Assembly: GCA_024305405.1 (NCBI GenBank)
Contig: JAKNDB010000103.1
Span: forward strand, 3,038,001-3,102,000
Direction: 5' to 3'
DNA from: Dirofilaria immitis
Taxonomy: Eukaryota > Nematoda > Chromadorea > Rhabditida > Onchocercidae
DNA length: 64,000 nucleotides
In this document: piece by piece, positions 1 to 64,000 of the stretch
Layout: each line of letters opens with the position of its first letter
Numbering within the stretch: position 1 is the first letter of the stretch
Made by a program: the position numbers and the translations under genes
The notes under the pieces: model-generated
Database searches by the model: none
Told to the model about the DNA's origin: nothing
Seen by the model: the letters and a program-made list of their open reading frames with translations, nothing else

Positions 1-1100
1 TGAATATTTTTGGATTAATTTTTCTTTTCCTATCATATCAACTTAATACAAATAATGATTATAAAATTTATCAATTTAATCAAACTTTTTCATTTCTTTT
101 TTATTATTTATTTCATAACTTATTATCAATTATTGATTTTTCAAGTCAATATCGTCACGTATCCACTGATTTTTTTAATTTTTACCTTTTAAAATTTCGA
201 AATAGTCAAAGCAAAAAAGTATTGAGGAAAATGATAATTGAAATATCAAAATAATAATCGATTTAAAACTTATAATCATCAAAATGTTTTTATCAAACAA
301 ATGAAAAGATAATGCAGAAGTGTTTCATCATAAATGCAACAAAAATGTACTCTACGATTGATAATAGTATCAAATTCGAATTTTTAAAATCGATAAGAAT
401 TTTGAGATGTTCGATAAGACGGAATAAATTATGTTCGGAATAATCCGATCAGTGATTTTATTGGATTGATTCATAGGCTATTTATAAAACTTCAATGAAT
501 GTGACAATTCAAATTATTATTTTTTTTCATTCAAAATCTTTGACCTTTTGGCAGTTTAATGAATAAATGATTGCATATATTTGTTTTATCAATTTATCAA
601 TTTTATTTTTTTCCTTCCATACATTTGAAATGTCATAATTGTAATTTTATGCTTTTCTCATTGTTTTTTCTTTATAATATCTATTTTCTCATTGTTTTCA
701 TTCTTTATAATATCTATTTTATAATATCTTTATAATATCTGTTTCTCATTCTTTATAATATCTATTTTCATACTTGTATAATAAAAAAATTTCTTGCAAA
801 AATTATAATAATAAATATCAGTTACAGTATAATCGATTTTTACAGTGTAATTTAGGCTATGATTTACAGTATAATCGATTTAATGTTTCACTTCATAATT
901 TTTATAATTTGAAAATAACGAAAAAATCTGATTAAAATTGATAATTAGATATATTTGATGACAAAAATTTCGCAGCAATATCGGATAGTATATGATTAAT
1001 TTTATCATTATCAAGAAATGATAAGTATATTTATCAGCGTCGACATATTTCCTAAATATTTGGAGATAATACCATTAGAATTATATTTTATTTATATTTT
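1..1100. other. AT-rich non-coding stretch
   Basis: No exon with convincing codon structure was seen on either strand. The stretch holds short imperfect direct repeats around 660-770 built on a CTTTATAATATCTATTTTC-type unit and many A/T runs. Confidence 0.6.
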
Positions 1101-1139
1101 ACATATTGACAAATTTTAAAATGAACTAAAAAAATCACT

Positions 1140-2565
1140 TTTCTTTTTGCGGTTGTTTTGCAACTATCAATAATAATTTCCTCGAGTATTTGCAATGTTT
1201 CATCGAATTTATCTTTCGTATTCATTTCAGTGCTTTTTTATCATCAATTTTATACTTTCTCCTGCTGCCAATTCTTCTGAAATTGAAAATTACTTAAATA
1301 TTGATCGATGATTTTAAAAGGATTGTTGTAATTTTTGAGGAAAAAAATTTTATAAAATTTTAAAAGAAATGAAACTTTTACTTTTACCAGTATGCAATTC
1401 CTTAGACAAACATATTGATTCGACTGTACTAATTTCTCGTTCAATTGATTCAATAATTTTATTAAAATTAGAAACACTAAAGTAAAATAAAAAGATTAGG
1501 CATAACGAAAAAAAAAAAAGAAAAAATTCTTTAATTATTAGTATTTCCATTTATAATATAAAATAATTAAATAATTTAACGAATGATATAAAAATCGATT
1601 CATTTCTCTTTGGAAATTAATTGATTAATTAATAATTAAAAGATTGAAATCTAAAATTTTAAAATTTTTAAATTGAACTATTATATCTTTTTTAACATGA
1701 AATATTGTATTATATCGTATATCTTTTACAGAATATTGTATTATATCGTATATCTTTTTATAGAATATTGTATTATATCGTATATCTTTTTATAGAATAT
1801 TGTATTATATCGTGTACCTATTAATCATTATCTGTGATTGCATATATTCTAACCATTTCTGTATTATTACTATAGCTATTTTCATTATTATTCCGGAATA
1901 TTTCCGGATAAGTATTAAAGATGAGTGTTTTTTTTGATGTTGTTTCGTGATATTGTTGTATCGTTTTTGTTTTATATTTTTGATCTAAAAATTCTTTCGA
2001 TCATTTTAGATTCCAATATATCAAAATGTCAAAATGAATTATTCAAATTTTGATTTTTGCTTTATATTTTTCACAATATTCATAATAATAATTGATATGA
2101 TATAATTTCAATAAATTTCCTCATCCTGGATAATCAATAATAAATATACATGTAACTATAATCGAGAATTGAAAGTTGTATAAATTTTTTCAGAATTCTT
2201 TTAATCTGTGAGTATTAAATGATTATTTTAATTTTAATTTTTATCATTGTAATAATTATTTATTTATTTTTATTTAATAAAATTTTAGTTTAAAATTCTT
2301 TCTTCAAATTTAAATTGAAATGAAATTCCGAGAATGTTTTAATGTTTAATAATTTACAATAATTTACTCGTTTAATTCAATTCTTTTTAAGGTGCGATCA
2401 TTAATTTCCAGATTGTTCTCAATTTGCTTATCCATAAATGCATCCAGAAATATTCGTGCTTCATTAGTTGCTATTGATAAAGGAATATTTGATAAGATAA
2501 CGGTATTTCTAGGCCAAATATTAATTGCTGTTGGAAATAATTTCGCTAGAAAATTTGTAATAAAG
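1140..2565 (-). other. Exon-like islands, possible 3' part of the receptor gene
   Basis: Two minus-strand stretches read as uninterrupted, amino-acid-balanced sequence in otherwise AT-saturated DNA. One is about 2395-2555 (contains AINIWPRNTVILSNIP and EARIFLDAFMDKQIEN). The other is about 1140-1230 (contains MNTKDKFDETLQILEEIII). Neither matches a family I recognise. They lie downstream, on the same strand, of the seven-helix receptor gene and could be cytoplasmic-tail exons or a separate small gene. A reading-frame break lies near 1243. This rests only on composition and open frame. Confidence 0.25.
1701..1815. repeat. Tandem repeat, ~32 bp unit
   Basis: Nearly four copies of a unit containing AATATTGTATTATATCGTAT, starting near 1701, 1733, 1764 and 1796. 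Confidence 0.8.
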
Positions 2566-3329
2566 TGTTTATTTTTTTAAATTGATATTAATGATATTGA
2601 ATAATTTTTGCTTTATCAATTTGTAAATTCAGAATTAAATTTAAAATGAATTCATAAGCGAAAAAAATTCTCATTCATTTCTTAAATAAATGATTAATCT
2701 GATACGAAAAATTTGTCTGTTCATTTTTATAAATAATAGTTACTAATAATTTTACAAATATCAAAAACGAATCATACGTAAAATTATATTATAAATTGAT
2801 TATTGGATTTTTCAGTATTTAAATTAAATTTTCATCAAAAAGGAGAGAATAATTTATAATTAATTTTTGCCCAGAAAAATTGATTTAGTTAAATTTTATT
2901 TTCCAAAATTTAATAAAATTAACATAACAATCAATATCTCACCAGATTTTTGCTCATTTATAACTTCATAAATTGTTTGACAGACTGATTGAATCTTATA
3001 ATCTTTTGCAATCTTTTTTGTAATACATTTTAATAATTTCACTTCTATATAATGCGCAATAAAGCATTCCACAGAATGTATTTGATAACAATTTGATTGT
3101 TGTAAATTAATTTGATTTGAAATATTAATTCCTTTTTTGATTTTTCAATTAAATTTGCTTTTTGAACTGCAATATTTGAAAGTTTCTTTTATTTATTTAA
3201 TATCATTTGTAGCAAAGATTCGTATGAAATCAATTGAAAATTATTAAATATTGTTGATGATTTTTTTCTCTTTTTTTAAAAAACAAACTTTTTCTTGAAA
3301 GCAAAAAACATTTTTCAATGTAAATTTAC

Positions 3330-3511
3330 GAAAAATTTTACTATAATTTTGCTTCGATATAGCAATATTATCATTATCAAAAGATTCTTGACTGGAAACA
3401 GTTATATCATTAAACGATATGATAGTAAGCTCTGAGCTTAAACTTGATGTTCCAATTGTACTTTTTACATCAGATATGTTTGAATTGCAACTTATCATAT
3501 CATTCCATTTA
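3330..3511 (-). other. Probable Ser/Thr-rich tail exon of the receptor gene
   Basis: A minus-strand open stretch bounded by a CTACAG-type acceptor and a GTAAAT donor. It encodes KWNDMISCNSNISDVKST followed by a Ser/Thr/Asn-rich segment. The composition suits a cytoplasmic receptor tail with phosphorylation sites. Its phase does not match the exon ending at 5216 unless another exon or a base error lies between, so membership in the receptor gene is an inference. Confidence 0.35.
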
Positions 3512-5215
3512 CTGTAGAAAAAATTTGCTTATCAAAAATTTTAAAACTAATCTTTGAACAATCTTTGCAATAATCAAATTAATTTATTAATTGATAAAAT
3601 GTACGACGATTATGGATTAAAATTATTAGGAAAAAAATCATAATAATAATTTCATTCATTTTAATTAACGATTGAATTCATTTCAAATTAGATTAACAGA
3701 TATATTTAATTTATGTTATTAATCGAAATTGTTTTATAAATCAAAATTATAATTTCAAAAAATTTGTGAAAATAAAATATTATGAGAAATTTAAAATTTA
3801 GGATATTATTGAAAGCATTGGAAAAATTATCTATGATTAATAATAATGATTCATTTAGCTAACATACCTATTCATGATAATATTTGAGCGTAAACAACCT
3901 ATCAGTTTAATTTTAGGATATAAAATGATAAAAATATTTCATATTCATTTTAATTTTACTAAAATTTTTCTTTCTTTTAAAATTATGCATTATTTTATTC
4001 AAATTAAATTAGATAACAGTTATTTAATCAAACTTATGATAAGTTAATTAGTTCAGTAAATAATATTATCAGTTAAATTAGCAGAAATGGAATTAATTTT
4101 AAAAATATATTTATATTCAGCAAATCAAAGGAATAATTTAGAAACGAAATAAACCATTATATTCAATGAAAAAGATATTTATTGATTTATTAAAATTGAT
4201 ATTTGTTGATTTTATTTATCTTCATAATGATAACAATGAAAAGATAATGATATATTTGTTGATTTATTAAAATTAAAAATACGACTTCATTCTCAAAATG
4301 ATAGCAATGAAAAAGATAATGATGTATTTATTGATTTATTGAAATCGCAATCGAAATTAATTAAACATTATCAGAAATGTTTATTTACAACTTCGTTTTT
4401 TTTGCTATGTAATCAATACTGAAGTATTTATTTTTAACAAAATATATATATATATATATATATACAAATTCAGCCAGACAATTAAGACTACGCTTCATGA
4501 GCAAAAAAAATATATCTGGTAAAATGAAAATGCTGAATAATTGAATTTTAAATTTTATAAATGATTCTATAAATCTTGAAGGATAGAATTAAATGCTTTG
4601 ATGTGAAATTTATTACCAATAGAATAGCATCATTATCATTACTGCGACGATATGTTGATGATGATGGAAATTTCGATGGTAAATTTCGATGACATAAAAG
4701 CTATAAATGAAAATTGAATAAGAAAGATATGATCGAAATAAAAATGAAAGAATTTTTCTTTTCTTAACTTAAAATATTTTAACATTTAAATTTTATTACA
4801 AATGGAAAAAAATCCAATTTTAATAATATTTAAGCTAAAAAAAAAAAGAAAATCTAAAAATTAAATTTTGAACAAATTTTTGCAATTTTTATCGCAAAAT
4901 TTTAGATAAATTTATACAGAAATTAAATAATAATATAATTGTAATTAATAATTAGTCATCAAATTTAAAAATTAAATTCGAATTAAAATTTTAATTATTT
5001 AATCATTTTTAAATTACATAATAAACATATTATCAGTATCAATATTCATTTTTGAATTACATAATAAACATATTATCAATATTAATATATCACATATCGT
5101 AGATGCAATTTAATTTATTGTATATCATATTTTAATATATATTCATATCAATATAATAAATAATGTAAATATTGCCGAGAGGAAAAATAACAATAATAAT
5201 TTTCAGGAAATATAC

Positions 5216-6521
5216 CTTGAATATAAAATCACCAGAATGTATAGTATGAAGACTGATTGATAATTCGCCAGTGCCAGATGCTAAAATTCGTTTTTGCTTT
5301 GATTTTTTCTTCTTGGCTCTTTACGACAACAAACTAATAATAATATCATATTGGTAATATATCGACCAATCCATCGTAGCTGAAATGTAATTATTCCGAC
5401 TAAATAATATATCTTGGAAAAAAAAATGATCCAAGAAATTGAAAGTGAAAAAAATGAAGAAAGAAAAAAGAGAGGAAAAGAGGAAGAACGAGAGAGAGAG
5501 AAAGAATTGAAAGAAAGAAATATTTGATTATTAAGATCTAAAGTTATTAAAATTTTACTAATTCGATTTGTTCAATTATTTAATTCTCGAAAAAAAAAAA
5601 AAACCAATCAATGATCACTTTTGATTTCATTGTTGGTATCCTCCAGATGACCAATAATGGATTAAAGAGCGGATCAACGAATGCAGCAATTCGAGCTAAT
5701 TGAAACCATTGTGCCCATTTTGTCGTATCTTCACGATTTTTCGACCAAAAACGGCTATTTCAACAAATGATTGTCCAACGATAGAAATAAAATATGCACA
5801 AATTGATAATAAAAGTGTATTAAAAAGTATTTCACGACGTCGTTGTGGTTTATATTCACTAAAAAATTTAAAATTCTTTTTAAATTGACATATTTTATTT
5901 TAAATTAAATTTTAATTTCAAAATTTTTTTAGTTTAAATTAAATTATTTTGCATATTTTTACATTAACATTAATATTATTATTCTTTTTAAATTAAAATT
6001 TTCAATAGTTTAATTAAATATTTATAAATGTTTTTGTTTTTTTTTTTTGTTTATCATTCATACAAATAATTCATGCATATTTCAAATTTATTAAAAATTC
6101 AATTGTTAAAATTAATAAATTAAAAAATTAGTATCTTATCAAAGAAAAAAAAGCAAAAAAAAATATTTGATATTAAATGAACCGTATTTCTCCATTTAGT
6201 AAATTGTTTTGTCGACGTACGTTACGATGATAACAAACTGTTATAGCAAATATTATTAATGCTATTGCGAGAAAAGTTAACGTAAAAAGTGTATGACCAC
6301 GTAACAAATAAACGCCAAAATTATAAAATGGTGAAATACGATCACAAAGATTACCAAAAATATTATAATTTGCTAACGTTAAACTGAAACAAATTGATGT
6401 AATTTATTAGCTTTTTTCTTTAAATTAATTACAATTCATTATATTATTATTATTATTATTATTATTATTGTTATTATTATTATTATTATCATTATTATTA
6501 TTATTAGTATGATTATTATTA

Positions 6522-6552
<31 letters not shown>

Positions 6553-9500
6553 CATTATTATTATTATTAATGTTTAAATGATATCAAATAATTTAAATAT
6601 AAAATTAATTTAAATAAATTATTAATTACCACCAATAGTTTCTTTTTTTCCCAGAAGTGTCTTACTGTAATTATTACAATAAATATAAAATTTAATTATT
6701 CTATCAAAAAAAAAAATTAAACTTTATTTCGTCACATCCAATATCATATTGATGCGTTTTGAGAATTTTAAACATTTGACCGATAAAATGAATTGCAGCA
6801 AGTTGAAGTGATGAAAATATGAAATGTGTTATAAATAGGAATATCCAAACAAATGAAAAAATTGAAATTACACATTTTCTTGATAATCTTATCGATTTAC
6901 CAGCCATTGAACGATTCATAACAACCTTAATGAATAATCGTAAATTTTCAATATAATTATTATGATTTTTTTCACTATAAATAAATATATTAATATAATA
7001 TTTGTAAAAAATTGATATCATTTATAACAGTAATAGCATCTATGATATTATTATTATTGTTGTCATTATTACTATCATTATTATCATAATTTAACTTTTA
7101 TGATGATATTATTATTATTGCTGTCATTATTACTATCATTATTATCATAATTTAACTTTTATGATGATATTATTATTATTGTTGTCATTATTACTATCAT
7201 TATTATCATAATTTAACTTTTATGATGATATTATTAATGTAAATCATGATTTTTATTATTTTTAATACTATATCACTAATGATTTAGTGATAATATTTTA
7301 TATTATCTTAATGCACTTTTATATGAATTTTAAGAAAGTTTTGAAAATTAAACTTGATTAATTGACTTTTATAGCAATATTGCGAATAGAAATCATGATT
7401 TTTATCATTCTTAATACTATCATTACTCTCGATGATGATACTTCTATATTATCTTTTTTCAATACTTACTTCTTCAAAAATCATTCATTTAAATAATAAT
7501 GTTATTCTAATTAAAAAATAATAAAATAAAACTTACCAAAACAAGAACAAGTAAGTTAGTAAGGCCAAGAAGAGAACCATTTTGTGCCAATGAATAAAGT
7601 GTTTCTTGGATCATTTGATAAATAAATTTATTTGTTTCAAATAAATTTGAATTTAACATTTCTGTTATAATCAATGATGCTGGAAGAGTACCATCAAAAT
7701 TCTAAAAAGAAAAAAATAAAGATAAAATAAGTTTCGAATTATATCAATAATCAAGAATTAGAACTAGAAAAAATATATATATCAGTAATCGAGAATTGGA
7801 AATATAAAAAAACATATATATAGAAATAATCGAGAGTTGAAGGTATAAAAAATATATGTATATCAATAGTCGAGAATGGAAGTTATATAAATTTTTTCAG
7901 AATTCTTTTAGTTTTTTTTTTATTTTATCATTTCTTCGAGAAAACTTGCAAAAATTAAAAATATCTCGAAAAAAATATTTTAATATTTATCATAAAATTA
8001 TTAATTAATTTCTGAATTGCTATACCATATTGAAATTATTTATCTTTTCTTCAATATAATTCAAATTATTCGACTCTTTCTTTTCCAACTCAAAAATGTT
8101 TGAGACAATTAACAAAAAAAAGATATCGTATAATTAATTGTAAATAAAAAAACTACCGTATTATCCAATGTCCAATACGATTTATGATCAATAGTTTCAG
8201 AGAGTAAGAAAATAAATGATACGATAAATAATGAATTAGAAAAAATAATATTTAATACAAATAGTATCATTGCTGTTGATAAATGTTTATATGATTTCCA
8301 TAATAGCAATAATAAAATTACGGTAATAATTAGTACTAATAGCAGAAGAAATTTTTCTGCATGAAGACCAATTTTAGCAAACCATGCTATTTTCCTGGAA
8401 AGGAAAATTGAACTATCATAATTAATATTAAAAGATAATCATTAATATTAATTAATTTAATAACAAATTGATCATTTTCTTCAATAGATATACGATAATT
8501 TTATTTAAATTAAATCAAAAAATTGTATTGTCAAAAAACAAAATTTTTTTAATAAACTAATCAATATTGCCATCTTTTAACATAGTATCGATTTTTTTAA
8601 ATGTTTTTATTCAAAAAAAAGATATATTTTATCAAATAAAAATAATAATTGTTATTGTTTCTTATATTTTCCGTATTAATTTTTAAATTATTTTAAATGT
8701 AAATCGATTAATTTCTATATATTGCTATATTATTAATTTTTTGAATTATTTTAAATATTGATAAATGTTAATTACCTAATTTCTGCACTTGTTTGTGCAT
8801 TAATAAACAAATTCGTTTCATATGAACATTGATTAAATTTATCATTATCACTTTCATCAGCATCATCTTCATCATCATAAGCAAAGTCATTCCTACTGAT
8901 ACTGATATTGTTGTTATCATCATTTTCATCGTTATCCAAAATGAATTGTTGCTTTTCTCGCTGTTGAATACACCTAATTTCAATAATTTCATATATATAT
9001 TTTTTTAAGTATTAATTATTAATTTACACAACGAATTAAATTTTAATTTATAAATTATTTAACTTTAGGATAACATTTTTTCATTCATATCTTTATCAAA
9101 CAATATATCAGTAATCAAATACTGATTTATTTATTTGCCTTATAATTTTCCTTTCTATTCAATTATTCTTAATATTTTATGCATTTTAATTAATTGAAAA
9201 ATCAAAATTCAAAAATTTTATAAAATTAAAAATAAAATTTGAAATGAAAGATAAAAATTATACCAATTTTGAAATGTTTCTAGAAATTTTCACATTTTGG
9301 AACTTAAATTGTTAAATTAATTTTTAATTTTTAATTACTTAATTAATAAATAACCGACATTTTAGCTTTATCAAGTTGATGCTGTAATTTGATAGCTGTA
9401 ATGCTAAAAAGTTGAAGATGAAAGCGTGTCTTTAAAACAATTTCCAATAATCGACTATCACTGTTAATTGTTGATATGAGATAATTGCTGAAAGATTTTT

Positions 9501-11807
9501 CAGTGAATAATTGATAAATGATTGATAATGTTTCATTTTATGATTATCTTATTAATCAGATATCTATTTAATGTATAGTGAAATAAATTTTTATCAAATT
9601 TTGATCAAAATTTGTCTTATAATTTATTTATAGTAATTAATTTAAATTAATAGAATAAAATGATTTCTAATCTTAACTTTTAAAAAAAAATTTATGAAAT
9701 ATATTAATATCCATTTTATATATATATATAATCAAATAAATTTTACAAACTTTTTCAATAAATTTATCAAAATTTGATCAAAATTTATCCTTATGATCTA
9801 TTTATGATAATTAAATTAATTTGAAAAAAATTGATTAATCGATTTTTTTTTAATTTTTAACCTTAACAAATTCATAAAATATGTATCATTCGAGAGTGCT
9901 TCACCAAATGATGAATATTTTGGTAATATATTGATAGCGAAATCATTTAACGTATTACAATTTCTAGCAAAACGTTGAAAAAGTACATTCATCCTTATCA
10001 ATCGTATCATTGTATGTCCAATACACATCTAAAACTTTTTTTTTTAAGTTTTAAAATTTAATTTAAATTATGAAAAGTGCAATATTATCATTTATTTGAT
10101 ATGGGAGAAATAATAAAATTTTATAGTTTATAGAAATATATTAAAAATTGTTGAAATGAAATTATTAAAAAAAAAAAAAAGAAAAGGCGTAAAGTTGAAA
10201 TATACCTTATTGATAAAATGCAACTTATCATTTTGTTTATTTGTAATACAACGTTGAAATAAATCTTTGTTCATATTCTCTATTCGTTGACAAATGATAC
10301 TTGAAATATAATTAGACTTATTAGCTAAATTTCTCTTATCATTTTTATCATTGAAAATAATCATCAACTTTTAATAAAGATAATTGAAACTAGCAATTTA
10401 ACAAGTTATATGTAATAATTAAAATGCTGGTATTCGCACTAATTGGAAAGATAATTAGATTTCTAGAAGTAGAAAAAAATCAGCAAAATTAATGAAAAAC
10501 TTTGTCGAAAGATTTCGCAGTCGAGAATGATAATCTCTATTAAATTAAAAAATTAAGTACTAAATTGTAAGTCTATTATTTTGTGATTTATTAATTACAA
10601 TATATCAATTCTTTAATTAATTTTAATCAATGATTGGTAATTTTTTTTTCGTCAATTTATTAAATCATAAAGATCATTTGCTACCTGCGATCCGTATTAT
10701 TATCCTCGAAAAGTATACGAAATAAAATTGCATATTTTATTAACCCATAAATTCTTATATCATTAGTTTGCTGACATACCTAAAAATGAATTGATAAAGT
10801 CTAATTTAATTTTAGGCTAATTTTTTATCAAGTTTTATCAAAATTTAAATTTAACTCACTTCATAAAATCATCGTTAAAGGATAATTTTTTTTTTGTAAA
10901 TTAATTATAAATGAATTGATAAATTTATCGATTTCTTTTTTTTGTAAATTTTTTTAAAAATAATAAAAAGTTCGGCAATCATTTTAAGCTGTAATATTTT
11001 AAAGATATTTTTGTTGATCGTTAAAAAAATGAATTATTTTAATTTGATTGAAAAATCGTTAAACTAAATTAATACTTTAATAAAATTCAAATTTGAAATG
11101 GATTAACCTAATAATAGATTTATGACAATCACTATATTAAATTTCTAATTAATTAATTGTGCATATATATATATATATATATGTATTGTAAATACCGAAG
11201 CAAACGCTGCTCGTGTAATTAATAGTTGAAATGTTCGATTATACTGTATACCAGGTTTTTTCCAACTTAAAACTTGATATATTTCACAATACTGTAATGC
11301 TTGCATGAACCATATCAAAGCAATATGATGTGATGGTATATAACGTTGAATTTTAGGTAAGCATAATATATCATGCCGAAATAAGTGATAAAGCTATAAA
11401 AAAAAATAAATAGATAATAAAATTTATCATTTAAATTTTTATCATAATCCTAAAATGATTAGATAAGTTTTATAAACGATTATGATTTGATCAAATTTCA
11501 TTTGCCTAATTTAATTTTCTTCTTTTTCTCCTCACATTAATTAATCATTTACTAACAATAATTTTTATGCAAATTTAAATTTTAGAATATAAAAATTTTT
11601 ATTTCACAATTAATGAATAATTCATACAAGGTATGTTCCAGAATGATGCATAATTGATTCTCGATTATCTTGAGTACATAATGCATCAAGCATATCACGA
11701 TTATTAAATGGTGATAACCATTTGTAATTATTAGTTGATAAATAAGTTATCATATTGGTATATGATAGTAATTGCAGTAGTAATAAATAAAACATGAATG
11801 AATGCAT
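5216..11807 (-). CDS. Putative seven-transmembrane receptor with large N-terminal ectodomain
   Basis: Eleven or twelve minus-strand exons, from high to low coordinate: 11807-11628, 11393-11196, 10779-10685, about 10350-10206, 10028-9862, 9487-9359, 8973-8776, 8394-8157, 7701-7537, 6973-6723, 6383-6183, 5858-5613, 5379-5216. The first exon begins with a signal peptide (MHSFMFYLLLLQLLSY). An ectodomain of roughly 370 residues follows, with scattered cysteines and an acidic Asp/Asn-rich patch (EDDADESDNDK), then hydrophobic helices. TM1 contains FLLLLVLIITVILLLLW, TM2 FVLNIIFSNSLFIVSF, TM4 VISIFSFVWIFLFITHFIF, TM5 FTLTFLAIALIIFAITV, TM6 ILFNTLLLSICAYFISIV, and TM7 AFVDPLFNPLLVIWR. The last resembles the rhodopsin-class NPxxY region with the Tyr replaced. 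A helix-8-like segment with paired Cys (LLLVCCRKEPRRK) follows. I infer a nematode rhodopsin-like GPCR at the cell surface; ligand and subfamily are not recognised. Single-base deletions are inferred at 5747-5751 and 5291-5295. The exon 7701-7537 to 6973 junction is out of phase as read. The C-terminus is not fixed; further tail exons may lie at 3330-3511 and below. Confidence 0.6.
6430..6572. repeat. Interrupted (ATT)n microsatellite
   Basis: Long run of ATT/TAT triplets with occasional ATC and GTT interruptions, in an intron of the receptor gene. Confidence 0.9.
7031..7232. repeat. Tandem repeat, ~60 bp unit, 3 copies
   Basis: Three near-identical copies containing TAATTTAACTTTTATGATGA (about 7088, 7149, 7209), in an intron of the receptor gene. 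Confidence 0.85.
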
Positions 11808-12284
11808 ATTATAAAAATTTACTGTAATAAATTAGAATACAATTAATTATTTAAAATAATCTGAAATTACTTATTAAACAAAAATAATAAATTAATTGCA
11901 TCAAAATATCAACATTGATAAGTAATTGATAACAAAAATAAACGAAATTATCCTATAATTAAAATCAAAATCATAGTGTTAATTATACCGAATGTTCGTT
12001 CTTTCGCAACTATTATTCTTTCTTTTTTTTTGAAAATAACATTTTCCAATTTCCAACCTTTTTTTCGAATAAATAAAAATTATATTTACTTTTTAAGAGT
12101 AATAGCCCAAAGCAAAATAAAACTCAATTAATTATTTCGCAACTAATTTAAATTATTTTAAAATCGACCCAAAAAAATAAAAAGTTTTACATTTCTAAAA
12201 TTATATATTTTCTATATGTTCCTCTCTAATCATTAGTTCCTTTCTTTTTTCTTTCCTTCTAAAAAAGAAAAAAATTTCTCTCTA

Positions 12285-12510
12285 TCAAATGATTATTATT
12301 ATCATGATATTATATAGGGATTTTATCATGATATTATACAGGAATTTCTCTCTAGCAAATAATTGTTATTATCACGATATTATATAGGGATTTTATCATG
12401 ATATTATATAGGAATTTCTCTCTCTCAAATAATCATTATTATCATGATATTATATAGGAATTCTCTCCCTCAAATAATCATTATTATCGTGATATTATAT
12501 AGGGATTTTA
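12285..12510. repeat. Tandem repeat around ATCATGATATTATATAGG
   Basis: About seven occurrences of ATCATGATATTATATAGGGA or close variants, alternating with TTTCTCTCTCTCAAATAAT spacers, arranged head to tail. Confidence 0.85.
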
Positions 12511-14460
12511 GTCAACTCTTTTTGTTTTATCATATTTTTATCAATTAATTAAAAATTATAGAAGATATATGAAAGATTATTTCATTTTTGTATTTTAATG
12601 CAATCGTCTTGAGAGAAATCATCGTTATCGAATTAATTATTTTTCAAAAATTTTAATTCATTCAAATAATCAATAATTAAAATATTTAATTTATTTTTAT
12701 ACTTTTAATTATACAATTTTTATTGATTCTTTTATTAATCATTTCATTAATGATTATTGATTATTAGCAATTATTGATAATTGATTATTTGAATATTATT
12801 GTGATAACTGATTATTTGAATACTGTGATTCTTACTTAATTATTTCGATTCCCTACAACTATCACTTATCATATGCTATACTATTATTTAGTATATTTTT
12901 GATTTTTTGCATAATCTTAGTTCTATTTATGTTAATAATAAAGATACATATATATTCACTGCAATTATTACTTAAATATTTCGATTCCCTACAACTATCA
13001 ATTATCATATGTTATACTATTTAGTATTGCATAATCTTTAATTCTATTTATGTTGATAATAGATATATATATATATATATTCAACAATAATCATCGATTG
13101 ATTAGAAATAAATTTCGAAATAAAAATTAGCAAAAATCAAAAATATGCAAAAAAGAAGGAACAAAATTTAATTCATTAAAATTATTAATTAAAAAATTCA
13201 GAAATAAATAATTTTTATAAAATTAAAAAAATTTTTATAATTATTTCTTATATATTATATCATATCAATTTCCTTTTTTTTTGTAAAATATTTTTTAAAT
13301 GAATGATAAAAATTGCTTGAAAAAATGAATGTTCGTAATGAAATAAAACGACGATAATATAAAAGAAATATTGCATTTTTTTTTTTTTAAAATGAAAAAT
13401 GATAATTTTGAAAAAAAAAGAAAGAAAGAAAAACTTATAAAATTAATTTAATACTATTATCACATGCAAAATATCGATTTACTGGAACTTGACGATTTTT
13501 TTTTTGTTTGTAATTCCATTATTGAAATAATGAAATTAATTACCTAGAATGGATATTTGAATATTGGCTATGATTTTGGATAGATAGATGATGATGATGA
13601 TGATGACCTATGAAGGAATATTATTCTTGATTTGTAATTCATTATTGAATTAATGGAATTATCGAAGATAGATTTGATGTCAGCTATGATTTTGTACAGA
13701 TGATGAACTATGAAGAAATATCATTCTCGATTCATTCTCGATATTTATCTTCTCCTTCAACTATGGAATTTTGATGAATTATTTCATTTTCCTATTGAAG
13801 ACCATATATTTATCTTATGATATCATTCAAATTTATTATAAACAACAAAAGCAATTAAAATGAACCAAAAGTAATTCTTATCAATTTATCAATTCCTGTT
13901 TAATTTTGTCTTACTTACTAATGTATGATCAATGACTTTTTCAAAACCTTTTCCTATTAGAATTGAAAAAGAAAGAACGAACAAACGATATATAAAGAAA
14001 TTGATTAAATTAGAAATGAGAGTAGTACAAAGAAATTAGGCACATATAAGATTTAAACTTTTTAATCATTCTCGATCTATCCATCATTTGCGAATGAATA
14101 AAAATATTACTTTAATAATATATCAAATTTATGTTAACATTTTATTTTTAATACAATTCGATTCAATTTCAAATATAAAATAATCGAAAATCAAAAAATA
14201 ATTTTATTTAATTTATTTTAATACATTTATATATTTAACAAATTAGTTCACATATACAAATATATTAATTATTTCGAATTATTTAATATAAAATTTTACT
14301 TTTACAATTTAACGATTTTAAGTTTTAAATTATAAAAGAAAAAAAACAAAAAATAAAGAAAGGAAAGGAAATGTTTCGTTTATAGCAAAAATTATTATCT
14401 AAAAATGATATTTATGATTTATTGGAATATTTAATTGCAATTAAAAATAATTTCAGTTAA

Positions 14461-14995
14461 ACATACAATTAAATATCATTGATATATGCTACTAAAAGTA
14501 TACGTATCATTAATATATATTACTATAAGTATACGTATCAATGATATGTTCTATTATCAGTATACGTATCATTGACATGTGCTATTATAAATATACGTTT
14601 CACTGATATATGCTGTTATAAGTATACATATCATTGATATACATTAATATAAGTATACGTATCATTGATATATATTATTATAAGTATACGTATCATTAAT
14701 ATATATTATTATAAGTATACGTATCATTAATATATATTATTATAAGTGTACGTATCATTGATCTGTGCTATTATAAGTATTCGTATCATTGATATAAGTA
14801 TACGTATCATTGATGTGTTCTATTATCAGTATACGTATCATTGATATATGCTACTATAAGTATACATATCATTGATATATGCTACTAAAAGTATACGTAT
14901 CATTGATATATATAAGTATCATTGATATGTTCTATTATCAGTTTACGTATCATTGATATATGCTATTATAAGTATTCGTATCATTGATATATATT
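14461..14995. repeat. 31-bp satellite array (GTATACGTATC core)
   Basis: About 16-17 imperfect copies of a ~31-bp unit of the form ATTGATATATGCTATTATAA followed by GTATACGTATC. Each unit carries the palindrome GTATAC. Some units are truncated and some have ATTAAT in place of ATTGAT. Confidence 0.9.
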
Positions 14996-17013
14996 ATTTA
15001 CCATTAATTAAAAATATTTTTACAAAAAAAAAAATTTTTTTCAACAAAAATTCATCGACTAAATAAAAAAAAGCAAAAGAAATGATTTTATTTAGTAATA
15101 AATTTATAATAAAAAAAATGCAAAATTTGATTTTTAATATTAAAAAAATAAATTTTTTGATTTTTTTCTTATTCTAAAAAATATAATTCTAATTGTTTTA
15201 AACAATTAAAATTTAAAAAAATACATTTCCAATTTATTATTTTCTTATTTATTCAAATGAATTATTTGATAGAATTTATACGAACAAATTATATATTAAT
15301 ACTAAAAAGTATAATATATTATTGTATGAAATTTAGTTTTATTTTTATATTTGAGCTATTTGAAATTCACTAAACGAAAAATAAAATTCTAATTTCAAAC
15401 TTTTATTTCAAAATTTTTCTCGAAAAAAAAAAATTGAAGCAGAAAATATATGTGCGTATTTCATCGGAAACGGATGGATGAAAATAAGGAAACTAAAAGC
15501 TTAATCTGATTTCCATTGGTTAAATTTCATTTTTTCGGAAAAGTGTTGAGTGCATTTTTCCTAAACTAATTGATATGATGACGATGATAGGAAGGAGGAG
15601 AAAGAAAAAAACGAAATGGTTTCGAAAATGATATGATTTAAAAGAAAAAAATTTTGATAAAATTTTCAAAAAGTTACATCCTAAAATTTAGGATAAAAAT
15701 TCTATCCTGATTGCCAAGAATATACATTATTGTTTTTTTTTTTAACATAAAAGAAATGAGCAAATAAATGATAAGAATTGATAAATAAAAGTAGCGAAAG
15801 AAAAATTTCGTAAACAAATTACGCAAATGAATTTTAGTCGTTTCAACTTTTGTTTTTTTCATTTCTTTTTCCATTCCCTTTTTCATTTCTTTTTTCATTT
15901 CCTTTTTCATTTCCTTTTTTGATATAAAATTTGATATTTTGTATAATTAAATAAATGATTAAAAAATAATTTATTCATTTTATCGAAATAAAAATTTTAT
16001 TTTGTTATTATTATATTTTTGATATTTGATATTGCAAATTATATATCAAAATATTTTTCTGAATTTCTATTAAATAATAAATTTGAAGAAAGAAAAAAAG
16101 AAGAAAAGAAAAGGATAAGAATAAAAGATTTAAATGATTATTAATTTAGCATGAATATATTGCATTAGTAAATCATTACAAATAATGTAATTGATATTTG
16201 AAATATGCTAAATAATAATAATATTAACTTTTTCTTCATAAAATAATGCTTAATACAGACTTCTATTATTACCACATTATATAAGCGAAAATTCTAAAAA
16301 ATCATTTTATTAATTATTTGAATGATTGAAAGATCAATGATAATCAGCATATTTAATTGACGTAATATATGATAATTAAATTTGTTTACATACGCAAATA
16401 TATCTTTTAAACTTATTTCAGAAAAATCATATTATCATTTTGGAAAATTCATAACAATTACTCTTGAAATATTGATAGATTCTGCAAGCTGTTATGAAAT
16501 TTTGATAGAAAAAATTAAATTATTCAAAAGATACAAAAAAGGAAGAGAAAATATACGATTGATCAATTAGTAGAAAGGTATGTTTGTTTTTTAACAAACT
16601 TGTCGCATTTATTATCAGTGTTTTTTATTATTATTATCAATTGAAGAATCAAATTATTATTATTATTATTATTTTCTCTTACTCTTTTAAATCGATTAAC
16701 TAAGCCGAATAAAAATTTTAAAAATTTTCATTAATATAAGTATAAATTTATAAATTTTTATTTTTTAATTATTTCAAATAAACAAAAATATTTATTTTAA
16801 ATATGAAATTATTTTTCAATAATTTTAGTAAATTTTATTTCTCGAAATTAATTAAAAATCTTTCTCAAGATTCTTTCTCATCTATTTATGTTATGATTAA
16901 ATCGCTTGTTACTACTTGTCTGGTTTGTTTATTCGATTTCATCGAATGATTGGCCTGAATATTAAGTCTATCTGTTCATTTGTTTCTATTGACTAGTATA
17001 TAAGATTCTCAAA

Positions 17014-17504
17014 ATGAATTCCATTCTTCGTATTTTCTGGCAAATCGTTTCTTTAGCAGCGACATTGTACATCCTCAAAGGTAACTAACTGTTAATGCTA
17101 ATATCTGATTTTTGAATCACAAAATCAAATTCCTGATTGACACTCATTTGATTATCACAAAATTATTTCGACCAGCAAAAGTTTTCAAAAACAAAAATGT
17201 CTACAACACCTGGGATTCCCAGGCCGTCTCCGATCCAAGTACTAACCAGGCCCAACGTTGCTTAACTTGACAGATCGGACGAGATGTCGTGCTTTCAACG
17301 TGGTATGGTCGTAGACATCTTACATTGATTTCAATTCTAAGATGAGAGAAAAAATTATCGTATAATATTAATACGGTATAGAATATCATTTAAACTGGAT
17401 TACATGGATGGAGTGAACAGGCAGTAGGTTTATTTATTCTATTCTTAGTCAATTTAGCATATTCAATTCTGATATTGAATAATATTGATAATGAAGATTG
17501 CTGA
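17014..17504 (+). CDS. Possible two-exon small membrane protein
   Basis: Exon 1 (17014-17080) opens with ATG and encodes MNSILRIFWQIVSLAATLYI plus LK, a signal-peptide or signal-anchor-like helix, and ends in a good donor (G|GTAACT). A candidate second exon starts after TATAG at 17382 in matching phase (EYHLNWITW). It then needs a one-base correction near 17411 to read WSEQAVGLFILFLVNLAYSI and a stop at 17502-17504. The predicted product is about 65 residues with two hydrophobic helices. No family was recognised. If real, its intron contains the 5S rRNA gene in antisense orientation. The frame break and small size keep confidence low. Confidence 0.3.
17185..17198 (-). terminator. Pol III T-run after 5S rRNA
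   Basis: Directly past the 3' end of the 5S gene the minus strand reads ATTTTTGTTTTTG, two runs of five T, the usual RNA polymerase III stop. Confidence 0.75.
17199..17316 (-). rRNA. 5S ribosomal RNA
   Basis: The minus strand from 17316 to 17199 reads as an ordinary metazoan 5S rRNA. It begins GTCTACGACCATACCACGTT and ends CCCAGGTGTTGTAGAC, so the 5' and 3' ends pair as the terminal helix. The internal promoter boxes for TFIIIA/Pol III are visible (AAGTTAAGCAACGTTGGGCC and GTACTTGGATCGGAGACGGC). The RNA is a structural part of the large ribosomal subunit. Only one copy is present, with no tandem array and no recognisable spliced-leader gene beside it. This differs from the 5S/SL1 clusters known from several nematodes. 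Confidence 0.95.
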
Positions 17505-18797
17505 TTACATAATAGTAATAGCGGTGATAATTATTATTTGTAAATGAATTTGCCAGAATTTTATCATCGTTTAACAAAATTTATCTTATCATCAGTATTA
17601 TCATTCATTTCCTTGATCGATAAAAATCACGAAAACTTCTGCTCTCATTGAAAACATTAATCTTCCAAGCTATGCTTTGATTGTATTAAATCAATATTTG
17701 ATCAAAATATATAAATATCAATGTCATTATCATCATATCAGTTTATTCGAATATTATGATATGATTCATTATTGTTCGCGTCTTATTCAAACATAATGTT
17801 TTTTATTGATTACGATGAAAGAAAGATCAAATTGAATACTATCGATTTATTTATCGATTAAAATGAATTAAAGTCGAAAAGTCAGCTATGCCAAATATTC
17901 TTTTGCTTGGAAAGAGAAATTGTATTAGAATTTTGCTTCATAATTTATACGAAGAATTGATCAAATTTTCAATATGAAAAATTTGTTGAAAAAAAAATGA
18001 TTCGATGATTTTATGTTTATATCAATTCATAATTTATTTTAATTAAAAAATTTATATATAAATTTAATTTTGGAAGAAAAATTCGAATTGTGAAAAAAAG
18101 TTTTTAAAAGATTTAAAAAAACAAACAAAGAAAGTTTAGAAGAAAACTTAACATTGAAATTATTCCAAGCAAACATCAAATTTCAATAATACATAAATTT
18201 ATAGTATCACCTGGAGACCAAATTATGCATATTTTTTCAAATTCAAATTCAAAATCGAAATTCATACATCTGTAAACAATAATTTAGAGCATATCAATGA
18301 AAAAACAAAATATTCTCGACAAATTCGAGAGAAGAACGAACGCCTTACTTTAAACAAAAAAGGCAAGAAAAAGAAATTTTTATAAACTTTGGAATTAATA
18401 AATGTTTTATAGCTATTGCTAATTTAATTTGGAAGAAGGTCAAATAATTGAAATTACATAAATATAATTAGAGTAAACAAAGTTTGGAAAGTTTGCCAAT
18501 TTTTGATTATTTAATTTTTTTTTTTCATTCAAATCAATAAATAGACGATCAACGGCGATAAGAATTTTCGACGAACATATTTTTTTGTCATAAATTTTTC
18601 TATCAAATATTTTGAATCCATCTTGAATATCTCATTTTGAATGAAAAAAATTAATAATACAAAAAACTTTATGCTCTAATTATACTAATCGATTTTCAAA
18701 TCATTTGACCTTTGTGAATTAATAGCATCCAAAGAAAATTGTATATTAATTTCAAAGCTCATAAAGAAGTTTTTTTTAAATATAAGAAAACGGTGTT

Positions 18798-18876
18798 CAC
18801 CTTTTTCCCGGGATATTTTCTCAAGTTTGTAAAAAATGAAATTAATCGATTTAGCTAATATCTCGGGAAAAAGGTG
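18798..18876. repeat. Inverted repeat, 20-bp arms
   Basis: CACCTTTTTCCCGGGATATT at 18798-18817 is matched by AATATCTCGGGAAAAAGGTG at 18857-18876. The arms pair over 20 bp with one mismatch around a 39-base spacer. Confidence 0.85.
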
Positions 18877-19503
18877 AGAAAAAGCGATGTTGAGTAATTT
18901 GACAAAAGAAATTATTGATCGTATAAAAGTTAAAATCGATTTAACCTTTATGATAACAATGGAAGGATCAAATGTAAAAACGGAATGAAGTAATTAATTC
19001 TATTTTTCATTATGTACAAAATTTTTTTCAATTATTTAATTTTCAAATAAATTTGTTAAAAAAATTTTTTCGTAATAAGAAAAATAAATCGATAAATTAA
19101 TTTCATATTTATAGAGTTTATCATATTATATAATCAGCTGATGTTAGTTATTTGAAACAAAAAAATTTTCTCAATACATTCCAATTTTTTTCACATTACT
19201 CACTCAGACTAAACTTAGTATTTTCCGCTGCAACTATTCAATAATATCTCGATTAAACAAACTGCATACGGTCACAAAAAGATGGATGTTAAGTTGCATA
19301 ACTACTACTTTCAGAATCAGATTACTATGAAAACAATCATCTCATTTATTTATTTAGGAGGATCTTTTTGCTGCCTTTATTGTTTGCTCTTGTGAATGTT
19401 AAGGGGCTTCCTGCGGAGTGTTCGGAGTTTACAGTCTCATTATTTTTCTTATTTTATGTCTTTACTATTTGTTTTAAAAAATATCTGATTCCAAATAAAA
19501 ATT

Positions 19504-19547
19504 CGATTATTTACGAAAATTTGGAATTAAAAATTCGTAAATAATCG
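19504..19547. repeat. Perfect hairpin, 14-bp arms
   Basis: CGATTATTTACGAA at 19504-19517 and its exact reverse complement TTCGTAAATAATCG at 19534-19547 flank a 16-base loop. Confidence 0.85.
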
Positions 19548-21433
19548 TTACAATTTAATAAAACTATGGAATTCTTAGTTCTGATTTCTACTATGATCCT
19601 GATGATACGTCATTATATTAGCCTCAAAATGCATCAAATGCCGTATTATTCACATATTTGGAATTTTTCATAGATTGTCTTCTGAGAGGTTATCTCTTGA
19701 TCTTTGTTGTATATTGGGAAACTAAATTGAATTCGGTATTTAAGTTAATGTTATTTCTTGATTTGAGATGTCTCCGATGTACTGCAGTTTTTCGGAATAA
19801 GTTACATGTGACTTTTTTACGGAATGAGTTATCATGGTCGAATTTCATTAAGTATTGATTTGTTCTGCGGATTAAAATAATTGCTTCATAAATTAGGTTT
19901 AGAATTTTCATTTATGAGTATGAATATATAATCGTTATCAATCTCTCAGTCCGAATTCGAGTACTGTAGTTGAATTGTAAAGTTACCTAAATTTGGATAT
20001 TAATAAATGCTAGAGAAAGAATGAATGATAGAAGAGCGAAATGGCGGGTAGGGTGAGGTCATGACATTTGTGATTCACTCAGATCAATGATTGTTTATCA
20101 TTTTTCTAGTATACCTCATGCTTAGCTGTTGTTATGAGCGTTTGTCTTTCTTTTTGTGCCCCTACCTTAGTAATACGGCATCTTTTATTCGATAACATGT
20201 TGAGAAGTGTAGTATGCTTTTACTTCATTTTCTACACATTTTTATATTGTATCATAAATAATTCTAATATATAATAAATAATTCAACTTCTAAACGATCG
20301 CTAAAACATGTTAGGCTATGCATGATGACTATGAAAAAAATCTTATTACCTATATGTGTTACTCTAAATTTTCCTATCTAAACGTAAGCCCTCAAATTAT
20401 GTGAAACATAATTTCGAATAGTGCTGAGAGTTATTATCAGTGCAAATATAAACTAGTATAGTTTAAACATGGAACTTGTTTACTCTCAATTTAAATAATT
20501 TCCAATTTTCATTTTCTGATTGGCACTTTGTGGTTTATCTATCAGGGTATTTGACATTGAAGAAAAGAAAAATGAGGACAGTTGTTGTTGCAGTAGCAAC
20601 TATTATATCAAAAACTTGTTATTTTAATGGGAAAAATATTGTAGTTAATGGGCAGCAATAACTATCCATTAAAATGGTAAATGGTATACGCAGATGTATG
20701 TGTGTTGTCTGTAATTGATGTTGTTTTTCCAGATGATAACTCATGCATACCAGTTTTTTTCAACCTTTTAATAAGTTCATTGGCTTTATTGAATTGAACG
20801 CTTCTGTCATTCTTTTTATTGATGTTGTCATATTTTATCGATTTTCAGACTTACATAGCATATTTGTTCATTGCAGAAGTATATATGACATATGACCTCC
20901 TAAGAGATTGTTAAATGCAGAAGTTTACGGAGACTTCTTGCATATTTATCTTTTGAAAATCAATATATGAAACAGTTTTCACGAGGTCCGTCAAATCAAG
21001 AAGCAAGAGACAAAATTTAGGCCACCCTGATTGAATTTCAAATCGATAGCAATACACTGTTACCTTTCCTTGCCTTGTCTTATCTCATTCTTAGTCACGC
21101 AATATTTATTCATTCCTCGATGTCTGCTCTAATTCCATTTACTCTCATAGTGCTTTCCTTTCTAACATGTATTATTGCTGTTTGTATACTTATCTGCCTG
21201 ACTTATGCATATATGCATATATATTGTTTTCTCTACGATGTCATACAGTTTTCCCCTGTTAGTATGTATGTATGTACGTATGTCTGCATGTCTATCTATG
21301 CATACGCAGGAGACGTAGTATGCCTTTTTGTAAGTCATTGCACATAATGTGCGTGCGTATCGAGCTGTATGTGTAGGATGCAATGCTTGCATTGTGTGAT
21401 GATATGTGCGATGTGCATTTTAGGCTGAAAGGT

Positions 21434-21492
21434 TGTTGTAGATAGGGGGAATGGGGAGAGGAGAGGGGAAGAAAAGGAGAGAAGGGGGTTTG
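21434..21492 (+). other. G-rich polypurine tract
   Basis: An almost pure A/G run with four blocks of four or five G (GGGGG, GGGG, GGGG, GGGGG), in a window that is otherwise mostly A+T. It lies about 390 bp upstream of the eEF1A start codon. Confidence 0.7.
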
Positions 21493-21495
21493 CTT

Positions 21496-21615
21496 AATTT
21501 TGCAATTGATAAGTTTTATATTACTGATAAATTCATATTATATATGTTATAATTTGATTTTGCAATTGATAAGTTTTATATTACTGATAAATTCATATTA
21601 TATATGTTATAATTT
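21496..21615. repeat. Two-copy 60-bp direct duplication
   Basis: Two adjacent copies of a 60-base unit starting with ATTTTGCAATTGATAAGTTT are essentially identical, which suggests a recent duplication upstream of eEF1A. Confidence 0.9.
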
Positions 21616-21797
21616 ATGATAATAAAATGTGAATTCAATTTATATTTGCTAATTATTGGCAAAACTAATTAAAATATATCATTTATTGGTTATTAATTGC
21701 ATACATATGCATATATAGTGTTAGTATTATATTGAAATAATATCATGCATTGATATTTGTTAAGTGATTATTTTCTATAAGTGAAAAATATAAATTA

Positions 21798-21804
21798 TTT
21801 TCAG
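21798..21804 (+). promoter_or_regulatory. Probable trans-splice or 5' UTR acceptor of eEF1A
   Basis: TTTTCAG, the strict nematode 3' splice consensus, lies 75 bases before the eEF1A ATG with no coding exon upstream. It could accept a spliced leader or close a 5' UTR intron. Confidence 0.5.
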
Positions 21805-21863
21805 TATCTTCTCGGCGTTTTTGTTTATTGGTTGTTAACTCGTGACGTAACGGTCGTAAATAA

Positions 21864-23940
<2,077 letters not shown>

Positions 23941-24629
23941 ATATTTTGAAGAAGGAAGGGTTCTGCAAAGACGAGATTATCTGATGTTATAATTCATAGT
24001 TTAAGTTGTTATTAAAAAGAAGGGGTGTTTTTTTTATTTCGTTGGTGGCTGGATGGTGCTTTTCTGTCCAAATTTGACCTACAAGAATTAATTTAATTCA
24101 GCAGAATTATTTAGCGAAAAGTGATTTTTCAATTTTGGCAATGTTTGTTATTGTTTGAAATTTGCATCGTTATGTTTAATGGACACATGTAGTAAAAAAT
24201 TTGTGTTTTCGCTAAATTGTCTTGGCTCACCTTGGCAGTGTTAAAGCGTCATCGAGTATTTGTTTCTTTTGTTGATAAAAATGTGACTTTGAAGTTTCGT
24301 AAAACATTTATGAAATACAAATAATAATGGCGACAAGATGTTTCTGTTGTAAAAGACATGGTATTTTTGGCAATGGCTTTGGTGCTATTCAAAATCGGTT
24401 TTCAACTTTTTTGTAATAACAATGGGGTCGATAGACGGAGCTGGCGATTCTAATGTTTGGAAGTTCCATGTATTGCGAGGGGGAGGGGCTGGCATTTGTT
24501 GTGGTATCATTGAGTATATCTCTGTCCGTGGCGGGAGATCGAAATCTCATTATTCGGGGAGTGGTGATGTTTTTGTCGTAAGAGCATGCGTGGGAGGTTC
24601 CTATGGTTTTAAATGCAGTTTGATTTTTT

Positions 24630-24631
24630 AG
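24630..24631 (+). promoter_or_regulatory. Splice acceptor (AG) before the orphan gene
   Basis: GATTTTTTAG precedes the first ATG of the Lys-rich gene by 34 bases and has no exon upstream, so it may be a trans-splice acceptor. The same acceptor plus following sequence recurs in the partial copy near 27.1 kb. Confidence 0.4.
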
Positions 24632-24665
24632 GTTCATATTAGGAGGTCATTGGTATTTTCTGAAA

Positions 24666-25990
24666 ATGATGCTGAAGCAGAAAAAATTGGATGAAGCACT
24701 TATGGCAGGTGCAGCTTCGAGACGTGTTAATATAGATAAGGTGTGTATGTTTAAAAAAAAATTCATATAAGCAGTTGATTGAGTAATTATTGACTTTAAT
24801 TTATTTCAAATAAAGTTCAAAAATTTAATCACGAGAAAATTTTGTTACCGTTAATATATGATATGACAATATGGCGTTCCAGTTGATGACTTCGACAATA
24901 CATACACTGATCAATTATAATATCGAATTCACTCCAGCTACTACTTCACGTAATGCCTTACATGATGGCAATTTGAAGTAATATTTGGTGATAATAGATT
25001 TCATTATTTCAAACATATTAATAGTAGAAAGATTGAGTTGTATAGAATTGAATTACACATGAAAACTCACTCATGGAAATGGATAGTTCGTGAGAGTTGA
25101 GTTGTGATTTATTTTTATTCTGTCAATATAACTGATTATATTTTTGAATAGTATATGGATGTATCTATCATTTCTGAAGTTTTTTTCCTGCTTTTTATAT
25201 TTTTTTACAACGAGCATAAATTTAACATTTCTTATATTTGAATTAGCTAATTCAAATAAAGCTTTAAAAAAAATAATCCGTTCATAAAAAATTTGCTTCT
25301 TTTATAGGTATATTATCCTTAAACCAGAAAATGAACCAACAAAAAAGCAACACTTAGCTAATAATATTCAATCGAAAAAAATATTGCGAAATTCATGGTA
25401 CATAAATTTCAACACAAACATCATAACAATAAAGTGTTAGTTATTTTTTTTTATATGTTTGATATAATATAGTATTTTGATGTAATGTGGAGCATATATA
25501 CTTAACAACGATAATTTTATTCTTTTGACAATAGATTGTTTAGTTCTTAAATTTTTTTCTTTTTTTTTTTAATAGATTCCTTTTGTCGCATAATGTGAAT
25601 TACTAATGTTTGATGATGAAAATTTAGTTTGTAATATTATTATATTAAACTTTATTTCAATCTTTTTCAAAACATAATTTATACGTTATTTAAGAAATCT
25701 GACTTACATGTAATTTAATAAAAAAACAGTTAATAAATTACTTATATTTCTATTATGCTATTCTATTTTACTCCTGTCAATACGTATCTACAGAACAGTG
25801 GGCATTTAAAAAATTTCGGATTTATGTAAATCAATCAGCAATTATTTAACAGATAATTTTTAAATATATTTACAGGAAACAGAATATAAATAATAGGAAA
25901 TCTATTGGAAAGAGGAAACTAAAGACTATCAAGAAAAATCGGCAAAAAAACAACAGCAAATTAATAAAAGCTGAAAAATATAACGATTAG
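24666..25990 (+). CDS. Small Lys-rich orphan protein
   Basis: Four exons in consistent phase: 24666-24740, 24883-24977, 25308-25433, 25876-25990. They give about 137 residues ending in TAG. Exon 1 encodes MMLKQKKLDEALMAGAASRR plus VNIDK. Exon 2 includes TPATTSRNALHDGNL. Exon 3 includes YIILKPENEPTKKQHLANNI. Exon 4 is strongly basic (NRKSIGKRKLKTIKKNRQKN). No signal peptide or membrane helix is present. The basic tail suggests a nuclear or nucleic-acid-associated protein, but I do not recognise a family. The gene lies 0.7 kb downstream of eEF1A on the same strand. AATAAA signals at about 26375-26380 could end its mRNA, nearly touching the 3' end of the opposing gene at 26426. Splice phases fit at all three junctions, which is the main support. 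Confidence 0.55.
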
Positions 25991-26190
25991 GTTTGTATAA
26001 CATCTTATTTTTTGAAAAGTGATTAGATGCCCCAGTAGAGCTATTTCAGTCATATTTGCCGAACTTATTATATAGCTCTATGTTTATTCAGAGTTTATGT
26101 TAATTTCATTACATTCTGCCTAGGCTGATCAATTAAAACTTTCCATTGTATTTAACTTATTTGTGAATTGAACTAGACAGTTTAACGATT

Positions 26191-26209
26191 GGCTCGAAGA
26201 GCCTTTTTT
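26191..26209 (+). terminator. GC hairpin followed by T6
   Basis: GGCTC GAA GAGCC forms a perfect 5-bp stem with a 3-base loop and is followed at once by TTTTTTG. It could be a Pol III RNA end or a 3' UTR hairpin of the orphan gene. It is similar in style to, but not the sequence of, the histone stem-loop. Confidence 0.4.
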
Positions 26210-26425
26210 GAATCAGTTTGCTGTTATTTTTTATTTGTTCGTGTTGTTACAGAACATGTGCTGTAAAATCAGATAACTGAGCTGATGATATTGCATTACA
26301 TGATGGCTTGCACATTGTAATTATAGATAATATCAAATCACACTTTGTAGAATTAATATCTCTTGCATTAAATTAATAAATAAAGTTATTATGAGTAGCA
26401 CTGCTTTTATCTCTTTATTGTCTTT

Positions 26426-29206
26426 TTAATGTGTAATCATAGTATATTGTTCTTCGAAGGTATCTGGAATTGCTTCATGTGGTGCTCGTTCGGGCATATA
26501 AGTACCATAAAGTATGGTACATATGAGCTGATTGTACATTGAATTTATTGGAAGTGCTACGTGATCGTATGCTATTGCATAATCATTTCGATCTGTAATA
26601 AAGATATTTATTAATTTATAAAAAATTATAATTGTATGAATTATTTAAGTCGATTAAATGATTAATGCTTTACTCTCTCTTTTAATTTCTAATTTATGTA
26701 TTTAATCTTAGAAAAGATGATTTGGATTCGAAAATTAAACGAATTTAAGCTCACGATACCAGTAATGTTAATTTATTGTTATCTTTTTACAATATCTTTG
26801 AAAAAGAATTGTTATTTTTTGAAAATTGTTCCTGTTATTTTACTTACTTTTATCTTGCAGTACTTGTAAATATAGCAAGAAATAAAAAAGTTATTTATTT
26901 TAAATCAACATAATATTGCAATAAAAAAAGGAATTATACAAGTCATTCTTCATTGAATTATTTTCTTAATTCTTTTTTCATTCTACAGTTTTTCGAATAA
27001 AAATTCCTAGATTATTATTTGAAAATTTTTTTATCAGGAAATGTTAATGTTAATTATCGTAAAAGAAAGTATAAAAGATTTATGTGATTTTAAATATGAT
27101 TAGATGTTTCAGGTTCATATTAGGAGATCGTTGGTATTTTCTGAAAATGATTCTGAAGCAAAAAAAAAAAGCTGGATAAAAGCGCTCTTATTACAAATAC
27201 TGCTTCGAGACATGCTAATGTAGATAAGGTATGTATGTTGTGTAGAAATTTCTGAGCGATAGTAATATAAGCCATTGAAAATATTAGTATTTTGAGAGAA
27301 TTCTCAATTCATTTTCTTGATCATATTTGCGAAATTCAGAATGACTTCTTAAAATTTTTCTATAATCTTTAAAATTCAATAATATAAGTAAGTATTCGTT
27401 ATTTTTGAAAATGGTCCTTGTAAAATGTAAATGATCTACGAAAGATATAAGTTAATCAAAATGCTCCTTACAACAGCCTTTTCCTAGTAATCCTTGCAAA
27501 TTTGAAAATGTAAAGCCAATAGCGACAATTGTTGAAAATAAATAGATAAAATCAATTTGTTGATAGAAAATACCATATGCAATACATAATACTGTTGCTG
27601 AACCTATCGAATAAAATAGGAATTTTCGGCGATTTCTGCCAACTTTTGGACAAATGAACTACAAAAAAAAATTTTCATTTTTTAAATTAATATTTTATTA
27701 TTTACAACTTTTATTTTAAATTTAATTTCAAAATTTGATAAAATTAAAGTTTGAAATATGTGAGATTATTTTAAATTTAATAATTTAATTTAATATTAAA
27801 TATGACGGCTTAGAATTTAAGATTTTTTTCTTTTTAATTATTAAAATTTAATAAATTATCATTTTATATGTAAAATGATGATAACCTCAACAACAAATGC
27901 TATCATTGCTGGTGAATAATATGGTGGTACAGGTAGAATAGGTTGTTGCCATTTCAAATATAATTGATGTGTACCTGCTCCAATGATAAATGATAATGCA
28001 AGAGCATAAAATCTTCGTTCGGCTAAACCAAATCTTTGCTAAAATTTTTCTTTTTTTTTATTTTTAAATTTAAATTTCAATTTAATTCATACATATATAG
28101 AAGATTTAGTATTAATTTTATATCAAAATAGTTTAAATTCCGTAATTTTATGGTTATATTTGATTATAAATTTACTTTAAAAAAAAAAAAAACAAATTTA
28201 AAATATTTTTCATTTTCAAAATTTTATTTTATTTTTTTTTATATACAAATGAATTATTTATTTACCATTGATGTTTTTTGATATAAAAGAATTGTTAATT
28301 TTGGTAATAAAATATGCAAAAAAATAAACAATAGTATAGTGCTTGTTGCAATCGTCGAGAGTATCACATGACCCATATAACTACTGGCAAAATCTTCACC
28401 ATAACATTTTGCACTGATAATAATATAATCCCAAAAATGATTGCTAAAAATATGCATATATATATAATTAAATTTAAACTTATTGAAATACATTTTAAGT
28501 TTTTATCAAATTATCAATTTTATTTTTATGTTAAATTTGAAATTTTGATAATATCTTTCTTTCCTTAAAATTTTGCAAAATAAATTTCTAATTTTGAAGT
28601 ATTTGATATTATGCAAATTTCAATTTTTATATTAACATAGCTTTCTTACTATATTGGTCAACTTAAAACTTATATATGTATGTTGAAGCAAGATGATAAA
28701 ATATGATAATATTTTAAGTTTATCATTCAAATATTAATTGATATCAACTGTAAGTGACGTCAACTTTTGGTAAAACTTATGTCAAAAGGTAAATTTCTCT
28801 TATGCCAAAATCATAGCTTGCCATCAAAAGATAGGCATATCATTTAGATATCAATTGATATTGTAAATGATTTTAGAAAGATTAAATTTAAAATTTCTAT
28901 TAAATTTAAAATCTCAATTCTATATATCAATTCCAGTATAGAATTTTTACATCATCAGAAACGAATAATCAAAATCAATCGGTACTGGTCGTAAATCGAA
29001 ACAATGTTGAAATTCGGTAATTGATGATTCGACAATATTTTTAGGAAGTTGAATAATTGTTATCATCCATGATTGAATCAATGCTTTGCCAAATTGATAA
29101 ATTATCAATGTACCGTCAAAATGATATCTTTGAAATCATTCAAATATATTTGTAAAACTTTTAATATCCATTTACTTCGTAGCAATTCTTTTGCACTGCT
29201 GCACAT
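26426..29206 (-). CDS. Multi-pass membrane protein, unrecognised family (copy A)
   Basis: Five minus-strand exons: 29206-28951, 28443-28266, 28038-27886, 27658-27472, 26592-26426. All junctions are in phase once one A is restored in the AAA at 29129-29131 (NDFK | RYHFDGTLIIYQFG). The corrected length is about 313 residues. The order is a hydrophilic N-terminus (MCSSAKELLRSKWILKVLQI), then helices containing VILSTIATSTILLFIFLHIL, YALALSFIIGAGTHQLYL, KFLFYSIGSATVLCIAYGIF and FIYLFSTIVAIGFTFSNLQG, then a cytoplasm-like tail ending EEQYTMITH. A repeated feature shared with copy B is the LAERR motif before the second helix and the SMYNQL motif near the end. I infer an integral membrane protein; no catalytic motif was seen and I do not recognise the family. 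The last exon ends tail-to-tail with the Lys-rich gene. Confidence 0.6.
27111..27230 (+). pseudogene. Partial copy of exon 1 of the Lys-rich orphan gene
   Basis: The sequence from GTTCATATTAGGAGATCGTT through the donor AGATAAGGTATGTATG closely parallels 24631-24752, including acceptor, ATG, coding part and donor. It is out of frame in an 11-A run as written. No copies of the later exons follow. It lies in the minus-strand membrane gene's intron between 26592 and 27472. Confidence 0.6.
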
Positions 29207-29628
29207 TGTTATCTTAATTTTAAATGATTTTGATGGAAAATAATAGAAAAAAATGATAATGCTAAATGATAAAATGATTTTATCACATAAAATTAATGAT
29301 AAATTGTTACAAAATAGAAATTGCACAAATAAATTTATCAAATATTTTCTCTAATCATACGAACATGTATTTATCTGCCATTATCAATGATCTAAAACAT
29401 ATACAATAATTGAAAATTGAATAATAAAAAGTTTCTTAGAAAATATTTATTTTAAAATGATAAAATTGATATGCAAATTTGTTTTTGTTGTTGTCAAGGC
29501 AAAGATTATTTAAATAATCGGAAATGTGTCAATATTTAATTCATTGTAATTTAACATTTGTTGAATGGCCGCTAAATTTTAATTTAATATTTTGCGTATT
29601 TCAATTGAAAAATGTAAGAAAAATTAAA

Positions 29629-30728
29629 ATGTCTGATAAACAAAAGAAAAATAAGACGAAGGAGAAGTGATAAAAGCATAAATTTTTATGTAAAATGATA
29701 ATTTAGTCAAAAAGAAATTTTGATAATTCTCGATTATTGAATGCGCTGATGAATTCTGGAATTGAAATCATTGATGAAATGATCGACCAGAATATGCGCG
29801 ATATTATTCAGATCAGTCAAGAAAGTTTAATCGATTCATTTAAATCAATGGAAACTGTTATTCGATAGTTCGTTTATCTCTTTACTTTTTAGAATTACTT
29901 CTATATTTAATAAACTATACTGATCAATCAATCAATTATTGATATTGGATATTCATTAATTAATTGATATCCTAATTAATGCAACTGATAAAAAATCTTC
30001 GAGGTAGCTACAAAGTTTTAGTCTGTTAAAATTTGAATATAAAAAAGGAGAATATTTGAAATAATAAATTATTCTATTTTGCAATAAAATGATATGAGTG
30101 TTATGGCAAGTTTTAATGTTATCATATCAGCAAGTTAAAACATTCGTAACACTTCATACACTGATAATATAATCAAAGCGAGAACGATAAAATTTGATAA
30201 ATTAAGCTAAACAAGTTAAACGATTAAAATTTATAGAAATTTCAATTTATTTCAAATTAGTTTTCAATTTGATACGTTTTATATTTTGCAGCAAATACAG
30301 TACTGATATTATCGAAGAAAGTTATATGCTTAAGGATGAAATTGTAATCTTTTTAATAACTTAAACATTAATTTATGGCCAAGGCTTAAAAATATCTGAT
30401 AACAATTTATCAAAATCAAATTGATAAATTACAAAAATGTCTTCTATTTACGCCTATTCCAAATTCATTCAATTTTACTTCTTGTATGGTGTTAGTTTTA
30501 AATTTTTTTGAAAATAATTCCATTTCATCCATTTGCTGCTTTATTAAATAAGAATCTAAAAAAAAAAAAGAAATTAATATTCTCGAGAATTATACATCCT
30601 AATAGATTGAAATGTATAATGAATTTATGATCGATAACATTTGTTATGATATTATCGATCAATATGAGAATATTGTAAATAATCAATTGATCATAAAATC
30701 ATTGAGCGTCAATGTTAGAGTAATATAA
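29629..30728 (+). CDS. Small helical hydrophilic orphan protein
   Basis: Four plus-strand exons: 29629-29666, about 29707 (or 29714)-29867, 30292-30343, 30606-30728. They encode roughly 120 residues. The start is MSDKQKKNKTKEK. Exon 2 carries RLLNALMNSGIEIIDEMIDQ and ISQESLIDSFKSMETVIR. Exon 3 carries YKYSTDIIEESYMLKDEI in phase. Exon 4 carries IEMYNEFMIDNICYDIIDQY and ends at TAA. The sequence is rich in acidic and hydrophobic residues with heptad-like spacing, so a coiled-coil or helical-bundle adaptor is likely. No family was recognised. The junction of exons 1 and 2 is out of phase if the first acceptor is used and in phase with the AAAAAG acceptor. The gene lies between two divergent membrane-protein paralogues. 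Confidence 0.45.
30419..30556 (-). other. Open exon-like stretch antisense to an orphan-gene intron
   Basis: The minus strand has a good acceptor (11 T then AG) and then reads SYLIKQQMDEMELFSKKFKT followed by NTIQEVKLNEFGIG, and ends at TGA or at a GTAAAT donor. It lies in the intron of the plus-strand orphan gene. It could be an upstream exon of copy A of the membrane gene or a small separate gene. I cannot tell which. Confidence 0.3.
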
Positions 30729-30990
30729 AAATCAATAAAACATTATGGAAATTTTTAAGAAACAAATAGAAGGAAATAAATAAATAAAAAAGAAAATTGA
30801 TAAAATCTAATTTCATATATAAATTTGCTTTGTAAATATTTGCATAAATTGGAATTTTTAATTATTAAAACTTTTCATAACTTAACCAAAAATAAATAAA
30901 TAAATAAATACTGCCATTACAATTCAGCTAATTTTAAAGCTTAAATTTATTTATTAAATAATAAAAAATAAATATGCAAATTAAGCAATG

Positions 30991-31520
30991 AACAAATATG
31001 CTAAATGAATCATATCATATTATCGTATTATATCATATCATATCATATTATATCATATCATATAATATAAATATGCAAATTAAACAATGAACAAATATGC
31101 TAAATGAATCATATCATATCATCGTATTATATCATATCATATCGTCGTATTTATATCATATCATATAATATAAATATGCAAATTAAACAATGAAGAAATG
31201 TGCTAAATGAATCATATCATATCATCGTATTATATCATATCATATCGTCGTATTTATATCATATCATATAATATAAATATGCAAATTAAACAATGAAGAA
31301 ATGTGCTAAATGAATCATATCATATCATCGTATTATATCATATCATATCGTCGTATTTATATCATATCATATAATATAAATATGCAAATTAAACAATGAA
31401 GAAATGTGCTAAATGAATCATATCATATCATATCATATAAATGTGCAGATTAAACAATGAACAAATATGCTAAATGAATCATATTATATTATATTATATC
31501 ATATCATATCGTATCATATC
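30991..31520. repeat. 103-bp tandem repeat array
   Basis: About five copies with a spacing of exactly 103 bases between ATATGCAAAT motifs at 31071, 31174, 31277 and 31380. Each unit ends in strings of ATCATATCAT and CGTCGTATTTATATC. The last unit is shortened. Confidence 0.92.
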
Positions 31521-31628
31521 ATATATATATTTATGCCAAGAAATATATGATATATGCCAAAAGGATAAAAAATATTAATTTAATAATTAAAATTTTAAAA
31601 ATTTAATTTTTCAAAAATTTATTTTTAG

Positions 31629-33532
31629 AAATCAATTTTGGGCAATTATAATTATAGCAGCAAAATGTTACGGTGAAATATTTGCAAATATATCATTTGG
31701 ATATTTTTATTATCATTATTATTGAGGAAGAAAATTCCATCCTTATTATTTATTTATATTTTAATGCCAATATTTGCATATTTATTAAATCAAAAAATTC
31801 CTATGGTAAAATTAAATTCTTCAATATACATATATATATATATATATATAGCTATTTGCTTAACCCTATTAATTAATTAACTAACTGATTAACTGCAATA
31901 ATTATTCATTCAGTTAGTTATATTATGATTAGTGATTTTATATCATGATTTTATATCATGATCATCCGACTAAATAATTGATTATATAGTTATATAAATA
32001 ATAATTAATAATTGATCATTTACTCGTAGATTATATTCTTGAGGAAGAAAATTTATACCCTTATCTTATAACTGATTATATAGTTATCAGTAACTGATTA
32101 AATAATTAATTAGTAAATGATTATAACTGATTATGTAATTAGTTATTAATCATTTTTTTCTTTTCTTACACTCATTTCTTTTTTAATTTATCAGATTGTA
32201 AGCATTCAAAGATAAGTATTATTTACTTATTAAAATGATTAAATGATTTTATGAAAAAAAAAAATTTTTTTTGAATTTAATTTTTAAAAATTTGACAAAA
32301 ACTTTCAAAAAAAAAGTTTTCATTTTTGGTTTTTTTTAACTTTGAAAATATTATTTATTATTATTTTAGAATAAAATTAGCTTAGCCGAAAGACGTTTGA
32401 TTGTATTGGCATTTTCATTTTGGATCGGTGCTTCGACACATTTCATTTTAATTAATTGGGATCTTGGCATAATTTCATCACCACCATTATATTCACCAAC
32501 ACTTGTTGCATTACTTTTGAAGTAAGATAAGATTAAGTTTTGATAAGGCGTAAGATAAGATTAAGTTTTGATAAGGCGTAAGATAAGATTAAGTTTTGAT
32601 AAGGTATAAGATAAGATTAAGTTTTGATAAGAATTTGTAAAGTTTATATTAAATTTTTATTTTTCTAATTATTTCTCTTTAAAGATTAAAGGATATATTT
32701 CAATGAAAAGAAAAAAAAAGGAAAATTAGCAAATGGAAATATTTTCAGTTCGTAGGTCCAATGATAGCGTATAATCGACCATTACTTTTACTCAATACTA
32801 TTGGTATTGCATCATGTGTATGCTTCACGTACGCTTATTATTATGCGTGTTTCACGTTTAAATATTTTTATACATCACTAATAGCAATTGCATCATCATT
32901 TTACAACATGCAACAACATCTTGCTGATCCAAAATTAGGTTTCGTTAATTTCTTTTTTTTTTGCTTTTTAATTTTATAAATTTCAATTTAAATTCGATTA
33001 CTTTTTTAAATAAATTAATAAATTTTTAAATCGAAAATTAAAATTGATACTATTAAATTAAATATTTTTTAAAATGCCTAATTAATTTAAAAATTATCAC
33101 TAAACATTTCGAATATATTTCATCTCATTTAAAATAATCACAATTATTATCATACGATAGATTTAAGAAATATCAAAAGATTATTGATTATTTATATTAT
33201 CAATTTTCAAGAAAAAGTTTAAAAATGCTTGATTCTCATAAATGTTTATTTTAATCTAATTACTTACTAATTAGGTTTGTAAATAATTAAGATCTTCAAA
33301 TAAACTTAAATGAAATTTGACGAAGAAAAAAAAAACATTATCTTTTAAATTTTTTTTTTTATGTCGTGGTGATATGAGTGAAGGTTATGTTTTACTTCCA
33401 ATTTATTCAATGTATAATCAATTATTGATAACACTATTATTTGGCCATTATCAATGGAATCGTAATTTGAATACGATTACGTCAAATACATTGGATGAAC
33501 AATATACCTTACTATTACAACAATTGCATTAA
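31629..33532 (+). pseudogene. Paralogue of the multi-pass membrane protein (copy B), damaged or incomplete
   Basis: Four plus-strand blocks match exons 2-5 of copy A in order: 31629-31805, 32370-32521, 32749-32938, about 33361-33532. Matches include FWAIIIIAAKCYGE (copy A FWDYIIISAKCYGE), SLAERRLIVLAFSFWIGAST, PPLYSPTLVALLLK, FYNMQQHLADPKLG and LPIYSMYNQLL. The intron positions agree with copy A. Problems: no match to exon 1 was found upstream. Block 1 needs a frame change near 31700. The donor after LLLK is AAG|TAAG with a G apparently missing. No AG acceptor is visible before the last block. Two of these could be sequencing deletions, but together they suggest a decaying or unusually spliced copy. 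It is oriented head-to-head with copy A. Confidence 0.5.
32523..32632. repeat. 28-bp tandem repeat, 4 copies
   Basis: TAAGATAAGATTAAGTTTTG repeats at 32523, 32551, 32579 and 32607, in an intron of copy B. Confidence 0.95.
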
Positions 33533-34619
33533 TAATTTATAAAAATTGAAAATATAAGAAATTTGAAATGGATAAATATAAAATTAAATAAAATAATTCA
33601 AAATAGAAATATGTATACAAAGAAAAAAAACAAAATATGATAAACAATGAATTACATATAATATTAATATTATTCAATTATTGATTAATTTAAAAAAAAA
33701 AATATGCCTATATCTATAGGCGAAGGAAGAAAAAAGGAATTGAATTAAAAGGAATTGAAATTAAAAATCTATTATTAAAATACAAATTATTCATTACTAA
33801 ATGAATTATTATTTATTATATTTTTTTTAAAAATTAAAGAATAAATAAATTTGATTAAAAAAAAGTTATATTAAATAAGAATATATAATTCGATTTTTTT
33901 TCATTTATTGAAATATGATTATAACATAAATTATCACTGAAAAAGTGTTAATTAATTAATTAATTAATTAGCTATAATAGAAGTATCGAAATGATTAGAA
34001 ATAATCGATTTTATAAGGAAATTTTTAAAAGTAATTCATTTCATTGATCTTATCCTTAGCAATAGTATATGATCAAATAAATCAAATTTAATCCATTCAT
34101 TTTTGTTACATCAAATAAGATATCAATTATAATTGATCTTTATAATTATGATAAAATAAGTCATGTTTGATCAATCATTCCGGATCATTTCAAATAAACA
34201 AGATTAAGTACAGAATCAAAAATACGGATAATCTCAAGAGCTAATCAATACAGATCATTTGTTGCATAAAAGAAGCAGATGAAATATAAAAATCGATAAA
34301 ATAAAATCTTTTTCAAAAATCAAATGATCATTTTATCATTATTGATTAAAATCACAATATTATACGATTGATCGTTGAGTATGGATCGATCGTTAGCGGA
34401 CATATTCTGCATATTATTGCAATTTCAACTTGCATTTAAAATTTGTGCTGCAAAAAAAAATGCATGCTATTGTGAAATATTGCAATGCAATGCAATTCTA
34501 TCAGCTGCATGCCAAAATTGATTAATCATTTTTCTTCAACGATGAAAGCAACTGGCATATTTTGTCGTGCTGTGTTGCTATCGCATGCGCGTGCATTATT
34601 ATTGCATCGTGCAGAAATA
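33533..34619. other. Intergenic, upstream of the ketosamine kinase
   Basis: AT-rich with no exon seen. A small island of higher GC from 34380 to 34620 precedes the kinase start and contains in-frame upstream ATG codons (first at 34485). It could be the 5' UTR and promoter. Confidence 0.5.
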
Positions 34620-35363
34620 ATGGATGCAATTAAAATTGAACTTAATCTTAGTACCATCGAGGAATTTCGATCATATTTTAGTGGTGGATGTATTAATCGA
34701 TCGAAAGCATATAGGACTGATAAATATGGTGATATATTTGTGAAATTTAATGATAACAATAAGGTTAGCATTTTAATTATCTGTATCTTTTATTGTTTAT
34801 TTATTTTTTTTGTTTGTTATTATTTTTTGACACTATTGATTAATTTTCTTGTTTATTTGTTTATTCTTTGTAAAATCAGTTTTAAAATTCATTTTTTATT
34901 TATAATCATAAGATTGTTTACTTTTTCTCATTTATTTATTTATTCCTTTAATTATCATCTTAAGATTGTTTACTTTTTCTTATTTATTTATTTTATCCAT
35001 CGTTTTGAGATTGTTTACTTTTTCTCGTTTATTTATTTATTTCTTTAATTATCATCTTAAGATTGTTTATTTTTTCTCATTTATTTATTTAGTTATCGTC
35101 TTAAGATTGTTTACTCTTACTTGTTTATTTATTTTTATTTATCTAAAGATTGTTTACAACTATACAAATGCTATTATTTTCAGAGTGTAGGAAATCAATT
35201 AAATGTAAATTTTCTTTTTTTTTTAAAGTTTTGATTTCATCAAAACTTTATTTTAAATAAAATTTTAATGATTAAAATATTGTATTAAATTATAAATTAA
35301 CAAATGTCTTCTTTCTAATTAGTAATTTATTATTTATTTACTTAATTATATATACAAATAATA

Positions 35364-35403
<40 letters not shown>

Positions 35404-38400
35404 TCATTATAATATTTGATTGATTGAAATTAATGAAAAGATCAGAAAATGTTAAAATTGCAATTTTTATAAAAATTTGATAATTTCAAAATTATCAAAA
35501 TTATCAGGCTCCCGAAATGTTTGATGGCGAAATTGCAAGTTTACAAGCGATATTAGATACGAATACAATTCAGTACCAAAACCAATTAAGGTAGTATCTG
35601 TATTTATACTTCCTATCGATGAATTATTTGAAAAAAAAAGAAATTCATAAAAGGTTTTATTTCATCAAATTTTTTTTGCTAGACTTTTTCATATTCCAAA
35701 TCGTGTAATTAATTATCGATTTGATTATTTAATTATGTAAGTAATTAATTCTGATAATAGAAATTATGATCAATTTTTGCTATCAGTTATAATAGTTTTT
35801 TTTCCTTTTCTATTTCATATGATACTAATCTTTTATTAGTTCGAAAATAGTAATTAATGAAAGAGTTGGATTAGTTTAATGACCGATTCATTAACCTATT
35901 CCAGGTGATATTGAATAGGGTCATTTTTGACATTAATTGTTATTTCATTTCTCGATGATATATACTACATTAAATATGTTGGCATTATTAATCTTGAATA
36001 TGCATTATTAATCTCGAAAAAATTCGTAGACCAATAATATTAGAATTTAGACGATGAATAACTGATTGATTGATTGACTGATTGATTAATTGATTGATTG
36101 CGGTTTATTGATCATTGTTAATCATATAAATTTTGGTACTAATTTTTAGAGATTTTCGATAGGTAATGATTGTTGCTTAGCAATGGAATTCTTGGATATG
36201 CGTGGTCCATCAGATTCTGAAAAGCTTGGTACCAGTATTGCGAAGTTTGATATTTTCTTCTATTCTAAATAAACATTTTTACTTATCTTTGAAATAAATT
36301 AATAAAATTATTTTATTTCAAATAATATTTTTAGTTAATGATATCTAAATTTGCATAATGAAGAAATGAAAGATTGATTTGCTTTATCATTTAGTATCAT
36401 TTCTTTAAAAAATAAACTTTGTATCGAATAATATTAATTCCGAGGAAATAAAGTTGAATGATGCAACATTGTTATCAATTAAATGAGTCTTATCAATTTA
36501 ATGAGTATTTTTTTTGTTATAAGAAGGGAGAATTTGTTCAAATTTAAAATAATAGTTTTTATTGATTTCTAAGAAAAGAAATATTCTCGAAGGTATTAAA
36601 TGCTTCTTTCTGAAATATTCAAGATTGCTAAGGATAAGTGAGATTTATTTGCAAAACGCTATTAAGAAAAATTGATAATAGATCATAAAAATGATAAAAG
36701 AGCTCTTAGTTATCAATATTGATAATAACTGAAAATATTTTAAGATTTGAATTAAATTAAACAAATAACTAAATATCATTTTATAATTAAAAGCATTTTA
36801 TAAAACTTACTGATAAATATTTCAGATTGCATTTGCATAATAAATCTTTAATGGAAGCAAATAAAAATGCTCAATCAACAATTGGTAGTACTGATAAGCA
36901 ATCAAAACCAATTGAGAAATTCGGTTTTCATATACTTACATATAGTGGATATTGTCCACTTATAAATGATTGGTCTGATAATTGGGTGTTAAGTTTTTTT
37001 CTCTTTCGTTTTTTCCTTATACATTCTTGACATTTCTAAAAAAAAAAAATTAAAATGGATCAAAAGATTACAATCGAAAATAGCGAACAATTATTATTAT
37101 TTTTTGAAGATAAAATTTTTGTTAAGAAGAAATATTGATTGATCAATATTTTCTTAATCATTTATTTGATAAAACATATTTTTGTATATGTGAAAGAAAT
37201 ATTGATTGATCAATATTTTCTTAATCATTTGTTTGATATAATATATTTTAGTATATATGAAAATATAATTAAACATTAATCAGATATGATTAGATACAAA
37301 GAATTATGGAAAAAGAAAATATAAAATTTTTTTTAATTTTAGGAATTTTATTCGCAGAATCGTTTGAAGAAAGTTATTGATATCATTGTTGAGGTATTGT
37401 ATTTTATGATTATTTGATAATTTTTTATGATAGCTTATTTCATTTTCTGTAAAACAGACATTAGATATATAATTTTGATAAAAAAAATGAATTTTTCATT
37501 TCAGAAAACGGGTGATCGAGAATTGTTAACATTATGGCCACAATTGGAACGAAAAATTCCGGAATATTTTAAAGATTGTGATATATATCCATGTTTATTA
37601 CATGGTGATTTATGGTCTGGAAATTATTCATTTACGAAGGATGGTCCAGGTTAACCTAATAACTTTTTCCTGTAAAATGATTCATTTAATTGTTAATTTA
37701 AATCTAATCTTTAATCCAAAATATAACTGATAGTGTAATTTTCCGATCATATTACAATAGACTTTTTGGCTTATTTAATTAAATTAATTTAATATTTAAA
37801 AAGACAAGGTGAGTGTTTTTTTTTTTGAAATTTTTCCAATTTATAGTAATATTCGATCCAGCATCATTTTATGGACATAGCGAATATGAATTTGGAATTT
37901 TAACAATGTTCGGTGGCTTTGATCGAGCTTTTCATACAGCTTATCATAAATTGATACCACAAACTGCAGGATTTACTGACCGTGTACTTCTTTATCAACT
38001 TTTTCATCATTTGAATCATTGGTTAGCATTTTTTTTTGTGATCTAATTTTTATCTCTTTTATGATAAAAATAAATTTTAAACTTTGTTATATCAAAAGAT
38101 AGGCAATAAAAATATTTATAATTTATACTTTTCATGATTTGTTGATGATGAAATTACAATTCTTTAATTTTTAAATCGAAATAAAATTTCGATTAAATAT
38201 ATGCCGAAAAGTTTTATAGCAATTTATCAACATATTTATCATTTGTTAATCGATAATTTATTATAAGTAAATTATAATTTATTATAAGTAAATTAAACCA
38301 AGAAATAAAACTATTCAATTATTCGGTAAATAATTATTATGCAAATATTAGAAATGAAATTATACTACTATTAAGAATGTCAAGAGAATATTAAATAATA

Positions 38401-38794
38401 TTTGATTATAATTTTGATCCAAAAATAACAAAATATTGATAATTTTTAAGAATTCATAAATTTCAAAATTATTATCAATTAACAAATTAAATTTTAATTT
38501 TATCACTAAATATGATAGATGATGATTTATGACAGATTAATATTTATTTATTTTTTTTACTATAAATTTTTGATTATATCCTATTTATGCAAAGAAGAAG
38601 TTTATCATTCTTACATATGTGATAATGATAATGATTTTAGGATGTTCTTTAGAAAAGTTATTAAAGGAAATTATCATTATTGATCGATCCTATTTCAATT
38701 ACTTTTTTATCATTGATTTTTGCTTTTTTGCAGGAATCATTTTGGTGCTGGTTATAAACCAGGCGCATTAAGGTTAATGCGAAAACTTTCATAA
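34620..38794 (+). CDS. fn3k: Fructosamine/ketosamine-3-kinase
   Basis: Phosphorylates the 3-OH of Amadori adducts (fructosamine, ribulosamine) on proteins so that they break down; cytosolic protein-repair enzyme of the aminoglycoside-phosphotransferase fold. There are eight exons: 34620-34763, 35508-35590, 36150-36244, 36826-36985, 37343-37393, 37505-37649, 37847-38021, 38734-38794. They give about 304 residues (human FN3K has 309). N-lobe features are [20 protein letters not shown] with the phosphate-loop region, FVKFN with the ATP-binding Lys, and [12 protein letters not shown] with the matching Glu. The catalytic loop is [10 protein letters not shown]. The metal-binding [13 protein letters not shown] follows, and the end is [13 protein letters not shown] chose the ATG at 34620 because [10 protein letters not shown] aligns with the family start; an in-frame ATG at 34485 would add 45 residues. 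Exon 2 needs one base near 35570 to read VPKPIK. Intron 1 holds a ~50-bp tandem repeat. Confidence 0.92.
34905..35155. repeat. ~50-bp tandem repeat in kinase intron 1
   Basis: About five copies of a unit with TTAAGATTGTTTACTTTTTC followed by TCATTTATTTATTTATT, spacing roughly 47-60 bases. Confidence 0.85.
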
Positions 38795-38842
38795 AAGGAA
38801 TGCAAAATGTCGAAAATTTTTGACGAGAAAAAACGAAGGAAA

Positions 38843-38848
38843 AATAAA
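38843..38848 (+). promoter_or_regulatory. Candidate polyadenylation signal of fn3k
   Basis: AATAAA lies 49 bases after the kinase stop codon. The hexamer is not specific in such AT-rich DNA. Confidence 0.35.
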
Positions 38849-38924
38849 CATTATTGCTTATAATATTTAAATTTTGTGAAAAAAAAAGAAAAACATAAAT
38901 TCATTCAAATTGCTTCCTAAACTT

Positions 38925-39140
38925 ACATCTTTAATGAAATGAAAATTCTCGAGAAAAAAAAATAAAAACAAACAAAGAAAATAATTCGATTCGAAGCATA
39001 CAAGAAATTGACATCTTTAATGAAATGAAAATTCTCGAGAAAAAAATATAAACAAACAAAGAAAATAATTCGATTCGAAGCATACAAGAAATTGACATCT
39101 TTAATGAAATGAAAATTCTCGAGAAAAAAATAAAAAAGTA
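38925..39140. repeat. ~85-bp tandem repeat, 2.5 copies
   Basis: ACATCTTTAATGAAATGAAA recurs near 38925, 39011 and 39095, with AATAATTCGATTCGAAGCAT in each unit. Open frames on the minus strand here are products of the repeat. Confidence 0.9.
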
Positions 39141-39588
39141 ATTCAATTCGAAATATAAACAAAATTGATGATGCAATTGTTCGAATTGAATTACTTCAGA
39201 ATTTTGCTATAATTTGTTGGAAGAAATGATCGTCGAATAGATAAATAATAAGCAATTGTATAAAATAGTAAGAAATATGAATTATCCTTTAACTTATCTT
39301 TTCTTCTTTTTCTTTGCATTTCCATTATTTTTCTTTATTTTACATTTTCTATAATTTCTTATAAGCTATATGTTATATAGTAATTTATTGCGATACAAAA
39401 ATTTATTTTTTCCTCCTATAAGTTTGCTAAATAAAAGTTTATTAATTTGAACTTTGTTGTTTTTAGCAACAAATTATTGCTTTCATCAATTTATAAATTT
39501 GATAGAATTAATTCAAATAGTTTAATTAATTTCAACTTGAATGTAAACATAATCAAAACAAACTTCTCAATTATTATTATCGCTATTA

Positions 39589-39620
<32 letters not shown>

Positions 39621-40050
39621 GTTATTATTATTAACTAATTACTATTATTTATTTATCGTAATATATATATTGAATAAAAAAGAAGAAATACGAAGTTTGC
39701 TATAAATCGTTTGCAGTTATAAGATAATATGTTTTGAATGAAATAATTGAATTTACATAAGTCATTAAATGAACTTTTTGCAACTTTGATATTACATAAT
39801 TTCTAATTTCGTAATAATTCATATAATTTAATTAATTTGAAAAATTTTCAATTTTTGATTTATCGTTGTATTAATGTAAAGGGAAAGATATGGCAAAGAA
39901 AAATACTTGAATGAAATGGACGAATTGAAATTCAATTGAAATAGAAGAAAGGGAAGAAGAAAACATTGAAATCAATTGCTTGCAACTTAGCAAATTGAAG
40001 AAAATAAAAATTGATATTAGAATCTATTAATGTTTTTCGTATATTGGCAT
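39141..40050. other. Intergenic, no gene seen
   Basis: AT-rich, with an (ATT)n run at about 39570-39635. No splice-bounded exon was found. Confidence 0.5.
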
Positions 40051-40059
40051 TCATTGACA

Positions 40060-41260
40060 ATTTTATGCCGCTTTTTCTATTCCATGTCGTTCTATTCTGT
40101 TCTTATTTATTTTTCCATTCCTGCCGTTTTTTCTATTCCATATCATTCTATTCTGTTCTTACTTGTTTTTCCACACTTCTATTTCATGTCATTCTATTCT
40201 GTTTTTATTTTTTTCCATATTGACATTAATTAGTAGTTCTATGCTGCTGTTTTTTTATCCCATGTCATTATATTCTGTCCTTATTTGTTTTTCCACACTT
40301 GCTTTTTTTCTATTCCATGTCATTCTATTCTGTTTTTATTTATTTTTTCCATATTGACATTAATTAGTAGTTCTATGCTGCTGTTTTTTTATCCCATGTC
40401 ATTATATTCTGTTCTTATTTGTTTTTCCACACTTGCTTCTTTTTCTATTCCATGTCTATTCTGTTTTTATTTATTTTTTCCACATTGACATTAATTAGTA
40501 GTTCTATGCTGCTGTTTTTTTATCCCATGTCATTATATTCTGTTCTTATTTGTTTTTCCACACTTGCTTCTTTTTCTATTCCATGTCTATTCTGTTTTTA
40601 TTTATTTTTTTCCACATTGACATTAATTAGTAGTTCTATGCTGCTGTTTTTTTATCCCATGTCATTATATTCTGTTCTTATTTGTTTTTCCACACTTGCT
40701 TCTTTTTCTATTCCATGTCTATTCTGTTTTTATTTATTTTTTTCCACATTGACATTAATTAGTAGTTCTATGCTGCTGTTTTTTTATCCCATGTCATTAT
40801 ATTCTGTTCTTATTTGTTTTTCCACACTTGCTTCTTTTTCTATTCCATGTCTATTCTGTTTTTATTTATTTTTTTCCACATTGACATTAATTAGTAGTTC
40901 TATGCTGCTGTTTTTTTATCCCATGTCATTATATTCTGTTCTTATTTGTTTTTCCACACTTGCTTCTTTTTCTATTCCATGTCTATTCTGTTTTTATTTA
41001 TTTTTTTCCACATTGACATTAATTAGTAGTTCTATGCTGCTGTTTTTTTATCCCATGTCATTATATTCTGTTCTTATTTGTTTTTCCACACTTGCTTCTT
41101 TTTCTATTCCATGTCTATTCTGTTTTTATTTATTTTTTTCCACATTGACATTAATTAATAATATTATGCTGTCGTTTTTTCTACTCCATGCCATTCTATT
41201 CTATTCTTATTTGTTTTTCCACATCTGCCGTTTTTTCTATTCCATGCCATTCTATTCTGT
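40060..41260. repeat. 132-bp minisatellite array
   Basis: Regular units spaced 131-132 bases (CCACACTTGC motifs at 40427, 40558, 40690, 40822, 40954, 41086), with more diverged units to the left and right. Inside each unit is a roughly 60-base half-unit built on TCTATTCCATGTCATTCTAT and TTCTTATTTGTTTTTCCAC. Because 132 is a multiple of three, one plus-strand frame stays open across the array (40419-41564). It encodes a hydrophobic 44-residue repeat with no sign of a start context, introns or a family. Confidence 0.95.
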
Positions 41261-41571
41261 TCTTATTCTATATATTTCTTTATTTTATTTCGTAAAGGAA
41301 AAATATATCGCTTTGTTCATATTTTTTGCCTTTTTTTTGTTTGAAAAAATTAATTTTTGGATATTTTATTTGAAATTTTTTAAAATAATTTTATTTCGTT
41401 CTTTTGTCTTTTCTTATTTCTTTAAAATAAAATTTCTTTTTATTTCATTTTTTTCTTCAAAGTTAAATTCAAAATTAAATATCAATTGCGAACGATTGAA
41501 AAATTATTGCAAAAGGGATGTGATGTACTTTGAAGAATTATTAAAAAGAAAGGTAGAGAGATAAGCAGAGC

Positions 41572-41598
41572 ATGAGAGAGAGAGAGAGAGAGAGAGAG
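41572..41598. repeat. (GA)n microsatellite
   Basis: Uninterrupted GAGAGA run of about 26 bases just after the minisatellite. Confidence 0.9.
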
Positions 41599-41599
41599 G

Positions 41600-42770
41600 A
41601 CGAGTTACTTCTTATCGATCTTTAAAAAGCAATGAAATATTAAAATGAAAATTGCGATAAAATAAAAGTTAATAGAGATATTTATTTCGATTTCAGTCAT
41701 TTGTTTCGGTTAAGCTTAATTAACAAATTTCCAAGTTCATTTTTCTAAGCTTGTTTATCAAGTTTTTAAACTTGATTATACATTCTTTTAAGCTTATTTG
41801 TCAAGTTTCCATGCTTATTTATCAAGTTTTTAAGCTTAATTTATCAGATTTCCAAATCACATCATCAAACTAATGCATTTATCGATTATTTTTCAATCCC
41901 TTTTCTATCATCCATCCAAGTTCTCTTTTTTTTTTTTTGCATATTTCTATTTTTCTTTACCTTCCCTATCTTTCATTCTTTTCTATTGACATCTTTTCTA
42001 TGATAACAAAATGAAAAAAAAAGACAACACGCGATAACAACAAAGCTTTAGCCTTATAATATGGCCTTATAATATATGGCCTTATAATATATGGCCATAA
42101 ATATCTCTGATTGACTGCCGCAGAAACTTACTATTTGTTGTTTAGTTACTACTTGTCCCAAGAAAATCTTTCATATATATATATATATATATGTCGATAG
42201 TGGGATTTGTGATTTTTAAATTTCAAAAATTTTTATTATCTTTTCTCTTCCTATTCTTTTTGATTACTTTTTTTTGTAATCTGAAAATTACTATTTCAAT
42301 TAAAATTGATTTTTAATTTTCAAAAATTAATTAATTTTATTTGCATAAATATAATTGTTAACTTACTTATATTTTGTAAGGTATTATTTTTTGCTTTATA
42401 AATTAATTATTCAATTATCAATTAAATATTGATAATTGAATAATGAAATGATATAAGTCTTTCTAATAATAAATTTCTTATCATATTTAAACTTAAATTA
42501 TATCTAAAAATTTAATTTACTCTTCCATATAACTAATAATATTGCTAACATTTGGTAATTATTTTACTAAATATTTTATTTATTAAATATAAATAAAAAA
42601 TTCATATACAAGATTTTAATTCATATTATTACATATTGGAATAGGAAATGAGAAAGTTTAATATCTAAAATTATAAAACTTTTGAAACAGTAGGAAAATT
42701 TTCGACAAAATCAATTTACAAAAAATCCTTAAAGGTTAAGGGTTTTCAGATTCTAATCTTTTATTTAGCT
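41600..42770. other. Intergenic, no gene seen
   Basis: AT-rich. It contains repeats of TTTATCAAGTTT with variants (41755-41850), an (AT)n run at about 42174-42193 and short TATGGCCTTATAATA repeats near 42055-42105. Confidence 0.5.
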
Positions 42771-42773
42771 TGA

Positions 42774-43312
<539 letters not shown>

Positions 43313-43319
43313 CACAATT

Positions 43320-44536
43320 AAAATAAACTATGCGATTATTTCCTTCATCGCCATTGTTAACTTAGTAAATATTAATTATGCAAATTTGTATTTGAATTAA
43401 TTAATTCCATTCTTTTCATTTAAATTTTCTAAAATGCAACAACATTTTAGATAATTTCGCCACTTATCAATATTAGTTTCTTTTTAATAAAAATTCAAAT
43501 CTATTCTCGAATATTAATTTCTTCTTAATAAATTCAAATCTATTCTCGACAAGATGATAGATTAAAAATCTTTTATAACGAAACAATTGCTATTATTATA
43601 ATAAATTTAAATGCATCATTTTTATTTCTTCATTTTCCATTCAAATATTATCAAATTTTTTAACTGATAAATTGATAAATTTGAGAATATAAATAAATGG
43701 AAAATAGCAATAGACAAAAATATCAAATATAAATACTTGATATGCATTACTGATAAAACTAATATTAAAAGATAAACAATAAAAGAACGAATAATTTAGA
43801 TTGACTAAATTTGAAATCCTTTAAATTGCGCTGCAAATAAAACTTAGAAAATATTTGCTATTTTCTTTTCTTACAATATTTTCAAACTTTATAATATTAG
43901 CTTAAAGATCAATGATTAGAAAGATATACTGAAAGATAATCCATCCTCATCCCAAATTTTATCAGCATCTTATCAATCAGCTTCCTTACTATTCAGATAT
44001 CCATCCATACGATTTGCTATTTGGCTAATTTTTTTGGCGATTTATCTTCAAGCCAATTGTGACATGTCTTTTTTAATTTTGCAAATTTTTAAAATTTGTT
44101 GATTTGATTTGCTTTTTCTTTTTCTCATTTATTAGTTTTTTTTGGTTGGAACTTTTAACCGTCGCTTTTGATCCTTTAATCTTTCAATTTTTTTTTGTAA
44201 TTTTATTTAGTTTTTCATTTTTTGCTTTATTTAATTTATTAACATTTTTTTGCTTTTGCCTATTTGTAATGTTATATTATTATATGTAAAAGATAATATT
44301 TCAAATTAAATTTATTAAAAATATTTAATAAATGTGAAAAAGATCTATGCATAAAAGATATGTGAAAGTTAAATGTACAATTTTTTAAATATATGAAAAT
44401 ATATACGAAACTTTTAAAATCAACTATTGCAAAATTAATATTATAAATGGATCATTATAAAAGGAATAAAATTTATTTCTACGTATAATATGATTAAAAA
44501 AAATGAATACAAAGATAGACTAATGCTATATGTGAA
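43320..44536. other. Intergenic, upstream of nsf
   Basis: AT-rich with no supported exon. An open frame at 44104-44289 is Phe-rich and arises from T runs. Confidence 0.5.
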
Positions 44537-44542
44537 TTTCAG
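44537..44542 (+). promoter_or_regulatory. Probable trans-splice acceptor of nsf
   Basis: TTTCAG lies 8 bases before the NSF start ATG, with no exon upstream. This is the spacing typical of nematode spliced-leader addition. Confidence 0.6.
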
Positions 44543-44550
44543 AACCAAAG

Positions 44551-50956
<6,406 letters not shown>

Positions 50957-52522
50957 TCTGAATAATGATGATAAACAACTTCATCACAAAATATCAGATT
51001 CTCAAATATCATTTATGGTTGTATTCCTATGCAAAAATATTGTTTTTGTCAACATTATTTGGTTGTATTCCTGGTGAATTATTGTGGATGCTAGTTTTCT
51101 TTTGAATGTTGTATAGGTGGATATTTTAGACGGGAAGAAACTTCTGCTTTTAGAAAATTCTTATTCATGTTTGAGATAAGCTTATTTTCTTCGTTTTACT
51201 TACGTTAATCAGAGATTGTGATAATCTTTGGTATTCAAAAAATTTTTGGCGAAATCTTTGATGGGTTCATAAATTAGAAACTGATTATTCTCCATAATGT
51301 TCCAATAAGAGGATTGGATCTTTCATAACTCCATGTTACTATTTATATGGGCAAGTTGTTTTTGCTAAATTAGTAGAGTAATTTTCTAAGAAAATATGAA
51401 TCGAAAATACTTCATTTTTAAATTTTATTGTTGATAAGTTATATCCAAGCAATATTTTTGGAGCGCAAAAGCTTTCTCAAATATGTTGAAAAAATATCAA
51501 TTGTAAATGCATTCAAGAATATATATTACACTAAAATCCTGGACTCTAACTTTGACAGATAAATTGTTAGTAATGGAAAAAGTAATTTCATATTTATTTG
51601 TTTAAGTTGATTTTAGAATTAAAGTTTCTAAAAACAAATGCAGCCGAAAAATTTCCATGATTTATCAATTTGTTGTTTTCACGTTCCTAGGATTCTGGTG
51701 TCAATAAAGAAGTAAAAATTTGTTTGATTCAAATTAGAATTTTTATTTACCTAAATAATAATATGATCTATCACATGCATTGAGAATGAAAGAATGTAAA
51801 TCAAAAATTATTATGGCTGAAAATTCATTTTTCTTAATATATTAGGAAATGAATTAACAGTCTTTTCTAAACAATTTCATATATTTTTAAAAATACTTAT
51901 ATTTTTAATGATATCTTAGTAGAATATTGACAAATTTTTTTCTGGATAAAATTTAATCCATAATTTTAGCATAAGTTATAGCAAATTATAAAAATTAAGC
52001 AATATATCAAATTTCATCGATCGATTAATATTTGTTTAAAATTCATCATTCATTTTTCATATTAAATGATTTTCAGTTAGATAATTTCACTGATATTATG
52101 ATTATATTTTCAGTATGTAAATTAATTTAAAAATATTGTCCCGATTAATCAAAATAATCTCAAATAATTCGATGATAAATAGCTTAATTAATTTTCTTTC
52201 TTTCTTTTTTTCTTTTTTTTTTCCTTTTTATACATTCCATGAAAATATTTTTTGACAAATTGTAATGATGACTAAGTTCTATTATTTCCTTTTAATTAAT
52301 TACGTATATATATATATATATATATACCTTTTTCATTGATATTTATTAGTAATAATTTTTCAGTGTCTTTTATTCATTTTATATGTTACTATTTTTATTA
52401 AAAAATAAATATATGTGTATGCATAAAAATGATATTTAATTGATTTTCTTTTTTTTTTACATTTCAAAATACTCATTAGAATTGGAAATAACATAAAATG
52501 AAAATATTATTATTATTATTAC

Positions 52523-52576
<54 letters not shown>

Positions 52577-53800
52577 CATCGAAATGCAACTTATTTTACA
52601 ATAAAGAAAAGTGATAAAAGAAGAATTAAATCAAGAAATGATAATTACACGATTTTATTATTGATAAGTATCAATCAAAATAAGTAATAGAAAGAATTTG
52701 TTATGCTCTGTGCCAAAGGCTTGTTATTATTTATTTATTGGCCCCGAAGAAAGATGCAAATATCATTGCTAAGTTGCTATAGCTATCAGATTGATTATAA
52801 TTAAATATTAATGCCCTCAAATGCTGATAATGATTTCAGGAAGGTCGGTAATTGAGCGCAAAGAGGAATATAGGCTTAGTATTTAATGAAGAGATGACGA
52901 GAGCATAGAATGGATGAATTGGATATCCTTAAACTATATTGTCATCCGGTTGGGCAATTTTAATCTTAGTTTTTGCTCTTTTCAAAAAAAAAAGTATTTT
53001 TTAAAAAGTTGGTGGAGTTAGAAGAGGAAAAAATGATAGATGAAAAGAGGGAGAGAGGGAGAGAAAGAGAGAGAGAGGGAGAGAGAAAGAGGTAGAGAGA
53101 AAATCTTGAGAGTTTTGTTTTCGCCCATTTTTCCTTCCTTCAGTCTGGATGTGAAATGAGTTGATGGTGATAGCGATGCTCGCTCGCTCTTTTTATAATC
53201 CAAACTTTTTCTCCTGGACCAAACAATCTTTTCGTACCTTATTGAGCCCGAAATGGCTTCTTTTTTTTCTCAAATTTTTTTTTTTTTTTTAGCAGCAGTT
53301 TGTTCGGCGCCTTTGTCATTTTCCTTTTCCATCAAATTGTTCCTTTCACATCAATTAATGTATGTATGTATGTGTATCTGTAGATGTATAGATATATATA
53401 TATATATATGCATGTATGTATGTATGTATGAATGAGTGTATGATATTGCTTTACTTATGCACTTTAAAAAGATTTTTTTATTCTTAAATTTTGAATAAAA
53501 GTTGAATTTAATTAATTTTTTTAGTTCAACAAATTTTTCATAAATTTTATTATTTTGCAAAAGAAATTTTTGATTTAAATATATCTATTGGTTATAATAT
53601 CATTTTAGTAAGAAATTTGCATAGTTTTGAACAAATAAACTATTAAATTTAAGCGTATATTTTCTATTTTTGCATTTTGTAAAGATTTAGATTTTGCTAC
53701 GTTGATTATTTTTATAAAACCAAGCTAGCTAAGATAAGCATAATTATAGATTCTTACGCAAATATATATCATAAGACTAATTACGAAATAGCAATATTAT
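50957..53800. other. 3' region of nsf and intergenic DNA
   Basis: No exon seen. A candidate AATAAA lies at 51703-51708. It contains (TA)n near 52304-52326, an (ATT)n run at about 52507-52576, GAGA repeats at 53045-53100 and a TATG/ATGT repeat at 53359-53430. Open frames at 53018-53203 and 53253-53435 are repeat- or T-run-derived. Confidence 0.5.
52507..52576. repeat. (ATT)n microsatellite
   Basis: About 23 ATT triplets, one ACT interruption. Confidence 0.95.
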
Positions 53801-53810
53801 AATTTACTGA

Positions 53811-55312
53811 ATGGATTCAGAATCTGGAAATGGTTTCGAAAGTGATGAAAATAGCAATAGCAAAGGTATATAATCTTTTTTAATTTTTTTTTTTTGTTTA
53901 ATATAATTCTAATTATTTTTATTTATTTATTTTAGATAATGGAAAAGCTATTTTATTTACAACAACACGGCATCGTTGTAAACTTCAAGAAGATGGATAT
54001 TTTTATGTTTTTGATAAAATGAGTACAAATGGTCAAAAGAAATTTTGGCGTTGTGAAAAGAAAAGTACCTGTAATGCACGAATACATACTGATGCTATTA
54101 CTAATGAAGTAAAGATTTTTTTTTTTTAATGAAATATTTAATTTTAAATATTTTGAATAAATTTTCATTCATTTAAATAAATCTTTATCAGAATTAATGA
54201 TTGATATTATGATAAGATTTGATAAAAATTATCATAAATTGAAATGATAAAAATTATGATATAAACAGATTGTGAAACGAGCAACGCAACATAATCATCC
54301 ATCCAGTTTAGTGCGATCATCCGTTCAACGAAAAATTTTAAAACGACAATCGGATGAATTGTTTACAAATGAGGAAATATCAACGAAGCAACGAACACCA
54401 TCTGTTGAATCTCTTCTTCAGGAAATTATGAAGGCATCTGGATTTAATTCAAATCGTAAAATTTTCAAAATATTTGATAAATTTAAAAATTTTTTTACTG
54501 ATAAACTGATAACGATGATGTAGTTCTGGATTAGTTATAAAATGATCATAATAAGATAAAAATTTTTTAATTGCAGATTTAGTTGATAATATAATGACTT
54601 GATAGGAATGAGATTCGAATTTTAGTGTAAATTTTGATATGATCAAATTTTAAAATTACAGAAACCGAAGAAACTCTAACAAATCTGAAAAAGAATATGG
54701 TGATATAATTTCTCAATGCTGTCTTCATTCGTTATCACCAGAAGGAATGATTAATTATCGGAAGTTAATCAATCTAGAAACAGCAGAAGTATCAACAACA
54801 AATAAGATTGAGAAATCATTTCTGCGAACCAATACCAAATCGATCAGTGAACAACAAATTTCAACAAGTTCCGGAATGGAACAACTAGGTGTTAGTTTCT
54901 TCTTTTGAATTTAAAGAAAAAAAATTGAAATATATAAAAATTCATGTAAATATTTTAAAAATTCAATTCAGGTAATTTAGATGTATGAAGTTCAAATCCT
55001 TCTGAAGCATAAAGTAACCTAAAAAATATAGCACGCACTATCATATTAGTCGATCAAGTAAGTGTAAGCAGAATAAATCGTTGCCATAATTTGTCAATGA
55101 TAAAATGATACATGGAATTAGGAAATAATTTTAAACTTTAGCTGAAGCTGAAGAAAATGATGGATTTCAACTTTTACTTCGTCTAACCAGTGGTAGTTTT
55201 ACATTTTATGGTAATGAAATTAATAAGATTATCGATGATGGTACACAATTTTGCGCAATGGCATCAAATTCAAATTTATCGAAATCTTTCTCATTGCTTA
55301 TAAAAGGTATGA

Positions 55313-55348
<36 letters not shown>

Positions 55349-57254
55349 ATTTCATCCAACTCTATTACGTAATTTTATAATATTAAATATAGACCTTTCA
55401 TTATCATTTAATTTTATTCATTATGTATAAATATAGCAAGATATATTTTACATTTATTTAAATATAGCAAATATTGATTTATTGATTGAATCAAAAATCA
55501 ATGAATATGATTACAGGTGCCGAAAAGACGGGTAAATCATGTTTGGCAACTTTAATAGCTAAAAATTCCGGCATTCCTTCTATAAAAGTTTGCCTTCCAG
55601 AAAATATGTTAAAATTAAATGAGGAAGCAAAAAAATAAAATTAATTGATCTTTTTGAAGAAGCTATTAAATTGCCACAATGCATACTATTTCTTGATGGT
55701 CTCGAACTTTTGATTGGTATGTTTTGGGTAATTTCTTTAATTGATAAAATTCACTCTAATCCTCTTCATCTAAGTGTAATTTGGATCTATTCTTTTTTTT
55801 TATCCGCAAAATTTATATTTATGCGATTTGATAAAGTCGACTTTATTCTCACTTAACAATTTGTGATTCTTCTTATCATCATAGATAAGTAATTTTTTAT
55901 TTCTAATTTTTTTTAACAGATAATCTATAAATCTTTTTTCTTTTTGAATTTTGATTTCCAGAATACTGTGATGTTGGCGATCGTTATTCAAGCATTATTT
56001 TGCAAACAATTAAATTAATTTTGAAGAAGGGTGAAATATTGGAGGTATATGATGATGATGATACATCATAAATTTGACTTTTTTTTCGATGATCTTTTAT
56101 ATGGTAGAATTATAAATTGAAGAGATAAGACTTATTATTAGCTTAAAATTAATTATTTTTCAGTCTCCTTATCATTTCATCCTTTATATATGATAGAATG
56201 GTAAAGTGAAGAGATGAGGCTTATCATTAGCCTAAAATAAATCATTTTCCAGCCCTTATCATTTCATCCTTTATATGATAGGATGGTAAAGTGAAGAAAT
56301 GAGGCTTACTATTAGTCCAAAATTAAAGCTATAAATTACTTTTCGGTTCTTATCACTTCCATTATATAGTCGAATGGTAAAGTGAAGAGATGAGGCTTAT
56401 CATTAGCCTGAAATCAATCATTTTTCAGCGTCCTTATTACTTCATCCATTATATAGTCGAATGGTAAAGTGCAGAGATGAGGCATATCATTAGCCTGAAA
56501 TCAATCATTTTTCACTATCTTTATCATTTTATCCCTTATATGGTAGGATGGTAAAATGAAGAGATGAGGTTTATCATTAGCCTTAAATTAAAGCTATCGA
56601 TCATTTTTCGAGATTCTTGTCATTCATTTCTATTTCTCTCTTCTATTCTATCAAAAAATTATGCTAATACAAAACCGAGAAAATCAATTCTCATATATCA
56701 ATCATATAAATTTTTTAGAATAATCGCTTATTAGTGATAGCAACAGTTACCACTGAATGTGCGGAAAAATTTGACTTACAACGTTATTTCTCATCAGTGA
56801 TTAAAGTACCTGTTTTAACTAAAACTGAACGAATAATATCAATAATCGAATATGCTAATATATTGAATAAAGCTGATTATCAAATACTTCGAGAATATTT
56901 GATGAATGATACGAATAGGTAATAAAACAAATTTTAACATTATTTTTTATAAATTATTTCGAAATGTTTAATTTTATTGAGGAGAAAAACAAACATATAA
57001 ATCATCTTAAAATCATCTATTTAAAAAATCATACAATTGATTAAGACAATATTTGAATTTTTATTACAAATATTGTTTCCAATAATCTTTCTCGAGATTT
57101 TTTTAATAATTCTCGAGATTTTAATAAATCTTTTTTTTGTAGCTATAAAGTTGGTATCAAAAGTTTGTTAACAACAATCGAATTGGTAAAACATTCGACA
57201 ACAACAAATCGTTTACATACACTTCTTCAACATCTTTTACAATGGAAACAATAA
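53811..57254 (+). CDS. Chimeric FLYWCH zinc finger - NSF D2-like ATPase protein
   Basis: Nine exons in continuous phase: 53811-53865, 53936-54108, 54269-54455, 54662-54888, 55142-55306, 55517-55716, 55962-56044, 56719-56918, 57143-57254. They give about 467 residues. Residues ~19-95 form a FLYWCH zinc finger: ILFTTTRHRCKLQEDGYFYV, FWRCEKKSTCNARIHT and the zinc His pair QHNHP. In nematodes this domain is known from DNA-binding proteins such as PEB-1 and FLH-1. A Ser/Thr/Gln-rich linker follows. From about residue 230 the sequence matches the NSF D2 domain: Walker A GAEKTGKS, Walker B ILFLDGLELL, then YCDVGDRYSSIILQTIKLIL, NNRLLVIATVTTE, VPVLTKTERIISIIEYANIL and GIKSLLTTIELVKH. Four intron positions and phases equal those of nsf. 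One missing A is inferred in the runs at 54688-54692 and 55629-55635. The gene lies 2.9 kb downstream of nsf on the same strand. I infer a partial tandem duplication joined to a zinc-finger gene. It lacks D1 and the N domain, so SNARE disassembly is unlikely. Two separate genes remain possible, but phase at 54888/55142 fits one. Confidence 0.75.
55317..55344. repeat. T homopolymer run
   Basis: An unbroken run of about 28 T in intron 5 of the chimeric gene. Confidence 0.95.
56095..56620. repeat. ~88-bp tandem repeat in an intron
   Basis: Six imperfect copies of a unit containing AAGTGAAGAGATGAGGCTTA and TTATCATTTCATCCTTTATA, at a spacing of about 84-90 bases. It lies in intron 7 of the chimeric gene, between exons 7 and 8 of the D2-like part. 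Confidence 0.9.
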
Positions 57255-57405
57255 GAAGTAATAATTAAAATATAAATTATTTCTCGAAATTATTCAAAGA
57301 TTTTTTTCTTCTACAAATATTATTTGTATAATTTAATAATAATTAATTGTTAAATTTAAATTAAGCAAAAAAAAAGAACGAACAAATGACATATTTGCTT
57401 TTGTA

Positions 57406-57449
<44 letters not shown>

Positions 57450-59710
57450 TATTTTAATTGTAAATTTCCTATTTATTTTGAATTGTTTCTTTTTTTTCCT
57501 TTTGAATTAAAAATCGATCATGACAAGTGATAATATATCATTAAGAACTCATTGTTTTTTTTCTTTCCATTCCATATTTATCATATTCTCGATTTGAAAT
57601 CGATCACAATTCAACAGTTTGCAAATTTTGAATAATATACTCGATCGTAATCGATCAAACCTCAACAGTTTGCAAATTTTGAATAATATTCTCGATTTGA
57701 AATCGATCACAATTCAGCAATTTGCAAGTTTTGAATAATATTCTCGATTTGGAATCGATCACAATTCAGCAATTTGCAAATTTTGAATAATATACTGATC
57801 GTAATCGATCACAATTCAAGAGTTTGTAAATTTTGAATAATACATTGTTTATTGTCTCATAAAACAAATCATACTAACAATTTCCTAATTCTCAGCGATT
57901 TCTAATACTTTTTCCAATTTGATCGATCATTAATTGCGATTAATTTTTCTGTTTTTTCAAGTATTGAAAATTAAGATAAAATGATATAATTTTAAAATCA
58001 TTTAATACTACTATTTCTCATAAAAAAATTAATCATTAAGCAATTTCTTCGAAATGTTATCAAAAAGATAAGTGTTATGCATGATAAAATGATAAGATAG
58101 CTTAATAGATTTCATTCCTAATAAATCAAAAAAAAAAACCATTGTTATATTATCATTAAAATGATATCAAAGCATTCTGTTTTTTTGTTTTTCAATTAAG
58201 CAAATATTATTTTAATTATTGCAATGGAAAAAGTTTAATTTTTCATTTTCATTTATAAATATGAATATTAAATAATAATATGCAAAATTTTCTATTCAAC
58301 AATCACATAATAATATTCAATCTAATTTTATTTAATACATTACAACAAATTACTTTCCATAAAAGATAACAATTAATATTTATTATTAATTTAACCAAAA
58401 GAAAACGGAAGAAGAAGAAGAAGGAATTAAAAGAGAAAAGAAATTTAAAAAAGAGCTTATAATTCAAAATGCTAATTAATCAAAAATTTATAATTAAAAT
58501 TATTAATTAATTAAATAAAATTAAAACTTAAATTGTTAATTATATAAGTAAATTAAAATTCCATCAATCATTTACCAATTAAATGCAGGAATTATTTTTT
58601 TTTGAAAGAAAAGGAAAATGTTTGAAAGTTTACCAAAATCCTGATAGACTTTGGTTGTCATTTTTTTTTATGAAATATGAAACACTACTCCACAATTTAT
58701 CAATAGTATTTTTTGAATATTTCACTATCGATTGTATATCAAAGCTCATATTCTTTACCTTTATATCAAACTTCTTCGATTTCTTTATAAGTCCATAGAC
58801 TTCAGATGCCCTAAGTAGTAAGTAGAATATGAATGAGATATTTTAAAATATAATAAATAAGCACGATCAGATGATATAAACACTCCTCTAAAACGTATAA
58901 TAATAATAAAGGATGGTTCAAAGGATTGATTGATTTTTATATTTCTATCAAACTGTTTTTTTTTCTTGAAGTTTATTTTTGAAAATAAAACGCTAAATTA
59001 AGTTTTATTTAAGTTTATTTATTTTCCCTTTTTTTTTTATAAAACAAATATGGAATATCGATTGTTAAATAGAACGATGGTTTGATATATCAGAAGAATC
59101 CTTTTTCTTTTTAGGAAAATCTAATCTAATTTTCATTTCATTTTTCCTCTTCTAAATATTCTTTCCATCTTTGCAATAAAATCAATCATAAATATCGACA
59201 ATTAGTTTTCAAAAAAAAAAAAATAGTTCAAAAAAAAAAGAATGGAAGAAATTAAATTTAAAAATAAAATATAAATTGATTAAAAGATATAATATATTTA
59301 GGCATAGATAGTAATAATTGAACAATTTTAGGAAAAGGAAAGAGAGATGAAATTAATAAAATTATTTAAAAATAATTGGAAATGCTTTACTTATTTTTCT
59401 TTTCTTTTTATAATAAAATTATTTCAAAATTTTTTAATTTCATATTTAATCACAAAATGTATAAAATTTCTTTTTTTTGAATAGATTTTTCGCATAAATT
59501 AAGCAATAATTTTCTAAAAAAAAAAAAAAGAAAATCTTCAAAAAAGCGCAATAGTTTTATTAAACAATTAAAAATATAAATTATAGAAAAGTTAAAAAAA
59601 AAAGAGAGAGAGAGAGGAAGTAGACAGATTACAGTAATATTGATGGATGAAATTTGATTGCTATATCATTTTTATAAATTTAATGATGAAAAAAAAGAAA
59701 AAGGAAAAAT
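57255..59710. other. Intergenic, repeat-bearing
   Basis: No supported exon. It holds an (ATT)n run at about 57410-57447 and the repeat at 57590-57845. An open frame at 58583-58798 has no recognisable content or splice context. Confidence 0.5.
57590..57845. repeat. ~52-bp tandem repeat
   Basis: Five copies containing TTTGCAAATTTTGAATAATA and TCGATTTGAAATCGATCACA. The latter has the short palindrome CGATTTGAAATCG. Confidence 0.9.
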
Positions 59711-59715
59711 GCAAA

Positions 59716-62700
59716 TTATCCTGGACAAAAAAGGCAACGAATAAAATTAATCACCAAGCTAGCGATAAATAAAACAAACATTATCACCAGTAATGCGAGA
59801 ACCCATTCCTGAAAAATTTATTTCAAAATTTAATACCAAATAGATTTTATCAGTAATTTAATAATATTACATATATGTTTCATTGATAATTTAATACTAA
59901 ATATGATTATATAAGTAGTTCGGTATTAGAGAGATTTTTATAATGAAAGAGGAAAAAAATCATTTCAATATTTATTTTGATTTGTTTAAAATTCTAGACA
60001 TTCTATATCCTATGTATGATTTAAAATGATCAAACAATTTGATAAATGATATTGCATTGATCTTTATCATTACTTTTTTTTTAGCAATTAATAACTCACA
60101 TTAAAATTCCAATTTGCAATGCATGTATAAATTTAATTTCATTGCTTCATAAAATACATTTATGAATTACATTTATTACTATAAAAAAATTTTATTGAAT
60201 CAATCATGATAATGAATATATGATATTCATTATCATAAAATAATGATTAAAATTATATGAAATTGAAATAATTCATTATCATAAAATAATGATTAAAATT
60301 ATATGAAATTGAAATAATTCATTATCATAAAATAATGATTAAAATTATATGAAATTGAAATAATTCATCATCATAAAATAATGATTAAAATTACATGAAA
60401 TTGAAATAATTCATCATCATAAAATAATGATTAAAATTATATGAAATTGAAATAATTCATTATCATAAAATAATGATTAAAATTATATGAAATTGAAATA
60501 ATTCATTATCATAAAATAATGATTTTTAATATAATTTTGAATTTAAAAAGATTTTTGTTTATAATATTCCTATAATATACATATATATGTTTTTTTCGAT
60601 CAATTATTCATCCTTGATTTTATTGAAAGATAGTGAAATTATTATTTATTATGAAAAAGAGAGAGAATTTGTTTACTAAATTCTCAAATATAAATTTTAT
60701 GTATACTCTCATATAAATATTATGATGATAAATCTTTAGTTATAATCAATGGTGATAAAAATGTTGATAAATCTTTAGCTATAATCAATCATGATAAGAA
60801 AAATATCAATTGTTTCATTTAAAAAATAATCTCTCTCTCTCTGCCTCCCTTTCTCGCTCTCTCTCTATCTTCCTCTTCCTTCGTCTCTTTCGCATTATAT
60901 TCCATTTTTATCTTAATATTTACTAAATAATTGATTAATTCCAATCAGATTGATTGATCAATTTCAAATTGAATTAAATTAAATATTCAAATCAAATCAT
61001 CGATGCAAATTTATCAATTAAATTTTATATTTAACATAATTTTTTTTCATTATCAATTGATAAGTAAAATATTGAAAATTTGTTTATAAAAGAATATTCA
61101 AATGTAAATATAAATTGATTAAAAATCAAAAATTTTACAAAAAAAAAAGAAATTTGTAAAGTTTATTGATAAATTTTTTTTGATAATTATTGTTTACTAA
61201 TTGATAATTGACTAAATTTATTGTATGAAAAGAAGAAAAACATTTCAATATTTTTTTAATTAAAATAAAATAATTTCAAATTTGAATTAAATTTATTCAT
61301 TTCAAATTATAGATATTATTATCATTAAAAAAACTTTTCCAAGTTTATTTTTCATAAAATATATTATAATATTTGTGTTTTATTTTTTGTTTTTATAAGA
61401 AAAGAAAAATTATATAATTAATCTAATTAAGCGTATATATAATAAATAAATAATTAAGCATAAATTTTTATACCTGAAGCCTAAAACAACAGGAAGTATT
61501 TAAATCACCACAACAACGAAAATAATATAATATTGTCTCTTCTGGACATTGTTCACCAACAATAATTATTGGACATGCCGATGAACTTTTCCTAAAAAAA
61601 AAAAAATTTTTAAAATTAATTTGAAATATTAATTATCGGTAATTCAATTAATAAGTATAAAATTATTTATATATACTTTTAACAAAAAGTTTTTAAATCT
61701 TTCGATGTTATATTACAAAAAAAACAAAAATTTGAAAAAAGAGGACGATAGAAATATAGAAAGTAATATAATATTACAAAGAATATAAATAAATTAACTG
61801 AAAGAAAAGAAAAAAGAAAATTAAAAATATTTAGAAAATAAATGAAATGAAATAATAGGGAAGAGATTTTTAAATTTAAAAATTATAATTTACAATTTAA
61901 TTAATATTAAATATTATATTTTTAATTATTTCTCATTATTTCATGTTTTAATAAGTAAAAAAAGAAACCGTTAAATAAACAATTATAATAATAGAATTAT
62001 ATATTATCTTCGAATTGATAATATTTAATATAAATTAATTTAAAAAGGAAATTAATATATAAACAAATAATTCAATAATAGAATTATATATTATATACGA
62101 ATTGATAATATTTAATATAAATTAATTTAAAAAAAGGAAATTAATATATAAACAAATAATTGAATAATAGAATTATATATTATATACGAATTGATAATAT
62201 TTAATATGAATTAATTTAAAATAAAAAGAAAATTAAAATAAAAATTTTTGGAAAGTTATTATACGATACCTAATGAATCGTTCCAACAAATCGACTGTTC
62301 TATATGGCATTACTATTGTTTAAATGTATATTTTTAATGAATTTTTCCTAAATTAATTTAATACAAAAAAAAAGAATTTTTCCTTCGTTTGATATTTACC
62401 GAAAAATGACAAATTTGATGAAAAAGTCATAAAATAAATCTCGATCATCGACTATCAACCGATCAGAAGAATAAGGAAAAAAAAGGGCGAAGAAGACGAA
62501 GAAGAAAAAAGTATTATAAAGTTGAAATGAGCAAAATTTGTAGGATGAAAAATGGAAGTTTCATTTTTATTTTAAATTCTATTTCAACCAAATAAATATT
62601 AATTAATAATTTTAGATATAACAAAGAATAAAAATAATTTTTTCCTTTCTTTTATTTTGGAACTATTTTTTTATTTAAAAGAAAAAAAGCGAAACTTTTT

Positions 62701-63481
62701 TTTCAAATTCGAAATTATTTTCTCAAAAAGAAAATTTATACAAAATTTATTATTTCATTGATACATTCATTTATTTTGTTAAAATTGTGTTTTTTTAAAA
62801 GAAAAAAGTTATATTTGCTTATCATATAAATACCAATTTAAATATTTAATTGATTAAATATTAAGTAATATCAATGATCGATTCAATAATATTAAAATGT
62901 ATTACTGATATTACTAAAAAGTTTCAAATATTAGTTTAAATATGTAATTGATTAAATATTAAGTAATATTTGATTAAATATTAAGTACTATTAATGATGG
63001 ATTCATTAATATTAAAATGTATTGCCGATATTACTAAAAGTTTCAAATATTAATTTAAATATGTAATTGATTAAATATTAAGTAATATTAATGATCGATT
63101 CAATAATATTAAAAAGTTTTAAATAAGCAAGGAAAAAGAATATACTCTATTGATTATTAAAATTGAGAAATATAAAACTTATAAAAATTTGAGTAAAAAT
63201 TTCAATAAAAATTCTATTATTATAATATCAAAAAATGATTTAATTTATTTAAAAATTTATTATTCAAAATAATAAAACTGAAATTTAAAGCATTTACAAA
63301 TTTTTGAATTTGAAATCAATCAAAATTAATAAGCGAAATTAATTTAATTATTAGATAAAATTTCAACTTACTTTAATGCGAATATTTTGATACTATTGTT
63401 TTCATCGAAATTATCAATATATGTTTCCAAATTTGCTAAACATAAACTTGCTAAACATAGCAAATATATGTAATGAATCAT
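59716..63481 (-). CDS. Small Cys-rich type I membrane protein
   Basis: Three minus-strand exons in phase: 63481-63372, 61591-61474, 59808-59716. They give about 106 residues. Exon 1 is a signal peptide (MIHYIYLLCLASLCLANLET) plus a short acidic stretch. Exon 2 holds a compact Cys-rich module: ACPIIIVGEQCPEETILYYF followed by RCCGDLNTSCCFRLQ. The spacing is C-x8-C-x10-CC-x6-CC. Exon 3 is a single transmembrane helix (WVLALLVIMFVLFIASLVIN) followed by the short tail FIRCLFCPG and TAA. I infer a cell-surface or ER/endosomal single-pass protein. The signal peptide, double-Cys module, helix and short tail resemble the layout of Shisa-type and similar Cys-rich adaptors, but I do not claim membership. 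The two introns are long (about 1.7 kb each) and full of AT repeats. Confidence 0.65.
60190..60530. repeat. 46-bp tandem repeat
   Basis: About seven copies of a unit reading AATTCATTATCATAAAATAA then TGATTAAAATTATATGAAATTG, very uniform, in an intron of the Cys-rich membrane protein gene. Confidence 0.95.
61975..62225. repeat. ~78-bp tandem repeat, 3 copies
   Basis: Three copies containing AATAGAATTATATATTATAT and GAATTGATAATATTTAATAT, in intron 1 of the Cys-rich gene. Confidence 0.9.
62845..63115. repeat. ~110-bp tandem repeat, 3 copies
   Basis: Three imperfect copies with ATTGATTAAATATTAAGTAA and AATGATCGATTCAATAATAT, in intron 1 of the Cys-rich gene. Confidence 0.85.
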
Positions 63482-64000
63482 AATTTGAAAATCTAAAATT
63501 TTTAAATTTAATACATAAAATTATATTTTATTTATTATTTATAAAATATAATCTATTTTATATTATAACTATAGTAAATTTATCATTTGATTGATCCTAA
63601 ATTCCGATCAAAGTTTCATTCATATGTTTGATTTTACAATCTGATAAACGTAACACTTCTGTTTCGATATTACAATTATCAAAATCATTATCAAAAAAAT
63701 GCAAAACAAATATTATTAAATAATATAAGTTTGTAAAAAACCTTTACCTATGATTGTCTTAAAAAAAAGAAAAGAAAAAGGTTTTTATTTTCATCTAAAA
63801 CATTATTTATATGAATATGATAATGGATGATATATTTTATCAAATATGAAATGAATCATTTCTTTCTTAAAATTTATCAGAAAAGAAAAAAAAACATTTA
63901 TCAATTACAATTATCATTTTCAAATTATAATTAATTCAAAATTAATTATCAAAAATTTATTTGATATAAAACAATTTCTGATAGCTAAAAAAATTACAAA
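63482..64000. other. Intergenic end of window
   Basis: AT-rich upstream region of the Cys-rich membrane gene. No further exon was seen. Confidence 0.5.

Follow-up and report, generated by a model that had tools for sequence, protein, structure and literature searches.

A FLYWCH finger joined to an NSF D2-like domain in filarial nematodes: structure, apparent origin and possible function of a chimeric gene

Within the 64,000-nucleotide stretch of Dirofilaria immitis DNA analysed here (the window), nine plus-strand exons (53811-57254) code for a FLYWCH finger with an NSF D2-like AAA domain after it. Sequence evidence supports reading FLYWCH and D2 as parts of one chimeric gene specific to the filarial lineage, whose D2 part very probably arose when NSF was partially duplicated in tandem at the DNA level, with fast change and then constraint afterwards. 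Our favoured overall explanation, to which we assign a probability of about 0.5, is that this NSF-derived chimeric gene encodes a nuclear FLYWCH DNA binder assembled as a ring. The structure and origin of the gene, judged jointly, are close to certain; that its product would be a ring-assembled DNA binder is, on our analysis, somewhat short of an even bet.

The start codon at 53811 and the stop at 57252-57254 lie exactly where the first-pass annotation of this DNA had placed them (Table 1). All eight introns are of the GT..AG type, and the splice phases, in the frame of the 467-residue D. immitis database protein P0001, run 1,0,1,1,1,1,0,2. Taken in three frame-consistent pieces, the window gene aligns with 463 of P0001's 467 residues and departs from it in two places, so that the DNA comes from D. 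immitis or a very close relative. An alternative exon 3/4 junction that keeps the frame open (for example with a donor at 54519) was set aside, given that P0001 fits the junction 54455/54662 with no mismatches up to the A-run. The earlier statement that the phases all agree holds for the splice sites and fails within exons 4 and 6, where the assembly carries frame slips. Tandem repeats are found at 56097-56597 and 57583-57842; units of 87 and 265 bases occupy most of intron 7, and a 52-base repeat is located after the gene. Elsewhere, the window holds a 5S rRNA gene (17198-17316, minus strand; RF00001, 112 bits) and, at 40177-41253, a 132-base unit repeated in tandem 8.2 times (96% matches). 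This array is traversed by an open frame of 397 residues, probably owing to a unit length divisible by three.

Table 1. Coordinates, in the window, of the fusion gene, the neighbouring NSF gene and the eEF1A pieces
Feature	Position	Strand	Remarks
eEF1A gene pieces	21864-23351	+	first part matches mammalian eEF1A, 1.2e-99
eEF1A frame slip	22711-22716	+	A-run
Canonical NSF gene (N, D1, D2)	about 44543..50956	+	exact start approximate; frame slips within
NSF frame slips	46691-46695, 48397-48399	+	A-runs
NSF D2 exons	48928-49084, 49619-49819, 49959-50038, 50274-50476, 50836-50956	+	introns match those of the fusion in position and phase
FLYWCH-NSF D2 fusion gene	53811..57254	+	9 exons, start codon to stop
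Exon 1	53811..53865	+	start codon, acidic/Ser N-tail; ends in phase 1
Exon 2	53936..54108	+	bulk of FLYWCH finger including both Cys; ends in phase 0
Exon 3	54269..54455	+	FLYWCH His-x-His end (to 54298), invariant basic patch QRKxLKR; ends in phase 1
Exon 4	54662..54888	+	variable linker; assembly frame slip at A-run 54688-54692
Exon 5	55142..55306	+	D2-like domain begins; no in-frame ATG near exon start
Exon 6	55517..55716	+	Walker A and Walker B; assembly frame slip at A-run 55629-55635
Walker A GAEKTGKS	55517-55539	+	exon 6; intron splits first Gly codon
Walker B CILFLDG	55680-55700	+	exon 6
Exon 7	55962..56044	+	Lys at NSF K631 position (P0001 K358, 56024-56026)
Exon 8	56719..56918	+	NNRLLVIAT; Arg at NSF K639 and Thr at NSF T645 positions
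Exon 9	57143..57254	+	NSF-type lid end (YKVGIKSLL), stop

The gene is not confined to the heartworm. A search with the joined-exon protein gave six hits among 7994 scored candidates, and intact FLYWCH-D2 proteins are found in the database for five filarial species of the families Setariidae and Onchocercidae (Dirofilaria immitis, Brugia malayi, B. pahangi, Wuchereria bancrofti and Setaria digitata), all with the domain order that the first-pass annotation proposed to look for in related nematodes. Both Pfam domains are present in five of the six filarial hits, the sixth being a D2-only B. timori protein from a contig of 2,865 bases. With a profile as query, eight hits of 7997 candidates were returned, adding two distant AAA proteins only, and none of the three protein searches showed the fused architecture outside filarial worms. 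The third of these, a length-padded query for merged NSF and fusion models in Onchocerca and Loa, gave three hits among 3560 candidates and no orthologue (27% identity, 732 aa); it also missed nematode NSF and short split models would escape it, so that the result does not imply that the fusion is lacking in Onchocerca, Loa or further worms. In the distant pairs of orthologues, namely those including D. immitis or S. digitata, identity is 83-90% in FLYWCH and 75-80% in D2 as against 46-55% in the linker. Judged from these alignments, both ends of the protein are under constraint and the linker less so, and the fusion has apparently been constrained since before the split of Setaria from the onchocercids.

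It could be argued that predictors have wrongly merged two neighbouring genes, one encoding the FLYWCH finger and the other the D2-like domain, since the junction is known from gene models alone and a stop at 54521-54523, met if the exon 3 donor is read through, makes a short FLYWCH-only product possible. However, an identical join in five species with an alignable linker exon 4, the lack of an ATG near the start of exon 5 and splice phases consistent over all eight introns make this very improbable. Still more improbable is a decayed pseudogene in which both frame slips are real. The exons do sum to 1402 nt in the present assembly versus 1404 for P0001, and exons 4 and 6 are out of frame there; yet two other genes of the window, NSF and eEF1A, break likewise, and in the three genes in which slips were sought (the fusion, NSF and the first part of eEF1A) every one of the five (two, two and one, respectively) lies at an A-run. 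With all slips so placed and two of the three genes being basic and conserved, we read the frame slips of the fusion gene as assembly (homopolymer) error, and the pseudogene reading, which also conflicts with the intact database proteins of D. immitis and four further species and with domains more conserved than the linker, is rejected. Given the homopolymer errors apparent in the present assembly (86.7 Mb, 65 contigs), frame breaks reported from it need checking; a D. immitis nanopore assembly of 87.9 Mb in 110 contigs is described in excerpts of PMC9179477, and sameness of the two is not claimed.

Domain searches of the joined protein found both a FLYWCH and an AAA/NSF D2-type domain, as the first-pass annotation had proposed. 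FLYWCH (PF04500) is matched at 6.8e-13 across exons 1-3, above cut-off, as it is in all five fusion proteins, and C58, C64, H84 and H86 of P0001 (C..C..H-x-H), which we take to be the zinc ligands of the finger, are invariant in the five species. The protein of exons 4-9 matches AAA (PF00004) at 6.6e-7, above cut-off, and NSF_ATPase_lid at 0.0045, below it. Against solved structures, a profile of the five orthologues matches Sec18/NSF D2 at 1e-32 to 2e-28 (Sec18 1.1e-32, NSF D2 1.9e-29), the best non-NSF AAA protein being NVL at 5e-9; the D2-like part thus matches NSF far above other AAA proteins, and the aligned part in full-length NSF chains is D2, not D1. Each of the five proteins has a single AAA (PF00004) stretch, the D1 hydrolysing ring being absent, and no Pfam match to the NSF N domain at E<=0.1, in keeping with the earlier claim that the SNARE-handling parts of NSF are missing. 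NCBIfam gave nothing above cut-off for three of the five proteins, and an HeH/LEM match in two of the five was discarded as below cut-off and within the AAA domain. Structure models are of low confidence (pLDDT 42.5 for the whole protein, and 51.7): that of the D2-only database protein P0006 has NSF/Sec18 D2 as its first matches, and that of the whole fusion protein has no match at E<=0.001, its best being Sec18 at 3.7e-3. A single gene model of FLYWCH plus NSF D2, with N and D1 missing and with its order kept in five filarial species, is supported.

The source of the D2 domain seems to lie next door. The canonical NSF gene ends 2.9 kb upstream of the fusion on the same strand, and in a whole-genome search at E<=1 the NSF lid family has its one match there. 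At E<=0.01, P0001 has 11 matches in the genome, nine rows in the fusion and two in the adjacent NSF, with no further D2 relative beyond these. From Walker A to the end, all four introns fall at the same aligned residue and in the same phase (1,1,0,2 in NSF; 1,1,0,2 in the fusion), a match whose chance of 1 in 1.2e10 presumes random placement and is a rough guide only. The fusion D2 is 31.6% identical (73/231) to its NSF counterpart in this genome, 30.0% to Sec18 and 28.9% to the mammalian protein, so that pairwise identity leans only marginally towards the filarial NSF. In a tree that also holds three distant AAA proteins, the fusion D2 joins the NSFs (100/100), the nearest NSF not being separated, and its stem is 1.92 changes per column versus 0.28 for the filarial NSF end branch. 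It is the four shared introns together with the adjacency, itself an observation in the present genome, that argue for an origin by NSF duplication, identity alone being weak evidence. The adjacent NSF, overlooked by the first-pass annotation, is accordingly taken as the parent of the fusion D2. Its own D2 Walker B reads VDG versus the mammalian VDD, and an AAT unit repeated 178 times forms a very long trinucleotide array (42775-43312) directly upstream of the gene.

The intron before fusion exon 5 is in phase 1 and that before the NSF D2 exon in phase 0, a mismatch that places the join at the intron before exon 5 or upstream. No remnant of NSF N or D1 was found by tblastn in 50960-64000, and one 27-base blastn match between NSF and the fusion was judged to be chance. 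No source for the FLYWCH exons came to light in the genome, where the one other FLYWCH match is weak. That match (L005; G000:C58:2266731-2266829, minus strand; 28 bits) is by eye not close. FLYWCH factor genes are said to derive from Phantom/Mutator elements in excerpts of PMC12265568. The finger of the fusion is of a type like that of these Mutator-type transposons (Phantom); in contrast to them, the five fusion proteins have no transposase domain by Pfam.

In the D2-like domain (NSF numbering, counted from K549 on the 1nsf stretch), the fusion retains the Walker A Lys (K549), the Walker B Asp (D603), Lys at K631 and Thr at T645, with Walker A, the Walker B Asp and the K631 and T645 residues invariant in the five species. 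Arg stands at K639, as in filarial NSF and Sec18, and Leu at S569. The Walker B Asp is not followed by Glu, a feature of NSF D2 as well; the next residue is Gly in the Dirofilaria fusion (as in filarial NSF) and Ser in that of B. malayi. The basic patch QRKxLKR after the finger is likewise invariant in five species. In excerpts of PMC11532144, NSF D2 is reported to bind ATP tightly, to hydrolyse it slowly and to serve mainly in holding the hexamer, K631 touching the ATP of the neighbour, and part of PMC6160233 describes the D2 ring as nearly six-fold. T645 is tied to oligomerisation in excerpts of PMC4711005, yet T645A NSF still makes hexamers, and Thr at this position is therefore weak evidence for a ring. 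Overall, the residue pattern suits a non-hydrolysing assembly module.

These observations support a course of events, and a mode of action can be proposed from them. A partial tandem duplication of NSF left a D2 copy just downstream, carrying NSF introns, and this copy and the exons of a FLYWCH finger became one gene; with N and D1 absent, its product would be without SNARE handling and ATP hydrolysis. The protein would be nuclear and would bind DNA through the FLYWCH finger and the conserved basic patch, and its D2-like domain would bind ATP without efficient hydrolysis and act, as in NSF, as an assembly module presenting several (up to six) fingers per ring. On repeated or clustered sites such a ring may achieve high-avidity binding, its most likely role being repression, as for the worm FLYWCH factors. 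C. elegans FLH-1/2 are mainly transcriptional repressors, which may activate at one larval stage, according to excerpts of PMC12265568. In its most specific form, an ATP-locked D2 hexamer with six FLYWCH fingers would be a self-assembling gene regulator whose avidity is set by nucleotide-dependent assembly, a tentative idea that we hold less firmly than ring assembly as such.

Several points count against the ring. The fast divergence of D2 (a stem of 1.92 versus 0.28 for the filarial NSF end branch) means that the ring interface may be lost, and Leu at the S569 position and the low model confidence weigh in the same direction. A conventional FLYWCH factor carrying an unusual tail, in which the D2-like part forms no rings and binds no ATP and serves instead as a surface for dimerisation or co-repressor docking, would fit this fast divergence and an NSF_ATPase_lid match below cut-off in all five proteins. 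It is harder to reconcile with the invariance of Walker A, the Walker B Asp and the K631/T645 positions, and with a D2 conserved well above the linker, and we regard it as unlikely, though as the most serious competitor. Mixed rings are a further alternative, in which the D2-like domain joins the ordinary NSF D2 ring and regulates or poisons NSF, FLYWCH being a protein- or metal-binding module that does not touch DNA. The D2-like domain and the neighbouring NSF D2 are paralogues, the former keeping ATP-binding and K631-type positions, and a D2 without N/D1 could conceivably cap or dilute NSF rings. An identity of less than a third to the genome's own NSF D2 and the long stem nevertheless argue against a common interface, and finger ligands and a basic patch invariant in five species suit nucleic-acid binding; we thus consider mixed rings improbable. 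The ring-assembled FLYWCH DNA binder remains the functional reading that we prefer.

With respect to known systems, the fusion resembles NSF/Sec18 in its D2 motifs, has these as its top solved-structure match by sequence and by model, and has four introns in common with filarial NSF. It differs in having neither N nor D1, that is, no SNAP/SNARE-binding domain and no hydrolysing ring, in being only about 30% identical and in having FLYWCH in front; given the absence of N and D1, the database name 'Vesicle-fusing ATPase' is misleading for it. With C. elegans FLH-1, FLH-2 and FLH-3 it shares the FLYWCH finger (PF04500), to which it adds the NSF D2 copy; none of the three is known to have an AAA domain. 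The literature search found no paper describing a FLYWCH-NSF D2 architecture, and the part of the nematode FLYWCH literature covered, by title and start of abstract, held none with it. The earlier remark that no family of this kind has been described is thus upheld for papers and needs amending for databases, where the proteins already stand under automatic names. We file the gene as two known domains in a new, conserved and lineage-specific union with a traceable birth.

NSF is known for one essential job. Here the birth of a gene can be read in the DNA, with the parent NSF, an adjacent copy, common introns and a new partner domain all in view. An NSF hexamerisation domain freed from its parent and joined to a zinc finger offers a direct test of D2 as a general assembly module, and the ring regulator, if true, would be an NSF domain used outside membrane fusion.
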